A DNA stretch of 64,000 bases from Kosakonia sacchari SP1. GTDB taxonomy: Bacteria > Pseudomonadota > Gammaproteobacteria > Enterobacterales > Enterobacteriaceae. Positions 1-64,000 of the stretch are shown piece by piece. A model generated the notes under the pieces. The model was not told the origin of the DNA. It worked only from the letters and a program-made list of their open reading frames with translations, and searched no databases. Numbering within the stretch: position 1 is the first letter of the stretch; every line of letters starts with the position of its first letter. The position numbers were made by a program, and so were the translations under genes. The stretch covers positions 2,666,001 through 2,730,000 of the forward strand of contig NZ_CP007215.2 in assembly GCF_000300455.3 (NCBI RefSeq), given 5' to 3'.

Positions 1-759
1 GACGATGATATCGACATCTTTCGCCTGGGCTGCGAAGAGTTCCATTTCTGCTTTGATAAAGGCTTCGGACATCACTTTCGCGTAGCCGTCGCCGCTGCCC
101 GCTTCTTCTTGGAAATCCAGCTCCAGGAACTCGGCGCCCATACTCTGCACCTGCTCTTTGACTTCAGGCCGCGTGTCGAACGCACGCACAATGGCCCCAA
201 GACTATTGGCCGCGCCAATCGCCGCCAGACCGGCAACGCCTGCGCCAATCACCATCACTTTCGCCGGAGGCACTTTGCCCGCCGCCGTGATCTGCCCGGT
301 AAAGAAACGGCCGAATTCATGCGCCGCTTCAACAATCGCACGATAACCTGCAATGTTGGCCATTGAGCTCAGCGCATCCAGCGACTGGGCGCGGGAGATA
401 CGCGGCACGGAATCCATTGCCATTACGGTAATGTTGCGCGCGGCCAGTTTCTCCATTAACGCCGGATTTTGCGCAGGCCAGATAAAACTCACCAGCGTCG
501 TGCCTGGATTAAGCAGCGCGATCTCTTCGTCATCCGGCGCGTTAACTTTGAGGATAACGTCCGAGTGCCAGACGTTGCTCCCATCGACAATCGTCGCCCC
601 GGCCTGGGCGAACGCATCGTCATCGAAACTTGCCAGCTTGCCCGCGCCGCTTTCAATCGCGACGGTAAAACCCAGTTTAAGCAGTTGCTCGACCGTTTTC
701 GGCGTCGCGGCAACACGGGTTTCATTGGCCAACCGTTCTTTAGGTACACCAATACGCAT
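1..759 (-). CDS. pntA: NAD(P) transhydrogenase subunit alpha (N-terminal 253 codons; cut by window edge)
   Basis: PntA is the alpha subunit of the proton-translocating transhydrogenase, which moves hydride between NADH and NADP+ at the inner membrane using the proton gradient. The visible part is the cytoplasmic NAD(H)-binding domain dI: it starts MRIGVPKERLANETR, carries the hydride-transfer loop RAQSLDALSSMA near residues 128-140, and a Rossmann glycine motif GAGVAG near residue 170. The E. coli protein is about 510 residues, so the second half, including the membrane segments, lies left of the window. I chose the ATG at 757-759 because it matches the family N-terminus and is preceded by GGAAGGG; an in-frame ATG 15 bases upstream is possible but less likely. 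pntB would be expected further left. Confidence 0.96.
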   Translation of the reverse strand, partial: MRIGVPKERLANETRVAATPKTVEQLLKLGFTVAIESGAGKLASFDDDAFAQAGATIVDGSNVWHSDVILKVNAPDDEEIALLNPGTTLVSFIWPAQNPALMEKLAARNITVMAMDSVPRISRAQSLDALSSMANIAGYRAIVEAAHEFGRFFTGQITAAGKVPPAKVMVIGAGVAGLAAIGAANSLGAIVRAFDTRPEVKEQVQSMGAEFLELDFQEEAGSGDGYAKVMSEAFIKAEMELFAAQAKDVDIIV

Positions 760-1261
760 AGTTTTCCCTTCCATCGGTTTTAGATGATGGTTTGTCAGTG
801 GTTCCGGCGCGGTTATTGACTCAACGCTGCGGAAAATAAAACAGTAACAAACTTTCTATAACCTACTGAAAATAACGCCTGTGATCCACAGCCGGAAAAG
901 AGAAATTATGCATTTATCCGTGAAAATTAACTGTCGGAGGCCGCAGGCAAGCTTATTTGCCTTAAATTCCCGCATACAGGCCGATATTCCGCTCAAGCGA
1001 AGCGGCAAAACACGATTAATCTCCGGTGCAGATTCGCTTTTTAACAATGTATTAACTTAAAAAAGTCATAACCTTTATCGGTTTTGCTGGTCAAGCGTCT
1101 GTTTTTTCAACATATCACTAAAGGTTATCGTTATTTCCCCCTCAGCCGCACAGTCAGTGAAAAATGACGCAGACAGTTGCGCTGTTTAAATGCAATAATC
1201 ACCGACGTTTTCCCAACAACAACACCAGTTTATGGTTTGCGCAAGGCGAAGGATTATTTTT
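760..1261. other. Long divergent intergenic region between pntA and ydgH
   Basis: About 500 bases separate the divergent starts of pntA and ydgH. No convincing gene is present: the small open frames have no ribosome-binding site and no protein-like composition. It should contain both promoters, but I could not pick either with confidence. The notable structure is a 10-base inverted repeat with a 51-base spacer, listed separately. Confidence 0.6.
1068..1138. repeat. 10-bp perfect inverted repeat with 51-bp spacer
   Basis: ATAACCTTTA at 1068-1077 is repeated as its exact reverse complement TAAAGGTTAT at 1129-1138. The spacing is too long for a simple terminator and no T-run follows. It could be a pair of regulator half-sites (for example for looping) or chance. 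Confidence 0.5.
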
Positions 1262-2206
1262 ATGAAGCTTAAGTACACCCTCCTGGCGTCAGCACTTCTC
1301 TCGGCAACGGCATTTACCGCCAACGCAGCGACAGAGTTAACACCGGAGCAAGCGGCAGCGGTAAAACCTTACGATCGCATCGTGATCACCGGCCGTTTTA
1401 ATGCCATTGGCGACGTCGTTAACGCAGCATCCAAACGCGCGGATAAAGAAGGTGCCGCATCATTTTACGTTGTTGATACCTCCGATGCGGGCAACAGCGG
1501 CAACCAGCGCGCCACGGTCGATTTATACAAGGCTGACGCCGCAAAAGCGGAACGCCCTGCTTTCCGTGTTATTAACGGCGTGACCGAGTTACCTAAAGAT
1601 CAGGCGATTGCGCTTCAGCCGTACGATACGGTGACCGTTCAGGGTTTTTTCCGCACTCAGCCGGAAGTGAACGACGCAATTACTAAAGCCGCTAAAGAGA
1701 AAGGCGCAGCCTCTTTCTTTATTGTTCGCCAGGTTGATGCTAACCAGGGTGGCAACCAGATCGTCACGGCCTTCATCTATAAAGCCGACGCGAAAAAACG
1801 CGTTATCCAGAGCGCGGATGCTATCCCGCGTGACTCGGATGCGGGCCGCGCCGCGCTGGCAAAAGGCGGTGAAGAAGCCAAAAAAGTTGAGATCCCAGGC
1901 GTTGCCAGCGATGCGACAGCTGGCGTTGGTGTCGGTCGTTTCTTCGAAACGCAATCCTCTTCCGGCGGTCGTTACAGTGTCACGCTGCCTGACGGCAAGA
2001 AGATTGAAGAGGTGAATAAAATCACTGCAGCCCAGATGGTGCCGTTCGACAGCATCAAGTTCACCGGCAACTATGGCAACATGACGGAGATCTCTTACCA
2101 GGTCGCCAAACGTGCTGCGGCGAAAGGCGCCAAGTACTATCACATCACACGCCAGTGGTCAGAAAGCGGCAACAATATGACCATCAGCGCCGATCTGTAT
2201 AAATAA
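1262..2206 (+). CDS. ydgH: Periplasmic DUF1471 triple-domain protein YdgH
   Basis: This 314-residue protein has a classic signal peptide (MKLKYTLLASALLSATAFTANA, cleavage about residue 22) and three copies of the small YdgH/BhsA/McbA (DUF1471) alpha-beta domain, at roughly residues 25-95, 105-180 and 250-314. The repeat signature RVI/VTVQG/DSIKFTGNY followed by KRA..KGA..Y is visible three times. Family members are stress-related periplasmic proteins; the precise role of YdgH is not established. The start at 1262 is preferred over an earlier in-frame GTG at 1232 because the signal peptide begins there and AAGGA lies about ten bases upstream. Length equals the E. coli protein. It is monocistronic, followed by a strong terminator. 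Confidence 0.95.
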   Translation: MKLKYTLLASALLSATAFTANAATELTPEQAAAVKPYDRIVITGRFNAIGDVVNAASKRADKEGAASFYVVDTSDAGNSGNQRATVDLYKADAAKAERPAFRVINGVTELPKDQAIALQPYDTVTVQGFFRTQPEVNDAITKAAKEKGAASFFIVRQVDANQGGNQIVTAFIYKADAKKRVIQSADAIPRDSDAGRAALAKGGEEAKKVEIPGVASDATAGVGVGRFFETQSSSGGRYSVTLPDGKKIEEVNKITAAQMVPFDSIKFTGNYGNMTEISYQVAKRAAAKGAKYYHITRQWSESGNNMTISADLYK

Positions 2207-2222
2207 TCTGCATTTATGAATC

Positions 2223-2246
2223 AGGCGGCTACGGCCGCCTTTTTTA
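2223..2246 (+). terminator. Rho-independent terminator of ydgH
   Basis: Stem AGGCGGC / GCCGCCT with loop TACG, followed directly by a run of T. Confidence 0.85.
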
Positions 2247-2398
2247 TTTTTTTACTCTTTTTCGTAAAATTGTCGTCCCACCTCATTGCATGGCCCGTCG
2301 ACTCTCCGTAAAATCCCGCGCCTTAGTGATATCCACCATATTTATGCGCCACGGCAAAATAATTATTCTGGATTAGTTGCTTTTTTGACAGGATAACC

Positions 2399-3781
2399 AT
2401 GGAAAAGAAACTTGGCCTTAGCGCATTAACTGCGCTGGTTTTAAGCTCGATGCTGGGCGCTGGCGTTTTCAGCCTGCCGCAAAATATGGCGGAAGTTGCC
2501 AGCCCGGCGGCGCTGATCATTGGCTGGATGATCACCGGGGCGGGAATTTTATTGCTCGCTTTTGCCATGCTGATCCTGACCCGTATTCGCCCGGACCTTG
2601 ATGGCGGCATATTCACTTACGCCCGCGAAGGTTTTGGTGAACTGATTGGCTTTTGTTCGGCCTGGGGCTACTGGCTGTGTGCGGTTATCGCTAACGTCTC
2701 CTATCTGGTTATCGTCTTTTCCGCCCTGAGTTTCTTTACCGATACACCGTCGTTGCGCCTGTTCGGCGATGGCAACACCTGGCAGTCGATTGTTGGCGCA
2801 TCCGCACTATTGTGGATTGTGCATGCGCTGGTTCTGCGCGGCGTACAAACCGCGGCGAGTATCAATCTGGCAGCGACGCTGGCGAAACTGGTGCCGCTCG
2901 GGCTGTTTATTGTGCTGGCGGCGCTCGCCTTTAACCTCGACAAATTCCGCCTTGATTTCAGCGGCATCGCGCTGGGCGTTCCGGTATGGGAACAGGTGAA
3001 AAACACCATGCTGATCACCCTGTGGGTATTTATTGGGGTCGAAGGCGCAGTTGTGGTTTCTGCCCGGGCGCGCAATAAGCACGATGTTGGCCGCGCCACT
3101 CTGCTCGCCGTGCTGGCAGCGCTGACCGTCTACCTGCTGGTTACCCTGCTTTCGCTCGGCGTTGTCGCCCGCCCGGAACTGGCGGAAATGCGTAATCCGT
3201 CCATGGCCGGTCTGATGGTGAAACTGCTGGGGAGCTGGGGCGAAGTCATTATTGCGGCGGGTTTGATTGTCTCCGTCTGCGGCGCGTACCTGAGCTGGAC
3301 GATTATGGCGGCGGAAGTGCCGTTACTGGCCGCGACGCATAAAGCGTTCCCGAAGATCTTCGCACGGCAGAATAAAAACAACGCGCCTGCTGCCTCTTTA
3401 TGGCTGACCAATATCAGCGTGCAGGTTTGCCTGGTGCTTATCTGGCTCACCGGTTCGGATTACAACACGCTGCTGACCATCGCGTCAGAGATGATTCTGG
3501 TGCCCTACTTCCTCGTCGGCGCGTTCCTGTGGAAAATCGCGCAGCGTCCTTTGCACCAGGCGGTGGCGATTGGCGCTTGCGTATATGGCTTGTGGCTGCT
3601 GTATGCATCCGGTCCGATGCATTTATTGCTGTCGGTGGTGCTCTACGCACCGGGGCTGCTGGTGTTTATGTATGCACGTCGCACACATGAGATGACGGAA
3701 ATGCTCAAACAGCATGAAAAAGCGCTGATTGGCGCCTTGTTAATCGCCGCCGTTCCCGCCACCTGGATGCTGATGCGCTAG
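2399..3781 (+). CDS. ydgI: Putative arginine/ornithine antiporter (APC superfamily)
   Basis: A 460-residue inner-membrane transporter of the amino acid-polyamine-organocation superfamily, basic amino acid/polyamine antiporter (APA) type, related to ArcD. The N-terminus (MEKKLGLSALTALVLSSMLG) contains the APC substrate-binding motif SSMLGAGVF in the first membrane segment, and about 12-13 hydrophobic segments follow. Length equals E. coli YdgI. Exchange of arginine for ornithine is inferred from family only; no arginine deiminase genes are adjacent, so the substrate is uncertain. The stop codon overlaps that of the convergent ydgC by four bases. In K-12 folM lies between these two genes; it is absent here. 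Confidence 0.93.
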   Translation: MEKKLGLSALTALVLSSMLGAGVFSLPQNMAEVASPAALIIGWMITGAGILLLAFAMLILTRIRPDLDGGIFTYAREGFGELIGFCSAWGYWLCAVIANVSYLVIVFSALSFFTDTPSLRLFGDGNTWQSIVGASALLWIVHALVLRGVQTAASINLAATLAKLVPLGLFIVLAALAFNLDKFRLDFSGIALGVPVWEQVKNTMLITLWVFIGVEGAVVVSARARNKHDVGRATLLAVLAALTVYLLVTLLSLGVVARPELAEMRNPSMAGLMVKLLGSWGEVIIAAGLIVSVCGAYLSWTIMAAEVPLLAATHKAFPKIFARQNKNNAPAASLWLTNISVQVCLVLIWLTGSDYNTLLTIASEMILVPYFLVGAFLWKIAQRPLHQAVAIGACVYGLWLLYASGPMHLLLSVVLYAPGLLVFMYARRTHEMTEMLKQHEKALIGALLIAAVPATWMLMR

Positions 3782-4113
3782 TGCAGGCGGCTCCAGCAAT
3801 AAATTATCAGCCAGGCGCTGAGGCTCCAGCAAATAACCGCACAGCCCAGCGCCGGCCAGACCCGCATCAAACCGGTGAAATACCAGAGCGACAGTAAATA
3901 GATAAAATAGGGAATAATCGCCCACATGCCGAACACGATCGTGGTGCGCAGCGCCTCAATGCCACGCTCGGTGGCGACAATATAGTGCGCAATCAGCGCG
4001 AAAGTGGGAAATAACGGGATTAACCCGGCAATATAGTAATTTTTCGTTTTGGCTAACAGACCAATCAACACCACCACCAGCGCCCCGATAGCTGCTTTAA
4101 TCACCAACCCCAT
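3778..4113 (-). CDS. ydgC: GlpM-family inner-membrane protein YdgC
   Basis: A 111-residue hydrophobic protein with about four membrane segments, matching E. coli YdgC in length and sequence (MGLVIKAAIGALVVVLIGLL..., KTKNYYIAGLIPLFPTFALI). The GlpM family was named for a Pseudomonas protein affecting alginate production; its biochemical function is unknown. It is convergent with ydgI, overlapping by four bases, and divergent from rstA. Its own terminator is not visible because the 3' end lies inside ydgI. Confidence 0.92.
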   Translation of the reverse strand: MGLVIKAAIGALVVVLIGLLAKTKNYYIAGLIPLFPTFALIAHYIVATERGIEALRTTIVFGMWAIIPYFIYLLSLWYFTGLMRVWPALGCAVICWSLSAWLIIYCWSRLH

Positions 4114-4168
4114 GATTTTCCCTTTATCACTGCAACAACAACGACCTACAGCATAACGGAAGCCTCTT

Positions 4169-4185
4169 CGTTTAGAAAAGATTAA
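4169..4185 (+). promoter_or_regulatory. PhoP-box-like direct repeat upstream of rstA
   Basis: CGTTTA, five bases, then GATTAA resembles the PhoP direct repeat (T/G)GTTTA-N5-(T/G)GTTTA; the second half is degenerate. A possible -10 (TTATAG, 4193-4198) follows at suitable distance. In E. coli and Salmonella rstA is known to be PhoP-activated, which supports the call. Confidence 0.5.
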
Positions 4186-4241
4186 TGGCAGCTTATAGCA
4201 AGGCGGTGTATGTTGACGTTTTTGAACAATCGCGATGGCTT

Positions 4242-4964
4242 ATGAATAAGATCGTTTTTGTGGAAGATGACCCGGAAGTGGGCTCACTGATTGCCGCTTA
4301 TCTGGGCAAACACGATATGGACGTCATTGTCGAACCCCGTGGCGATCGCGCCGAAGAGGTGATCGCCCGCGAAAAACCCGAACTGGTGCTGCTGGATATT
4401 ATGCTGCCCGGCAAAGATGGCATGACCTTGTGCCGCGACTTGCGTAACCAGTGGAACGGCCCGATTGTGCTGCTCACCTCGCTGGACAGTGATATGAACC
4501 ACATTCTTTCACTGGAGATGGGCGCCAACGACTACATTCTGAAAACCACGCCGCCCGCCGTATTGCTGGCGCGACTGCGTTTGCATTTGCGCCAGCGCGT
4601 CAGTGTGAATACCGTGGCCGAACCCGCCACTCCCTCGCTGAAACAGCATAAAACGATCAGCTTTGGCACCTTATCTATCGATCCGGTTAACCGCCAGGTA
4701 CTGCTGGCCGGGCAACAAGTCGCCCTCTCCACCGCCGATTTCGAATTGCTGTGGGAATTAGCGACGCACGCCGGACAGATTATGGACCGCGATGCGCTGC
4801 TGAAGAACTTGCGTGGTGTAAGCTACGATGGCATGGATCGCAGCGTTGATGTGGCGATTTCCCGTCTGCGTAAAAAACTGCTCGACAGCGCAACGGAACC
4901 TTACCGGATTAAAACCGTTCGCAACAAAGGCTATCTGTTCGCCCCGCATGCGTGGGACAACTAA
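4242..4964 (+). CDS. rstA: Response regulator RstA (OmpR/PhoB family)
   Basis: A 240-residue DNA-binding response regulator, partner of the RstB kinase encoded next to it. The receiver domain (residues 1-120) has the acidic pair E8/D9, the phosphoacceptor Asp52 in LLDIMLPGKDG, the conserved LLTSLDSD segment and lysine in ILKTTPP. The C-terminal winged-helix domain (about 140-238) carries the typical VDVAISRLRKKL recognition region and KTVRNKGYLF. The start MNKIVFVEDD at 4242 is chosen by alignment with E. coli RstA; in-frame codons upstream would add about 19 residues unlike the family. In E. coli, RstA controls acid tolerance, curli and iron-related genes and is itself under PhoP control. 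Confidence 0.97.
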   Translation: MNKIVFVEDDPEVGSLIAAYLGKHDMDVIVEPRGDRAEEVIAREKPELVLLDIMLPGKDGMTLCRDLRNQWNGPIVLLTSLDSDMNHILSLEMGANDYILKTTPPAVLLARLRLHLRQRVSVNTVAEPATPSLKQHKTISFGTLSIDPVNRQVLLAGQQVALSTADFELLWELATHAGQIMDRDALLKNLRGVSYDGMDRSVDVAISRLRKKLLDSATEPYRIKTVRNKGYLFAPHAWDN

Positions 4965-4985
4965 AACGCACAACCAGGTGTCGCT

Positions 4986-6281
4986 ATGAAAAAGCTGTTC
5001 GTCCAGTTTTACCTTTTGCTGTTCGTCTGCTTTCTGGTCATGACGATGCTGGTGGGTCTGGTGTATAAATTCACCGCCGAGCGCGCTGGCCGCCAGTCCC
5101 TTGACGACCTGATGAAAAGCTCGCTGTACCTGATGCGTAGCGAGTTGCGCGAGATCCCGCCCAATCAATGGGCCAGAACTCTGAAGGAGCTGGATCTCAA
5201 TCTGTCGTTTAATCTGCGCATTGAGCCGATGAGCAAATACACGCTGGAACCGCGCCCGGCACAGCGGCTGCGTGAAGGTGATATTGTGGCGCTTGATTCG
5301 GAATACACTTTCATCCAGCGTATTCCCCGCAGCCATTATGTTTTGGCGGTCGGCCCGGTGCCGTATCTCTTTTTCCTGCATGAAACGCGGTTGCTGGATA
5401 TGGGATTAATGGCGCTAATTGCTATCTCTCTCGCCTTCCCGGTATTTATCTGGATGCGCCCGCACTGGCAGGAGATGTTGCGGCTTGAATCGGCAGCACA
5501 ACGCTTCGGCGAGGGGCATTTAGAAGAGCGCATTCATTTTGACAGTGCCTCGAGTTTTGAACGGCTCGGCATCGCCTTTAACCAGATGGCGGACAATATC
5601 AACGCGCTGATCGCCAGTAAAAAGCATCTTATAGACGGCATCGCCCACGAACTGCGCACGCCGCTGGTCAGGCTGCGTTACCGGCTGGAGATGAGTGAAA
5701 ATCTCAGCGAAACCGAGCATGCGGCGTTAAATCGCGATATCGGGCAACTGGAAGCGCTGATTGAAGAGTTGCTGACTTACGCCCGTCTCGATCGCCCGCA
5801 GACCGAGCTGAAACTCACCTCGCCGGATCTACCCGCGTGGTTCAGCAGTTACCTTGACGATGCGCGCAGCATGAACCCGCAGCATACCTTTTTGCTGGCA
5901 ACAACACCGGGTGAAGATTATGGCGCGCTGGATATGCGTCTGATGGAGCGCGTTCTGGATAATCTGGTGAATAACGCCCTGCGCTACAGCCAGCAAACGA
6001 TAAAAGTCACCTTACAACACGAAGGCGCACAGGCTCGCATGATCGTTGAAGATGATGGACCCGGTATTGCGCCCGAAGAGCGCGAACGCGTGTTTGAGCC
6101 CTTTGTTCGCCTCGATCCCAGCCGCGACCGCGCAACCGGCGGATGCGGGTTAGGGCTGGCGATTGTGCATTCCATCGCGCAGGCTTTCGGCGGCGAAGTC
6201 AGTTGCGCGCAGAGCGAACTGGGCGGCGCGAAATTTTCTTTCCACTGGCCAATTTACCACCACATTGTTTTGCCCTCCTGA
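4986..6281 (+). CDS. rstB: Sensor histidine kinase RstB
   Basis: A 431-residue inner-membrane kinase (E. coli 433). Membrane segments lie at about residues 4-26 and 136-156, bounding a periplasmic sensor domain; a HAMP linker follows (to about 210). The phosphorylated histidine is His221 in IAHELRTPLVR, and the ATPase domain shows NLVNNALRYS (N box), DDGPGI and GLGLAIV (G boxes). It begins 21 bases after rstA and is certainly co-transcribed. It phosphorylates RstA; the natural signal is not settled, although PhoPQ-inducing conditions raise its expression. Confidence 0.97.
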   Translation: MKKLFVQFYLLLFVCFLVMTMLVGLVYKFTAERAGRQSLDDLMKSSLYLMRSELREIPPNQWARTLKELDLNLSFNLRIEPMSKYTLEPRPAQRLREGDIVALDSEYTFIQRIPRSHYVLAVGPVPYLFFLHETRLLDMGLMALIAISLAFPVFIWMRPHWQEMLRLESAAQRFGEGHLEERIHFDSASSFERLGIAFNQMADNINALIASKKHLIDGIAHELRTPLVRLRYRLEMSENLSETEHAALNRDIGQLEALIEELLTYARLDRPQTELKLTSPDLPAWFSSYLDDARSMNPQHTFLLATTPGEDYGALDMRLMERVLDNLVNNALRYSQQTIKVTLQHEGAQARMIVEDDGPGIAPEERERVFEPFVRLDPSRDRATGGCGLGLAIVHSIAQAFGGEVSCAQSELGGAKFSFHWPIYHHIVLPS

Positions 6282-6319
6282 CCATTAATCGCACAGTGGC
6301 CGAATCCCGGCGACTGTGC

Positions 6320-6325
6320 TATAAA
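6320..6325 (+). promoter_or_regulatory. Candidate -10 of the tus promoter
   Basis: TATAAA lies immediately upstream of the Ter core. No good -35 is visible. In E. coli tus is autorepressed because Tus bound at TerB blocks its promoter; the same geometry is seen here. Confidence 0.45.
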
Positions 6326-6348
6326 CACAAGTATGTTGTAACTAATGG
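6326..6348 (+). promoter_or_regulatory. Replication terminator (Ter) site, TerB-like
   Basis: The core AGTATGTTGTAACTAA at 6330-6345 matches the Ter consensus, including the G (6331) whose pairing partner is the cytosine that flips into the Tus lock. It ends 11 bases before the tus start codon. By analogy to E. coli TerB, the end at 6330 is the non-permissive face, so forks moving left to right in this window should be arrested and forks moving right to left should pass. Confidence 0.93.
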
Positions 6349-6356
6349 AGTGCAAT

Positions 6357-7286
6357 ATGGCGGCCTTAGATTTGATCGAACGCCTGAATACCACCTTCCG
6401 GCAACTTGAACATGAACTGGCAGCGCTAAAAACCGAGTTAGCGGGTTGCCGGTTAATGACCGCGCGCGTATTTAGCCTGCCGGATGTGCCCAAAGGCGCG
6501 GAACACAACCCGCTTGCCGCGATTCATGTCGAGCAACATCTTGGTCAGCGGGCGGCAGAGCTTGCCCATAAGCATTACACCCATCTCTTTATTCAGCAGC
6601 AGTCGGAAAACCGCAGTAGTAAAGCCGCCGTGCGGCTTCCGGGCGTTATCTGCTATCAGGCAAATGAGGCGACGCTTAGCGCGCTGACCGACCGCATCAG
6701 TACGGTGAACGCGCTGAAATTAGCCTTTGAGCGGATTGTCACCCAGGAATCGGAGCTGGCTCCCGCAGCCCGGTTTGAATGGGTGCATCGCCACCTGCCG
6801 GGGCTTATCACCTTAAATGCTTACCGGACACTAACGGCTATTCGCGCACCGGCAACCATCCGTTTTGGCTGGGCGAATAAGCATATTATTAAAAACCTCA
6901 CTCGCGATGAGGTGCTGGCGCAACTGGAAAAGAGCCTGAAATCCCCGCGCGCCGTCTCTGCGTGGACGCGTGAAGAGTGGCTGGGGCGCATTGAGCAGGA
7001 GTACAACGATATCGCCGCCCTGCCAAAACAGGCACGGCTTAAAATCAAACGCCCGGTGAAAGTGCAGCCCATTGCCCGCGTCTGGTATGCCGGTTTACAA
7101 AAACAGGTGCAATATGCCTGCCCGACACCGCTTATCACGCTGATTTCAGAAGAGAATGGCGGAACCGTCCCGGATATTGGCGAGTTGATGGATTACAACG
7201 CGGAAACTATTCAACACCGCTATAAACCACAGGCGCAGCCGCTGACGCTGATCATCCCGCGGCTGCACCTGTATCTGGCGGGTTAA
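6357..7286 (+). CDS. tus: Ter-site-binding replication fork arrest protein Tus
   Basis: Tus binds Ter sites as a monomer and stops the DnaB helicase arriving from one side, confining fork fusion to the terminus. The protein is 309 residues, exactly the E. coli length, when started at the ATG at 6357 (GGAG six bases upstream); an ATG at 6345 would add four residues and overlaps the Ter core. The segment with the lock residue His144 ([11 protein letters not shown]) is intact, as are [17 protein letters not shown] and the C-terminal [19 protein letters not shown]-contact strand. The 3' end overlaps the convergent fumC by four bases, with no terminator between. Autoregulation through the overlapping Ter site is expected. 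Confidence 0.97.
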
Positions 7287-8683
7287 GCCTGTTTCAAACT
7301 GCCAACCATTGATTCCGGACGCACCCAGTTGTCAAACTCGGCTTCCGTCAGGTAGCCGAGCGCCAGCGCAGAGGCTTTCAGCGTCAGCCCCTCTTTGTGC
7401 GCTTTTTTGGCAATTTCCGCTGCCTTGTCGTAGCCGATATGGGTATTCAGGGCGGTCACCAGCATCAAAGACTCATTGAGCAGTTGATCAATACGCTCGC
7501 GGTTAGGTTCAATCCCCACGGCGCAATGCTCGTTAAAGCTCTCCATCCCGTCCGCCAGCAGACGTACCGATTGCAGGAAGTTATGGATTACCATCGGGCG
7601 GAAAACGTTCAACTCAAAGTTGCCAGACGCGCCGCCAATATTCACCGCGACATCATTGCCCAGCACCTGGCTGCATAACATCGTCATTGCTTCGCACTGC
7701 GTGGGGTTAACTTTACCCGGCATGATCGAACTGCCCGGTTCGTTTTCCGGGATCGCAATTTCACCAATACCACAACGCGGGCCAGAGGCGAGCCAGCGCA
7801 CATCGTTAGCGATTTTCATTAATGAAGAGGCCAGCCCTTTCAGCGCGCCATGCGCATGCACCAGTGCATCGCAGGTCGCCAGCGCTTCAAATTTATTGGG
7901 CGCGGTAATAAACGGTTGCCCGGTAAAGCTGGCCAGCTCTTGGGCCACGCGCACGGCGTATTCCGGGTGCGTATTCAGCCCGGTGCCCACGGCGGTGCCG
8001 CCCAGCGCCAGTTCGCTCAGGTGCGGCAAGCTCTGTTCGATATGTTTAAGGTTATGTTCAAGCATCGCCACCCAGCCGGAGATCTCCTGGCCCAGCGTCA
8101 GCGGCGTCGCGTCCTGCAAATGGGTACGGCCGATTTTGACAATACCGGCAAACGCGATGGCTTTCTCATTAAGCGTCTTTTTTAGTACCTGTAACTGCGG
8201 GATCAGTTGCTCACGCACGCCAATCACCGCCGCGACATGCATCGCCGTCGGGAAAACATCATTTGAACTCTGGCTTTTATTCACGTCGTCATTGGGATGG
8301 ATCTTGCGCTCCATGCCGCGCACACCGCCGAGGATTTCGCTACCGCGGTTGGCCAGCACCTCGTTCATGTTCATATTGCTCTGCGTACCGGAGCCGGTCT
8401 GCCAGATAGCGAGCGGAAACTCATCAGGATGTTGACCAGCCAGCACTTCATCCGCCGCCGCGATGATCGCGCGCGCTTTCTCTTCGGGCAGCAGCCCCAA
8501 ATCCTGATTAACTTTCGCCGCTGCGCGTTTGGTCAGCGCCAGTGCGTGGATCAGTGAGACCGGCATTTTTTCCGTTGAGATACGGAAGTGCTCAAGCGAC
8601 CGCTGGGTTTGCGCCCCCCACAGTTTGTCTGCTGGGACGTCGATTGCGCCCATCGAATCTTTCTCACTGCGATACGTTGCCAT
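7283..8683 (-). CDS. fumC: Class II fumarase FumC (iron-independent)
   Basis: Fumarase C hydrates fumarate to L-malate in the TCA cycle as an oxygen-stable tetramer without an Fe-S cluster. The 466-residue protein (E. coli 467) has the superfamily signature [11 protein letters not shown] and the substrate-binding segments [27 protein letters not shown] and GRTHLQDA. I start it at 8683 ([17 protein letters not shown]), preceded by GGAGAG; upstream in-frame sequence to 8815 has no family similarity. It lies downstream of fumA with 134 bases between. In E. coli fumC has its own SoxRS- and sigma-S-responsive promoter and takes over when iron is short or oxidants are high. Confidence 0.97.
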
Positions 8684-8788
8684 GACTCTCTCCTTGGTTA
8701 CAAAGTGATATTGGGTTGCGACATTGCTCACCTGCAAACAAGTAAAAGTATTGATGCTTTTTATAATGTTGTTTACTGCTTTGTGCTT

Positions 8789-8812
8789 AAAAAAACCGCC
8801 CCGAAGGGCGGT
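8789..8812 (-). terminator. Rho-independent terminator of fumA
   Basis: Read on the minus strand: stem ACCGCCC / GGGCGGT, loop TTCG, then a T-run. It sits just after the fumA stop, so fumC is largely transcribed separately. Confidence 0.85.
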
Positions 8813-8817
8813 CAATA

Positions 8818-10464
8818 CTATTTAACGCAGCGGGCACACTGGCCGGATTGAATTTGCTGGAAGAAGTCGTTGCCTTTGTCATCCACAAGGATAAACGCCG
8901 GGAAATCTTCCACTTCAATTTTCCAGATAGCTTCCATTCCGAGTTCCGGATAAGCGACACACTCAAGGCTTTTGATACTGTTCTGCGCCAAGATCGCCGC
9001 CGGGCCGCCAATGCTGCCGAGATAAAAACCACCGTGTTTATGGCAGGCATCCGTCACCTGCTGGCTGCGGTTGCCTTTCGCCAGCATGATCATGCTGCCG
9101 CCCTGCGATTGCAGTTGATCAACATAAGAATCCATACGCCCGGCGGTGGTCGGCCCCAGCGAACCGGAGGCATAACCTTCCGGTGTTTTTGCCGGACCAG
9201 CGTAGTAAATCGGGTGATCTTTAATGTACTGCGGCAGATGCTCGCCGCTGTCCATCAGCTCTTTGAGCTTCGCGTGGGCGATATCGCGCGCAACGATAAT
9301 CGTGCCGGTAAGCGACAAGCGCGTAGAGACCGGGTACTGCGAAAGCTGTTCGAGGATCGCTTTCATCGGGCGGTTAAGATCCACTTTCACCGCTTCGCCT
9401 TCACCGGCCTCGCGCAGCGCTTCCGGAATGTATTTGCCCGGGTTCTGCTCTAAACGTTCCAGCCAGATACCATCGCGGTTGATTTTACCTTTAATGTTGC
9501 GATCGGCAGAACAGGAAACGCCCATGCCGACCGGGCACGATGCGCCATGACGCGGCAGACGGATCACGCGAATGTCGTGAGCGAAATATTTCCCGCCAAA
9601 CTGCGCGCCAAGACCGAGATTCTGCGCTTCCACCAGCAGCTCTTGCTCCAGTTGCACGTCGCGGAACGCCTGTCCGTGCTCATTACCTTCAGTTGGCAGC
9701 GCGTCATAATATTTGGTGGAGGCAAGTTTGACCGTTTTCAGCGTCGCTTCCGCCGATGTACCGCCAATCACAAACGCGACATGGTAAGGCGGACAAGCCG
9801 CCGTACCGAGGGTGCGCATCTTCTCAACCAGATAGTTTTTCAGCTTCGCCGGGGTGATCAGCGCCTTGGTTTCCTGAAACAGGTAGGTCTTATTCGCCGA
9901 GCCGCCGCCTTTGGCGATACAGAGGAATTTGTATTCATCGCCGTCAACACTGTAGAGGTCGATCTGCGCTGGCAGGTTGGTACCGGTATTCACCTCTTTG
10001 TACATATCCAGCGGGGCGTTTTGCGAATAGCGCAGGTTCTCTTCGGTGTAGGTGTTGTAAACACCGCGTGCCAGCGCCGCTTCATCCCCGCCACCGGTCC
10101 AGACGCGCTGGCCTTTCTTGCCCATGATGATCGCCGTGCCGGTATCCTGGCAGGTCGGCAGAATACCTTTCGCGGCAATGTCGGAGTTGCGCAGGAATTG
10201 CAGGGCGACATATTTGTCGTTTTCACTGGCTTCGGGATCGGCAAGGATATCGGCGACCTGCTGCTGGTGCGCCGGGCGCAGTAAAAATGAGGCGTCGTGG
10301 AAAGCGTGTTGCGCCAGCAGCGTCAGCGCTTGCGGATCCACTTTCAGGATCTGCTGGCCTTCGAACTCAGCCACAGAAACATAGTCGCGGCTGAGCAGGT
10401 AGTATTCGGTGTCATCCTTTCCGAGCGGGAAAGGATCCTGATAATAGAAGGGTTTGTTCGACAT
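8818..10464 (-). CDS. fumA: Class I fumarase FumA (4Fe-4S, aerobic)
   Basis: A 548-residue iron-sulfur fumarase, same length as E. coli FumA and clearly its orthologue ([18 protein letters not shown] at the start, [15 protein letters not shown] at the end). Cluster cysteines are in [10 protein letters not shown] (about 105), GTAACPPYH (about 224) and RHGASCPVG (about 318). It converts fumarate to malate in the TCA cycle and is the main enzyme under low-oxygen to microaerobic, iron-replete growth. Start ATG at 10464 fits the family. In E. coli it is regulated by ArcA, Crp and the RyhB small RNA; I did not see unambiguous sites. Confidence 0.97.
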
Positions 10465-10661
10465 TGTTCTCTCACTTACGGCTGATCTGGTTATTGTTCA
10501 GGCAGTCAATCCATCTGCCTGTGTTAAAGCGAGTCGCCATATCCTACACAATTTTTTAACAAAAACTGAGACTAGTACGACTTTTTACCCTCGCAGGTTA
10601 CTTCCGTCGGCTTTGTTGCTTTAATAACGCCATAATTTCATTAATGAGAAAGGGCTTGATA

Positions 10662-11834
10662 ATGCAAAAACTCATCAACTCCGTGCAGAACTACGCCTGG
10701 GGAAGTAAAACGGCATTAACGGATCTCTACGGCATTGCCAATCCTGACAATCTGCCGATGGCAGAATTGTGGATGGGCGCGCACCCGAAGAGCAGCTCAA
10801 AGGTGCAGGATGCCAGCGGCCAGACCCGTGCGTTGCGTGAGGTGATTGATCAGGATAAAACCCGCCTGCTGGGCAGCGCAGTGGCGAATCGTTTTGGCGA
10901 ATTACCGTTTCTGTTTAAAGTGTTATGCGCTGACCAGCCGCTGTCGATTCAGGTGCATCCCAACAAGAAAAACTCCGAGACAGGCTTTGCCAAAGAGAAC
11001 GCCGCAGGTATTCCGCTGGACGCCGCAGAGCGCAACTACAAAGATCCGAACCACAAGCCGGAGCTGGTGTTTGCCCTGACGCCGTTCCTTGCGATGAACG
11101 CCTTTCGCGAGTTTTCCGACATTGTTTCCCTGCTGCAACCGGTGGCGGGCGCACATCCGGCTATCGCCCATTTCCTGCAAGCGCCTGGCGCAGAGCGCCT
11201 GAGCGAGCTTTTTGCCGCGCTGCTCAATATGCAAGGCGAGGAGAAATCCCGCGCGCTGGCGGTGTTGAAATCGGCGCTTGGCAATCACTCCGGCGAACCG
11301 TGGCAGACCATTCGCCTGATTAGCGAGTTCTACCCGGATGACAGCGGCCTCTTCTCTCCGCTGTTGCTGAACGTGGTGAAACTGAACCCAGGCGAAGCGA
11401 TGTTCCTGTTTGCCGAAACCCCGCATGCCTACCTGCAAGGCGTGGCGCTGGAAGTGATGGCGAACTCCGACAACGTCCTGCGCGCCGGGCTGACACCGAA
11501 ATACATCGACATCCCGGAACTGGTAGCGAACGTAAAATTCACGCCGAAACCCGCCAGCGAGCTGCTGACGCAACCGACGCAGCACGGTGCAGCGCTGGAT
11601 TTCCCGATCCCGGTAGACGATTTTGCGTTCTCCCTGCACGATCTCAGCAGCAAGGAAACCCAACTGGCGCAACAGAGCGCGGCCATTGTCTTCTGTGTGG
11701 AAGGCGAAGCGGTGCTCAGCAAAGCGAGCCAGCAATTAGTGCTGAAAGCGGGTGAATCGGCGTTTATTGCCGCCGACGAATCGCCTGTTGGCGTAAGCGG
11801 CACCGGTCGCGTGGCGCGAGTGTTTAATAAGTGA
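10662..11834 (+). CDS. manA: Mannose-6-phosphate isomerase (type I, zinc)
   Basis: ManA interconverts fructose 6-phosphate and mannose 6-phosphate, feeding mannose use and GDP-mannose synthesis. The 390-residue protein (E. coli 391) contains the cupin zinc site in QPLSIQVHPNK, the conserved YKDPNHKPELVFALTPF and the type I signature region HAYLQGVALEVMANSDN. The start MQKLINSVQNYAWGS at 10662 matches the family; an ATG six codons upstream is in frame but adds residues not found in relatives. The gene is divergent from fumA and ends before a strong terminator. Confidence 0.97.
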   Translation: MQKLINSVQNYAWGSKTALTDLYGIANPDNLPMAELWMGAHPKSSSKVQDASGQTRALREVIDQDKTRLLGSAVANRFGELPFLFKVLCADQPLSIQVHPNKKNSETGFAKENAAGIPLDAAERNYKDPNHKPELVFALTPFLAMNAFREFSDIVSLLQPVAGAHPAIAHFLQAPGAERLSELFAALLNMQGEEKSRALAVLKSALGNHSGEPWQTIRLISEFYPDDSGLFSPLLLNVVKLNPGEAMFLFAETPHAYLQGVALEVMANSDNVLRAGLTPKYIDIPELVANVKFTPKPASELLTQPTQHGAALDFPIPVDDFAFSLHDLSSKETQLAQQSAAIVFCVEGEAVLSKASQQLVLKAGESAFIAADESPVGVSGTGRVARVFNK

Positions 11835-11894
11835 GAGTAAGTTACTGAACTTTTTAGCAAGGATTGCTAAGCTTGAAGGCACATCACTCGACAT

Positions 11895-11926
11895 CCAGGC
11901 GGCGTTAACCGCCTGGTTTCTTTTTT
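11895..11926 (+). terminator. Rho-independent terminator of manA
   Basis: Stem CCAGGCGG / CCGCCTGG with loop CGTTAA and a T-rich tail. It ends 13 bases before the ydgA start. Confidence 0.88.
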
Positions 11927-11939
11927 AGGGATAAATATT

Positions 11940-13469
11940 ATGAAAAAAACGTGGGTTGCCGCAGGGATTATCGTCGCGCTCGGTATCGTCTGGACGGGCG
12001 GAGCCTGGTACACCGGCAAACAACTTGAAGGTCGTCTGGCGGAGATGGTCAGCCAGGCGAATGCGCAAATTAAGCGCAATGCGCCGGAGGCCAATATTGA
12101 GCTCTCTGCGCAGGATTACCAGCGCGGCCTCTTTTCCAGCCAGTTAACCTTGAATATTAAACCGCTCGCCGGCAGCACCAATACGTGGCTGAAGCCGGGG
12201 CAAGCCATTGTTCTGCATGAGACGGTCGATCATGGCCCCTTCCCGCTGGCGCAGCTTAAAACCTTTAGCCTGACGCCTGCGATGGCTTCCGTGCATACGC
12301 AACTGGTCAATAACGAAGTGACAAAAGGGCTGTTTGATATTGCCAAAGGACAGGCGCCCTTCTCTGCTGACACCCGCATTGGCTATAGCGGCGATACCCG
12401 CACGGATGTCACGCTGAGCCCGCTGAATTCAGAAAAAGACGGCGACAAAGTTGCCTTTAGCGGCGGTCATTTCCGCTTCAGCGCGGACAGCCAAGGTAAC
12501 GCTCTGGCGCTGAGCGGCGAAGCCGAAAGCGGCCTGGTGGATACGGTGAATGAGTATGGGCAGAAAGTGCAGCTCTCGTTCAATAACCTGAAAACTGACG
12601 GTTCCAGCGAGATGTCCAGCTTTGATGAGCGTACCGGCAACCAGAAGATGAGCCTCGATAAGCTCGCGATTTCTATTGAAAATAAAGAGATGGCGCTGCT
12701 CGAAGGCATGAACTTAACCGCAAAATCTGAGGTTGCGGATGACAAAAAGAGCCTCAACAGCCAGTTGGATTACGCCCTGAACAGCCTGAAGGTGCAGGGC
12801 CAGGATCTCGGCAGCGGAAAACTGACGCTGAAAGTGGGCCAGATTGACGGCAAAGCCTGGCACCAGGCCAGCGAGCAGTACGACGCGCAAATCCGTGCCT
12901 TAATGGCACAGCCGGATATCGCGCAGAACCCGGAACTCTACCAGCAGAAAGCCACCGAAGCGTTCCTCAGCATTGTTCCGCTGTTGCTGAAAGGTGAACC
13001 CGTGTTGACCGTTGCGCCGTTAAGCTGGAAAAACGCCAAAGGCGAAGCGACCTTTAATCTGTCCCTGTTCCTGAAAGATCCGTCAACCGCAACCGGCACG
13101 CCGCAAACGCTGGCCGAGCAAGTTGACCGCACGGTGAAATCCCTCGACAGCAAGCTGACGATCCCGCTGGATATGGCCACCGAAATGATGACTCAGGTGG
13201 CAAAACTTGAAGGCTATCAACAAGAGGACGCGGCGAAACTGGCAAGCCAGCAGGTGAAAGGCCTGGCGGCGATGGGCCAGATGTTCCGCATCACTACCGT
13301 GGAAAACAACAGCATCCTCACCAGCCTGCAATATGCGAACGGCCAGGTGACGCTGAATGGCGAAAAAATGCCGCTCGAGCAATTTGTCGGGATGTTTGGT
13401 ATGCCAGGGCTACAGCCTGCCCAACCGGACGACGCGACACCACCTGTTCCGGCAGTACCGCAGCAGTAA
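11940..13469 (+). CDS. ydgA: DUF945 family protein YdgA
   Basis: A 509-residue protein (E. coli 502) with one N-terminal hydrophobic segment (residues 5-23, VAAGIIVALGIVWTGGAWY) that acts as signal anchor, leaving a large periplasmic part. It belongs to the DUF945 family, whose members are structurally related to the AsmA-like/TAMB group by general features; no biochemical activity is assigned. Conserved stretches include VDHGPFPLAQLK and DLGSGKLTLKVGQIDGKAWH. The C-terminus is proline-rich. It has a start 13 bases after the manA terminator and its own terminator, so it is probably monocistronic. Confidence 0.92.
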   Translation: MKKTWVAAGIIVALGIVWTGGAWYTGKQLEGRLAEMVSQANAQIKRNAPEANIELSAQDYQRGLFSSQLTLNIKPLAGSTNTWLKPGQAIVLHETVDHGPFPLAQLKTFSLTPAMASVHTQLVNNEVTKGLFDIAKGQAPFSADTRIGYSGDTRTDVTLSPLNSEKDGDKVAFSGGHFRFSADSQGNALALSGEAESGLVDTVNEYGQKVQLSFNNLKTDGSSEMSSFDERTGNQKMSLDKLAISIENKEMALLEGMNLTAKSEVADDKKSLNSQLDYALNSLKVQGQDLGSGKLTLKVGQIDGKAWHQASEQYDAQIRALMAQPDIAQNPELYQQKATEAFLSIVPLLLKGEPVLTVAPLSWKNAKGEATFNLSLFLKDPSTATGTPQTLAEQVDRTVKSLDSKLTIPLDMATEMMTQVAKLEGYQQEDAAKLASQQVKGLAAMGQMFRITTVENNSILTSLQYANGQVTLNGEKMPLEQFVGMFGMPGLQPAQPDDATPPVPAVPQQ

Positions 13470-13474
13470 TTTTC

Positions 13475-13500
13475 AGCCCCTTTCGAGGGCTTTTTATTTT
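13475..13500 (+). terminator. Rho-independent terminator of ydgA
   Basis: Short stem AGCCC / GGGCT followed by TTTTTATTTT. Confidence 0.7.
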
Positions 13501-13634
13501 CTGGTCGGTCATCTTGCCGGAATCCGAAAACGACAACCCCGTTACCGGCTCGCGTTTTTTGCGCGACAAAAACTGATAAAACCGTCTGCGCTCTGCGCAT
13601 CCGCCAGAGCATTCTTTTTACGTAAGGAGAGGTT

Positions 13635-15248
13635 ATGGCGGGGAAAACCGCGCAAAAAGCGAACCTGTGGGCATTTTTCCAGCAGCTCGGTAAAACCTTT
13701 ATGCTGCCCGTCGCGCTGCTGTCGTTTTGCGGCATTATGCTCGGCATTGGCAGCTCGCTGAGCAGCCGCGATGTGATAACACTGCTGCCGGTGTTAAGCC
13801 ATCCGCTGCTGCAGGCCATTTTTATCTGGATGAACAAAATTGGCTCGTTCGCGTTCAGTTTCCTGCCGGTGATGTTCTGTATCGCGATTCCACTGGGACT
13901 GGCGCGTGAAGATAAGGGCGTGGCGGCTTTTTCTGGTTTTGTCGGCTATGCGGTGATGAACCTGGCGGTGAATTTCTGGCTCACCGCGCAGGGCATATTG
14001 CCCACTAACGATGCGTCACTGCTCAAAGCGCATAACGTGCAGAATGTGCTCGGCATCCAGTCCATTGATACCGGGATCCTCGGCGCGGTGATTGCCGGGA
14101 TTATTATCTGGCGTTTACATGAACGCTTTCACACCCTGCGCCTGCCGGACGCGCTGGCCTTTTTCGGCGGTACGCGCTCGGTGCCGATTGTCACCAGTGT
14201 CGTGATGGGCGTAGTGGGGCTTGCGATCCCGCTGGTCTGGCCGTGGTTTGCCATGGCGATTAGCGGCCTGGGGCACATTATCGATCGCGCCGGAGATTTC
14301 GGGCCGATGATTTTCGGCACTGGCGAACGCCTGCTGCTGCCCTTTGGTCTGCAACATATTCTGGTGGCGTTGATCCGTTTTACTGAAGCTGGCGGAACGA
14401 TGGAGGTTTGCGGACACAGCGTCAGCGGCGCATTGACCATTTTCCAGGCGCAGCTTAACTGCCCGCAAACACACGGTTTCGCTGAAAGCGCGACGCGTTT
14501 TCTCTCACAAGGCAAGATGCCCGCTTTCCTCGGCGGCTTACCCGGCGCGGCGCTGGCGATGTACCACTGCGCACGGCCTGAAAATCGCCATAAAATAAAA
14601 GGCTTGATGATTTCCGGCGTGATTGCCTGCGTGGTGGGCGGTACGACCGAACCGATCGAATTCCTGTTCCTGTTTGTCGCCCCGGTGCTCTATTTAATTC
14701 ATGCCGTGCTCACCGGCCTGGGCTTTACCGTGATGGCCGTGCTCGGCGTGACGATCGGCAACACGGACGGCAATGTGATTGATTTCATTGTCTTCGGCGT
14801 GCTGCACGGTTTGGCAACAAAGTGGTATCTGGTACCGCTGGTTGCCGCCATCTGGTTCGCCGTTTACTACGCCTTATTCCGTTTCGCTATCACCCATTTC
14901 GACCTGAAAACACCGGGGCGCGACAACACAGTGGCGGAAAGCGCAGACGCCGCAACGCAAGGTGTGACGGGCAAATCCGGTTATGACGTTCCTGCCCTGC
15001 TCGACGCACTCGGCGGAGCGGATAACGTCGCAACGCTGGATAACTGCATTACCCGCTTACGCCTGTCGGTGAATGCGATGGATAACGTCAATGTTGACGC
15101 CCTCAAGGCCAACCGTGCGATTGGCGTTATCAAAGTGAATGAACATGACCTGCAAGTGGTAATTGGGCCACAGGTTCAGTCGGTAAAAGATGAAATGGCG
15201 CAGCTCATCAAGGCGCAACAATTTGGCACCCCGGTGGAGGCGGAATAA
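13635..15248 (+). CDS. malX: PTS maltose/glucose-type EIICB component MalX
   Basis: A 537-residue fusion (E. coli 530) of an EIIC membrane domain (about residues 15-430, around ten membrane segments) and a C-terminal EIIB domain (about 450-530) with the phosphorylated cysteine Cys471 in LDNCITRLRLS. It can take up glucose and maltose when expressed in E. coli; its real substrate is unknown. Conserved EIIC segments include GERLLLPFGLQHILVALIRFT and TEPIEFLFLFVAPVLY. malY follows after two bases. In K-12 the repressor gene malI is divergent just upstream; here no malI exists, although a half-site-like GATAAAAC remains at 13575-13582 in the promoter region. Confidence 0.96.
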   Translation: MAGKTAQKANLWAFFQQLGKTFMLPVALLSFCGIMLGIGSSLSSRDVITLLPVLSHPLLQAIFIWMNKIGSFAFSFLPVMFCIAIPLGLAREDKGVAAFSGFVGYAVMNLAVNFWLTAQGILPTNDASLLKAHNVQNVLGIQSIDTGILGAVIAGIIIWRLHERFHTLRLPDALAFFGGTRSVPIVTSVVMGVVGLAIPLVWPWFAMAISGLGHIIDRAGDFGPMIFGTGERLLLPFGLQHILVALIRFTEAGGTMEVCGHSVSGALTIFQAQLNCPQTHGFAESATRFLSQGKMPAFLGGLPGAALAMYHCARPENRHKIKGLMISGVIACVVGGTTEPIEFLFLFVAPVLYLIHAVLTGLGFTVMAVLGVTIGNTDGNVIDFIVFGVLHGLATKWYLVPLVAAIWFAVYYALFRFAITHFDLKTPGRDNTVAESADAATQGVTGKSGYDVPALLDALGGADNVATLDNCITRLRLSVNAMDNVNVDALKANRAIGVIKVNEHDLQVVIGPQVQSVKDEMAQLIKAQQFGTPVEAE

Positions 15249-15250
15249 AA

Positions 15251-16435
15251 ATGACCAGGGATACGTTCGATTTCTCCACCCCCATTGACCGCCACGGCAC
15301 TTGGTGTACGCAGTGGGATTATGTTGCCGATCGCTTTGGCCGCGCGGACTTACTCCCTTTCACGATTTCCGACATGGATTTTGCCACCGCACCGTGCGTA
15401 ATTGACGCGCTACAACAGCGGCTTACCCATGGTGTGCTGGGTTACAGCCGCTGGAAAAACGAGGAATTTCTGGGTGCCATCTCGCACTGGATGACCAGCC
15501 GCTTTACTACGCAGATTGACGCTGAAAGCATTGTTTATGGCCCGTCGGTTATCTGGATGATTGCCGAAATGATCCGCCAGTGGTCGCAGCCGGGCGATGG
15601 CATCGTGGTTCATACCCCGGCGTACGACGCGTTTTATAAAGCCATTCAGGGGAATCAGCGGCAGTTGCTGGCCGTGCCGCTACAACACAACAATGCAGGT
15701 TGGTTTTGCGATATGGCGCAGCTCGACGCCGTGCTGGCAAGACCGGAGAGTAAAATCCTGCTGCTGTGCAGCCCGCAAAACCCGACCGGCAAAGTGTGGA
15801 CTCGCCATGAACTGGAAACCATGGCAGCACTGTGTGAACGCCATAACGTGAGAGTGATAAGCGATGAAATTCATATGGATATGGTCTGGAGCAGCCGACC
15901 GCACATTCCCTGGAGCGCGGTTGCACGCGGGCCGTGGGCGCTGTTTAGTTCGGCATCGAAAAGCTTCAACATTCCCGCACTGACCGGCGCATGGGGGCTT
16001 ATTGATGATGCACCGTCGCGCAATGGCTGGCTGGAGGCGCTGAAAAACAGCAACGGTCTCTCCTCGCCGGCAGTGCTATCGATCGTTGCCCATATCGCCG
16101 CTTACCGCGACGGCGCGCCCTGGCTGGATGCGCTTCGTGCTTACCTGCGCGCCAATCTGGTTTATCTGGCAGAGCGCCTGAATAACGCCTTTCCGGCGCT
16201 GAACTGGCAAGTGCCGGAATCCACCTATCTGGCCTGGATAGATTTGCGCCCGTTAGGGATTGATGATTCCGCGCTGCAAAAAGCGCTGATCGAGGAGCAA
16301 AACGTGGCCATTATGCGCGGCGATACTTACGGCGCGGAAGGCCGGGGGTTTGTGCGCCTGAATGTCGGTTGCCCACGGGTAAAACTCGAGCAAGGCGTGA
16401 AGAGATTAATCGCGGCCTTAGCGTCGCTTCATTAA
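15251..16435 (+). CDS. malY: PLP-dependent beta-cystathionase / MalT modulator MalY
   Basis: A 394-residue fold-type I pyridoxal-phosphate enzyme (E. coli 390) that cleaves C-S bonds of cystathionine and, in E. coli, also binds and inhibits the maltose activator MalT. The PLP lysine is Lys237 in SSASKSFNIPALTGAW; upstream motifs CSPQNPTGKVW and SDEIHMD are standard. It starts two bases after malX and forms an operon with it. No maltose regulon genes are in the window, so whether MalT control applies here is inference from the orthologue. Confidence 0.96.
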   Translation: MTRDTFDFSTPIDRHGTWCTQWDYVADRFGRADLLPFTISDMDFATAPCVIDALQQRLTHGVLGYSRWKNEEFLGAISHWMTSRFTTQIDAESIVYGPSVIWMIAEMIRQWSQPGDGIVVHTPAYDAFYKAIQGNQRQLLAVPLQHNNAGWFCDMAQLDAVLARPESKILLLCSPQNPTGKVWTRHELETMAALCERHNVRVISDEIHMDMVWSSRPHIPWSAVARGPWALFSSASKSFNIPALTGAWGLIDDAPSRNGWLEALKNSNGLSSPAVLSIVAHIAAYRDGAPWLDALRAYLRANLVYLAERLNNAFPALNWQVPESTYLAWIDLRPLGIDDSALQKALIEEQNVAIMRGDTYGAEGRGFVRLNVGCPRVKLEQGVKRLIAALASLH

Positions 16436-16498
16436 GCCAATATTTGCGCAACTCGCCATCCGGGTTGCGCAAGATAGCTTTTTACCGCCTTTTGTCTC

Positions 16499-16504
16499 TA
16501 TAAT
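16499..16504 (+). promoter_or_regulatory. -10 element of the add promoter
   Basis: A perfect TATAAT lies 33 bases upstream of the add start codon; the -35 at the matching distance (AGCTTT) is poor. Confidence 0.55.
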
Positions 16505-16536
16505 GGCGAGCACTTTCTTAAAATAAGAGTGCGACC

Positions 16537-17538
16537 ATGATTGATCCCAACCTGCCGTTAACTGATATTCATCGCCATCTCGACGGAAACATCCGTGCAC
16601 AAACGATTCTGGATCTTGGCCGCCAGTACAATCTGCCCCTGCCTGCACAAACCCTTGAAGCCCTGCGTCCGCATGTTCAGGTCACCTCTAATGAACCGGA
16701 TTTGGTCAGCTTCCTCGCAAAACTCGACTGGGGTGTCAAAGTGCTGGCGTCGCTGGATGCCTGTCGCCGCGTCGCTTACGAAAACATGCAAGACGCGGCG
16801 CTGAACGGGTTGCACTACGTTGAACTGCGCTTTTCGCCTGGTTACATGGCGATGACCCATAACCTGCCGGTAGCGGGCGTTGTGGAAGCGGTGATTGCCG
16901 GTGTACGCGACGGGAGCCGTGATTTCAACGTACAGGCGCGCTTAATCGGCATTATGAGCCGTACCTTCGGCGAGGCCGCATGTTTACAGGAACTCGATGC
17001 GCTGCTGGCGCACCGTGACGGCATTACCGCGCTGGATCTGGCCGGTGATGAACTGGGTTTCCCCGGCAGCCTTTTCCTTTCACATTTTAACCGCGCACGT
17101 GATGCGGGCTGGCAGATTACGGTTCATGCGGGCGAAGCCGCCGGTCCGGAAAGCATCTGGCAGGCGATTCGTGAACTCGGCGCCGTACGAATCGGACACG
17201 GCGTGAAAGCGATTGAAGATGCCGCGCTGATGGATTTCCTTGCTGAACAGCGGATTGGTATTGAATCCTGTCTGACCTCGAATATTCAGACCAGCACCGT
17301 ACCGTCACTTGCCCGCCATCCGCTGAAGACCTTCCTTGAACATGGCATCCTGGCGAGCATCAATACCGACGATCCGGCGGTACAAGGTGTCGAGATTGGT
17401 CATGAATATCAGGTTGCCGCCCCGGCTGCCGGGCTGAGCCGCGAGCAGATCCGTCAGGCACAGATTAACGGCCTGGAAATGGCGTTCCTCAGCGCAGAGG
17501 AAAAACAAGCGCTGCGCGACAGTGTTGCGAAGGCATAA
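16537..17538 (+). CDS. add: Adenosine deaminase
   Basis: Add deaminates adenosine and deoxyadenosine to inosine and deoxyinosine in purine salvage. The 333-residue length equals E. coli. Zinc ligands are His12 and His14 (DIHRHLDGN), His197 with the catalytic Glu200 in HAGEAAG, and Asp in SINTDDP near residue 278; [13 protein letters not shown] is also conserved. The start is fixed by [12 protein letters not shown] and the preceding perfect -10. It shares a bidirectional terminator with the convergent ydgJ. The purine link recurs further right with purR and punR/punC. Confidence 0.97.
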
Positions 17539-17552
17539 GAAGGAAGAAGAAA

Positions 17553-17585
17553 ACCGCTCACGACACTGCGTGAGCGGTAATTTTT
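17553..17585. terminator. Bidirectional terminator between add and ydgJ
   Basis: A 10-bp perfect stem ACCGCTCACG / CGTGAGCGGT with loop ACACTG, flanked by TAATTTTT on one side and an A-run on the other. Confidence 0.88.
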
Positions 17586-18625
17586 CAGGTCAGACTCAGC
17601 GTAGAACGATGTTTTGCAGATTCAATGCCCAGCTCAATCAACTCCATTATCTGGATCGCCTGGCTGGCCGGAACCGGGTTTTCCCCCACGCCGTTCAGCG
17701 CATCGCGAATGGCCGCGTAATAGGCCGGATAGTTGCCTGGTAGCGTCAGCCAGTTCTCTTCCGTACGATCTTCACCGTCAACGCGGGTTAATACGCCGTC
17801 GCGCATGTCATAACCCCAGTCGGCTTGCGGCAGCCGCGCGCCGCTTTTCAGGCACTCTTCCTGCGGGTCCAGCCCATATTTCACATAACTGCCGCGCGAG
17901 CCATGTACGATATAACGGGCCGATTCTGCGGCGGCCAGCATGGTGCCATGCAGCACAACGCGCCGCTGCGGGTAGGCAAGCACCGCGTGAAAATAGTCTG
18001 TGGATTGCGCACCAGGGCGTAACTGCGCCAGATCTACCGTCAGTGATACCGGTAATCCGAAGAGGTTAACCGCCTGATCGAGCAGATGCGGTGCCAAATC
18101 ATACCAGATGCCGCTGCCGGGCCCGCCTTGCTCGCGCCAGCGGTTACGCACCTGCGGACGGAAACGGTCAAAATGCGATTCGAAATAAGCCACTTCGCCC
18201 AGCGCGCCGTCAGCCAGCAAGGCTTTGAGCGTCAGAAAATCACTGTCCCAACGGCGGTTATGGAACACCGACAACACACGTCCGAGGCTACGCGCCAGCG
18301 CGTCCAGCTCACGAGATTGTGACAGTGTCACCGTAAAGGGTTTGTCCACCACCACATGTTTGCCTGCTTCCTGCGCCGCTTTGGCCAGCGGAAAATGGGT
18401 ATCGTTCGGCGTGGGGATAACAATCAGGTCAATCGACGGATCGTTAAACAGATGCTTCGGCTCAGAGACAACCGGCACGGCTGGCCAATCCGCTTTTACT
18501 TTCGATTCGTCACTGCTGGAAATCGCGGCCAGCTCCATTCCCGCCGTTCCGGCAATCAACGGCGCATGAAATGTTTTGCTGGCGTAGCCATAACCTATTA
18601 ATCCGACACGGACATTATCGCTCAT
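17585..18625 (-). CDS. ydgJ: Gfo/Idh/MocA-family oxidoreductase YdgJ
   Basis: A 346-residue NAD(P)-dependent oxidoreductase with an N-terminal Rossmann fold (VGLIGYGYASKTFHAPLI) and the family's catalytic VVDKPF motif near residue 95. The substrate is unknown, probably a sugar or cyclitol judging by the family. Length equals E. coli YdgJ. The start at 18625 (MSDNVRVGLIG, preceded by GGAGAG) is chosen over an upstream in-frame codon giving 19 unrelated residues. It stands alone, convergent with add. Confidence 0.94.
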   Translation of the reverse strand: MSDNVRVGLIGYGYASKTFHAPLIAGTAGMELAAISSSDESKVKADWPAVPVVSEPKHLFNDPSIDLIVIPTPNDTHFPLAKAAQEAGKHVVVDKPFTVTLSQSRELDALARSLGRVLSVFHNRRWDSDFLTLKALLADGALGEVAYFESHFDRFRPQVRNRWREQGGPGSGIWYDLAPHLLDQAVNLFGLPVSLTVDLAQLRPGAQSTDYFHAVLAYPQRRVVLHGTMLAAAESARYIVHGSRGSYVKYGLDPQEECLKSGARLPQADWGYDMRDGVLTRVDGEDRTEENWLTLPGNYPAYYAAIRDALNGVGENPVPASQAIQIMELIELGIESAKHRSTLSLT

Positions 18626-18828
18626 AGAGTGGTCTCTCCTTATTGGAACGTCTATTTCACACCATCTGCCAGGTGGCGACAACCGCTTCAGTAACCCATT
18701 AGCGAAACGAATGAATTTAGCGTGCTCAGCCCTGGTTTCTGCCTAAAAAATCTGCTTAAATCTGCAACCAGGCACCGATTTTTATCGACAGCCGCAGACA
18801 AAAGTAAACATCAGGGAGTAGTAAAAGT

Positions 18829-18966
18829 ATGGCCGGTATTTTCAATCGGATTATTGAATTAATGGGCTGGGTGGTACTCGGCGTATCGACCATTCTTTTG
18901 GTTTTTGCCAGCCATATCGATAATTATCAGCCCCCTGAACAGAACGTCGCGGCGCAAAAGAAATAA
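18829..18966 (+). CDS. blr: Small membrane protein Blr (beta-lactam resistance)
   Basis: A 45-residue protein too short for routine gene finding: MAGIFNRIIELMGW, one membrane helix, then the conserved tail ASHIDNYQPPEQ, which matches E. coli Blr (41 residues). GGGAG precedes the ATG by ten bases. In E. coli Blr joins the divisome, interacts with early division proteins, and its loss increases beta-lactam sensitivity. The product is four residues longer than in K-12, mainly at the C-terminus. The 245 bases downstream to cnu hold no other gene that I can support. Confidence 0.9.
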   Translation: MAGIFNRIIELMGWVVLGVSTILLVFASHIDNYQPPEQNVAAQKK

Positions 18967-19211
18967 TCGCCGCTGTAAAACGCGCAAAGTGCAACTCAGC
19001 GTCATATGTTTATTGCCAGTCATGGCGAAGGGCGTTAATCTTCACAGCCGGGTGCTGTTCTGGTGCCTGGTTTCACCTGAAAAGAAAACTCTTAATTTTG
19101 TGGCAGACCATTCCTGTGCTATTTACGCTCGGGTAATAATGTTTATTATTCGTACAAAATTAGCCTGCGTATATTTTCTGCCTCTTTCATATTATATGGA
19201 CACCCCTCGAC

Positions 19212-19427
19212 ATGACCGTTCAGGACTATTTATTAAAATTCCGCAAAATCAGTTCGCTTGAAAGTCTGGAAAAATTGTTTGATCACCTCAACTACACGCT
19301 GACCGACAGCGGTGAAATTATCAACATGTACCGCGCAGCCGATCATCGCCGGGCGGAACTGGTTTCTGGCGGTCGTCTGTTTGACATTGGGTGCGTTCCG
19401 CGCTCGGTATGGCGCTACGTGCAGTAA
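19212..19427 (+). CDS. cnu: Hha/YmoA-family nucleoid modulator Cnu (YdgT)
   Basis: A 71-residue protein nearly identical to E. coli Cnu ([41 protein letters not shown]). Hha-family proteins lack a DNA-binding domain of their own; they bind the H-NS or StpA N-terminal domain and strengthen silencing of horizontally acquired, AT-rich genes, and Cnu was also found bound at oriC. Same length as the E. coli protein. It lies between blr and ydgK on the same strand, with about 90 bases to ydgK. It may be relevant to silencing of the AT-rich region near 55-57 kb, which is inference. Confidence 0.96.
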
Positions 19428-19513
19428 CGCCGCTGGCATTCGTCGTGTAATGCTTTATACTCCTCGCCCGGCGAAATCATTCAGAGCATTAATGCCTTAA
19501 CAGAGGAATACGC

Positions 19514-19954
19514 ATGACAACGACTCCTGCAGAAAGAATCGGAGGCTGGTTACTCGGCCCTCTGGCCTGGTTGCTGGTCGCGTTATTAAGCACCTCGCTG
19601 GCATTATTGCTGTACGCTACCGCCTTAATGACACCTCAGTCGGTAACGGCGCTGGGCGCACAACCGCTGAAACAAACCATCCTGTGGTTCGTCTCTTTCG
19701 CCTTCGCTATCGCCATCTGGTATTATACCTTCTGGCTGGTTATCGCCTTTTTTAAACGCCGCCGCAGCGTGCCGAAGCACTATATTATCTGGCTTTTGGT
19801 TTGCGTATTGCTCTCGGTTAAAGCCTTTGCGTTCGCTCCTGTCACCGATGAACTGGCGCTGCGTCAGTTACTCTTTCCGCTGCTTGCCGCTGCGTTGATG
19901 GTGCCCTATTTCAAGCGCTCAAGCCGCGTGAAAAGGACCTTTGTTAATCCGTAA
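19514..19954 (+). CDS. ydgK: DUF2569 inner-membrane protein YdgK
   Basis: A 146-residue membrane protein with about four hydrophobic segments (starts near residues 12, 50, 90, 115) and the conserved tail VPYFKRSSRVKRTFVNP. It belongs to the DUF2569 family and has no known function. It precedes the rsx genes by 77 bases, as in E. coli, where it is often treated as the first gene of the ydgK-rsxABCDGE-nth operon. GAGGAATACGC gives a clear ribosome-binding site. Confidence 0.92.
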   Translation: MTTTPAERIGGWLLGPLAWLLVALLSTSLALLLYATALMTPQSVTALGAQPLKQTILWFVSFAFAIAIWYYTFWLVIAFFKRRRSVPKHYIIWLLVCVLLSVKAFAFAPVTDELALRQLLFPLLAAALMVPYFKRSSRVKRTFVNP

Positions 19955-20031
19955 TAACCTTACAGTTATCCTGTTGTCGCCCGGTGCTGTTTGACCGATA
20001 ATAGGCGGCTTTTTTTATTTCAGGCCACATA

Positions 20032-20613
20032 ATGACAGACTATCTGCTGCTATTTATCGGAACGGTACTGGTCAACAACTTCGTGCTGGTGAAGTTTCTT
20101 GGCTTGTGTCCGTTTATGGGCGTTTCCAAAAAACTGGAAAGCGCAATGGGCATGGGACTGGCGACCACCTTCGTGATGACGCTGGCGTCCATCTGCGCCT
20201 GGCTCATCGATACATGGGTGCTGATCCCGCTGGATTTAGTCTACCTGCGCACGCTGGCGTTTATCCTGATTATCGCCGTGGTGGTGCAGTTCACCGAAAT
20301 GGTGGTGCGCAAAACCAGCCCGGCGCTCTATCGCCTGCTGGGTATCTTCTTGCCGCTTATCACCACTAACTGCGCGGTGCTCGGCGTGGCACTGCTCAAT
20401 ATCAACCTTGGGCACAATTTCATGCAGTCGGCGTTGTATGGCTTCGCCGCCGCCGTAGGGTTCTCCCTGGTGATGGTGTTGTTCGCCGCGATTCGCGAAC
20501 GCCTTGCCGTTGCCGATGTGCCCGCGCCTTTTCGCGGCAATGCGATTGCGTTAATCACTGCGGGCTTAATGTCTCTGGCCTTTATGGGCTTTAGTGGTCT
20601 GGTGAAACTGTAA
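20032..20613 (+). CDS. rsxA: Electron transport complex subunit RsxA (RnfA)
   Basis: A 193-residue membrane subunit with six predicted helices, homologous to RnfA and NqrE. The Rsx complex in E. coli reduces the SoxR Fe-S cluster and so switches off the superoxide response; Rnf relatives pass electrons between ferredoxin and NAD+ coupled to ion transport. The paired conserved segments [12 protein letters not shown] and [15 protein letters not shown], each with a cysteine in an inverted half of the protein, are present (they hold the membrane Fe-S cluster shared with RsxE). It is the first of six rsx genes; the rsxB start follows after one base. Confidence 0.97.
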
Positions 20614-20614
20614 T

Positions 20615-21193
20615 ATGAGTGCGATTTCCATAGCCGTTGCCGCACTGAGCGTGCTGGGGCTGCTGTTTGGCGTGATTCTGGGTTATGCCTCCCGCCGTTT
20701 TGCGGTGGAGGATGACCCGGTCGTTGAGCGCGTGGATGAATTATTGCCGCAAAGCCAGTGTGGGCAGTGCGGCTACCCTGGCTGTCGCCCCTACGCTGAG
20801 GCGGTCGGATTGCAGGGTGAAAAAATTAACCGCTGCGCCCCCGGTGGCGAAGCGGTGATGCTGAAAATCGCCGCGCTGCTGAATGTCGATCCGCAACCGA
20901 TTGATGGCGATGCCGCAGCGCTTGAGCCTGTGCGTATGCTGGCGGTAATCGATGAGAACAATTGTATTGGTTGCACAAAATGCATTCAGGCTTGCCCGGT
21001 AGACGCCATTCTCGGCGCAACGCGCGCCATGCATACGGTGATGAGCGATCTGTGCACCGGCTGTAACCTTTGTGTGGATCCGTGCCCGACGCAGTGCATC
21101 GAACTGCGTCCTGTGGAAACGACCACCCATAGCTGGAAATGGGATTTGCAGTCCATTCCGGTGCGTAATATTCCTGTGGAACACCATGCTTAA
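20615..21193 (+). CDS. rsxB: Electron transport complex ferredoxin subunit RsxB (RnfB)
   Basis: A 192-residue iron-sulfur subunit with an N-terminal membrane anchor (residues 5-25), a Fe-S domain with CGQCGYPGC (about residues 49-57), and a two-cluster ferredoxin domain with [16 protein letters not shown] and [15 protein letters not shown]. It relays electrons within the Rsx complex on the cytoplasmic face. The length equals E. coli RsxB. Its end overlaps the start of rsxC by eight bases, which suggests translational coupling. Confidence 0.97.
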
Positions 21194-23624
21194 GTTATTT
21201 TCCGCTTTCCGAAAAGAGAAACTGTGGGATTTTCACGGCGGCATTCATCCGCCTGAAATGAAAACCCAATCAAACGGTACGCCGCTGCGCCAGTTGCCGC
21301 TGGCGAACCGCTTTGTGATCCCTCTCAAGCAGCACCTTGGCGCTGAAGGCGAACTGTGCGTGCGCGTGGGTGACAAGGTGCTGCGCGGCCAGCCGCTGAC
21401 GCGCGGGCGTGGCCGTATGTTACCTGTTCATGCGCCGACGTCCGGCACCGTGGTCGCGATTGCGCCCCACTCCACCGCGCACCCCTCTGCATTGCCTGAG
21501 ATGAGCGTGATTATTGAAGCGGATGGCGAAGATCGCTGGATCGAGCGTGACGGCTGGCCAGATTACCGTTCCCATAGTTATGATGCGTTAATTGAACGTA
21601 TCCATCAGTTCGGCGTTGCGGGGCTTGGCGGTGCGGGCTTCCCTACCGCAGCAAAATTGCAAGGCGGTGGCGATAAAATCGACACACTGATTATTAACGC
21701 TGCGGAATGCGAGCCCTATATCACCGCCGATGACCGTTTAATGCAGGACTGCGCGGCGCAAATTATGGAAGGTGTGCGCATTCTGGCGCACATTCTTCAA
21801 CCACGTCAGGTACTTATCGGGATTGAAGATAACAAACCGCAGGCGATCTCGATGATGCGTGCGGTGCTGGCGGGCAGCCATGATATTCAGTTGAAAGTCA
21901 TCCCGACGAAATATCCTTCCGGCGGTGCCAAACAGCTTACTCAGATCCTCACCGGCAAGCAGGTGCCGCACGGCGGGCGTTCGTCGGATATCGGTATTCT
22001 GATGCAAAACGTGGGTACCGCGTATGCGGTTAAACGCGCGGTTATCGACGGCGAGCCTTTAACGGAGCGCGTTGTCACGGTGACCGGTGAAGCGGTTACC
22101 CGACCGGGCAATGTCTGGGCGCGTCTGGGAACACCGGTGCGCCATCTGCTGGATTTCGCCGGTTTCTGCCCTTCTGCTGAGCAACTGGTCATTATGGGCG
22201 GCCCACTGATGGGCTTCACGCTGCCGTGGCTGGATGTGCCAGTAGTCAAAATCACCAACTGCCTGTTAGCGCCTTCCGCCAGCGAGATGGGCGAGCCGCA
22301 GGAAGAGAAAGGCTGCATTCGCTGCAGCGCCTGCGCTGACGCCTGCCCGGCCGATTTGCTACCTCAGCAACTCTACTGGTTCAGCAAAGGCCAGCAGCAC
22401 GACAAAGCAACGGCGCATAACCTTTCCGATTGCATCGAATGCGGTGCCTGCGCCTGGGTGTGCCCAAGTAATATTCCGCTGGTGCAATATTTCCGACAGG
22501 AGAAGGCAGAGATTTACGCTATCGCCGAGGAAGAAAAACGCAACGCCGAAGCCAAAGCACGCTTTGAAGCGCGCCAGGCTCGCCTTGAGCGTGAAAAAAT
22601 TGCCCGCCAGCAGCGTCATAAACAGGCTGCGGTTCAACCTGCCGCTAAAAAAGATCAGCAGGCGATTGATGCCGCGCTGGCGCGCGTACGCGAAAAACAG
22701 ACGACCGCCGCACAGCCAATCGTGATTCAGGCTGGTGCCCAGCCCGATAACAGCGAAGCGATTGCGGCGCGCGAAGCACGCAAAGCGCAGGCACGCGCCC
22801 GCCAGGCAGAAAAAGCGCTGCAGACGGAAAACAGTGCCGCCACGGACGAAACAGCTGATCCGCGCAAATCCGCCGTTGAAGCGGCGATTGCCCGCGCCAA
22901 AGCGCGTAAGCTCACCCAAAGCCAGCCCGAAGGATCAGCAGCCAACGCTGAGCAGCCGCAGGTGGAAGCCGGACAACAAGCTGAATCTGCACCGGTCGAT
23001 CCGCGCAAAGCTGCGGTTGAAGCGGCAATTGCCCGCGCTAAAGCGCGCAAACTCGCGCAGAGCCAGCCCGCTGAACCCGCAGCAAACGCTGAGCAGCCGC
23101 AGGTGAAAGCCGAACAACAAGCTGAACCTGCACCGGTCGATCCGCGCAAAGCTGCGGTTGAAGCAGCAATTGCCCGCGCCAAAGCGCGTAAGCTCGCCCA
23201 AAGCCAGCCCGAAGGATCCGCAGCCAACGCTGAACAACCGCAGGTGAAAGCCGAACAACAAGCTGAATCAGCACCGGTTGATCCGCGCAAAGCTGCGGTT
23301 GGAGCGGCAATTGCCCGCGCTAAAGCGCGTAAGCTCGCCCAAAGCCAGCCCGAAGGATCCGCAGCCAACACTGAGCAGCCGCAGGTGGAAGCCCAACAAC
23401 AAGCTGAATCTGCATCGGTCGATCCGCGCAAAGCCGCCGTTGAAGCGGCAATTGCCCGTGCCAAAGCGCGCAAATTAGAACAAGTACAAGCCGCCACGCA
23501 AACTGATGATGTCTCGTCTTTTGCGCAGGCAGCCAATGACGACCCGCGCAAAGCCGCAGTCGCCGCAGCCATCGCCCGTGTTCAGGCGAAGAAGGCCGCA
23601 CAGCAAGCCGTTAACGAGGATTAA
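21186..23624 (+). CDS. rsxC: Electron transport complex subunit RsxC (RnfC) with expanded C-terminal repeat
   Basis: An 812-residue protein; E. coli RsxC is about 740. The N-terminal two thirds hold the NADH/FMN-binding part ([13 protein letters not shown], residues about 140-152; [23 protein letters not shown]) and two 4Fe-4S motifs [15 protein letters not shown] and [16 protein letters not shown]. From residue about 440 an Ala/Lys/Glu/Gln-rich helical region begins, and from residue 558 six DPRK-started repeats follow, the first four full 47-residue copies. The start [19 protein letters not shown] at 21186 matches the family and overlaps rsxB by eight bases. The stop is immediately followed by the rsxD ATG. 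Confidence 0.96.
22857..23570 (+). repeat. In-frame 141-bp tandem repeats in rsxC
   Basis: DPRK codons begin at 22857, 22998, 23139, 23280 and 23421, an exact 141-base (47-residue) period, then a degenerate copy at 23541. Units encode [20 protein letters not shown] followed by a Q/E/P-rich linker. The period is a multiple of three, so unit gain or loss keeps the reading frame. Confidence 0.95.
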
Positions 23625-24677
23625 ATGGTTTTCAGAATCGCAAGTTCCCCTTACACCCATAACCAGCGCCAGACCTCACGTATTATGCTGCTGGTGACGC
23701 TCGCGACCGTGCCGGGCATTGCTGCGCAACTGTGGTTTTTCGGTTGGGGGACGCTGATACAGATTATTCTCGCGATTATCAGCGCACTGGCTGCCGAAGC
23801 GCTGATACTGAAATTACGCAAGCAGAACGTTAGCGCGATCCTGGCGGATAACTCTGCCCTGGTAACCGGTCTGCTGCTGGCTATCAGTATTCCCTCTTTC
23901 GCCCCGTGGTGGATGGTGGTGCTTGGCACTGTGTTCGCAGTAGTTATCGCCAAGCAGCTTTACGGCGGTTTAGGCCACAACCCGTTTAACCCGGCGATGA
24001 TTGGCTATGTGGTGCTGTTAATCTCCTTCCCGGTGCAGATGACCAGCTGGCTGCCGCCGTATGAAATCGCACGTACCGTCCCAGGCTTTATGGATGCGTT
24101 ACAGGTGATTTTCACCGGTCACACTGCCGCTGGCGCAAATATGGAAACGCTGCGCATTGGTATTGATGGCGTCAGCCAGGCGACGCCGCTCGACACCTTT
24201 AAAACTTCATTGCATGCCGGACACAGCGTTGAGCAGATCCTGCAATCCCCCATCTATAGCGGCATGCTGGCCGGTGCGGGCTGGCAGTGGGTCAACCTCG
24301 GTTATCTGGCCGGTGGTCTGTTCCTGCTGTGGCAAAAAACCATTCGCTGGCATATCCCGGTAAGCTTCCTGCTGACGCTGGCGATTTGTGCCGCACTCGG
24401 CTGGATTTTCGCTCCGCAATCGCTGGCTGCGCCGCAATTGCATCTGTTCTCTGGCGCAACCATGCTGGGCGCGTTTTTCATTCTGACCGATCCGGTTACC
24501 GCCTCGACCACCAACAAAGGCCGTCTGATTTTTGGCGCGCTGGCGGGCGTGCTGGTGTGGCTTATCCGCAGTTATGGCGGCTACCCGGATGGCGTGGCCT
24601 TTGCCGTATTACTGGCAAATATTACCGTGCCGTTGATTGATTACTACACGCGTCCGCGCGTGTACGGGCATCGTTAA
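23625..24677 (+). CDS. rsxD: Electron transport complex subunit RsxD (RnfD)
   Basis: A 350-residue polytopic membrane subunit (E. coli 352), homologous to RnfD and NqrB, with about ten helices. Covalent FMN is expected on Thr187 in [11 protein letters not shown], which falls at exactly the E. coli position. Other conserved segments are [15 protein letters not shown] and [18 protein letters not shown]. The ATG directly abuts the rsxC stop, and rsxG starts ten bases later after AAGGAG. Confidence 0.97.
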
Positions 24678-24686
24678 GGAGCCGCC

Positions 24687-25307
24687 ATGCTAAAGACAAT
24701 GCGTAAACATGGCGTGACGCTGGCGCTGTTCGCCGCAGGTTCTACCGGCCTGACCGCCGCAATAGACCAAATGACCAAAACAACCATTGCCGACCAGGCT
24801 GCGCTGCAACAAAAAGCGCTGTTTGATCAGGTGATCCCTGGCGACAGCTATAATAACTCGCTGCAACAGAGCTGTTTTCTGGTCAGCGATCCGGCGCTTG
24901 GCAAAGGGCAACACCATGTGTGGATCGCCAAAAAAGATGACAAGCCGGTTGCCGCAGTTCTTGAAGCGACCGCACCGGACGGTTACTCAGGCGCCATCCA
25001 GCTGCTTGTTGGCGCAGATTTTAGCGGCACAGTGCTGGGCGTGCGCGTGACGGAGCACCATGAAACGCCGGGTCTCGGCGATAAGATTGAGCTGCGTATT
25101 TCCGACTGGATCACCCACTTCGCCGGAAAGCGGATTGACGGCGCGACCGATGGCTATTTCGCGGTGAAAAAAGATGGCGGTGATTTTGATCAGTTTACCG
25201 GGGCGACCATCACGCCGCGCGCGGTCGTTAACGCGGTAAAACGAACCGGCCTGTACGCGATGACACTACCGGAACAGCTTTCCCGTTTACCGGGTTGTGG
25301 AGAGTAA
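24687..25307 (+). CDS. rsxG: Electron transport complex FMN subunit RsxG (RnfG)
   Basis: A 206-residue protein with one N-terminal membrane helix and a periplasmic flavin domain, homologous to RnfG and NqrC. The flavinylation site is the TGAT motif at residues 171-174 ([12 protein letters not shown]), with FMN attached by phosphoester to Thr174 after action of the ApbE transferase (not in this window). [11 protein letters not shown] is also conserved. Same length as the E. coli protein; three bases separate it from rsxE. Confidence 0.97.
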
Positions 25308-25310
25308 GCG

Positions 25311-26009
25311 ATGAGCGAAGTCAAAGAGGTTATTGTTCAGGGGCTGTGGAAAAACAACTCTGCGCTGGTACAACTGCTGGGTATGTGTCCGCTGCTGGCG
25401 GTGACGTCCACCGCCACCAACGCACTGGGTCTGGGGCTGGCAACAACGCTGGTGTTAACCCTGACCAATCTGTTTATTTCCACCCTGCGTCGCTGGACAC
25501 CAGATGAGATCCGCATCCCGATTTACGTGATGATTATTGCCTCGGTGGTCAGCGCGGTACAAATGCTGATCAACGCCTATGCGTTCGGTCTTTACCAGTC
25601 ACTGGGCATTTTTATTCCGCTGATCGTTACCAACTGTATCGTGGTCGGTCGTGCTGAAGCGTTTGCAGCGAAAAAAGGTCCGGCACTTTCAGCACTCGAT
25701 GGCTTCTCTATTGGCATGGGCGCAACCTGCGCCATGTTCGTACTGGGTTCCCTGCGTGAGATCCTCGGTAACGGTACGCTGTTTGACGGCGCAGATGGGC
25801 TGTTAGGCGGCTGGGCGAAAGCGCTACGCATAGAAGTATTCCACACCGATTCCCCATTCCTGCTGGCGATGTTGCCGCCGGGCGCATTTATTGGCCTCGG
25901 CATGATGCTGGCGGTGAAATACCTTATCGATCAGAAGATGAAAAAACGCCGTGAAGCGGCGGCGACTGCGGCAAACGACAGCACTCAGGCCGCGCCCGGG
26001 AAGGCATAA
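25311..26009 (+). CDS. rsxE: Electron transport complex subunit RsxE (RnfE)
   Basis: A 232-residue six-helix membrane subunit paralogous to RsxA. The two inverted cysteine-containing segments [12 protein letters not shown] and [18 protein letters not shown] are present. The C-terminal tail is charged and alanine-rich, one residue different in length from E. coli. Its TAA overlaps the nth ATG (TAATG), so nth is translationally coupled to the rsx operon. Confidence 0.97.
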
Positions 26010-26644
26010 TGAATAAAGCAAAACGACTGGAAATTTTAACCCGTTTACGGGAAAACAACCCGCACCCGACCACCGAGCTGAATTTCACCTCACCATTTGA
26101 GCTGTTGATCGCCGTACTGCTCTCTGCGCAGGCCACCGATGTCAGCGTCAATAAAGCCACCGCGCTACTCTACCCGGTGGCAAACACGCCCAAAGCAATG
26201 CTGGAGCTTGGCGTTGAAGGGGTGAAACAGTACATCAAAACCATCGGCTTGTTTAACAGCAAAGCAGAAAATGTCATTAAGACCTGCCGTATTTTGCTGG
26301 AAAAGCACAATGGCGAAGTGCCGGAAGACAGAGCCGCGCTGGAAGCCCTGCCGGGCGTCGGGCGTAAGACCGCCAATGTGGTACTCAACACCGCGTTTGG
26401 CTGGCCGACCATCGCTGTGGACACGCATATTTTTCGCGTTTCTAACCGCACGCGTTTCGCGCCGGGTAAAAACGTTGAGGAAGTGGAAGAGAAGCTGCTG
26501 AAAGTTGTGCCTGCTGAATTTAAAGTCGATTGCCACCACTGGTTGATCCTGCACGGGCGATACACCTGCATCGCCCGTAAGCCGCGCTGCGGTTCCTGCA
26601 TTATCGAAGATCTGTGCGAGTACGACAGTAAAGTCGATAATTAA
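26009..26644 (+). CDS. nth: Endonuclease III
   Basis: Nth is the bifunctional glycosylase/AP-lyase that removes oxidised pyrimidines in base-excision repair. The 211 residues equal E. coli. The helix-hairpin-helix LPGVGRKTANVV contains the catalytic lysine, followed by the aspartate in VDTHIFRVSNR; the C-terminal 4Fe-4S cluster has the spacing C-x6-C-x2-C-x5-C in CIARKPRCGSCIIEDLC. It is the last gene of the rsx operon; association of a repair enzyme with redox proteins is conserved in enterobacteria. Confidence 0.98.
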   Translation: MNKAKRLEILTRLRENNPHPTTELNFTSPFELLIAVLLSAQATDVSVNKATALLYPVANTPKAMLELGVEGVKQYIKTIGLFNSKAENVIKTCRILLEKHNGEVPEDRAALEALPGVGRKTANVVLNTAFGWPTIAVDTHIFRVSNRTRFAPGKNVEEVEEKLLKVVPAEFKVDCHHWLILHGRYTCIARKPRCGSCIIEDLCEYDSKVDN

Positions 26645-26650
26645 CGCCCG

Positions 26651-27076
26651 TCAGAACGGGCGCATCACTGCCAGCAGAATAATCACCGCAACGGCGACAA
26701 TGGTTATGCCGGTGGCATTGCGAATAGCCCCCATGCCTTTCACCGCTTCACCTGTCGCTATGCGGCGCAGTGTGGCAGAGAGAAAACCATGCAGGCCGGA
26801 AAGTAGCAGCACCACCACCACCTTGATTATCAGCCACAGATGCGGCATTTGACCGTGCGCAATCACCATTACCGCACCCGCGACCCACAGCAGTAACATG
26901 GCAGGCGTGGTGATTTTACGGCTCCAGCGGCGTACATCGCCCGCCAGCGCGACACGCGAGGTGTTATCCGCTTGTGTTGCGCACCAGCCGGCAACGACAG
27001 CCATAACCAGCATTCCGCCTATCCAGATGATGGCCGCCGCGATATGTAACGCATTGAGCCATGGATGAAAGTTCAT
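26651..27076 (-). CDS. CopD/HemJ-like four-helix membrane protein
   Basis: A 141-residue hydrophobic protein with four membrane helices. The first contains LNALHIAAAIIWIGGML, the histidine-plus-tryptophan pattern typical of the CopD domain and the HemJ-like families, and later segments include KITTPAMLLLWVAGAV and a lysine within LIIKVVVVLLLSGLHGF. CopD proteins are implicated in copper import and HemJ in protoporphyrinogen oxidation; which applies is not decidable here. The start at 27076 has AGGAGT at ideal spacing; an upstream in-frame codon would add 11 residues. It is convergent with nth and is not found at this place in E. coli K-12. Confidence 0.75.
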   Translation of the reverse strand: MNFHPWLNALHIAAAIIWIGGMLVMAVVAGWCATQADNTSRVALAGDVRRWSRKITTPAMLLLWVAGAVMVIAHGQMPHLWLIIKVVVVLLLSGLHGFLSATLRRIATGEAVKGMGAIRNATGITIVAVAVIILLAVMRPF

Positions 27077-27819
27077 ATTTCGACTCCTGTGTAATAAAGA
27101 CTGCGGCAAGTCTGACAGCGTATCTGTCCCCTGTCATGAACAATGCGCGGCAAATGGCAGAAAAGGTCTCGTTATTGATCCCGGATTGGTTACCCAACGA
27201 ATCGCGGGTAAGAGAACTCGCTGATTTTATGTCATAACTTTATGTGATAACGCTCACGTCTCTGTAAATTACTCAAAATGTCGAATGATTGCGCGCAAAT
27301 CGTGATATTGAGCAAATAATCGTCCGCTTATGCGTATTTAATAAGGTTTTTCCTTTTTTTAGAAGAAAAAAATCCAACTAAAGGCTATTTCGGTGACTAT
27401 TGCTAACACAATGTTAAAAAAGAGATTAACAATGTTCACGGAATGGTTGCAGTGCAAACTTTAATCACGTTTAGCAAGAGATATGACCAGATTGATTACA
27501 CAAACCAGCCCAATACACTACTATTAAGCCAAAATAGCAGAACATATGCCTTAATGCGCAATCTAACCCCCGGACTGTAGTGGAAAAATCCACTTTTGTT
27601 TACATGATGAAATTTAACTCTGAATAACAAATAGAAACACCGAGCATTGTAATGCCCTGGATCTATGTAACAGAATATGTCAAAAGGCTTGCCTGAACGC
27701 GCCGGATAGTGAACATTAACCGCCGTTTTCCCCTCCCAATATAACTATAAGCGTGATGAACTCTGGTCATTGCGCGCTGAACACCCCCGTTAATATGGGA
27801 TGTAAAAAAAGAGGTATAT
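27077..27819. other. 743-bp AT-rich divergent region before dtpA
   Basis: No gene is supported here. It contains the 5' region of the CopD-like gene, a good CRP-like site at 27243-27258, AT-rich tracts around 27340-27430, and the dtpA promoter in the last 150 bases (TATAAC/TATAAG-like elements near 27740-27750, not assignable with certainty). E. coli dtpA is OmpR-regulated and anaerobically influenced; I could not identify those sites. Confidence 0.6.
27243..27258. promoter_or_regulatory. CRP-like binding site
   Basis: TGTGA-TAACGC-TCACG matches the CRP consensus TGTGA-N6-TCACA at nine of ten core bases. It lies 167 bases upstream of the CopD-like start and about 560 bases upstream of dtpA; the former is the likelier target by distance. 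Confidence 0.55.
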
Positions 27820-29322
27820 GTGTCAACTGCAAACAAACCAACGGAAAGCGTCAGTCTGAACGCTTTTAAACAACCGAAAGCGTTTTATCTGATCTTCTCT
27901 ATCGAGTTATGGGAACGTTTTGGTTACTACGGCCTGCAAGGGATTATGGCTGTTTACCTGGTGAAACAACTGGGTATGTCAGAAGCGGACTCTATTACAC
28001 TGTTCTCCTCCTTCAGCGCACTGGTTTATGGCCTGGTTGCCATCGGTGGCTGGCTGGGTGACAAAGTGCTGGGCACCAAACGCGTGATTATGCTGGGCGC
28101 GATCGTGCTGGCCGTCGGTTATGCGCTGGTGGCGTGGTCCGGTCATGATGCGAGCATTGTATATATGGGCATGGCGGCCATCGCCGTGGGTAATGGTCTG
28201 TTTAAAGCCAACCCGTCTTCCCTGCTCTCCACTTGCTATGCGAAAGACGACCCGCGTCTGGACGGTGCATTTACCATGTACTATATGTCCGTTAACGTCG
28301 GTTCATTCTTCTCCATGCTGGCAACACCGTGGCTGGCCGCGAAATTCGGCTGGAGCACCGCGTTTGGTCTGAGCGTGGTGGGTCTGCTGATCACCATCGT
28401 TAACTTCTCCTTCTGCAAACGTTGGGTGAAAAATCACGGTTCTAAACCGGATTTCGAACCGCTGCGCGTTGGCTATCTGCTGGCAACCATTGTTGGCATC
28501 GTGGCGCTGATCGCTGTCGCTACCTGGCTGCTGCACAACCAGGGCATTGCGCGTATGGTGCTGGGTGTTGTGGCGCTGGGTATTATCTGCATCTTCGCCA
28601 AAGAGACGTTCGCGCTGAAAGGTGCCGCCCGTCGTAAAATGATCGTCGCCTTCATTCTGATGGTACAAGCGATTGTCTTCTTCGTGCTCTATAGTCAGAT
28701 GCCGACATCGCTGAACTTCTTTGCTATCCGTAACGTTGAGCACACGCTGTTTGGTATCGCTTTCGAACCTGAACAGTATCAGGCGCTGAACCCGTTCTGG
28801 ATCATCATTGGTAGCCCGATTCTGGCCGCTATCTATAACAAAATGGGCGATACGCTGCCGATGCCGCATAAATTCGCCATCGGTATGGTGCTGTGCTCCG
28901 GCGCGTTCCTGGTGCTGCCACTGGGCACGAAATTCGCCTCTGACGCGGGTATCGTTTCCGTAAGCTGGCTGATCGCAAGTTATGGCCTGCAAAGTATCGG
29001 TGAACTGATGATCTCCGGTCTCGGTCTGGCGATGGTTGCGCAACTGGTGCCGCAGCGTCTGATGGGCTTCATTATGGGAAGCTGGTTCCTGACCACGGCT
29101 GGCGCGAACATTATCGCCGGCTATGTGGCTAATCAGATGGCTATCCCGGAAAACGTGACCGATCCGCTGATGTCACTGAACATCTACGGCTCCGTGTTCC
29201 TGCAAATTGGTATCGCGACTGCCGTTATCGCTTTGCTGATGATCGTCACCGCACCGAAGCTGAACCGCATGACGCAGAGCGAAGATACCACTCGCGAAAC
29301 GTCGGAAACCGCAACGGCATAA
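27820..29322 (+). CDS. dtpA: Dipeptide/tripeptide permease DtpA (TppB)
   Basis: A 500-residue proton-coupled oligopeptide transporter (POT/PTR family, major facilitator fold, about 14 helices). The proton-coupling motif [10 protein letters not shown] is at residues 33-42 and the second PTR signature region [15 protein letters not shown] follows. It imports di- and tripeptides and some peptidomimetic drugs. The start is the GTG at 27820, preceded by AGAGG and matching the E. coli N-terminus MSTAN. Same length as the E. coli protein. It is monocistronic with a strong terminator. Confidence 0.96.
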
Positions 29323-29348
29323 TCGCCGCGGGGAACTCGAATTATTCA

Positions 29349-29379
29349 GCCGCTAACGCCAGTTAGCGGCTTTTTTTTT
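29349..29379 (+). terminator. Rho-independent terminator of dtpA
   Basis: Perfect 9-bp stem GCCGCTAAC / GTTAGCGGC, loop GCCA, nine T. Confidence 0.93.
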
Positions 29380-29429
29380 ATTCCGCCGCGTAATAACCTA
29401 TGCCGGAAATCAGCCATAAGGAAAAGATA

Positions 29430-30035
29430 ATGAAACTGTTTTACAAGCCGGGCGCCTGCTCTCTCGCCTCACATATTGCTCTGCGTGAGACCGGAAAAAA
29501 TGTGGATCTGGTAAGTGTTGATTTGATGAAAAAACGCCTGGAAAACGGCGATGACTTTTTTGCCATCAACCCGAAAGGACAAATCCCGGCGCTGCTGCTG
29601 AATGACAACACTCTGATTACCGAAGGTGTGGCGATTATGCAATACGTTGCTGACAGCGCGCCTGAGAGCCAGTTGCTGGCACCTGTTGGCACCCTGCCGC
29701 GTTACAAGACGCTGGAGTGGCTGAACTTTATCGCAACCGAGCTGCATAAAGGCTTCACCCCGCTGTTTCGCCCGGATACACCGGAAGAGTACAAACCCAC
29801 TGTACGCGCTTTGCTTGAGAAAAAATTGCACTACGTAAATGAATCCCTGAGCAATAACGCGTGGATTAGCGGTGCGAACTTTACCATTGCCGACGGTTAT
29901 CTGTTCACGGTTCTGCGCTGGGCGCGCGCGGTGAAATTGAATATGGAAGGTCTGTCGAATATTGACGCGTATATGGCGCGTGTTGCCGCTCGCCCTGCGG
30001 TGGCGACTGCAATGGCAGCAGAAGGTATTCAGTAA
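29430..30035 (+). CDS. gstA: Glutathione S-transferase (beta class)
   Basis: A 201-residue cytosolic GST with an N-terminal thioredoxin-like domain and C-terminal helical domain; it conjugates glutathione to electrophiles. The beta-class cysteine Cys10 ([11 protein letters not shown]) and NPKGQIPAL and TEGVAIMQY (glutathione-binding) are present. The start at 29430 follows AAGGAA and matches E. coli GstA, of equal length; an in-frame start ten codons upstream is less likely. It is followed by a shared terminator with convergent pdxY. Confidence 0.96.
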
Positions 30036-30076
30036 AATGTGATTGCCCGCGAAGGCTCTATTTAGCGGGCATGAAT

Positions 30077-30100
30077 AAAGGCGGGGATCCCCGCCTTTTT
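30077..30100. terminator. Terminator between gstA and pdxY
   Basis: Palindrome AAAGGCGGGGATCCCCGCCTTT followed by TTT on the plus strand. It abuts the pdxY stop codon and can fold in either direction, but the T-run favours gstA. Confidence 0.85.
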
Positions 30101-30960
30101 TACAGCAATGTGGCGCTAAAAAGATGCTCTGGTTGCGCAATTCTGTCCTGTGCCGCGACCACCTGCAGTTCATACTCCTGCAAATTTTTAGTCGCCAGCA
30201 TAATTTCATACACCGCCGCCGTTACGTGCTCCAGCGCTTCACGCACGTTCGCACCCTGTAGCAATTTCACCAGTAACAACCCGCTGGTTACATCGCCCAC
30301 ACCGACAGGCTGGCGTGCGCCAAAATCCACCAGCGGACGGCTAATGTGCCAGGCTTCACTGGGCGTCACCAGCAACATTTCAAAGCGATCGGTGCTCAGT
30401 CCCGCGCGCGCCAGGTGTTTCACCAGCACGATTTGCGGCCCCTGCGCAATTAGCTCGCGTGCCGCAGCCACTGCGTCTTCAACCGTGTTAACCGCATGCT
30501 CGCAAAGGATCTCCAGCTCAATCAGATTTGGCGCAATGATATCGCTGGCAGGCAAAGCGTGGCGGATATGAAACTCGGCAACCCCTGGCGCAACGATGCA
30601 GCCTTTCTCCGGATGTCCCATAACCGGATCGCAGAAATATTTCGCCCGTGGGTTGGTTGCTTTCACCTGACGGACGATACTCAGAATATGCTCTCCCTGC
30701 TCTGCCGAACCCAGATAGCCGCTCAGCACCGCGTCACAGCGTTTCAGTTGGTCAATCGCCGCGATACCCTGCACAATTTCGGTCAGATGGGCTGGCGGCA
30801 TCACGCTGCCGGTCCATTTGCCATACTGGGTATGGTTAGAGAACTGCACCGTGTTCAGCGGCCAGACGTTAGCGCCCAGGCGGCGCATCGGAAACTCGGC
30901 GGCACTGTTCCCCGCATGACCAAAGACCACATGCGATTGAATGGCGAGGATATTCTTCAT
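30100..30960 (-). CDS. pdxY: Pyridoxal kinase 2 (PdxY)
   Basis: A 286-residue ribokinase-superfamily enzyme (E. coli 287) that phosphorylates pyridoxal to PLP in vitamin B6 salvage. The N-terminus [19 protein letters not shown], the ATP-site Asp in [13 protein letters not shown], and [12 protein letters not shown] are diagnostic. It lies 73 bases downstream of tyrS, from which it is separated by a terminator, as in E. coli where partial readthrough joins pdxH-tyrS-pdxY. Confidence 0.96.
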
Positions 30961-30988
30961 TGTTGGTAGCCTTGCAAGAATGGAGCAA

Positions 30989-31020
30989 TAAAAAGAAGGG
31001 AGTGATTTCTCACTCCCTTC
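30989..31020 (-). terminator. Rho-independent terminator of tyrS
   Basis: On the minus strand: 11-bp perfect stem GAAGGGAGTGA / TCACTCCCTTC, loop GAAA, then a T-run. Confidence 0.9.
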
Positions 31021-31033
31021 GGCAGGTCTGTTT

Positions 31034-32308
31034 TTATTTCCAGCAGATCAAGCAGTAGTTTTTCTTACCGCGGCGCAGCAACGTGTAGCGACCAAACAGG
31101 CGATCGCCGTCAGTGAAGAAATACTCCGGATCGGATTGTTTTTCGCCGTTGATGGTAACGGCGTTGGACGCGATGGTTTTACGCGCCTGGCCGCGGGAAG
31201 GCTGCAGCTCAGAATCAACCAGCGCCTGCATCAGATCGGCACCTTTTTCCATCTCAACCATCGGTACACCATCCTGCGCCAGCTGTTCAAAATCGGCTTC
31301 GCTCAGATCACTCAGCGTACCATTGAACAGGCTTTCAGTGATGCGTTTAGCGGCGGTTAAACCCTCTTCGCCGTGTACCAGACGCGTCACCTGCTCAGCC
31401 AGCACATATTGCGCACGCGGCGCTTTACCGCTGTTTTTATCTTCCTCTTCCAGCGCGTTAATTTCCGCGATATCCATGAAGGTGAAGAACTTCAGGAAGC
31501 GATAAACGTCCGCATCGGCGGTGTTGATCCAGAACTGGTAGAACTTATACGGGCTGGTTTTCTTCGGATCCAGCCACACCGCGCCACCTTCGGTTTTACC
31601 AAATTTGGTGCCATCCGCTTTGGTGATCAGCGGAACGGTCAAACCAAAGACCTGGTTCTGGTGCAAACGGCGCGTCAGATCAATACCCGATGTGATGTTG
31701 CCCCACTGGTCGGAACCACCAATTTGCAGCACGACATCATGCAGTTCGTTCAGGCAGGCAAAGTCGTAACCTTGCAGCAGGTTGTAGGAAAACTCGGTGA
31801 ACGAGATGCCGACATCATCGCGGTTCAGGCGCTGCTTGACCGCTTCTTTGTTAATCATCTGGTTAACGGAGAAGTGTTTGCCGATATCGCGCAGAAAAGT
31901 CAGCACGTTCATGCTGCCAAACCAGTCGTAGTTGTTCGCAGCGATAGCGGAGTTGTCGCCACAGTCGAAATCGAGGAACGGTGCGACCTGTTTGCGGATT
32001 TTATCTACCCACTCCTGCACGGTATCTTCGGTGTTCAGTTTACGCTCGGTAGCTTTAAAGCTCGGGTCGCCAATCAGACCGGTCGCACCACCCACCAGCG
32101 CTACTGGCTTGTGGCCAGCCTGCTGGAAGCGTTTCAGGCATAACAATGGAACCAGATGCCCCAAATGCAAGCTGTCAGCGGTGGGATCGAAGCCGCAATA
32201 GAGCGCGATCGGGCCCTGCGCCAGTCGCTCTGCTAACGCTTCCTCATCCGTCACCTGAGCCACGAGGCCCCGCTCTTGCAATTGTTTAATCAAGTTACTG
32301 CTTGCCAT
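31034..32308 (-). CDS. tyrS: Tyrosyl-tRNA synthetase
   Basis: A 424-residue class Ic aminoacyl-tRNA synthetase, identical in length to E. coli TyrS. The HIGH-equivalent motif is HLGH in [12 protein letters not shown] (about residue 45) and the KMSKS-equivalent is KFGKT (about 235). The C-terminal S4-like RNA-binding domain starts near residue 350 ([17 protein letters not shown]). The start at 32308 ([18 protein letters not shown]) fits the family; in-frame codons further upstream are not needed. It follows pdxH by about 140 bases. Confidence 0.98.
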
Positions 32309-32450
32309 CAAAATCTCCATGTATAAAACGGACTGCACCTTTGCCGGTACACGACTTTTCGCCAGATGCGAAAGGATACTTCATGGGGGGCAGATAGAAT
32401 AAAGCGCCGGAACACGGAGTGCCAGCGCTTATAGCAACATTTTTCAGGGA

Positions 32451-33107
32451 TTACGGCGCGAGGCGGTCAATTTTCCACGCATCATTCTCACGCTGGTATA
32501 AAAAACGGTCATGCAGGCGATTGGCACCGCCTTGCCAGAACTCCATCTGGTCAATACTGACGCGGTAGCCGCCCCAGAAACTGGGTAACGGGATTTCGCC
32601 CTGCTGGAACTTTTGCTTCAGTTCAAGGAACTTGCTTTCCAGTATACCGCGGGCTGAGATGCGGCTTGACTGCTTCGATACCCAGGCACCGATTTGGCTA
32701 TCACGCGGACGGCTGTGGAAATACTTCACCACCTCCAGCGTTGAAAGCCGTTCCGCTTTGCCAGTGACCATCACTTGACGTTCCAGCATATGCCATGGGA
32801 ACAGCAGACTGACAGCAGGGTTGTTTTCGATGTGATGCGCCTTGCGGCTGCCAAGGTTGGTATAGAACACCAGCCCTTTTTCATCGTAATGTTTAAGCAA
32901 CACGATGCGCTGGTACGGTTGGCCGTTTTCATCCACTGTCGCGACAACCATCGCGGTAGGATCGGCCAACTGGGCTTCACAGGCCTGCCCCAGCCAGCGT
33001 TCAAATAATGTCAACGGTTCGGCGGGAAGGTCGCCGCGTCGCAGGCCACCTTTGGTGTATTCACGGCGCAGATGCGCGATTTGCTGCAATTGATCGTTAT
33101 CAGACAT
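32451..33107 (-). CDS. pdxH: Pyridoxamine/pyridoxine 5'-phosphate oxidase
   Basis: PdxH is the FMN enzyme that makes PLP from PNP or PMP, the last step of B6 synthesis. The 218-residue product equals E. coli PdxH. FMN-binding segments [12 protein letters not shown] and [15 protein letters not shown] and the signature [15 protein letters not shown] are present. The start at 33107 ([17 protein letters not shown]) is chosen; seven extra in-frame residues upstream are unlike relatives. It lies upstream of tyrS and pdxY, making a small B6 cluster. Confidence 0.97.
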
Positions 33108-33162
33108 GGCGTTAGCGAAAGTAATCATCAGGTGGGGCTATTATGCGCCCCCTGTGAAAATC

Positions 33163-33483
33163 TCAACGCTGTGGAATAAGCTGGCAATTATTCAGTACGA
33201 TGCGATCGCGCTTGTAGACGGTAGCACTCTCACCCTTCGACCAGAAAACGTAGACGCCATCCGTATAGCGTGCGCCAGAGGCTGAAAGCCCTTGCTGTAA
33301 GGTCAGCAATTTATCATCCCAGACAAAACTCGCCTGCTGACGGGTGTTATTAATTTTCACGGTGAGCGGTTTTTCGTCGCACTGGTAAACCAGCGTATCG
33401 GTATGCATGCGTTCTACAAACTGATTGTAATAGCTGCATCCGGCAAGCAGTGCAGGCAGACAGGCGATGAGTATTTTTTTCAT
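33163..33483 (-). CDS. mliC: Membrane-bound lysozyme inhibitor, C-type (MliC)
   Basis: A 106-residue lipoprotein (E. coli 109). The signal peptide ends in the lipobox LLAGC at residue 16. The mature part has the MliC signature [11 protein letters not shown] and [24 protein letters not shown], whose conserved Ser and Lys insert into the C-type lysozyme active site. It guards peptidoglycan against host lysozyme in the periplasm. It stands between anmK and pdxH on the same strand. Confidence 0.94.
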
Positions 33484-33574
33484 AGTGTATTCCCGGGACG
33501 GTCCTGGTCACGGAGGCGAAACGCCCTCCCTAAGCCTGGTCAGTCTAGCCCGGTGCAACTAAAGTGAAATGCGG

Positions 33575-34699
33575 TTAACTCTGATTCTGCCGCGGGTTAG
33601 CGGGGTAAATCGCGCCGAGCACCGAGGCAGCGGACGCGCCAGTGACGGATGGCAGATTGCCAGGCAGTCCGGCCAGGGTTCGCCACGCAAGCCAGGCAAA
33701 CGCCAGCGCTTCCATGTCATCGCCGCTGATACCGGCTTCATCGGTGGTAGTGACTTCTGTACCGGGCAGCAGCCCCGCCAGACGAGCCATGAGCAACGGA
33801 TTTCGACTCCCACCGCCGCAGACCAGCAGGCGTTCACAACCGCCACTAAGCAGCACCTGCTCGGAAATTGTCACCGCCGTCAACTCAGCCAATGTCGCCT
33901 GCACATCGCTGGCGCTTAAACCCGGGAAGTGCGCGAGGTGGCGTTCCAGCCAGCTGTAATTAAAATATTCACGACCGGTGCTTTTCGGCGCGGGCGTGGC
34001 AAAGTAGGCATCGCTTAGCATGTTTTGCAGTAGCGGCAGCACCACTTTGCCTTCACTCGCCCACTGCGCATCTTTGTCGTACGGTTTGCCTTTTTGCCGC
34101 CAAATCCATGCGTCCATGAGCATGTTGCCTGGGCCTGTGTCATAACCTCGGACCGGCTGACCGGGGATCAACAGCGATAGATTGGCGATGCCACCAATGT
34201 TGAGCACCATGCGCCGTTCTACCGGGTGCGCCAGTAGTGCATGGTGAAAGGCAGGCACCAGCGGCGCGCCCTGCCCGCCAAGCGCGATATCACGGCGGCG
34301 AAAGTCACCGACCACTGTCACACCCGTACGCGCCGCGATTTGGTTATTGTCACCAATTTGCAGCGTATGCGGCGCAATACCTGTCGGCTCATGCCAGACG
34401 GTCTGCCCGTGACAGCCAATCGCAACGATATCTTCCGGGTGGAGTTGCTCTCGGTCCATTAGCGCCAGCACCGCGTCGGCGAACAATTGGCCCAGTTGGG
34501 TATCAAGCCGCCCCAGTTGCGAGAGTGTGAGTTGCTGCCCCTGACAAATGCCAAGAATCGCCTCTTTTAACGGCAGCGGAATCGGAAACGTCAGGCTCGC
34601 TTGCTGCGCGACCATGGTTTCATCGATTGCCGCCAGCACCACATCAACTCCATCCAGACTTGTTCCAGACATCACCCCAATGTAGCGACCCGATTTCAT
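33575..34699 (-). CDS. anmK: Anhydro-N-acetylmuramic acid kinase
   Basis: AnmK phosphorylates and opens 1,6-anhydroMurNAc released by lytic transglycosylases, feeding MurNAc-6-P into cell-wall recycling. The protein is 374 residues (E. coli 369). The kinase motifs [12 protein letters not shown] at the start, [19 protein letters not shown], and CGGGSRNP are present. I start at 34699 after AAGGAAGGC; an open frame continues about 117 codons further upstream but overlaps the slyB promoter and is unrelated to the family. A few extra residues at the C-terminus explain the length. Confidence 0.96.
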
Positions 34700-34838
34700 A
34701 CGCCTTCCTTTAATGCATGACCGAAGGGCACCACTCCACCATAAAGCGGGGGTTAACGCCATCGGCTGCAAACACTTTTTAACAATCGGCTGAATTTTCG
34801 TTAAGTGAAATTGCGCCTGGCTGCGCTTATAATCGCTT

Positions 34839-34870
34839 CGTTTAAATCTGGTTAAACTCGCGTTGATTAT
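34839..34870 (+). promoter_or_regulatory. PhoP box and -10 of the slyB promoter
   Basis: CGTTTA-N5-GGTTAA at 34839-34855 resembles the PhoP direct repeat, and GATTAT at 34865-34870 is a fitting -10. slyB is a known PhoP regulon member in E. coli and Salmonella with this arrangement. Confidence 0.7.
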
Positions 34871-34982
34871 TATTTTTGCCGGGATTTGGCAGAAGATATG
34901 ACCTGGTATTGCTAAAATGCCATATAATTTAACCATGTCGGATGCCCGCAAGGGCGTTTCATGGTGAACAGGAGATTCATAA

Positions 34983-35450
34983 ATGATGTTACGTGCACTG
35001 GCAGTTTCGCTGATTGGTTTTACTTTGGCTGGCTGCGTGAATAACGACACGCTTTCCGGTGATGTCTACTCTGCATCCGAAGCTAAACAGGTGCAGAATG
35101 TCACTTACGGCACCATTGTTAACGTCCGTCCGGTACAGATTCAGGGTGGCGATGAAAACAATGTCATCGGCGCGCTTGGCGGTGCAGTGCTGGGTGGTTT
35201 CCTTGGTAACACCGTTGGTGGCGGCACAGGTCGTTCTCTGGCCACCGCAGCAGGCGCGGTAGCCGGTGGCGTTGCAGGGCAATCCGTCCAGGGTTCACTG
35301 AATAAAACGCAGGGTGTTGAGCTGGAAATTCGTAAAGATGATGGCAACACCATTATGGTCGTACAGAAACAGGGTAACACCCGTTTCTCCGCAGGCCAGC
35401 GCGTCGTGATGGCAAGCAATGGTCGTCAGATTACCGTTTCCCCGCGTTAA
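34983..35450 (+). CDS. slyB: Outer-membrane lipoprotein SlyB
   Basis: A 155-residue lipoprotein, same length as E. coli SlyB. The lipobox is TLAGC with the lipidated Cys18. A glycine-zipper segment ([22 protein letters not shown], about residues 62-85) could form paired helices in the membrane; a soluble domain ends in GRQITVSPR. SlyB is induced by PhoP and stabilises outer-membrane proteins under envelope stress. Of two tandem ATG codons the first gives the family length. The upstream leader of over 100 bases is typical. Confidence 0.96.
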
Positions 35451-35461
35451 TTCCCGCATCG

Positions 35462-35487
35462 GGTGGTCACGCCAGTGGCCGCCCTTT
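35462..35487 (+). terminator. Probable terminator of slyB
   Basis: Stem GGTGGTCAC / GTGGCCGCC with two G-U pairs, loop GCCA, followed by CTTTCAT, a weak T-run. Confidence 0.5.
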
Positions 35488-35514
35488 CATATCGCCAATA
35501 CTGAATGTTGATAT

Positions 35515-35541
35515 AAAAAAGCCTTGCGGATGCAAGGCTTT
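35515..35541 (-). terminator. Rho-independent terminator of slyA
   Basis: On the minus strand: stem AAAGCCTTGC / GCAAGGCTTT, loop ATCC, with T-run. It lies just past the slyA stop. Confidence 0.88.
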
Positions 35542-35546
35542 GCTGG

Positions 35547-35987
35547 TCAGTCTCGCGACTGAAGCTCACTTATGTTTTGTTCCAGCCGGGCAATCATTTT
35601 AATCAACAGATCGAGTTCTTCCGCAGAGATACCGGAAAGAATTTCCCCCCGGGTTTTACGAATAACCGTCTCCATCTCTTCAATGATTGGGTCCGCTTTT
35701 TCTGTCAATTTGATGCGCTTTGCCCGGCGATCGTTGGCGCAGGTCTGGCGAGAAATAAGGCCTTTCTCTTCCAGTTGATCCAGCGTACGCACCAGCGAAG
35801 GCTGCTCAATGCCAATCGCTTTTGCCAGTTGAATTTGCGACTGATCGGGCGGCAGCTGATGAATATTATGCAGCGTTACCCAGTGAGTCTGCGTTAATTC
35901 CAGAGGTTTCAGGCGATGGTCAATCAAAGCGCGCCAGACGCGCACTAAGCGTGCCAGATCAGAACCTAATGGCGATTCCAATTTCAT
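35547..35987 (-). CDS. slyA: MarR-family transcriptional regulator SlyA
   Basis: A 146-residue winged-helix dimer (E. coli 144) with the MarR core ([21 protein letters not shown]), recognition helix in [19 protein letters not shown] and wing [10 protein letters not shown]. SlyA relieves H-NS silencing at many genes and responds to small aromatic carboxylates such as salicylate. It is divergent from ydhI, and a perfect SlyA consensus operator lies ten bases upstream of its start, consistent with autorepression and control of ydhIJK. The start at 35987 matches the family. Confidence 0.97.
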
Positions 35988-35997
35988 CTCCTTATAA

Positions 35998-36009
35998 TTA
36001 GCTTGCTAA
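35998..36009. promoter_or_regulatory. SlyA operator
   Basis: TTAGCTTGCTAA is the exact reverse complement of the published SlyA consensus TTAGCAAGCTAA. It lies ten bases from the slyA start codon in the slyA-ydhI intergenic region. Confidence 0.8.
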
Positions 36010-36133
36010 GTTATTATACTCATTTTAGAATAGTTTGCAGTATTTATATTGGTAAAACAAATGTATTGCGGTTCTCGCCGGGGCTTACGCTGAGATTCCA
36101 CCTGCCTTAGCAACACGCAGTGGTTGGTACTTA

Positions 36134-36152
36134 TCTAATGATAATCATCAAT
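36134..36152. promoter_or_regulatory. Fur-box-like sequence upstream of ydhI
   Basis: The central ATGATAATCAT (36138-36148) equals the core of the Fur box GATAATGATAATCATTATC; flanks match less well (about 14 of 19). It is 35 bases upstream of the ydhI GTG. Fur control of this operon is only suggested. Confidence 0.45.
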
Positions 36153-36186
36153 CTGGCGATCCGTTAGGTTGCACAGGACACAAAGT

Positions 36187-36423
36187 GTGAAGTTGAACCC
36201 AAGTTTCCCGAACTTACCCCTGCAAGACCTGATTTTTGGCGCATCGGTCTATTTCCCTCCCGTATTTAAAGTGGCTATGCTGGGCTTCCTGTTCTGGCTT
36301 ATTGCTCACCGGCTGTTGCGCGGGTGGATTTATGCGGGTGATATCTGGCCCCCCATCCTGATGGATCTCTCCTTATTTGTTATTGCGCTGAGCCTCGCCC
36401 TCGGCTTGCTAGTTGTGTGGTAA
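36187..36423 (+). CDS. ydhI: DUF1656 (AaeX-like) inner-membrane protein YdhI
   Basis: A 78-residue protein with two membrane helices, same length as E. coli YdhI when started at the GTG at 36187 (AGGA eight bases upstream). The conserved block [19 protein letters not shown] and [16 protein letters not shown] identify the DUF1656/AaeX family, which always precedes a membrane-fusion and a FUSC-type transporter gene. Here those are ydhJ, which is broken, and ydhK. A TTG six codons upstream is in frame but poorly placed. Confidence 0.88.
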
Positions 36424-37285
36424 TTATACGCCTGAAATCCCTGAAATATTTCTCCACGCTCCTGGTGCTGGCCGTGGCGATTGTCGCGGCCTGGTGGATG
36501 TGGAACGTTTATATGCAGTCCCCCTGGACGCGTGACGGAAAAATCCGCGCTGAGCAGGTCAGTATTACGCGCAGGTCTCAGACAGCATCACCGAACTGAA
36601 AGTGAAAGATAACCAGTTGGTTAAAGCAGGCGACTTGCTATTTCGTATCGACGATACGCCTTACCACATTGCCGTACTGAGCGCCGAGGCCCAGTTGGCG
36701 CGCACGCAGACCGATCTGGCGAAAGCGAATAATGAAGCCAATCGCCGTCGCCACCTCTCATAAAACTACATCTCTGCTGAAGATCTCGATACTGCCAATA
36801 TTAGTGTTAAAGCCGCTCAGGCAAGCGTTGTGGCGGCGCAGGCGCAGCTGGCACAGGCACAATGGCAGTTGGCGCAAACTAAAGTGAAGGCACCGGTGGA
36901 CGGCTGGGTCACTAACCTTTCCGCCCGCACCGGGAATTACGCCACCGCCGGGCAACCTGTTTTCGCGCTGGTCGATAGCCATTCGTTTTATGTGATGGGT
37001 TACTTCGAAGAGACCAAATTGCACCATATACAAGAAGGGGCACCAGCGAAAATCGTGCTTTATAGTGGCGATGTAACGTTACAGGGTCACGTTTCCAGCA
37101 TCGGTCGCGCGATTTATGATCAAAGTGTCGAGACTGACAGCGGCCTGGTTGCCGATATCAAACCAAACGTGCCGTGGGTACGGCTGGCGCAACGTGTGCC
37201 GGTACGTATTAAGTTTGATAACCTGCCCGCCGGGCTGACGCTGGTTTCCGGCACCACCTGCACTGTGGCGATTGGCGGTCAGTAA
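36417..37285 (+). pseudogene. ydhJ: Membrane-fusion (HlyD/AaeA-type) efflux protein ydhJ, broken by frameshift and stop
   Basis: The frame starts with a GTG at 36417 overlapping the end of ydhI and encodes an N-terminal membrane helix (FSTLLVLAVAIVAAWWMW) and MQSPWTRDGKIRAEQVS. It then shifts: near 36569-36571 one base (a C of an expected CCG) seems missing, and the homologous sequence continues in another frame as VSDSITELKVKDNQLV. In that frame a TAA at 36761-36763 replaces the Gln codon expected in HLSQNYIS. After the stop, reading resumes intact through the hairpin, lipoyl/barrel region (KVKAPVDGWVTNLSARTGNYA) to [11 protein letters not shown]. Two independent lesions argue for a true pseudogene unless both are assembly errors. 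It is followed by ydhK in overlap (TAATG). Confidence 0.9.
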
Positions 37286-39297
37286 TGAAATCGCCGGTCT
37301 GGCTCTGGCAAAATCTGCCCTGGGTGAAAGCCACTACCGGGCAGTGGCGTTATGCGCTGCGTAACGGTATCGCGATGTGTCTGGCGCTTACGGTGGCTTA
37401 TTATCTCGATCTCGATGAACCTTACTGGGCCATGACATCCGCAGCCGCTGTCAGCTTTCCCACCGTTGGCGGTGTGATCAGCAAAAGCCTTGGACGTATT
37501 GCCGGGAGCCTGCTTGGGGCCAGCGCAGCGCTGATCATTGCCGGTCAGACGCTTAATGATCCGTGGCTGTTTCTGTTTGCTATGGCTACCTGGATTGGCT
37601 TTTGTACCTGGGCCTGTGCGCAGTTCACCAATAATGTCGCCTATGCCTTTCAACTGGCGGGTTATACCGCCGCGATTATCGCCTTCGCAATGGTCGATGT
37701 GACCGATATTACCGAATTGTGGGACATTGCTCAGGCACGGGTGTGCGAAGTGATTCTGGGGATTTTGTGCGGTGGCATGATGATGATGATCCTGCCCGGC
37801 AATGCGGACGGAACCACCCTGCTGACGGCATTGAAAAAAATGCATGCGCGGTTGCTGGAACATGCAAGCCTGCTGTGGCAGCCAGAAACCACAGACGCTA
37901 TCCGCACCGCCCATGAGAGCGTTATCGGCCAGATCCTCACCACCAATTTACTGCGAATTCAGGCGTTCTGGAGTCATTACCGTTTTCGGCGGCAAAACAG
38001 TTTGCTTACCTGGTTACTGCACCAACAGTTGCGCATGACCAGTGTGATCTCCAGTCTACGCAGAATGCTACTGAACTGGCCCGACGCACCGGAAAATTTG
38101 CGCCTGGTTCTCGAACAACTGCTCTCCGCGCTTGCTCACCCACGCGCGGATGCGCTTACCGTCGCACGCATTATCGCCCCGCTCGCGCCCGGGATAAGCG
38201 GCGATTACCGGCACCACGCATTCTGGCAGCGGTTACGCTACTTTTGCCGTTTATACCTCACCAGTAGCCGCTGGCTGGCCCGCGTGGAGAATGCTTCGCC
38301 GGTCAGCAGTTACACACCACCACGAAGCCCCGGTTTGATGCGTGATACAGATAATGCCGAAGCGCTGTGGAGCGGCATTCGCACTTTTTGTGCGCTGAGT
38401 CTGGTCGGCGCATGGAGCATCAATACGCAGTGGGAATCGGGCTCGGCGGCGCTGACGCTGGCGGCTACCAGCTGTGTGCTTTACTCCGTCTCACCCGCGC
38501 CGTTTAACTCCCTGACGCTGCTGCTACGTACCTTAGTCTTGCTGACGCTGTTCAGCTTTATGGTGAAATTCGGCCTGATGGTGCAAGTCAGCGAGCTGGA
38601 AGTGTTTCTGCTGTTTCTTTTCCCGCTGTTAACCACCCTGCAATTGTTGAAACTGCAAATGCCAAAACTGGCCGGGTTGTGGGGGCAATTGATTGTTTTT
38701 ATGGGTTCGTTTATCGCAGTGACCAATCCACCCGTTTATGACTTTGCGGACTTTTTAAATGACAACCTCGCGAAGATTTCAGGCGTCGCGCTGGCGTGGC
38801 TTGCATTCGCCGTGTTACGTCCGGGCTCAGATGCCCGCAAAAGCCGGCGTCATATTCGCGCGCTGCGCCGCAGTTTTGTCGATCAACTTAGCCGCCTGCC
38901 ACAACTGAGTGAGCATGAGTTTGAATCGGTGGTTTATCACCACATTAGCCAGTTAAGTCATAGCCAGGATGCGCAAGCCCGCCGCTGGCTGCTGCGCTGG
39001 GGCGTTGTGTTGCTGAATTGCTCGCATGTAGTCTGGCAGCTACGCGGTTGGGAAATCCGCTCGGATCCGCTCAGCAAAGTCCGCGAGTTGTGCATTGTGT
39101 TATTGCGGGATGTGATGAGTGAGCGTGGCGTCCAGCAACGAACGCTTTCTGCCACGCTGGCCGAGCTACAGCGGATTAGCGCGGTGCTGGGCAAACATCA
39201 CCAGCCTGCCGCGCGGGAACTGGCCTCGGTTATCTGGCGCTTATATTGCGCGCTTTCGCAGCTGGAGCAAGCCCCGGCAGCCGGGACGCTTACTTGA
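37285..39297 (+). CDS. ydhK: FUSC/AaeB-family transporter YdhK
   Basis: A 670-residue inner-membrane protein (same length as E. coli YdhK) with two groups of about five membrane helices (about residues 20-165 and 360-500) each followed by a cytoplasmic domain, the architecture of the aromatic-acid exporter AaeB and the fusaric-acid resistance family. The N-terminal [34 protein letters not shown] is typical. Its partner ydhJ is broken, so a tripartite pump may no longer form. The start overlaps the ydhJ stop; the end overlaps convergent sodC by eight bases. Confidence 0.94.
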
Positions 39298-39811
39298 TAA
39301 CACCGCAGGCATAACGTGCGCCGCCACCACCGAGCGGTTTCGGTTGATCGGACATATTATCGCCGCCAACGTGCACCATCAGCGCTTTGCCTTTCACATC
39401 CGTGAGTTTTTTCAGACGCGGCGCCACCACCGGGTCGGTCGCTTTACCGTCGTTGTTGACCACCAACACCGGCAGGTCGCCTAAATGTCCGGCGCCCTCT
39501 GGCCCTTCATGTTTGCCGGTATGTTGCGGATCGAGGTGCCCTCCCGCAGCTTCAGCCGCAGAGGCTTTCCCTTCTTTAATAGCAGGCTGGCAACTACCTT
39601 TGGCATGGACGTGAAAACCATGCTCGCCGGGCGGCAGGGCTTTCAGATCGGGCGCAAATTCCAGCCCTTTATCGGTTTCGCTGATTTTTACACTACCAAT
39701 AGACTGCCCCACGCCCTGCGCAGTGACCAGGTTCATGTCCACTTCTTCACTGGCGGCTTGCGCCCCGGCGCAAACAACGAGCGCCAGCACAGCCAGACTA
39801 AAACGCTTCAT
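39290..39811 (-). CDS. sodC: Periplasmic Cu,Zn superoxide dismutase
   Basis: A 173-residue precursor, same length as E. coli SodC, with a signal peptide ending at AQA (about residue 19). The copper/zinc ligands are in [36 protein letters not shown] and [11 protein letters not shown]; the disulfide pair is in GSCQP and RYACGVIK. It removes superoxide in the periplasm, mainly in stationary phase in E. coli. It overlaps the ydhK 3' end convergently, so no separate terminator is visible. Confidence 0.97.
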
Positions 39812-39888
39812 GTGACCTCCTTTGGTCTGTTTTACCCTGTAAGTTTAAACCAGGATGGCAGATTTCACCGGGAGGTCATTTTCCCGCG

Positions 39889-40785
39889 TTATGGCACGTC
39901 GTAACCGAGCGCCGCTTTGCGAATGCGGAACCACTGCTGGCGCGTCATCTGGAGATTCAGTGCCCCCAGCGCCGAACGCACGCGCTCAATTTTACCCGAG
40001 CCAATAATGGGCAACGGCGCAGACGGCAGACGCATCACCCAGGCATAGACCACCTGTTCGATGGTTTCAGCATTCAGTTCCTGCGCAACGCGCGCCAGTT
40101 CATCACGCAGCGGCTGGAACGCCGCATCGTTAAACAGACGCCCGCCGCCGAGACATGACCATGCCATCGGGCGAATACGCAGCTGTTGCAGTTGATCCAG
40201 CGTGCCATCCAGCAGTAGCGGCTGGTGAACCGGTGAGATCTCGACCTGATTGGTCGCCAGCGTAAACGGCAGACGCGACTGCAACAGTGAGAACTGCGCC
40301 GGTGTGAAGTTGGAAACGCCGAAGTGGCGCACTTTTCCGCTCTGATGCAAATGCAGAAAAGCTTCCGCTACTTCATCGGCATCCATCAACGGATCGGGAC
40401 GGTGGATCAATAACAAATCGAGGTGATCGGTAGCAAGATTCACCAATGACTGTTCGGCACTGCGAATAATGTGGTCGCGTTCAGTAATGTAATGACCCAG
40501 CGCATGTTCCGGTTTCGCGGTAGTAGCGATCCCACATTTGCTGACAATCTCCATGCGGGCGCGCAGATGCGGAGCGAGCTTGAGCGCCTCGCCAAACGCC
40601 GCTTCACACAGATAACCACCGTAGATATCGGCGTGATCAACGGTAGTAATACCGAGATCAAGATGAGACTCAATAAAGCTAACCAGCTGCTGCGGGGACA
40701 TGTTCCAGTCCATTAAACGCCAGTAGCCCATCACAAAACGGGAGAACTCAGGGCCTTGCGGCGCGAGGGCAATACGTTGAACCAT
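39889..40785 (-). CDS. ydhF: Aldo/keto reductase YdhF
   Basis: A 298-residue NADPH-dependent aldo-keto reductase with a TIM-barrel. The catalytic Asp/Tyr region reads DHADIYGGYLCEAAFG, the Lys is in IVSKCGI and the His in LLIHRPDPLMD; GVSNFTPAQF and PIIGSGKIERVRSA bind cofactor. Substrate unknown; the orthologue is of the same length. The leader contains an 8-bp hairpin that overlaps the ribosome-binding site (see separate entry), pointing to specific regulation. Confidence 0.95.
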   Translation of the reverse strand: MVQRIALAPQGPEFSRFVMGYWRLMDWNMSPQQLVSFIESHLDLGITTVDHADIYGGYLCEAAFGEALKLAPHLRARMEIVSKCGIATTAKPEHALGHYITERDHIIRSAEQSLVNLATDHLDLLLIHRPDPLMDADEVAEAFLHLHQSGKVRHFGVSNFTPAQFSLLQSRLPFTLATNQVEISPVHQPLLLDGTLDQLQQLRIRPMAWSCLGGGRLFNDAAFQPLRDELARVAQELNAETIEQVVYAWVMRLPSAPLPIIGSGKIERVRSALGALNLQMTRQQWFRIRKAALGYDVP

Positions 40786-40794
40786 AATGATTTC

Positions 40795-40817
40795 CTCGAA
40801 GGTAATTTGCCTTCGAG
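40795..40817 (-). promoter_or_regulatory. Inverted repeat at the ydhF transcription/translation start
   Basis: CTCGAAGG-TAATTTG-CCTTCGAG is a perfect 8-bp inverted repeat. On the minus strand it lies just after a TATACT -10 and its distal arm runs into the GAGGAAA ribosome-binding site of ydhF. It may be a repressor operator or an RNA hairpin that hides the site. Confidence 0.6.
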
Positions 40818-40834
40818 TATACGCATTTTCGCGT

Positions 40835-41074
40835 TCAAAACAGTGAAGGTTGCTGAGGTTCTTCCGCAGAAGAGGCTTTGCTTGCGCGCATTTTGCGCTG
40901 CAAGCGCTGGCGGCACAAACGTAGCACCTCTTGCTTTTGCATATCGGTCATTTTTTGCCAGTTAAAACGCTCATCGCGACTACGCATGCAGCCACGACAA
41001 AAGCCGCGCTCATCCGACTGGCAAATACCGCGGCACGGGCTCTGGACGGGGAAAAACTCCAGTTGTTCTGGCAC
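40835..41074 (-). CDS. ydhL: DUF1289 cysteine-rich small protein YdhL
   Basis: A 79-residue protein, same length as E. coli YdhL, with the DUF1289 cysteine pattern CRGICQSDERGFCRGCMRSRDE (four cysteines, likely metal binding), followed by WQKMTDMQKQEVL. Function unknown. The start is GTG at 41074 with GGAG six bases upstream. It is divergent from nemR. A 9-bp inverted repeat (ACAGGCAGT at 41091-41099 and ACTGCCTGT at 41114-41122) lies in the intergenic region. Confidence 0.9.
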   Translation of the reverse strand: MPEQLEFFPVQSPCRGICQSDERGFCRGCMRSRDERFNWQKMTDMQKQEVLRLCRQRLQRKMRASKASSAEEPQQPSLF

Positions 41075-41166
41075 AGTCGTCTCCGTTAATACAGGCAGTT
41101 CTCTTTATTGAAGACTGCCTGTCGATAACGTGCAAGGTGAAAAGCGCACTGTTCGCCACTTGCAAC

Positions 41167-41180
41167 AGACCGATCGGTCT
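41167..41180. promoter_or_regulatory. NemR operator
   Basis: The perfect palindrome AGACCGATCGGTCT, 14 bases before the nemR start, matches the E. coli NemR box (TAGACCGATCGGTCTA). It is expected to cover the nemRA-gloA promoter. Confidence 0.88.
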
Positions 41181-41194
41181 AGTAGAGTAGCGCG

Positions 41195-41791
41195 ATGAGC
41201 AGAAATACTGAACATGACACGCGCGAACATTTACTGGCGACCGGCGAGCAGCTTTGCATGCATCGCGGGTTTACCGGTATGGGCCTGAGCGAACTACTGA
41301 AAACGGCGGAAGTGCCAAAAGGCTCTTTTTACCACTATTTTCGCTCCAAAGAGGCGTTCGGCGTGGCGTTACTTGAGCGTCACTATGCCGCTTATCACCA
41401 GCGGCTGGCGGCCCATTTCGCCAGCGGTCCGGGAAACTACCGCGACAGGTTGCTGGCGTATTATCAGGAGACGCTCCGGCAGTTTAGCCAACAGGGGATT
41501 ATTAGCGGTTGCCTGACGGTGAAACTCTCAGCTGAAGTGTGCGATCTGTCGGAAGATATGCGTTCAGCAATGGACAAAGGGGCGCGCGGCGTTATCGCCC
41601 TGCTCGCGGATACGCTGGAAAACGGGCGTAACGATCGCAGCTTAACGTTTCAGGGCGAACCGCTAACGCAGGCGCAAGTGTTGTACTCCCTGTGGTTAGG
41701 TGCCAATTTGCAGGCCAAAATTTCGCGAAGCGCCCTGCCGCTGGAAAGCGCGCTGGCGCACGCAAACAACATCATCGCAACGCCTGTCTGA
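41195..41791 (+). CDS. nemR: TetR-family electrophile and bleach sensor NemR
   Basis: A 198-residue repressor (E. coli 199) with the TetR helix-turn-helix ([24 protein letters not shown]). NemR represses its own operon and is released when cysteines are modified by N-ethylmaleimide, methylglyoxal, quinones or reactive chlorine. The key sensor Cys106 is present in [13 protein letters not shown], with Cys21 and Cys116; Cys98 of E. coli is Ser here. nemA and gloA follow on the same strand. The operator is immediately upstream. Confidence 0.96.
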
Positions 41792-41819
41792 TAGCAGGCA
41801 TTTTTATTTCACTTTTTAC

Positions 41820-41834
41820 TAGTCGACCGGTCTA
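41820..41834. promoter_or_regulatory. Possible second NemR-like operator before nemA
   Basis: TAGTCGACCGGTCTA resembles the NemR box (GACCGGTC core, right half GGTCTA intact) and lies 14 bases before the nemA start. The left half is imperfect, and it may be chance. Confidence 0.4.
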
Positions 41835-41847
41835 TTCAGGAGTTGTT

Positions 41848-42942
41848 ATGTCCAGTAAATTATTTACGCCGCTGAAAGTGGGCGCGATTACCGTTCCAAA
41901 CCGTGTTTTTATGGCGCCATTGACCCGACTGCGCAGCATTGAGCCGGGTGATATTCCTACCCCATTGATGGCGGAATATTATCGTCAGCGCGCCAGCTCC
42001 GGCCTGATTATCAGCGAAGCCACGCAAATCTCCGCCCAGGCGAAAGGCTATGCCGGCGCACCGGGTCTGCACAGCGCAGAACAAATCGCGGCATGGCAGA
42101 AAATCACCGATGCGGTGCATAGCGAAAACGGCCGTATCGCCGTACAGCTGTGGCACACCGGTCGTATCTCGCACAGCAGCCTGCAACCGGGTGGTGCCGC
42201 GCCGGTCGCACCGTCAGCCATCAACGCGGGAACACGTACCTCTCTGCGTGATGCCAACGGCAACGCCACGCGTGAAGACACCTCCACGCCGCGCGCGCTG
42301 GAAACCGATGAGATCCCGGGTATTGTTAATGATTCCCGCCAGGCCGTTGCCAATGCGCGCGACGCCGGGTTTGATCTGGTTGAGCTGCACTCGGCCCATG
42401 GTTATCTGTTGCACCAGTTCCTTTCACCGTCGGCGAACCAGCGTACCGACCAGTACGGCGGCAGCGTGGAAAATCGCGCGCGCCTGGTGCTGGAAGTGGT
42501 CGACGCGGTAAGCAAAGAGTGGGACGCAGAGCGCATTGGTATTCGCGTGTCTCCAATCGGTTCTTTCCAGAACATGGATAACGGCCCGAACGAAGAAGCC
42601 GATGCGTTGTATCTGATCGAAGAACTGGGCAAGCGCGGCATTGCTTACCTGCATATGTCAGAGCCGGACTGGGCAGGCGGCGAACCGTACACCGACGCTT
42701 TCCGTGAAAAAGTGCGCGCACGTTTCCACGGCCCGATCATTGGTGCAGGTGCCTATACCCCGGAAAAAGCAGAAGAGTTGATCGAGAAAGGTTTGATTGA
42801 CGCGGTAGCTTTTGGTCGCGCTTATATCGCCAACCCGGACCTGGTGAAACGTCTGCAACTGAAAGCGGAACTGAACCCGCAGCGCCCGGAAAGCTTCTAT
42901 GGCGGCGGCGCGGAAGGCTATACCGACTACCCTTCTCTGTGA
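41848..42942 (+). CDS. nemA: N-ethylmaleimide reductase (Old Yellow Enzyme)
   Basis: A 364-residue FMN-dependent ene-reductase (E. coli 365) that reduces activated C=C bonds in N-ethylmaleimide, and also quinones and nitro compounds. OYE features: [10 protein letters not shown], the histidines and tyrosine of [28 protein letters not shown], and [12 protein letters not shown]. Start [19 protein letters not shown] at 41848 fits the family; a longer in-frame reading overlapping nemR is spurious. It is the second gene of the nemRA-gloA group. Confidence 0.97.
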
Positions 42943-42957
42943 TCCTCTGATTGTTCA

Positions 42958-42987
42958 TTGATAGCGGCGGGTCTGCGCCGCTATACT
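42958..42987 (+). promoter_or_regulatory. Candidate internal promoter of gloA
   Basis: TTGATA and TATACT separated by 18 bases, ending 50 bases upstream of gloA. It would let gloA be expressed independently of NemR. Confidence 0.6.
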
Positions 42988-43037
42988 AAAATTGTGTTTC
43001 TATTCGGAACGTTAACACATTCATACAAGAGGACATT

Positions 43038-43445
43038 ATGCGCTTACTTCACACCATGCTGCGCGTCGGCAACCTGCAACGCTCCATCGAATTTTATACT
43101 AACGTGCTGGGCATGAAGCTGCTGCGTACCAGTGAAAACCCGGAATATAAATATTCGCTGGCTTTCGTTGGCTACGGCCCGGAAAGCGAAGAAGCGGTGA
43201 TTGAACTGACCTACAACTGGGGCGTGGAAAACTACGATCTGGGTAATGCTTACGGTCATATCGCGCTGAGCGTGGAAAACGCGGCGCAAGCTTGCGAAGC
43301 TATCCGCAACAACGGCGGTAATGTGACGCGTGAAGCGGGTCCAGTAAAAGGTGGAACCACGGTTATCGCCTTCGTTGAAGATCCGGACGGTTACAAAATC
43401 GAGCTGATCGAAGAGAAAGACGCCGGTAAAGGCCTGGGTAACTAA
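43038..43445 (+). CDS. gloA: Glyoxalase I (Ni-dependent)
   Basis: GloA isomerises the hemithioacetal of methylglyoxal and glutathione to S-lactoylglutathione, detoxifying methylglyoxal. The 135 residues equal E. coli. Metal ligands include His5 ([11 protein letters not shown]), the glutamate of [10 protein letters not shown], the histidine of [10 protein letters not shown] and the glutamate in [11 protein letters not shown]. It follows nemA by 95 bases, so it is both in the NemR operon and served by its own promoter candidate. Confidence 0.97.
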
Positions 43446-43452
43446 TCCCCTT

Positions 43453-43478
43453 CGGGCGCGGTTTGCGCCCGCTGTTTT
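43453..43478 (+). terminator. Probable terminator of gloA
   Basis: Stem CGGGCGC / GCGCCCG with loop GGTTT, followed by CTGTTTT. Confidence 0.65.
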
Positions 43479-43537
43479 ACATCCCTTCGTAAAATTTGCC
43501 ATAATGCGCTGCCATTTTCCCGTATCAAGAGATCCTG

Positions 43538-44191
43538 ATGTCCGATAACGCTCAACTGACTGGTCTGTGCGACCGTTTTCGCGGTTTTTACCCTGTGGTA
43601 ATAGATGTTGAAACCGCCGGGTTTAACGCCAAAACTGACGCGCTGCTGGAAGTCGCCGCCATTACGCTGAAAATGGATGAACAAGGCTGGCTCATGCCCG
43701 ACAGCACGCTGCATTTCCACGTTGAGCCTTTCGAAGGCGCGAATCTGCAACCCGAAGCGCTGGCCTTTAACGGTATTGATCCGAACAACCCGCTGCGTGG
43801 TGCGATAAGTGAGCATGACGCGCTGCACGCCATTTTTAAAATGGTGCGCAAAGGCATTAAAGATCAGGGTTGTAACCGCGCGATCATGGTGGCGCACAAT
43901 GCGACATTCGATCACAGTTTTATGATGGCCGCTGCGGAGCGCGCTTCGCTGAAACGCAACCCGTTCCACCCGTTTGTCACCTTCGATACCGCGTCATTAA
44001 GCGGGCTGGCGCTAGGGCAGACAGTGCTGTCAAAAGCCTGTGGCGCGGCGGGCATCGCGTTTGACGCCTCGCAGGCGCACTCCGCACTGTACGATACAGA
44101 GCAAACCGCCCTGCTGTTTTGCGAAATCGTCAACCGCTGGAAGCGTCTCGGCGGCTGGCCGTTGCCCATCGCGGATGAAAATGAGGCATAA
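43538..44191 (+). CDS. rnt: Ribonuclease T
   Basis: A 217-residue DEDDh 3'-5' exoribonuclease (E. coli 215) that trims tRNA, 5S and 23S rRNA 3' ends. The catalytic Asp and Glu lie in [11 protein letters not shown] (about residue 23-25), with NATFDHSFM and [12 protein letters not shown] providing the other acidic residues and histidine. It is followed directly by a bidirectional terminator and grxD; in K-12 the large helicase gene lhr stands between them. Confidence 0.97.
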
Positions 44192-44218
44192 AAAAAGCGA
44201 CCGTCAGGTCGCTTTTTT
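44191..44218. terminator. Bidirectional terminator between rnt and grxD
   Basis: Stem AAAAAGCGACC / GGTCGCTTTTT with loop GTCA, so runs of T form on both strands. Confidence 0.93.
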
Positions 44219-44229
44219 GTTGGCAGAAA

Positions 44230-44574
44230 TTACTCTGCGTCCGGCTCGTCTTTATGTTTTGCCGCCGCTTCTTTAATAAGCGTCTGCAATTCACCGCGCT
44301 GATACATTTCAATCACGATATCGCAGCCGCCAACCAGTTCACCTTCAACCCACAGCTGCGGGAAGGTTGGCCAGTTAGCGTATTTCGGCAGTTCTGCACG
44401 AATATCCGGGTTTTGCAGAATGTCTACATAGGCAAAACGTTCACCGCATGCAGAGAGCGCTTGCACCGCCTGGGCGGAAAAACCGCAGCTTGGCAGCTTC
44501 GGAGAGCCTTTCATATACAGCAGAATTGGGTTTTCAGCGATCTGGCGCTGGATTTTTTCAAGTGTTGTGCTCAT
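44230..44574 (-). CDS. grxD: Monothiol glutaredoxin GrxD
   Basis: A 114-residue monothiol glutaredoxin (E. coli 115) with the CGFS motif at Cys30 (LPSCGFSAQAV). It binds a glutathione-ligated 2Fe-2S cluster as a dimer and works with BolA-type proteins in Fe-S trafficking. WPTFPQLWVEGELVGGCDI contains the cis-proline and glutathione site. The start at 44574 (MSTTLEKIQRQIAENPILLY) is the family start; the in-frame extension to 44688 has no support. Like sodB, its orthologue is tied to iron homeostasis. Confidence 0.97.
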   Translation of the reverse strand: MSTTLEKIQRQIAENPILLYMKGSPKLPSCGFSAQAVQALSACGERFAYVDILQNPDIRAELPKYANWPTFPQLWVEGELVGGCDIVIEMYQRGELQTLIKEAAAKHKDEPDAE

Positions 44575-44913
44575 TGTCTTGCTTCCTTCAACTTCTTCTA
44601 CGGCAGATGTTCGCCATTGTAACGGTTCAGAGGGGCATCGGAAAATAACATTTTGTTCACCGTTCATGATTTTATCGTCTGTCGGCAAAAGTTGCCTTAG
44701 GAATATGACTTAACTCAACTCGCCGTCCCGCTTGCTGCCTAACTCTTGCGCACATAGAAACGTTTTGCTGCTTTTTTTTGCGCTTGTTAACGAAACGAAG
44801 CTATAGATGCAAAAACAGTATTAACTTTTGGGGTTTTTATGGATTAGAATCGACGAGTTTTAAAAAACCATTTGCAGGCATATTAAATGCTTGCCCTAAC
44901 AGGGGATTGCTCA
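44575..44913. other. 339-bp divergent region between grxD and mepH
   Basis: No gene is supported. It must contain both promoters; -10-like elements TATAGA (near 44801) and TAGAAT (near 44843) could serve mepH, but neither has a strong -35. AT content rises towards mepH. Confidence 0.5.
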
Positions 44914-45744
44914 GTGGCGCGGATACCAAAAGCTTCAATCACGCTCTGTGCTTTGTTGTTCACCACGCTTTCTTTCACGCCATTAGCGAGTGCCTCTGAA
45001 CAGGCGCGAGCGTCAGCCGTGCAAAAAGCGCATCTGGCGAAAGCATCCGAACGTAAGAAAAAAAATACATCACAAAAGACATCAAAGAAAAACAGTCGCA
45101 GTCCGGCAGAAAAAACCACCAGCAAAAAAACAACGGAGAGCAAAAAAACTCCGGCAAACAAAAAAGTTACCACCAGCAAAAAAGCCAGCAAAATCACCTC
45201 GCGTCGTAATGCATCCAGCCCGTTAAAAACCACCGCTGTCACCTGGACTGAAAAATGTACGCCGCGCAAAGGACACAAGCCGCATTGTGTGAAGGTCAAA
45301 AGCACTAACGCCATCGCCGATGTGCATAAAGTTCGCATTCAGAAAGCCCAAAAAACCGCCATGTCCAAACTGATGAATCAGATTGGCAAGCCTTATCACT
45401 GGGGCGGCACCTCACCGAGCACCGGTTTCGATTGCAGTGGTCTGGTCTATTACGCATATAAGGATCTGGTGAAATTTCGTATTCCACGTACCGCCAATGA
45501 AATGTATCACCTGCGCGATGCATCGCCGGTGAATGTGGCGGAACTGGAGAGCGGCGATCTGGTGTTCTTCCGTACCCAGGGCCGTGGTACAGCCGATCAC
45601 GTTGGCGTGTACGTCGGTAATGGTAAATTCATTCAGTCTCCGCGTAGCGGCCAGGATATTCAGGTCACCTCGCTGAGTGAAGATTACTGGCAGCGTCATT
45701 ATGTCGGCGCGCGTCGCGTCGTGACGCCGAAAACCATTCGCTAA
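44914..45744 (+). CDS. mepH: Peptidoglycan DD-endopeptidase MepH (NlpC/P60)
   Basis: A 276-residue secreted cell-wall hydrolase (E. coli 271) that cuts cross-links to allow wall growth. It has a signal peptide (VARIPKASITLCALLFTTL..), a long Lys/Ser/Thr-rich linker (about residues 35-110) that can bind the wall, and an NlpC/P60 domain with the catalytic cysteine Cys174 in FDCSGLVYYAY and the histidine in ADHVGVYVG. I start at the GTG at 44914, matching E. coli MARINR and preceded by GGGGA; an ATG nine codons upstream is unlikely. A 9-bp hairpin (45751-45772) follows the gene. Confidence 0.93.
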   Translation: MARIPKASITLCALLFTTLSFTPLASASEQARASAVQKAHLAKASERKKKNTSQKTSKKNSRSPAEKTTSKKTTESKKTPANKKVTTSKKASKITSRRNASSPLKTTAVTWTEKCTPRKGHKPHCVKVKSTNAIADVHKVRIQKAQKTAMSKLMNQIGKPYHWGGTSPSTGFDCSGLVYYAYKDLVKFRIPRTANEMYHLRDASPVNVAELESGDLVFFRTQGRGTADHVGVYVGNGKFIQSPRSGQDIQVTSLSEDYWQRHYVGARRVVTPKTIR

Positions 45745-45868
45745 CCCCTCACCTGCCGCATCGGCGGCAGGTAACTCCCTCTTTTGTGTGACCTTTCGAT
45801 TTGCTACCCTAACCCGCACATCCAGTAGGGCTATTGGATGTCATTAAAATAATGAAAGGAGAATAGCA

Positions 45869-46450
45869 ATGTCGTTTGAATTACCTGCATTACCGTATGC
45901 AAAAGACGCCCTGGCGCCGCATATCTCAGCCGAAACGCTGGAATACCACTATGGTAAACATCATCAGACGTATGTCACCAACCTCAACAACCTGATCAAA
46001 GGCAGCGCTTTTGAAGGTAAATCTCTGGAAGAGATTGTGAAAAGCAGCGAAGGCGGCGTGTTCAACAATGCCGCCCAGGTCTGGAACCATACCTTCTACT
46101 GGAACTGCCTGGCTCCGAATGCTGGCGGTGAACCGGCTGGTGAGCTGGCGGCGGCTATCGCCAAATCCTTCGGCAGCTTTGCCGAATTCAAAGCGCAATT
46201 CACCGATGCTGCGGTTAAAAACTTCGGTGCTGGCTGGACGTGGCTGGTGAAAAAAGCGGATGGCGCATTAGCCATTGTTTCAACGTCTAATGCGGGTACG
46301 CCGCTGACAAGCGACGCAACCCCGCTGTTAACCGTCGATGTGTGGGAACATGCGTATTACATCGATTATCGTAATGCGCGTCCGAACTACCTCGAACATT
46401 TCTGGGCGCTGGTAAACTGGTCATTCGTGGCCAAAAATTTAGCGGCATAA
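45869..46450 (+). CDS. sodB: Iron superoxide dismutase SodB
   Basis: A 193-residue cytoplasmic Fe-SOD, same length as E. coli. Metal ligands: His27 in [14 protein letters not shown], His in [12 protein letters not shown], and Asp/His in [13 protein letters not shown]; the Fe-type residue pattern is the one seen in E. coli SodB. The 5' leader has an inverted repeat (ACATCCA...TGGATGT around 45818-45840), and in E. coli the leader is the RyhB target when iron is low. A strong terminator follows. Confidence 0.97.
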
Positions 46451-46466
46451 ACGCGGCATAAAACAA

Positions 46467-46491
46467 AGGAGGGGCTAGCCCCTCCTTTTTT
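46467..46491 (+). terminator. Rho-independent terminator of sodB
   Basis: Perfect stem AGGAGGGGC / GCCCCTCCT, two-base loop TA (effective loop larger), six T. Confidence 0.92.
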
Positions 46492-46504
46492 GCATTTGTG
46501 CTAT

Positions 46505-47674
46505 TTATTCTGCTGCGGCACAGACACGTTCTGGCTGAGAGCGGCCAGAGAACAGCACCACCAGCAGACCCAGCCCGGCAATAATCGCCCCCATAACCGG
46601 GACGAAATCATAACCCAGCCCAGCGGAAATCACTGCTCCACCGGCTGCCGCGCCCAGCGCGTTACCGAGGTTAAAGGCACCGATATTGACTGAAGATGAA
46701 AGGCCAGGTGCTTCATGCGCAACGCGCATGACACGCATCTGCAACGGCGGAACCACCGCAAACGTCGCCGCGCCCCACACCACCATGCTGATGGCTGCGC
46801 CCACTTCACTGCGCGCCAGGAACGGGATCGCCAGCATGATGGCAATCAGCAGGATCAAAAAACCTTTCAGCGTGCCGGTGACCGAGCGATCCGCCAGTTT
46901 GCCGCCGAGATAGTTACCAATGGAGAAACCAACGCCAATCAACACCAGCATCGCCGTCACAAAAACGGGAGTGGCATCGGTAATGGTGTGCAGTACCGGC
47001 GCAATGTAGGTATACAGCGTGAACATGGCACCTGCGCCGAGCACAGTGGTCAGCAATGCGGACAACACTTGTGGGCGTACCAGTACCGACAGCTCTTTAC
47101 GTACGTCCGGGCGCTCACCAGCACCACCTTTCGGCAACGAAAAGAACAGGCTCGCCATAGCAATCACACCCAGCCCGGCAGTGGCCATGAACGACATGCG
47201 CCAGCCAATGGTTTCACCCAGCCAGGTCGCGGCAGGTACACCGCCGATGTTAGCAATGGTCAGCCCCATAAACATGGTGGCGACTGCGCTGGCCTGCTTC
47301 TCTTTGGCAACCACGCTTGCTGCCACCACCGAACCAAGACCAAAGAAAGCGCCATGGTTCAGGCTAGTGACGATACGTGCCAGCATTAATGTGGTGTAAT
47401 CCGGCGCGATCGCCGACAGCACGTTACCAAGCGTAAAAATTGCCATCAAAAAGATCAGGGCATTGCGTCTGCCGCGATGAGACAGCAACAACGTCATTAA
47501 CGGCGCACCAACCATTACACCGATAGCGTAGGCGCTAATCAGCATCCCCGCTGCCGGAATAGAAACGTCAACGCCGCGGGCAATAACCGGCAGTAATCCC
47601 ATCGGGGAAAACTCGGTAGTACCAATGCCGAAGGCGCCAATCGCCAGGGCAAGCAAAGGGAAATTAATTTTCAT
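46505..47674 (-). CDS. ydhP: MFS drug/metabolite antiporter YdhP (DHA1 family)
   Basis: A 389-residue, 12-helix major facilitator protein, same length as E. coli YdhP; substrate unknown, related to AraJ and NepI. The MFS motif between helices 2 and 3 reads MTLLLSHRGRRNALIF, and the antiporter-type glycine-rich helix 5 motif is in GGVPAATWLGETIGW. Start at 47674 (MKINFPLLALAIGAFG) after TTGGAG; upstream in-frame codons are not family-like. Convergent with sodB. Confidence 0.95.
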   Translation of the reverse strand: MKINFPLLALAIGAFGIGTTEFSPMGLLPVIARGVDVSIPAAGMLISAYAIGVMVGAPLMTLLLSHRGRRNALIFLMAIFTLGNVLSAIAPDYTTLMLARIVTSLNHGAFFGLGSVVAASVVAKEKQASAVATMFMGLTIANIGGVPAATWLGETIGWRMSFMATAGLGVIAMASLFFSLPKGGAGERPDVRKELSVLVRPQVLSALLTTVLGAGAMFTLYTYIAPVLHTITDATPVFVTAMLVLIGVGFSIGNYLGGKLADRSVTGTLKGFLILLIAIMLAIPFLARSEVGAAISMVVWGAATFAVVPPLQMRVMRVAHEAPGLSSSVNIGAFNLGNALGAAAGGAVISAGLGYDFVPVMGAIIAGLGLLVVLFSGRSQPERVCAAAE

Positions 47675-47806
47675 CTGTGACTCCAAAAAAGACATGCCGA
47701 CTAGCGACCCTGTCGCTGAAGTCAAAAGTATGACAGCTATCACAAAAAACAGAAGTTAGCAGAATGACAAAAGATTATTGCAGAGGTGATAACAATAGCG
47801 GGGCAG

Positions 47807-47835
47807 AAAACCGAGGGAGAAGAGGCTCTCCCTCG
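47807..47835 (-). terminator. Terminator of ynhF
   Basis: On the minus strand: stem CGAGGGAGA / TCTCCCTCG, loop GCCTCT, then GTTTTC. Confidence 0.7.
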
Positions 47836-47842
47836 CGATAGA

Positions 47843-47932
47843 TCAATGCAGTGCAGCAGTCAGACCGCCGAAAACAATCAGGCTCAGAACGATGACGGTA
47901 GTGATTAAAGAATACTTCAGATCGGTGCTCAT
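47843..47932 (-). CDS. ynhF: Small membrane protein YnhF
   Basis: A 29-residue single-helix protein, MSTDLKYSLITTVIVLSL... ending LTAALH, the same length and near-identical to E. coli YnhF, which was detected in membranes with N-terminal formylmethionine retained. GGGGA precedes the start, and a terminator follows, so it is its own transcription unit. Function unknown. Confidence 0.9.
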   Translation of the reverse strand: MSTDLKYSLITTVIVLSLIVFGGLTAALH

Positions 47933-48169
47933 CAATTTTCCCCTTTTTAATTTCCCCACAAAAAGTGAGATAACGCATTTTTGCACAAATTATCTTAAAA
48001 ATCTTGCGGGAATTCGCAGGAGAAACGTTTTAATACTTCCCCTTTTGCTCAAGATCAGACAAAATTCGACGCTAAATTTATTAGCGTACCGGCCATTGAC
48101 TCCCCTCCTGACGTCCAGTGTCGTTTTCCCGGCGTACCGCACCCCCTTTGATGGGTACAGGGTGATTAA

Positions 48170-48185
48170 AGGCAAACGTTTACCT
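48170..48185. promoter_or_regulatory. PurR operator O1 upstream of purR
   Basis: AGGCAAACGTTTACCT fits the PurR consensus (ACGCAAACGTTTNCNT) with the invariant CAAACGTTT core. In E. coli O1 at this place mediates autorepression. Confidence 0.88.
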
Positions 48186-48229
48186 TAAGTATTATCAGGA
48201 GCTTATGATATGGTCTGGAGTGATATCTG

Positions 48230-49255
48230 ATGGCAACGATTAAAGACGTAGCGAAACGAGCAAACGTTTCCACTACAACCGTATCACATGTAATTAACAA
48301 GACCCGTTTCGTCGCCGAAGAGACGCGCAACGCCGTGTGGGCAGCGATTAAAGAGCTGCACTATTCCCCCAGCGCTGTCGCCCGCAGCCTGAAAGTGAAT
48401 CACACAAAATCGATCGGTTTGCTGGCTACCAGCAGTGAAGCGGCCTACTTTGCTGAAATTATTGAAGCCGTAGAGAAAAAGTGCTTCCAGAAGGGTTACA
48501 CCCTGATCCTTGGCAATGCCTGGAATAGCCTCGAAAAACAGCGTGCTTACCTGTCGATGATGGCGCAAAAGCGTGTCGATGGCTTGCTGGTAATGTGTTC
48601 AGAATACCCGGAATCGCTGTTGAACATGCTGGAAGAGTACCGCCATATTCCGATGGTCGTGATGGACTGGGGCGAAGCGAAGGCCGACTTTACGGACTCC
48701 GTTATTGATAACGCCTTCGAAGGCGGTTATATGGCCGGTCGCTACCTTATTGATCGCGGACACCGCGATATTGGTGTGATCCCAGGCCCTCTGGAGCGTA
48801 ACACTGGCGCTGGCCGTCTGGCTGGCTTTATGAAAGCGATGGAAGAAGCCCTTATCACCGTGCCGGAAAACTGGATCGTACAGGGCGATTTCGAGCCGGA
48901 ATCCGGCTATCGCGCGATGCAGCAAATCCTCGGTCAGGCGCATCGCCCTACTGCGGTGTTTTGCGGTGGCGACATTATGGCGATGGGCGCGCTGTGTGCT
49001 GCCGATGAGATGGGTTTACGCGTACCGCAGGATATTTCCCTGATTGGTTATGACAATGTGCGTAACTCACGCTTCTTCACTCCGGCATTAACCACGATTC
49101 ACCAGCCGAAAGATTCGCTGGGAGAAACGGCGTTTACCATGCTGCTTGATCGCATCGTCAACAAGCGCGAGGAGTCGCAGTCTATCGAAGTGCATCCGCG
49201 CCTGGTCGAGCGTCGCTCAGTGGCCGATGGCCCGTTCCGCGATTATCGCCGCTAA
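48230..49255 (+). CDS. purR: Purine repressor PurR (LacI family)
   Basis: A 341-residue LacI-family repressor, same length as E. coli. The DNA-binding headpiece is [20 protein letters not shown] with the minor-groove hinge region [10 protein letters not shown]; the ligand domain (about 60-340) binds hypoxanthine or guanine as corepressors. PurR represses de novo purine synthesis and related genes. The start ATG at 48230 is followed by a second operator inside the coding region. The divergent neighbour is ynhF; ydhB converges from the right. Confidence 0.98.
48258..48273. promoter_or_regulatory. PurR operator O2 inside the purR coding region
   Basis: GAGCAAACGTTTCCAC shares the CAAACGTTT core with O1 and overlaps the helix-turn-helix codons, as in E. 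coli. Together with O1 it gives autorepression. Confidence 0.85.
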
Positions 49256-49273
49256 TCGCTTATTACGGAGCCG

Positions 49274-50185
49274 TTAATTCGGCTCCCTTAACCATTCGTC
49301 ATTCAGCGTTTCACTGTCCCCAAGATATTCCAGCAGCCAGTTTAACGCCGGGGAAGCCTCATTTTGTTGCCACGTCAGGCAGCACGCCGCGTCCGGGAAG
49401 GGGTTTTCCAGGTTCAGCGCGACCCAGTCACCGCTGTCGAGCCGCGGGCGGGCAAAGTGTGCCGGCACCATTCCCACGCACAGCCCTGCAGATAAGCACG
49501 CCTCCGACGACGCCCAATCAGGGACAATCACGCGTTTCTGATTATCCAGCAGCCAGGTAATACGTTTCGGCAACGAGCGGGACGTATCTTCCTGGATAAG
49601 TGAAGGCCAGTTGCGCAAGGTATCGTCGCTGAGCGGACCTGCCAGTGACGCCAGCGGATGACGACTGGAAACCACGCATTTCCAGCTCAGCATTCCCATA
49701 TCGCGAAACGCATAACGCCCACCTACGGGGATGGCCTGCGTTGCGCCGATCGCCAGCTCAACCCGCCCGTCAGCAAGCGCATCCCAGACACCGTTAAAGA
49801 CTTCCTGGTAAACCTGCAACTCAACATCACTGAAATGGCGATAGAAATCGACGATCAATTGCCGGGTACGTTCAGGTTTTACGATGTTGTCGACGGCAAT
49901 TGCCAGTTGCCCGCGCCAGCCGTTGGCGATTTGCTGGCACTGCTGACGGGTGATCTGCATTTTTTTGATAACAGCTCGCCCTTCTTTCAAAAACCAGACC
50001 CCGGCAGGCGTGAGCTCAACATCACGATGGCGGCGTTCAAACAGCGGAACAGCCAGCCACTCCTCAAGCTGTCGCACGGTATAGCTCACCGCAGAAGGTA
50101 CACGGTGTAACTCCTGCGCCGCGACGCTAAAACTGCCATTGCGCGCGACAGCATCAACCACTTCCAGTGAATATTCTGACCACAT
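49274..50185 (-). CDS. punR: LysR-family regulator PunR (YdhB)
   Basis: A 303-residue LysR-type regulator (E. coli 310; the tail is shorter here). The N-terminal winged helix-turn-helix is SLEVVDAVARNGSFSVAAQELHRVPSAVSYTVRQLEEWL; an effector-binding domain follows. In E. coli YdhB (PunR) activates the adjacent transporter gene punC (ydhC) in response to purine nucleosides. Divergence from punC and the inverted repeat between them fit that. A hairpin GGAGCCG / CGGCTCC overlaps its 3' end and the purR end. Confidence 0.93.
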   Translation of the reverse strand: MWSEYSLEVVDAVARNGSFSVAAQELHRVPSAVSYTVRQLEEWLAVPLFERRHRDVELTPAGVWFLKEGRAVIKKMQITRQQCQQIANGWRGQLAIAVDNIVKPERTRQLIVDFYRHFSDVELQVYQEVFNGVWDALADGRVELAIGATQAIPVGGRYAFRDMGMLSWKCVVSSRHPLASLAGPLSDDTLRNWPSLIQEDTSRSLPKRITWLLDNQKRVIVPDWASSEACLSAGLCVGMVPAHFARPRLDSGDWVALNLENPFPDAACCLTWQQNEASPALNWLLEYLGDSETLNDEWLREPN

Positions 50186-50222
50186 AATCTGCCTGCAAAA
50201 ATTTTGAAACCACTACGCAAAT

Positions 50223-50245
50223 ATTAGCGTTTCACAAGCGCTAAT
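50223..50245. promoter_or_regulatory. LysR-type operator between punR and punC
   Basis: ATTAGCG-N9-CGCTAAT is a perfect 7-bp inverted repeat containing the LysR-type T-N11-A motif, placed midway between the divergent start codons. It is the likely PunR binding site. Confidence 0.75.
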
Positions 50246-50297
50246 GCACTCCTTACACTCGACAGCCCTGATTACCTGCAATTAAAGAGAAACACTA

Positions 50298-51494
50298 ATG
50301 CAACCTGGCAACGGATTTTTAGTCTGGCTCGCGGGATTAAGCGTGCTCGGCTTTTTAGCCACTGATATGTACCTCCCCGCCTTCAGCGCGATACAGCAAG
50401 ATTTACACACATCGTCTGCGGTGGTTAGCGCAACCTTAAGCCTGTTTCTGGCGGGCTTTGCCATTGCGCAACTGGTATGGGGGCCACTATCAGATCGCTA
50501 TGGCCGCAAGCCGGTGTTGCTGGCCGGGCTGGCGATTTTCGCGCTGGGGTGTCTGGGAACATTATGGGTACGCGATGCAACCCTGTTGCTGGTGCTGCGC
50601 TTTGTGCAAGCGGTAGGCGTCTGCGCCGCGACAGTAAGCTGGCAGGCGCTGGTGACGGATAACTATCCCGCGCATCGCGTCAATCGCATCTTCGCCACCA
50701 TTATGCCGCTCGTTGGTTTAACACCCGCTCTGGCACCGCTGCTGGGAGCCTGGATCCTTGCGCATTTCAACTGGCAGGCCATTTTCGCCACCTTACTGGC
50801 GATCACAGTGATTCTGATGATCCCGGCATGGCGACTGAAAGCACCGGCGAATAAGATTGAGCACCACGAACAATCGCTGACCTTTATGGATCTGCTGCGC
50901 GCCCGGGACTATCGCGGGAATGTGATTATCTATGCCGCCTGCTCGGCCAGTTTCTTCGCCTGGCTGACCGGTTCGCCGTTTATTCTTCACGAAATGGGTT
51001 ATGGCCCATCGGTTATTGGCCTCAGTTATGTGCCGCAAACCATCGCCTTTTTGGTGGGCGGTTACGGTTGCCGTGCCGCGTTGCAGAAATGGCAGGGTTT
51101 TCGCTTGCTGCCGTGGCTGCTGGGGGCTTTCGCGTTAAGTGTCCTCGCCACCTGGGCCGTCGGTTTTATGTCGGACGTGTCGCTGACCGCGCTACTCATC
51201 CCCTTCTGCTTTATGGCAATGGCCAATGGCGCGATTTACCCTATCGTGGTCGCGCAGGCGCTGCGCCCATTCCCGCAGGCCACCGGTCGCGCAGCCGCCT
51301 TGCAGAATACGCTACAACTGGGGTTATGTTTCCTGGCAAGTCTGGTCGTTTCGTGGCTTATCGCCACACCACTGCTGACGACGACCAGTGTTATGGTGTC
51401 AATGGTGTTGCTGGTCGCGTTGGGTTATCGGCTTCAGCGCCGCACTCAGGATGAACGGGCGGATAAAGAGGTTGTGGCTCACTCGTCGCATTAG
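50298..51494 (+). CDS. punC: MFS purine-nucleoside transporter PunC (YdhC)
   Basis: A 398-residue, 12-helix transporter of the Bcr/CflA-type DHA1 family (E. coli 403). The MFS motif after helix 2 is [14 protein letters not shown], and helix 5 has the motif [16 protein letters not shown]. In E. coli the product is tied to purine and nucleoside transport under PunR control. GAGAAACACT precedes the ATG. Add, PurR and PunR-PunC all concern purines although they are not one operon. Confidence 0.93.
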
Positions 51495-51555
51495 CATTAA
51501 TAGTTGCGCAAGCGACTATCAATAACTCAGCGGTTAGCTTGCTAATGGCTTTTTA

Positions 51556-51584
51556 TTGAATCACCGGATTTTGGCGCCTATACT
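51556..51584 (+). promoter_or_regulatory. Distal cfa promoter
   Basis: TTGAAT and TATACT separated by exactly 17 bases. Transcription would start near 51591, giving a leader of about 212 bases, close to the known distal promoter of E. coli cfa. Confidence 0.75.
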
Positions 51585-51802
51585 CATTTTCGGCTGTTTG
51601 ATAAATACGATAAATATTATGCATTAACGGGTACCGGATTGTACCCGTTTACCCATGGAAGGCCTTTCGGCAAGGGTCCTCTCCCTTCCTCTGTTCTACG
51701 TCGGATATCAGCCTCACGGTGAAAACCGTGAGATTTCTCACAAGCCTGAAAAAGCGTCTACGCTCTTTGAAGGTTCTGATCACTGCGAGTGATGGAGAAG
51801 TT
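51585..51802 (+). other. Structured 5' leader of cfa
   Basis: The long leader holds two perfect 8-bp hairpins: ACGGGTAC / GTACCCGT at 51627-51648 and CTCACGGT / ACCGTGAG at 51713-51732. In E. coli this leader is the target of the small RNAs RydC, ArrS and CpxQ. No small-RNA site can be confirmed by eye. With the 90 bases before it, it fills the 308-bp gap after punC. Confidence 0.6.
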
Positions 51803-52951
51803 ATGAGTTCATCGTGTATAGAAGAAGTTAGCGTACGGGATGACAATTGGTTCCGTATAGCAAACGAACTGCTGGGTCGCGCAGGTATTCGCGTCAACGG
51901 TCCCGCAGCGTCAGATATTCAGGTGAAAAACCCTGATTTTTTCAAACGCGTTTTACAGGAAGGCTCGCTCGGACTCGGCGAAAGTTATATGGACGGCTGG
52001 TGGGATTGCCCCCGCCTGGACATATTCTTTACCAAAGTTCTGCGCGCCGGGCTGGAAAACCAACTTCCGCACCATCTCAAAGACACACTCCGCATTGCCG
52101 GAGCAAGATTATTTAATCTGCAAAGTAAAAAAAGGGCCTGGATTGTGGGCAAAGAACATTACGATCTCGGTAATGATCTGTTTACCCGCATGCTGGATCC
52201 GCAGATGCAATACTCTTGCGCCTACTGGAAGGACGCTGAAACGCTGGACGATGCACAACGGGCAAAACTGCGGCTTATCGGTGAAAAGCTCAAGTTAAAA
52301 CCCGGCATGCGCGTGCTGGATATTGGCTGTGGATGGGGCGGTCTGGCGCAGTTTATGGCGCAAAATTACGGCGTCAGTGTGGTTGGCGTGACGATTTCTG
52401 CAGAACAGCAAAAGCTGGCGCAGAAGCGTTGTGAAGGGCTGGATGTCGATATTCGTTTGCAGGATTATCGCGACCTCGACGAGCAATTTGACCGCATTGT
52501 CTCCGTTGGCATGTTTGAACATGTCGGGCCAAAAAACTACGCGACCTATTTCCGCGTCGTCGATCGTAACCTGAAGCCCGATGGCATTTTTTTACTGCAC
52601 ACCATCGGCTCAAAACGCACCGATCACAATGTTGATCCGTGGATCAACCGCTACATCTTCCCGAATGGTTGTCTGCCTTCTGTGCGCCAGATTGCAGATG
52701 CCAGCGAATCACACTTCGTGATGGAAGACTGGCACAATTTCGGCGCGGATTATGACCGTACGTTGATGGCGTGGTATGAGCGTTTTCTTGGTGCCTGGCC
52801 GGAAATCTCCGACAACTATTCGGAACGCTTTAAACGGATGTTCAGCTATTACCTCAATGCCTGCGCGGGGGCGTTTCGCGCGCGCGATATTCAGCTCTGG
52901 CAGGTGGTTTTCAGCCGGGGTATTGAACACGGGTTGCGCGTGGCGCGTTAA
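51803..52951 (+). CDS. cfa: Cyclopropane fatty acid synthase
   Basis: Cfa transfers a methylene from S-adenosylmethionine to cis double bonds of membrane phospholipids, protecting against acid and stress. The 382-residue length equals E. coli. The SAM-binding motif is MRVLDIGCGWGGLAQFM, and catalytic residues occur in GMFEHVGPKNYATYF and CAYWKDAETLDDAQ. The start MSSSCIEEVSVRDDNW at 51803 is preceded by GGAGAAGTT; an open frame 28 codons longer lies in the leader and is not used. Confidence 0.97.
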   Translation: MSSSCIEEVSVRDDNWFRIANELLGRAGIRVNGPAASDIQVKNPDFFKRVLQEGSLGLGESYMDGWWDCPRLDIFFTKVLRAGLENQLPHHLKDTLRIAGARLFNLQSKKRAWIVGKEHYDLGNDLFTRMLDPQMQYSCAYWKDAETLDDAQRAKLRLIGEKLKLKPGMRVLDIGCGWGGLAQFMAQNYGVSVVGVTISAEQQKLAQKRCEGLDVDIRLQDYRDLDEQFDRIVSVGMFEHVGPKNYATYFRVVDRNLKPDGIFLLHTIGSKRTDHNVDPWINRYIFPNGCLPSVRQIADASESHFVMEDWHNFGADYDRTLMAWYERFLGAWPEISDNYSERFKRMFSYYLNACAGAFRARDIQLWQVVFSRGIEHGLRVAR

Positions 52952-52984
52952 AAAATAAACCCCGGCATGCCGGGGTTTATTTTT
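52951..52984. terminator. Bidirectional terminator, 34-bp perfect palindrome, between cfa and ribE
   Basis: A perfect palindrome from 52951 to 52984, with the GC-rich core CCCCGGCATGCCGGGG flanked by A/T arms. The ribE stop codon lies in its right end. Confidence 0.93.
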
Positions 52985-53624
52985 ACTCTTCGCTGGCTGC
53001 GGCAACGATCGCCGCTTCTTTCGAGGCCAGCACGCGCTCCACGGTGTCAACAACCGCCTGCGTTTGCGGGTCGATTTCGATATTCACGCGATGCCCCAGC
53101 TTTTTTGCGCCAAGCGTCGTACGCTGCAGCGTTTCCGGAATTAAATGCACGCAGAAGCGGCTACTGGTAACTTCACCAACCGTCAGGCTAATCCCGTCAA
53201 TGCCGATAAAACCTTTGTACAGAATGTATTTCATCAGTGCAGGATCCTGCACTTTGAACCAGATCTGGCGGTTATTTTCCGAGGTCAGAATTTTGACAAT
53301 TTCGGCAGTGGTCATAATATGACCCGACATTAAGTGACCGCCAATTTCATCACTGAATTTTGCCGCGCGCTCTACGTTTACCGTGTCGCCCACATTCAGA
53401 TCGCCGAGGTTGGTGATACGCAGCGTCTCTTTCATCAGATCGAAGCTGATATGGCTACCGTTAATCGCCGTCACTGTCAGGCAGCAACCATTATTGGCAA
53501 TGGAAGCGCCGGTCTCAATGCCATCCAGCATCGTCTCAGGCAACTCAACAACGTGAGTGCGGAAATTGGGTTTATCATCAATGGCCACCAGTTTCGCCGT
53601 GCCCTGTACAATACCCGTAAACAT
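52983..53624 (-). CDS. ribE: Riboflavin synthase alpha subunit
   Basis: Riboflavin synthase disproportionates two 6,7-dimethyl-8-ribityllumazine molecules to riboflavin (gene also called ribC in E. coli). The 213 residues equal E. coli. The N-terminus [12 protein letters not shown] and the twin lumazine-binding barrels (about 1-97 and 98-195), each with LTVT/LTVG and HLM.GH signatures (GGHLMSGHI), are clear. Start at 53624 with AGGAG nine bases upstream. It feeds flavin that the rsx proteins here need. Confidence 0.97.
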
Positions 53625-53938
53625 GCTTACCACTCCTGTTCCATTCATTCGGTCATTACCGTGTTCTTTACGCACAATAACAGGTGAAATTTACCCTTGC
53701 CAGTTTCAATCGCCCTGCCCCCCTTTTTCGCGCCACGCTGGTGAGAAGATAAGCGTAGCGCCGCGTGCTAAAAGATAATTTTGCTATATGACTGGCATGG
53801 CAAAAGCACGCTATAGCAGGTAATATTTGTACACATGTCGCACCCATCGCTGTGCGGCATCCTTTTTAGCACAAGGAAAAACTCCTTCCTGATTAGTCGT
53901 TCCATTCTTTCTTATAACAACAAGATAAAGGTGTTCTC
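53625..53938. other. 314-bp divergent region between ribE and mdtK
   Basis: No gene is supported. It holds the promoters of both genes and a terminator-like hairpin at 53835-53867 upstream of mdtK (separate entry). A promoter for mdtK probably lies around 53770-53820, but no clear pair of hexamers stands out. Confidence 0.5.
53835..53867 (+). terminator. Terminator-like hairpin in the mdtK leader
   Basis: Stem ATGTCGCAC / GTGCGGCAT (one G-U pair), loop CCATCGCT, then CCTTTTT, about 70 bases before the mdtK start on the same strand. It could end a short leader RNA or act as an attenuator. Confidence 0.6.
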
Positions 53939-55312
53939 GTGCAGAAGTATATGAGAGAAGCGAGTCAGTTACTGGCACTCGCCGTGCCGGTTATTTTCGC
54001 GCAGGTCGCCCAGACAGCCATGGGTTTCGTCGATACAGTAATGGCCGGTGGCTATAGCGCCACGGATATGGCGGCGGTGGCAATCGGGACCTCAATCTGG
54101 TTTCCCGCCATTCTGTTTGGCCACGGTCTGCTGCTGGCGATGACGCCAGTGATTGCCCAGTTAAATGGTTCCGGACGTCGCGACAGAATTGCCCATCAGG
54201 TCGGTCAGGGCTTCTGGCTGGCGGGCATGGTCGCAGTGTTGATCATGATTGTGCTGTGGAATGCCGGTCATATTATTTACGCCATGCATAACATCGATCC
54301 GCAACTGGCGGATAAAGCCGTGCGTTTTTTGCGTGCGTTAATGTGGGGTGCGCCAGGCTATCTCTTTTTCCAGGTGATGCGTAATCAGTGCGAAGGCCTC
54401 GCCCGCACGATCCCGGGTATGCTGATGGGGTTTGTCGGCCTGCTGGTAAATATCCCGGTGAACTACATCTTTATTTACGGTCATTTCGGTATGCCCGAAC
54501 TTGGCGGCGTGGGCTGCGGCGTGGCGACCGCATCCGTCTATTGGGTGATGTTTATCTGCATGCGCCTGTATGTTAAACGCGCCCGCGCGATGCGTGATAT
54601 TCAAGCGATGCAACGTTTTGCCAAACCTGACTTCGCGGTGTTAAAACGCCTGACACAGCTTGGGCTGCCCATTGCACTGGCGCTCTTTTTCGAAGTGACG
54701 CTGTTTGCCGTGGTAGCACTGCTCGTTTCGCCGTTGGGCATTGTCGATGTCGCCGGACATCAGATCGCGCTTAATTTCAGTTCGCTGATGTTTGTTTTAC
54801 CGCTCTCGCTGTCAGCGGCGGTGACAATTCGCGTCGGGTTTCGTCTCGGCCAGGGCTCAACGCTGAATGCGAAAACCTCAGCCCATACGGGGTTGTTGGT
54901 CGGCATCTCCATGGCGGCATTAACGGCGATTTTTACCGCGTTAATGCGCGAACATATAGCGCTGATCTATAACGATAATCCAGATGTCGTGACGCTGGCA
55001 TCGCACTTGATGTTGCTGGCGGCCATTTACCAAATCTCCGACTCCATTCAGGTGATTGGCAGCGGTATCCTGCGTGGTTATAAAGATACGCGCTCAATCT
55101 TTTTTATCACCTTTATTGCCTATTGGGTTCTGGGTTTACCGGTGGGTTACACGCTGGCGTTAACCGATTTAGTGGTCGACAGAATGGGCCCTGCGGGCTT
55201 CTGGATGGGATTTATTATTGGCCTGACGTCGGCGGCGATAATGATGATGCTGCGGATGTGTTTCCTGCAACGCCAGCCCTCTGCGACCATTTTGCAGCGT
55301 GCTGCGCGCTAA
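53939..55312 (+). CDS. mdtK: MATE-family multidrug exporter MdtK (NorM)
   Basis: A 457-residue, 12-helix MATE transporter, same length as E. coli MdtK, exporting fluoroquinolones, acriflavine and other cations in exchange for Na+ or H+. Conserved segments include [23 protein letters not shown] and [24 protein letters not shown]. The start is GTG at 53939 after AAGGTG, as in the family (MQKY). It is followed by a good terminator, after which the accessory region begins. Confidence 0.96.
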
Positions 55313-55317
55313 CAAAC

Positions 55318-55345
55318 ATAGCCGCCTTTTGGCGGCTATTTCTTT
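55318..55345 (+). terminator. Rho-independent terminator of mdtK
   Basis: Perfect stem ATAGCCGCC / GGCGGCTAT with loop TTTT and a T-rich tail. Confidence 0.9.
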
Positions 55346-55590
55346 GCTCGCTAATTAAGTAATAAACAAGAATAGATATATTCTATACAGCCTTATTTAT
55401 ATACCCTACATGCCAGATATATATTAACGACCACACCAGCATGATCGTTGATTTTATTCAGTATAAAAATCTTCATAAATATTTATTTGAAAATAAACCA
55501 GGATAATTCTACTTTTAATTTGTTGGCAAAAAACTCACCTGCCAATATTGCCATTAACATTCAGCTTTCTACTCGTAGAGGATATTTAAT

Positions 55591-56340
55591 ATGTTCACGA
55601 CAGCTTATGCTATGAATGCGTCCGCAGGTTTTCAGTCATCCATTTCCGATGGCAGTAGAACTACACTGGGTAAAGGGCAAGCAGTGACGTATACTAATCT
55701 GCCTAACCAGCCAGTAGCGATTGTTGTTTATAATAATACTGGCAACACCACGCCATTTAATGTCGCTTATAATAACCAAAAACCGCAGAATTACAGCGTG
55801 CAGTCAGTTCAGGGTCAGGGGTTTTCACTGGGCCTCGCGTATCTTATTGACCCCAGCGTAACGAAAGCGTTTGAAATTACCGTATCCGTACCCGATCAGG
55901 CGCAGCAGAATTCGTCAGTCGACGTGTATGCCGTTAGCCTGTTCTTACCATTGAGCGGAATTAATAACATTCAAATTCCGACCAATGGTAATGCGGTTTC
56001 TTTTAGTGGCTATTCTCGCGCTTACGCAACACCGGATCTGGCATGGTACGATTTAAATATCAACTCAACCAGCACCGGTTTGGTTGGGCTGTTTTTTGAA
56101 GACAGCACAATCACGGTGGTAGGGATTAATATGCCGAAAGAATCCAGCGCGGCATTAAAGAAAGTCGTTATTAATACATCCGGGAGCGGTGTTCCGGATA
56201 GTAATATTGCGATTGTGGTTGAAAGTGGCAACCTTTATCAGAATTCAATTTTTGGCACATCGAGCCAAATTGTTTATTCCCCGGTATCACCGGTAAATTC
56301 CGTTAGTGATGGCAGCATTTCTCTACAAAAAATCTCATAA
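55591..56340 (+). CDS. Unrecognised 249-residue beta-rich protein
   Basis: I do not recognise this protein. It is 249 residues, has no signal peptide, no membrane helix and no cysteine, and is rich in Ser, Thr, Asn, Val and Gly, as in beta-sandwich proteins. Two halves look related: about residues 26-125 (GKGQAVTYTN... AFEITVSVPDQAQQNSSVDVYAVSLFLP) and 126-230 (TNGNAVSFSG... ALKKVVINTSGSGVPDSNIAIVVES), each ending in a similar Lys/Val-rich strand, a polar turn and a Val-rich strand. AGAGGA precedes the ATG, and a terminator follows, so it is a single-gene unit. Flanks are much more AT-rich than neighbouring core genes. It takes the position next to the tRNA-Val pair. It may be acquired. Confidence 0.75.
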   Translation: MFTTAYAMNASAGFQSSISDGSRTTLGKGQAVTYTNLPNQPVAIVVYNNTGNTTPFNVAYNNQKPQNYSVQSVQGQGFSLGLAYLIDPSVTKAFEITVSVPDQAQQNSSVDVYAVSLFLPLSGINNIQIPTNGNAVSFSGYSRAYATPDLAWYDLNINSTSTGLVGLFFEDSTITVVGINMPKESSAALKKVVINTSGSGVPDSNIAIVVESGNLYQNSIFGTSSQIVYSPVSPVNSVSDGSISLQKIS

Positions 56341-56426
56341 ATAAACGCAGACTTATTTAACCTGTTATCGAAAGACAATGAAATAATCACAGGTTCATAT
56401 TTTTATCACTATGCACACTATTATTT

Positions 56427-56455
56427 GGGCCTTCGCGTAAAGGCCCTTTATTTCT
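56427..56455 (+). terminator. Terminator after the unrecognised gene
   Basis: Stem GGGCCTT / AAGGCCC, loop CGCGTA, then TTTATTTCT. Confidence 0.8.
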
Positions 56456-56900
56456 GATGTTGATGTAAACGCAGACTTATCATTTACCACGAGCCACGTA
56501 TTCATTTTGTTCACGATGTCTTGAGGATGTTTTTCTCGCGCCTCACGGCAGAGAGAAATTTCATCTGAACCAGCGGGACGCTCAGTCAAGTTTTTCAATT
56601 CACTACTGATTGCGCAATCACAGTGTCAGTTCGTTTAAAGCTACAAAGATCCCTCGCGAAAGTTAAACGTTAGTGGTGAGAAGAACAAACTATGTTGTCG
56701 TCAGGAATCAGCGCAAAAATGCGCAAAATCCTCTGCTCAGCGCAAGAAGTCGTACCGTTGATATTGAGAGAGACACGCAGCCGAAGGCGGTTAATTTGAT
56801 GAATGCTTAAGATTTATTCTTTTACATCAGTAAAATAGCCACATCTTGCGTAAAAGTTCCGCAATCGAGCGAATTACGTAAGAAATTTGCCATTTTCCAC

Positions 56901-56929
56901 TTGCCACATCTCCGGCCTGCCGCTAATAT
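56901..56929 (+). promoter_or_regulatory. Promoter of the tRNA-Val pair
   Basis: TTGCCA and TAATAT with a 17-base spacer; a GC-rich discriminator (CGTCCCCG) follows the -10, the usual mark of stringent control of stable-RNA promoters. Confidence 0.8.
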
Positions 56930-56955
56930 TCGTCCCCGTTGTCAACCACAACACT

Positions 56956-57032
56956 GCGTTCATAGCTCAGTTGGTTAGAGCACCACCTTGACATGGTGGG
57001 GGTCGTTGGTTCGAGTCCAATTGAACGCACCA
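56956..57032 (+). tRNA. valV: tRNA-Val(GAC)
   Basis: A 77-base cloverleaf with encoded CCA. Acceptor GCGTTCA pairs with TGAACGC, D-loop AGCTCAGTTGGTTAGAGC, anticodon GAC in CTTGACATG, and TPsiC loop GGTTCGAGTCC. It is essentially the E. coli valV sequence. Confidence 0.98.
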
Positions 57033-57044
57033 TTCTTTTTCAGT

Positions 57045-57121
57045 GCGTCCGTAGCTCAGTTGGTTAGAGCACCACCTTGACATGGTGGGGGTCGATGGTT
57101 CGAGTCCATTCGGACGCACCA
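57045..57121 (+). tRNA. valW: tRNA-Val(GAC), second copy
   Basis: A 77-base tRNA 12 bases after the first, with the same body but a different acceptor pair GCGTCCG / CGGACGC, as in E. coli valW. The two are co-transcribed. tRNA genes are common integration sites; the giant adhesin lies directly downstream. Confidence 0.98.
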
Positions 57122-57248
57122 TTCTTAGTTAGTCTCCGTTCTATTTTTCAGTTTCATCTCAGCATGCGCATTACCACCACGCCGACTGCGCGTTAGCGAC
57201 AGTGATAAAGCGACCTTCCCTCGTATGCAGTGTTGCTGCATTAGCAAA

Positions 57249-57275
57249 TAAAAAAGCCGCACCTTGCGGCACGGC
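57249..57275 (-). terminator. Terminator of the autotransporter gene
   Basis: On the minus strand: stem GCCGTGCC / GGTGCGGC (with two G-U pairs), loop GCAA, then TTTTTT. Confidence 0.8.
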
Positions 57276-57297
57276 TTTTCGTGTTACAACCTGGCTA

Positions 57298-60200
57298 TCA
57301 GAAGCCGACTTTCAGCGTGATTTGACCGCCGTAGCCGCCGGTGCCTGCGTCGTCGATACTCCGGGTGTAACCCGCGCGCACCCCGAGGGTAACGTTATCG
57401 CGGATCTGGCCGTCGATGCCGACATCCAGCGAGGCAGCGGTGCCGTCCTGATCCGGATTGAACGCGACCTCGCTGCCTGCTACGCCTGGCGCGCTGACGT
57501 TCACTGAGCCCTTCGAGTCGAAGGTCTGGATGAAGGACGGACGCACCCACCAGCTTACCGGTACCGGTTTGCCTGTCTCTTTCAGCGTCGCGTTGTTGCC
57601 CAGACGCAGACCGGCACGCACCTGCTGGCTGTGACCGTCGCCGAACTGCACGTCTGCAACGTCATCATTGCCATCTTTCAGGTTCACACCGCGATACTGG
57701 TACTGCACCTGCGGTTCCAGCACCAGGCCGCCGCCGATTTCAAACGGCAGACCGGTTTCGAAAGAACCGACATAGCCCCAGCCGTGGGTTTTCAGACCGT
57801 CGCCATCGCGCGGATTGGTGTCGAAGTTGTGGCGTGTCCCCTGGGCCACTACGTCCATCCACCAGCCGCTCTCATGCACACCGTTGAGATAGAGGCCGCC
57901 GCTGTAGGCGTCGTCGCGTACCGTACCGGCTTTCGACTTGTCGTTACGCTGCACATCGACGGCAGAAAGACCCGCCGCACCGTACACCCCAACAGTCCAT
58001 TCCATGGCAGAGGCCGAGCCCTGCCACAAATCGCTACCGATCTGCAGGAAGGTATAGCCGCCTTTACTATCCGGCGTGTTGCCGTTGCGTAGATCGTTGC
58101 TGCCGTGATCGTGGCTCAACTGACCGGCCTGGAAACGGGCCCACATGTTGCTACCGCTTTCGGCTGCGGTACGCGCCGCATAGCGACGGGCATCCAGCGA
58201 GCCGAGCAGCGCACTGTCGTAGTCCATTGCCTGCGCATAGACGGAGCTATAGAGATACGTCGCCGAACGGTAGTTCTGCGGGCCGTTCTCGTTGCTGCCG
58301 GCTGCAGCGGTGGTCAGATACCAGCTCTCGTCGGCGCTGCCCTGTTGCAGGGTGTAGTTATACGCCCCCGCCTGCAGGCTGCCGTTGAGGCTGAAAGCAT
58401 CATCGGTGGTGGTCGCGCCGTTGATGGCATTCACCACCTGAATACCGTTGCCGGTGGTACGCGCACCCAGACCGCCCTGGCTGCGAATGGCGATCCGCGT
58501 ATTACCGGTCGCGGTGCCGCCATCCAGCACCAGGCTGTCACTCACTACGTTATTACCGTTAAACAGCGTGTTCAGGGTAATGGTCCCGCCATTGCCCACC
58601 AGGTTGGTGACGGTCAGGGTTTTCGGGACAAACGTTCCGGTCGGTGCCTGGTAATCGATCGAGCCGCCCAGTGTCAGGTTATTGAGCAGGGAGTCTGCGG
58701 TCATCAGCCAGCTTGAACCAGCATCAACGGTCAGGTCGGTCGGGTCAATCATCCCGGTAAGCGTAGTGCCGTTGGTCAGCTGCAGCGAGGTGCCGCGCTG
58801 GGCGATGATGTCGGTCACGGCATCCAGCCCGCTGAACACCAGCGTACCGCTCTGCAGGTAAGTGCCGCCCGCCTGATTAAGTGTGCCGCTCAGAGTCAAC
58901 GTGTTATCACCTTCTTTATACAGCGTACCGTTACCGTTGATGGCCGCGTTTACGGTGCTGGCACTGGTGTCGGTGGTGATGCGCAGTTCGCCGCTGTTGT
59001 TGACGTTACCAGCAAGCGTTGCGCCATCGTTGACTTTGGTGACCCCGGTCAGCATACCGCCCTCGGCGACGCTCAGCGTACCGTTCTCGCTTACCACAGT
59101 GTTGTTGGCGCTGCCGTCAGCGGCAACCGACAGCAGACCGCCGCTTTCCAGCAGCACGTTATCCGCAATTTTATTAGCAATGGAGAAGCTGCCAAGCGCG
59201 TTGGTGCCGTTGAGCGTGGTGTCGGTGCCCGCCATCAACGCGGCGCCGCTATTGAGATTGATATTGGTGACCGTTGCGCCATCTTCCAGCGCCAGCATGC
59301 CGCCGCGCTCAATCGCCGTCAGATCCGCCGTGCCCCCGGCGCGAACGAACTGGGCACCGCCTTTGCTGACGGTAGTGGCAATTGCCGTGCCGCCGAAAGT
59401 GACACTCTGGGTGCCGTTTTCGCTGACGGTGGACGAAGCGACGGTGCCGCCCTGATTGACCACCTGATCGCCAACCACCTGGTTGTCGATAACGATCGCC
59501 CCGTCATTCACGTTCTGGATCCCGCCCTCACGGATAATGGTGGAGATCACCGTCCCGCCGCTGTTAACGTTCTGGGTACCGCCACCGTTAATGGTGGTGC
59601 GAGTGGCGGTACCGCCGTTCAGCACGTTCTGGATCCCGCCAGCCTGGATGACGGCAAGTATCGATTCACCGCCGCTATAGATATTCTGAATACCGCGCTC
59701 GTAGATTGCCGTGCGAGTCGCAGCCCCGCCGCGATAGACGTTCTGCACGGCGTTCGCTGAAAGATCGGTATCAACGGCACTGCCGCGCACATTCTGCTGG
59801 CTGGAGTTGATCATCGAAGTGTTCACCGCCGCAGCACCCGCTGCGATGTTCTGCACTGCAAAATCATCCATCAGGTTGTTTTGCGCACGCCCACCGCTGT
59901 ACACATTCTGGATGCTGTTACGGTTACGGGTATCGGTCACCACGGCGCCGTAGTAAATCCCCTGAACCGCACCGTCGCTCAGCACGGTAGAGGTGGCTGT
60001 ACCTCCGCTAAAGACGCGCTGTTCCGCCCGGGTGATTTCCGATCCGGTGGTGGTGCCAAGGACTTCCTGAATGCCGCCATCAATCACCACAGAGACTTCG
60101 GCATTGGCATTTTTGTTGACAACCTGACGCCCGCCGTTTTTCACGATGCTGACAATCGAGGTACCGTCAACCACCTGCAGACCGCCATCAACAAAGGTGA

Positions 60201-63200
60201 AGTCGGTGACGCCGCCGGAGGCAACATTTTGTCTGCCGCCGGTTGAGATAGTGCCGCCATAGGTGTAACCGCCCGAGTTAACATTCTGCACGCCGCCCTT
60301 CTCGACGCGTGTTTCGAAGGCCTGCCCGCCGCTGCCGATATTTTGCGTACCGCCCAGCAGGCGCGCAGCGAAGGATTTCGCGCCATTATTGACGTGCTGC
60401 TCACCGCCATTCATCAGGGTGGAGATCGCCACAGCAGAGTTGCTGAGGATCTGCGTCCCGCCTGCGTTAATCACGCTCTGACGTGCCCAGCCATACGGGT
60501 CAACGATCTGCGCCCCGCCGTTATTAATCACCGCGTCGAACGACTGACCATGTACGCGCTGTACGCCGCCGCTGTTAATCAGCGTGCCGCTAGCCTGACC
60601 GCTCTTGGTCACCAATTGTACCCCGCCGTCGCTGATGCTGGTGCCGGAAGCCGAACCTTCCACCAGTTGCGTACCGCCGCCGAACACCGTGCCATCGGAC
60701 GCCGCGCCGCCGGCTGAGACGTGTTGCACCCCACCGTTATTCACGATCGAACCGGCAGCGAGGCCACCGTAGTTGACGATTTGCTGGCCGCCGTCATTGA
60801 TCACGGACGAGATGGCCGTACCGTCTACGCTCTGCACACCGCCGCTGTTGATGTGGGTATCGGTAGTTTTACCGCTCCCGGCTACCAGTTGCGTACCCCC
60901 ATCGTTCACGCTGGCACCGGAGGCAGTACCTTCCACCAGTTGCTTGCCGCCGCCGAAGATGGTGCCGTCAGACGCCGCGCCGCCGAGATTGATGTGCTGC
61001 AGACCGCCGCTATTCACCGTGGTGCCTGCCGCCAGACCACCTTTGTTCACCAACTGGATGCCGCCGTTGCGCACCACCGCCGAGGTCGCGTTACCATCAA
61101 CACTCTGCACACCGCCGCTGTTGATCAGGGTGCCGGTTGCTTTCCCGGTGGTCATGACGATCTGATAGGCGCCATCGTTCAGGCTGGTACCGGACGCCGT
61201 GCCCGCCACCACCTGTTTACCGCCGCCGAAGATGGTGCCATCAGACGCTGCGCCACCAAGGTTGATGTGCTGCAGACCGCCACTGTGAACGGCGGTACCT
61301 GCCGCCAGGCCGCCGTTATTCACCAACTGGATACCGCCATTGCGTACCACGGATGAGGTGGCGCTGCCGTCAACGCTCTGCACGCCGCCGCTGTTGATTT
61401 GGGTGCCGGTGGTTTTGCCGCTGGCCTGCACGATCTGCAGACCGCCATCGCTGACGCTGGTCCCGGACGCAGTCCCTGCCACCACCTGTTTACCGCCGCC
61501 GAAAATGGTGCCATCAGACGCTGCGCCACCAAGGTTGATGTGCTGCAGGCCACCGCTGTTGACGATAGAACCCGCGGCCAGCCCACCGCTGTTCACCAAC
61601 TGCACGCCGCCATTGTTCACCACGGCGGAGGTCGCCGAACCGTCAACACGCTGCAAACCGCCACTGTTGATAAGCGCTCCCGCAGCAATGCCGCCCACCT
61701 GGACGTGCTGAATGCCGCCGTCGCCAATAACCGTGTCGCCCGCCATACCCGCGACCTGCTGCGTTCCTCCTAGCAGCGTCGTTTTTGAGGCAGCGCCGCC
61801 GGCACGGACAATCTGCACACCATCTTTATCGACGCGGGTGTCGTTCGCATGACCGCCACTGCGGATCAGCTGTTTACCGCCGGCGTAGACGATCGTGCCA
61901 TTAGCCGTGCCGTCAACATCCTGGAAACCGCCGTCATAGATTTTGCTGTCGATGGTTTTGCCGGTAACGTGAACTTGCTGCACACCGCCAGAGTCCACGC
62001 GGGTGTCGGATGCCGTGCCTTCGACAATCTGGGTACCGCCAAACAGCAGCGCATCCGAGGCAGCGCCGCCTTCGTTGATATGCTGCAAACCACCGGCATT
62101 AACCAGCGAGCCCGCGGCAAGCGCGCCGGAGTGAATCAGTTGCACCCCGCTATCATTGACCACAGCGGAGATCGCCGTGCCGTCTACCGCCTGAGTGCCA
62201 CCGCTGTTGATGATGGTGTCGATAGCTTTACCGGTTATCTGTACAAGCTGGTAAGCGCCGTCATTGATGCTGGTGCCGGAGGCCGTACCGGCAACAACTT
62301 GCCGACCACCGCCAAACACCGTGGTGTCGGATGCAGCGCCGCCTTCATTGATATGTTGCAGGCCGCCACCGTTAACGGTCGCGTTATCCGCCAGCCCACC
62401 GCTGTTCACCAACTGGATACCGCCGTCATAGATAACCGATGAGTTGGCTGTGCCATCCACGCGCTGCAGGCCGCCTTCATTAATCAGCGATCCGCTGGCG
62501 CTGCCACCCACCTGAACGTGCTGTACGCCGCCGGCACCGATAATGGTATCTGCCGCTACGCCCGCCAGTTGCTGAATACCGCCCAACAGCGTGGTGAAGG
62601 CGGTTGACCCACCTGAGAGTACATTCTGAATCCCGCCACTGTTGATCACCGCGCTGGTGGCAGCGCCACCGCTGCGGACTTTCTGCAGGCCGCCGTCGTT
62701 CACTTCAGCGGAGAAGGAGACGCCGTCTACATCCTGTTTACCGCCGGCGTTAACCACCGCATCACTGCTCATGCCGCTGGCGTGGATCTGCTGCAAACCG
62801 CCGTTATTAATGATGGTGCCGGAGGTGGTGCCTTCCACTAGTTGGGTGCCGCCGAGCAGAATGGCGTCGGATGCTGCACCCCCTTCGCTGATATGTTGCA
62901 GACCACCGGTGTTCACCACACCGCCCGTCGCCAGCCCGCCACGATTAACCTGCTGCGTCCCTCCAGCATTGACGACAGAAGAAATGGCCTGGCCGTCTAC
63001 GGTCTGCGTGCCGCGATTGTTGATGATGGTTCCGGTGGATTTGCCGGTTTTCTGCACCAGCTGCGCACCGCCATCGTTGACGCTGGTGCCGGATGCGGTT
63101 CCCGCCAGTACCTGGGTACCGCCGCCAAACACCACGCCGTCGGAAGCTGCCCCGCCCTGATTAATATGCTGAACCCCGCCGCTGTTCACGATGGTGCCCG

Positions 63201-64000
63201 CCGCCAGCGCGCCGCTATGCACCAGTTGGGTACCGCCGCCGTTGACCACTGCGGAGATAGCGGTGCCGTCTACGGTCTGCGTACCGCGATTGTTAATGAT
63301 GGTGCCGGTGGCTTTACCGGTTTGCTGAACCAGTTGCGCACCACCGTCGTTGAGGTGCGCACCGGATACCGTGCCGGCCACGACTTGATTGCCGCCGCCA
63401 AAGATGGCGGTGTCGGCCGCGGAACCGCCGACGTTAACGTGCTGGACACCCCCGCTGTTTACCGTCGCGTCCTGAGAGAAACCAGCGCTGTTGATGAGCT
63501 GGATGCCGCCAGCGTTAATGACGCCCTGGACGGAACTGCCGTTAACGGCTTGCACGCCGCCAGTGTTAATAATCGTCTGGCTTGCCACCCCGCTTTCCTG
63601 CACAGTCTGCACACCGCCAGCACCGACAATGGTGCTATTAGCCTTACCGGCGACTGCCTGCTTGCCGCCGCTGTTAAGCTGCGTGCCTGTTGCCGTCCCG
63701 TCCACTTCAACGATCTGTGTCCCGTCAGTGACAACGGTACCCCTCGTCTGGCCGTTCTGCCGCACAATCTGCGAACCGCCATCCTGAACTCGGGTATCCA
63801 CGGTCTGACCGCCCGCCACTATCTGGGTGCCACGGGTGCTGATGGTATGGTTGGTGGTTAAGCCGCCAGGACGCACGTTCTGTACGCCTTCCTGCACCAC
63901 CTCATCCTGCGTCGAACCAGTGACATCAGGGGTGAACGCCATCGCCCCGCTGCTTGCGAACAGGCCGCCCACCGCCGCTGAGATCAATACCGCGCCGCCT
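57298..64000 (-). CDS. Giant AIDA-I/Ag43-like autotransporter adhesin (5' end outside the window)
   Basis: A type Va autotransporter of more than 2230 residues. The frame is open to the window edge; the segment GGAVLISAAVGGLFASSGAMA before FTPDVTG looks like the hydrophobic core and cleavage site of an extended signal peptide, so the true start lies beyond 64000. The passenger (about 59230-63880) is about 85 short repeats of 16-19 residues of AIDA type (xxVNxGGxQxVxxGGxAxx) that would fold as a long beta-helix. A linker/autochaperone region (58290-59230) and a C-terminal 12-strand barrel (57298-58290, MWARFQAGQLSH... ending ITLKVGF with terminal Phe) follow. No cysteine is present. Such proteins mediate aggregation, biofilm and host attachment. 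In K-12 the smaller AIDA-repeat protein YdhQ lies on the other side of these tRNA genes. Confidence 0.93.
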   Translation of the reverse strand, partial: GGAVLISAAVGGLFASSGAMAFTPDVTGSTQDEVVQEGVQNVRPGGLTTNHTISTRGTQIVAGGQTVDTRVQDGGSQIVRQNGQTRGTVVTDGTQIVEVDGTATGTQLNSGGKQAVAGKANSTIVGAGGVQTVQESGVASQTIINTGGVQAVNGSSVQGVINAGGIQLINSAGFSQDATVNSGGVQHVNVGGSAADTAIFGGGNQVVAGTVSGAHLNDGGAQLVQQTGKATGTIINNRGTQTVDGTAISAVVNGGGTQLVHSGALAAGTIVNSGGVQHINQGGAASDGVVFGGGTQVLAGTASGTSVNDGGAQLVQKTGKSTGTIINNRGTQTVDGQAISSVVNAGGTQQVNRGGLATGGVVNTGGLQHISEGGAASDAILLGGTQLVEGTTSGTIINNGGLQQIHASGMSSDAVVNAGGKQDVDGVSFSAEVNDGGLQKVRSGGAATSAVINSGGIQNVLSGGSTAFTTLLGGIQQLAGVAADTIIGAGGVQHVQVGGSASGSLINEGGLQRVDGTANSSVIYDGGIQLVNSGGLADNATVNGGGLQHINEGGAASDTTVFGGGRQVVAGTASGTSINDGAYQLVQITGKAIDTIINSGGTQAVDGTAISAVVNDSGVQLIHSGALAAGSLVNAGGLQHINEGGAASDALLFGGTQIVEGTASDTRVDSGGVQQVHVTGKTIDSKIYDGGFQDVDGTANGTIVYAGGKQLIRSGGHANDTRVDKDGVQIVRAGGAASKTTLLGGTQQVAGMAGDTVIGDGGIQHVQVGGIAAGALINSGGLQRVDGSATSAVVNNGGVQLVNSGGLAAGSIVNSGGLQHINLGGAASDGTIFGGGKQVVAGTASGTSVSDGGLQIVQASGKTTGTQINSGGVQSVDGSATSSVVRNGGIQLVNNGGLAAGTAVHSGGLQHINLGGAASDGTIFGGGKQVVAGTASGTSLNDGAYQIVMTTGKATGTLINSGGVQSVDGNATSAVVRNGGIQLVNKGGLAAGTTVNSGGLQHINLGGAASDGTIFGGGKQLVEGTASGASVNDGGTQLVAGSGKTTDTHINSGGVQSVDGTAISSVINDGGQQIVNYGGLAAGSIVNNGGVQHVSAGGAASDGTVFGGGTQLVEGSASGTSISDGGVQLVTKSGQASGTLINSGGVQRVHGQSFDAVINNGGAQIVDPYGWARQSVINAGGTQILSNSAVAISTLMNGGEQHVNNGAKSFAARLLGGTQNIGSGGQAFETRVEKGGVQNVNSGGYTYGGTISTGGRQNVASGGVTDFTFVDGGLQVVDGTSIVSIVKNGGRQVVNKNANAEVSVVIDGGIQEVLGTTTGSEITRAEQRVFSGGTATSTVLSDGAVQGIYYGAVVTDTRNRNSIQNVYSGGRAQNNLMDDFAVQNIAAGAAAVNTSMINSSQQNVRGSAVDTDLSANAVQNVYRGGAATRTAIYERGIQNIYSGGESILAVIQAGGIQNVLNGGTATRTTINGGGTQNVNSGGTVISTIIREGGIQNVNDGAIVIDNQVVGDQVVNQGGTVASSTVSENGTQSVTFGGTAIATTVSKGGAQFVRAGGTADLTAIERGGMLALEDGATVTNINLNSGAALMAGTDTTLNGTNALGSFSIANKIADNVLLESGGLLSVAADGSANNTVVSENGTLSVAEGGMLTGVTKVNDGATLAGNVNNSGELRITTDTSASTVNAAINGNGTLYKEGDNTLTLSGTLNQAGGTYLQSGTLVFSGLDAVTDIIAQRGTSLQLTNGTTLTGMIDPTDLTVDAGSSWLMTADSLLNNLTLGGSIDYQAPTGTFVPKTLTVTNLVGNGGTITLNTLFNGNNVVSDSLVLDGGTATGNTRIAIRSQGGLGARTTGNGIQVVNAINGATTTDDAFSLNGSLQAGAYNYTLQQGSADESWYLTTAAAGSNENGPQNYRSATYLYSSVYAQAMDYDSALLGSLDARRYAARTAAESGSNMWARFQAGQLSHDHGSNDLRNGNTPDSKGGYTFLQIGSDLWQGSASAMEWTVGVYGAAGLSAVDVQRNDKSKAGTVRDDAYSGGLYLNGVHESGWWMDVVAQGTRHNFDTNPRDGDGLKTHGWGYVGSFETGLPFEIGGGLVLEPQVQYQYRGVNLKDGNDDVADVQFGDGHSQQVRAGLRLGNNATLKETGKPVPVSWWVRPSFIQTFDSKGSVNVSAPGVAGSEVAFNPDQDGTAASLDVGIDGQIRDNVTLGVRAGYTRSIDDAGTGGYGGQITLKVGF
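60314..63590 (-). repeat. About 12 tandem 273-bp (91-residue) super-repeats in the adhesin gene
   Basis: Five short repeats (17, 19, 19, 17 and 19 residues: VDG-, QLV-, QHIN..GGAASD-, FGGG..VAGTASG- and NDGG..TGK-type) form a 91-residue unit. Equivalent motifs occur at 60661, 60934, 61207 and 61480, and again at 63106 and 63379, all exactly 273 bases apart. Copies between about 60,650 and 61,700 are nearly identical; outer ones are more diverged. Confidence 0.92.

What the first reader, a model, noticed from the sequence alone, without database searches (positions are those of the whole stretch)
57298..64000. Giant AIDA-repeat adhesin with a higher-order 273-bp repeat
The passenger is built on two nested periods: units of 16-19 residues, and a five-unit super-repeat of exactly 91 residues. 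Motif spacings of 273 bases are exact in four successive copies and again in two copies 2 kb away. Because 273 is a multiple of three, unequal recombination would change fibre length without breaking the frame. The nearly identical inner copies suggest recent duplication or gene conversion. A defined five-rung super-repeat may encode a periodic binding surface along the beta-helix.
Basis: partly seen in the sequence, partly recalled or inferred. Interest (0 to 1): 0.72.

Follow-up and report, generated by a model that had tools for sequence, protein, structure and literature searches.

The report
Modular, probably sugar-coated bacterial surface fibre
A Kosakonia-group bacterium carries a gene for a very long surface protein, likely a sugar-coated sticky fibre, whose shaft is made of twelve copies of a five-turn module, and related bacteria carry the same protein with whole modules more or fewer.

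Summary
The reverse-strand ORF starts 101 bases beyond the window end and encodes 2,267 residues: extended signal peptide, AIDA/strand-loop-strand repeats, autochaperone, beta-barrel. Sixty rungs form twelve five-rung super-repeats, seven of 91 and five of 90 residues; none of 500 rung-order shuffles reaches this periodicity. A third level was missed: 271-residue triplets (91+90+90).

The upstream gene, outside the window, is a TibC/Aah-type heptosyltransferase, so this is an aah-aidA-type operon; heptosylation and adhesion are inferred.

'Recent duplication or gene conversion' is not supported for the array as a whole. Copies differ at 44-77% of synonymous sites and, apart from SR9-SR10, cluster by position, not genome (ten genomes). 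The array predates these lineages.

Copy number still varies: 12, 11 or 9 super-repeats in ten genes, differing by exactly 91 or 271 residues, through at least four changes; two junctions are visible. Five further genes from other genera carry 12-16.

Higher-order periods occur in 44 of 120 listed AIDA homologues, so the principle is not unique. Strain-level variation and binding were not testable.

The parts
57298..64000 (-). Autotransporter gene, part inside the window; the whole gene is 57298..64101 in window numbering (2,267 codons, ATG outside the window)
63946..64000 (-). End of the extended signal peptide region (Pfam ESPR, residues 8-52); the rest lies beyond the window
63502..63771 (-). 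SR0, cap super-repeat, 90 residues (18-19-17-19-17)
63229..63501 (-). SR1, 91 residues (A)
62416..63228 (-). First triplet A-b-b (SR2 62956-63228, SR3 62686-62955, SR4 62416-62685), 271 residues
   Evidence: SR2-SR4 have no counterpart in K. quasisacchari
61603..62415 (-). Second triplet A-b-b (SR5 62143-62415, SR6 61873-62142, SR7 61603-61872), 271 residues
60511..61602 (-). Terminal array of four A units (SR8 61330-61602, SR9 61057-61329, SR10 60784-61056, SR11 60511-60783); 4 or 3 copies in the ten compared genes
59239..60510 (-). Irregular AIDA rungs without super-repeat, same rung lengths in all ten compared genes
58348..58689 (-). Autochaperone domain AC_1 (residues 1805-1918)
57349..58623 (-). 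Match to autotransporter outer-membrane beta-barrel model TIGR01414 (residues 1827-2251; overlaps AC_1 at its start)
56956..57121 (+). Two tRNA-Val(gac) genes, the conserved boundary of the locus

Best explanation
This is the autotransporter half of an aah-aidA-type operon: a 2,267-residue protein predicted to fold as a long beta-helix, likely heptosylated by the TibC-type enzyme encoded just upstream and likely working as a self-associating adhesin fibre, whose nine closest compared genes differ from it in length only by whole 91- or 271-residue modules. Shown: domain order, enzyme gene next door, nested 17-19 / 90-91 / 271-residue periods, old divergence between copies, and module-sized length differences with two clear junctions. 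Inferred: the modules were gained and lost by unequal homologous recombination where copies still share runs of tens of identical bases. Each module would add five beta-helix rungs, about 2.4 nm at a textbook rise of 4.8 angstrom (recalled), and would leave the reading frame and helix register intact. Inferred from AIDA-I, TibA and Ag43: serine heptosylation, secretion through the beta-barrel, and cell-cell or surface adhesion. Not shown: any ligand, any expression, any change within one species.
Against: Gene conversion or another recombination route could give the same junctions. The AlphaFold model is moderate (best pLDDT 73.7; the other four 47.9-55.5). No species has more than one genome in the counts, so live length variation is not shown. 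In the more distant genera small indels besides whole modules occur (for example an 89-residue cap in L040). The protein falls below the curated cut-offs for AIDA-I (780 of 1,200 bits) and Ag43 (958 of 1,200) themselves. Adhesion and heptosylation rest on relatives.
Confidence: 0.75

Rival explanations
1. One reading: a recently amplified, rapidly varying array kept alike by gene conversion, as in 'periscope' surface proteins.
For: 44-nt exact run between SR8 and SR9 in the window gene; an SR8-like patch in unit 9 of Bisph1; triplets 81-83% identical with exact runs up to 78 nt in L038, of another genus; copy number does differ between species.
Against: pS between own copies 0.44-0.77; units cluster by position, not genome, except around SR9-SR10.
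Confidence: 0.1
2. The five-rung unit is kept because it forms a periodic binding or glycan surface along the helix.
For: Rung-length pattern conserved in ten of ten genes apart from whole-module differences; low pN between orthologous units; serine four residues before the next rung's glutamine sits mainly at the ends of rungs 1 and 4 (6 of 12 each, against 1, 1 and 0 of 12).
Against: No ligand known. Copies differ from one another at up to 42% of non-synonymous sites. Other serine columns are more constant, in rungs 2, 3 and 5 (73-81%). Structural matches show only the fold.
Confidence: 0.25
3. Copy-number differences are assembly collapse of repeats.
For: The 9-copy gene (G008 / K. quasisacchari) lies on a contig of 119,840 bases of a fragmented assembly.
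Against: 12-copy and 11-copy genes both occur on chromosome-sized contigs (own 4.90 Mb; G005 5.04, G012 4.65, G011 5.04 Mb). In the window gene copies are at most 82% identical with exact runs of at most 44 nt, which ordinary reads can separate.
Confidence: 0.04

Closest known systems
AIDA-I / TibA heptosylated self-associating autotransporters with Aah / TibC (BAHT family)
   Same: Enzyme gene directly upstream; 19-residue imperfect repeats; autochaperone; beta-barrel; best structural match TibA.
   Different: Below the curated AIDA-I cut-off; 85 rung starts, of which 60 are ordered in five-rung and fifteen-rung modules.
Antigen 43
   Same: C-terminal part aligns to the Ag43/Cah model over residues 1555-2267; solved Ag43 structures match by sequence and fold.
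   Different: Below the Ag43 equivalog cut-off, 958 of 1,200 bits; its own adjacent heptosyltransferase gene; far longer repeat region.
Periscope proteins (length-variable repeat stalks)
   Same: Single-chain surface protein, repeats over 50 residues, repeat number differs between relatives; the review lists a beta-helical autotransporter, ShdA, with 4-6 repeats (PMC9704523, passages).
   Different: Repeats are not highly identical (49-82% DNA), and variation is seen between species only.
Other AIDA-repeat proteins with higher-order periods
   Same: 44 of 120 listed homologues have a period of 30-400 aa at 50% or more identity in a 180-aa window.
   Different: Only one (P0002, 92 aa) has its best such period within 85-96 aa; P0014 has 91 as its second-best.

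Membership tests
Heptosylated AIDA/TibA-type autotransporter | Strand-loop-strand (AIDA) repeats | tested here: met
   TIGR04415 659.6 bits, 48 stretches; PF16168 335 bits
Heptosylated AIDA/TibA-type autotransporter | Signal peptide, autochaperone and beta-barrel of type Va secretion | tested here: met
   ESPR and AC_1; TIGR01414
Heptosylated AIDA/TibA-type autotransporter | Adjacent Aah/TibC-type heptosyltransferase gene with the named active-site residues | tested here: met
   TIGR04414; residues kept; adjacency in 10 of 10 distinct loci
Heptosylated AIDA/TibA-type autotransporter | Beta-helical passenger | tested here: met
Heptosylated AIDA/TibA-type autotransporter | Serine heptosylation and adhesion or aggregation | not testable with these tools
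   Needs mass spectrometry and cell assays
AIDA-I proper (NF033176) | Score above the curated cut-off | tested here: not met
   780.2 bits against 1,200
Ag43/Cah proper (NF033177) | Score above the curated cut-off | tested here: not met
   957.7 bits against 1,200
Periscope proteins | Highly identical tandem repeats | tested here: not met
   49-82% DNA identity, pS 0.44-0.77
Periscope proteins | Repeat number varies between close strains | tested here: inconclusive
   Varies between species; no second genome of any one species was available
Periscope proteins | Repeats fold as individual domains | not tested
   The modules are predicted to be turns of one continuous beta-helix; a single module was not folded alone

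The most novel reading that the evidence does not exclude
A heptosylated beta-helix fibre whose length evolves in two nested quanta, five rungs and fifteen rungs, with the A-b-b pattern fixing a repeating glycan and self-association register: only register-preserving length changes survive, and growing divergence between modules has all but locked the array in most lineages.
Probability: 0.28. Interest if true: 0.6.

Novelty: new variant of a known kind. Interest (0 to 1): 0.42.

Why it matters
It gives a readable record of how a bacterial adhesin fibre changes length: modules, junctions and lineages are all visible, and among the ten closest genes the length differs only in whole five-rung or fifteen-rung steps. 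That makes it testable whether fibre length and heptose spacing on a beta-helix tune aggregation, using natural 9-, 11- and 12-copy alleles. It also corrects a common inference: a clean repeat period in a genome need not mean recent or rapid variation.

Tried and rejected
Recent duplication was tested by synonymous divergence and a unit tree and rejected for the array as a whole. Chance was rejected by rung-order shuffles. Assembly collapse was considered and judged unlikely. E. coli: 5,375 of 5,426 genomes had a match but none with a place covering 80% of the query; in the 20 listed rows the match is 3% of the query, over tRNA-Val genes. The protein search did not return the close Kosakonia proteins; its best hit is 43% identical over 61% of the query (180 proteins, 120 listed, 7,991 candidates scored), so what is said of the wider spread of super-periods rests on those 120. 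Within-species copy number could not be tested: the genome search and genome contigs hold one genome per species, and no metagenome scan was allowed. Dam/OxyR switching as in agn43 (recalled): two GATC in the 994 nt between enzyme gene and pykF, not pursued. Bisph1 and the cowanii group both have no clear SR9 counterpart; whether through one event or two is not settled (the printout was cut in part there). In print: searches on Kosakonia + autotransporter, autotransporter repeat copy number, higher-order repeat, intragenic repeats and periscope listed no paper whose title or shown abstract start describes this architecture; for these only listings were read, plus passages of the papers named in the report.

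L001, L003-L009, L011-L014 and L028-L035 are pieces superseded by longer fetches. L010 (a 48-nt match in G004) was not used. SR0 was left out of the column table (102 of 112 units). Autotransporter ORFs in L042-L045 (948-1,540 aa) show no 91/271 plan (L045 has period 92) and were not segmented.

Full report
1. The gene. The reverse-strand ORF runs to the window's edge. In the window's own genome (4,902,027 bases, one contig) the whole gene is L002:3299-10102(-), 2,267 codons from ATG; the window ends 101 bases short of its start. Its parts, in order, are an extended signal peptide, AIDA/strand-loop-strand repeats (48 stretches of TIGR04415), an AC_1 autochaperone and an autotransporter beta-barrel. 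The window's genome carries no name here. Of the six named loci found, four are titled Kosakonia; the closest is K. pseudosacchari JM-387 at 96%, with K. quasisacchari and Siccibacter colletis at 89% protein identity in the best segment.

2. The neighbour. Upstream, outside the window, lies a 419-codon gene on the same strand: TIGR04414 'autotransporter strand-loop-strand O-heptosyltransferase', 576 bits against a cut-off of 200, and TibC of solved structure 4rap at E 1.6e-166. The residues that PMC4358343 names for catalysis and sugar binding (passages) are kept: D110, T226, K230, R286, W305. The enzyme gene ends 31 nt before the autotransporter in 10 of 10 distinct loci, each with two tRNA-Val genes on the other side. 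In the genus, 8 of 15 genomes carry the enzyme, the same 8 as carry the autotransporter; the other 7 give only matches under 25 bits. In the family, 12 of 246 genomes have the enzyme at E 1e-60 or better.

3. The repeat. Segmenting the passenger at its conserved glutamine gives 85 rung starts. Shuffling rung order 500 times never reaches the observed identity at 273 nt (0.561; shuffle mean 0.352, sd 0.020, maximum 0.420) or at 813 nt (0.494; maximum 0.412).

4. Age of the copies. Own copies are 49-82% identical in DNA. The proportion of differing synonymous sites is 0.44 (SR8-SR9) to 0.77, non-synonymous 0.09-0.42. The same position in other genomes is closer: pS 0.07-0.27 against G005, 0.18-0.35 against JM-387, 0.37-0.52 against Siccibacter colletis, with pN 0-0.14. 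In a tree of 112 units from ten genomes the units gather by position, not by genome; only SR9 and SR10 are mixed. The array was therefore built before these lineages parted, and most copies have since evolved separately under constraint. Local exchange exists: a 44-nt exact run between SR8 and SR9 in the window gene and an SR8-like middle in unit 9 of Bisph1.

5. Copy number. The ten distinct genes encode 2,267 (own, G005, JM-387, S. colletis), 2,176 (Bisph1, K. oryzendophytica, G012, G011, K. cowanii 282A-S69) or 1,996 residues (K. quasisacchari), all open. The differences are exactly 91 and 271 residues; rung lengths elsewhere are identical in the ten. In K. quasisacchari the sequence passes from SR1 to SR5 at a super-repeat boundary, so one triplet is missing. 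In K. oryzendophytica unit 10 is SR10-like at its start and SR11-like after a switch between about nt 50 and 80. Bisph1 and the cowanii group have no clear SR9 counterpart. On a ten-genome tree, with the oryzendophytica chimera kept as its own state, at least four changes are needed; counting length alone gives three. Some forks inside the sacchari group are open, so the minimum counts depend on weakly supported order there. In other genera of the family the same building plan recurs in five further genes: L037 as own; L038 cap-(Abb)x3-A3; L039 cap-(Abb)x4-A3; L040 cap-Abb-A-(Abb)x2-A3; L041 the same with A4, with a few small indels besides. Triplets within L038-L041 are 68-83% identical in DNA, most alike in L038. 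On a fifteen-genome tree super-repeat number changed at least seven times.

7. How it would work. By analogy with AIDA-I, TibA and Ag43: serine heptosylation, export through Sec and the beta-barrel, then adhesion and aggregation. PMC3835316 (passages) reports that unglycosylated TibA loses adhesion to cultured epithelial cells but still aggregates. PMC8993888 (passages) reports head-to-tail association of Ag43. None of this was tested for the present protein. Serine in the N-S-G-G setting of a mapped TibA acceptor (PMC4358343 passage) is concentrated at the ends of rungs 1 and 4 of the module (6 of 12 each, against 1, 1 and 0 of 12 for rungs 2, 3 and 5), but other serine columns are more constant, so a glycan ladder is only a suggestion.

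8. Against what is known. Higher-order periods are common in AIDA-repeat proteins: 44 of the 120 listed homologues (shuffled controls for 30 of them reach at most 0.211). Variable-length repeat stalks are a named class, periscope proteins, defined by highly identical repeats (PMC9704523, passages); that feature is not met here. I therefore place the find as a variant of the heptosylated self-associating autotransporters, with an unusually clear, mostly old, module-wise length record.

Noticed in passing
L046-L052 (stretches upstream of pykF in the 7 genus genomes without the operon): In 6 of 7 the same two tRNA-Val genes lie about 4.6-5.1 kb from pykF with other genes between; in L046 these resemble an alcohol dehydrogenase, an amino-acid ABC permease and binding protein, and a HisN-like phosphatase, and L049 has ORFs of similar size. 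In L047 no tRNA was found in the 10 kb taken. The interval looks like a slot with exchangeable cargo.
   Followed up: partly
window 55591-56340 (+): A 249-aa ORF between mdtK and the tRNA-Val genes matches no Pfam or NCBIfam family.
   Followed up: partly
window 61873-62142 and 62686-63501: Against G005, super-repeats SR1, SR2, SR3 and SR6 differ at only 7-11% of synonymous sites, the other eight at 17-27%, which hints at past exchange of this stretch between lineages.
   Followed up: no
L042-L045: Four other family genomes have a 61-62% identical enzyme beside shorter AIDA-type autotransporter ORFs (948-1,540 aa) without the 91/271 plan; one (L045) has a period of 92.
   Followed up: partly
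L038 (another genus of the family): Here the 271-residue triplets are 81-83% identical in DNA with exact runs up to 78 nt, so more recent exchange or duplication is likelier there than in the window's gene.
   Followed up: partly
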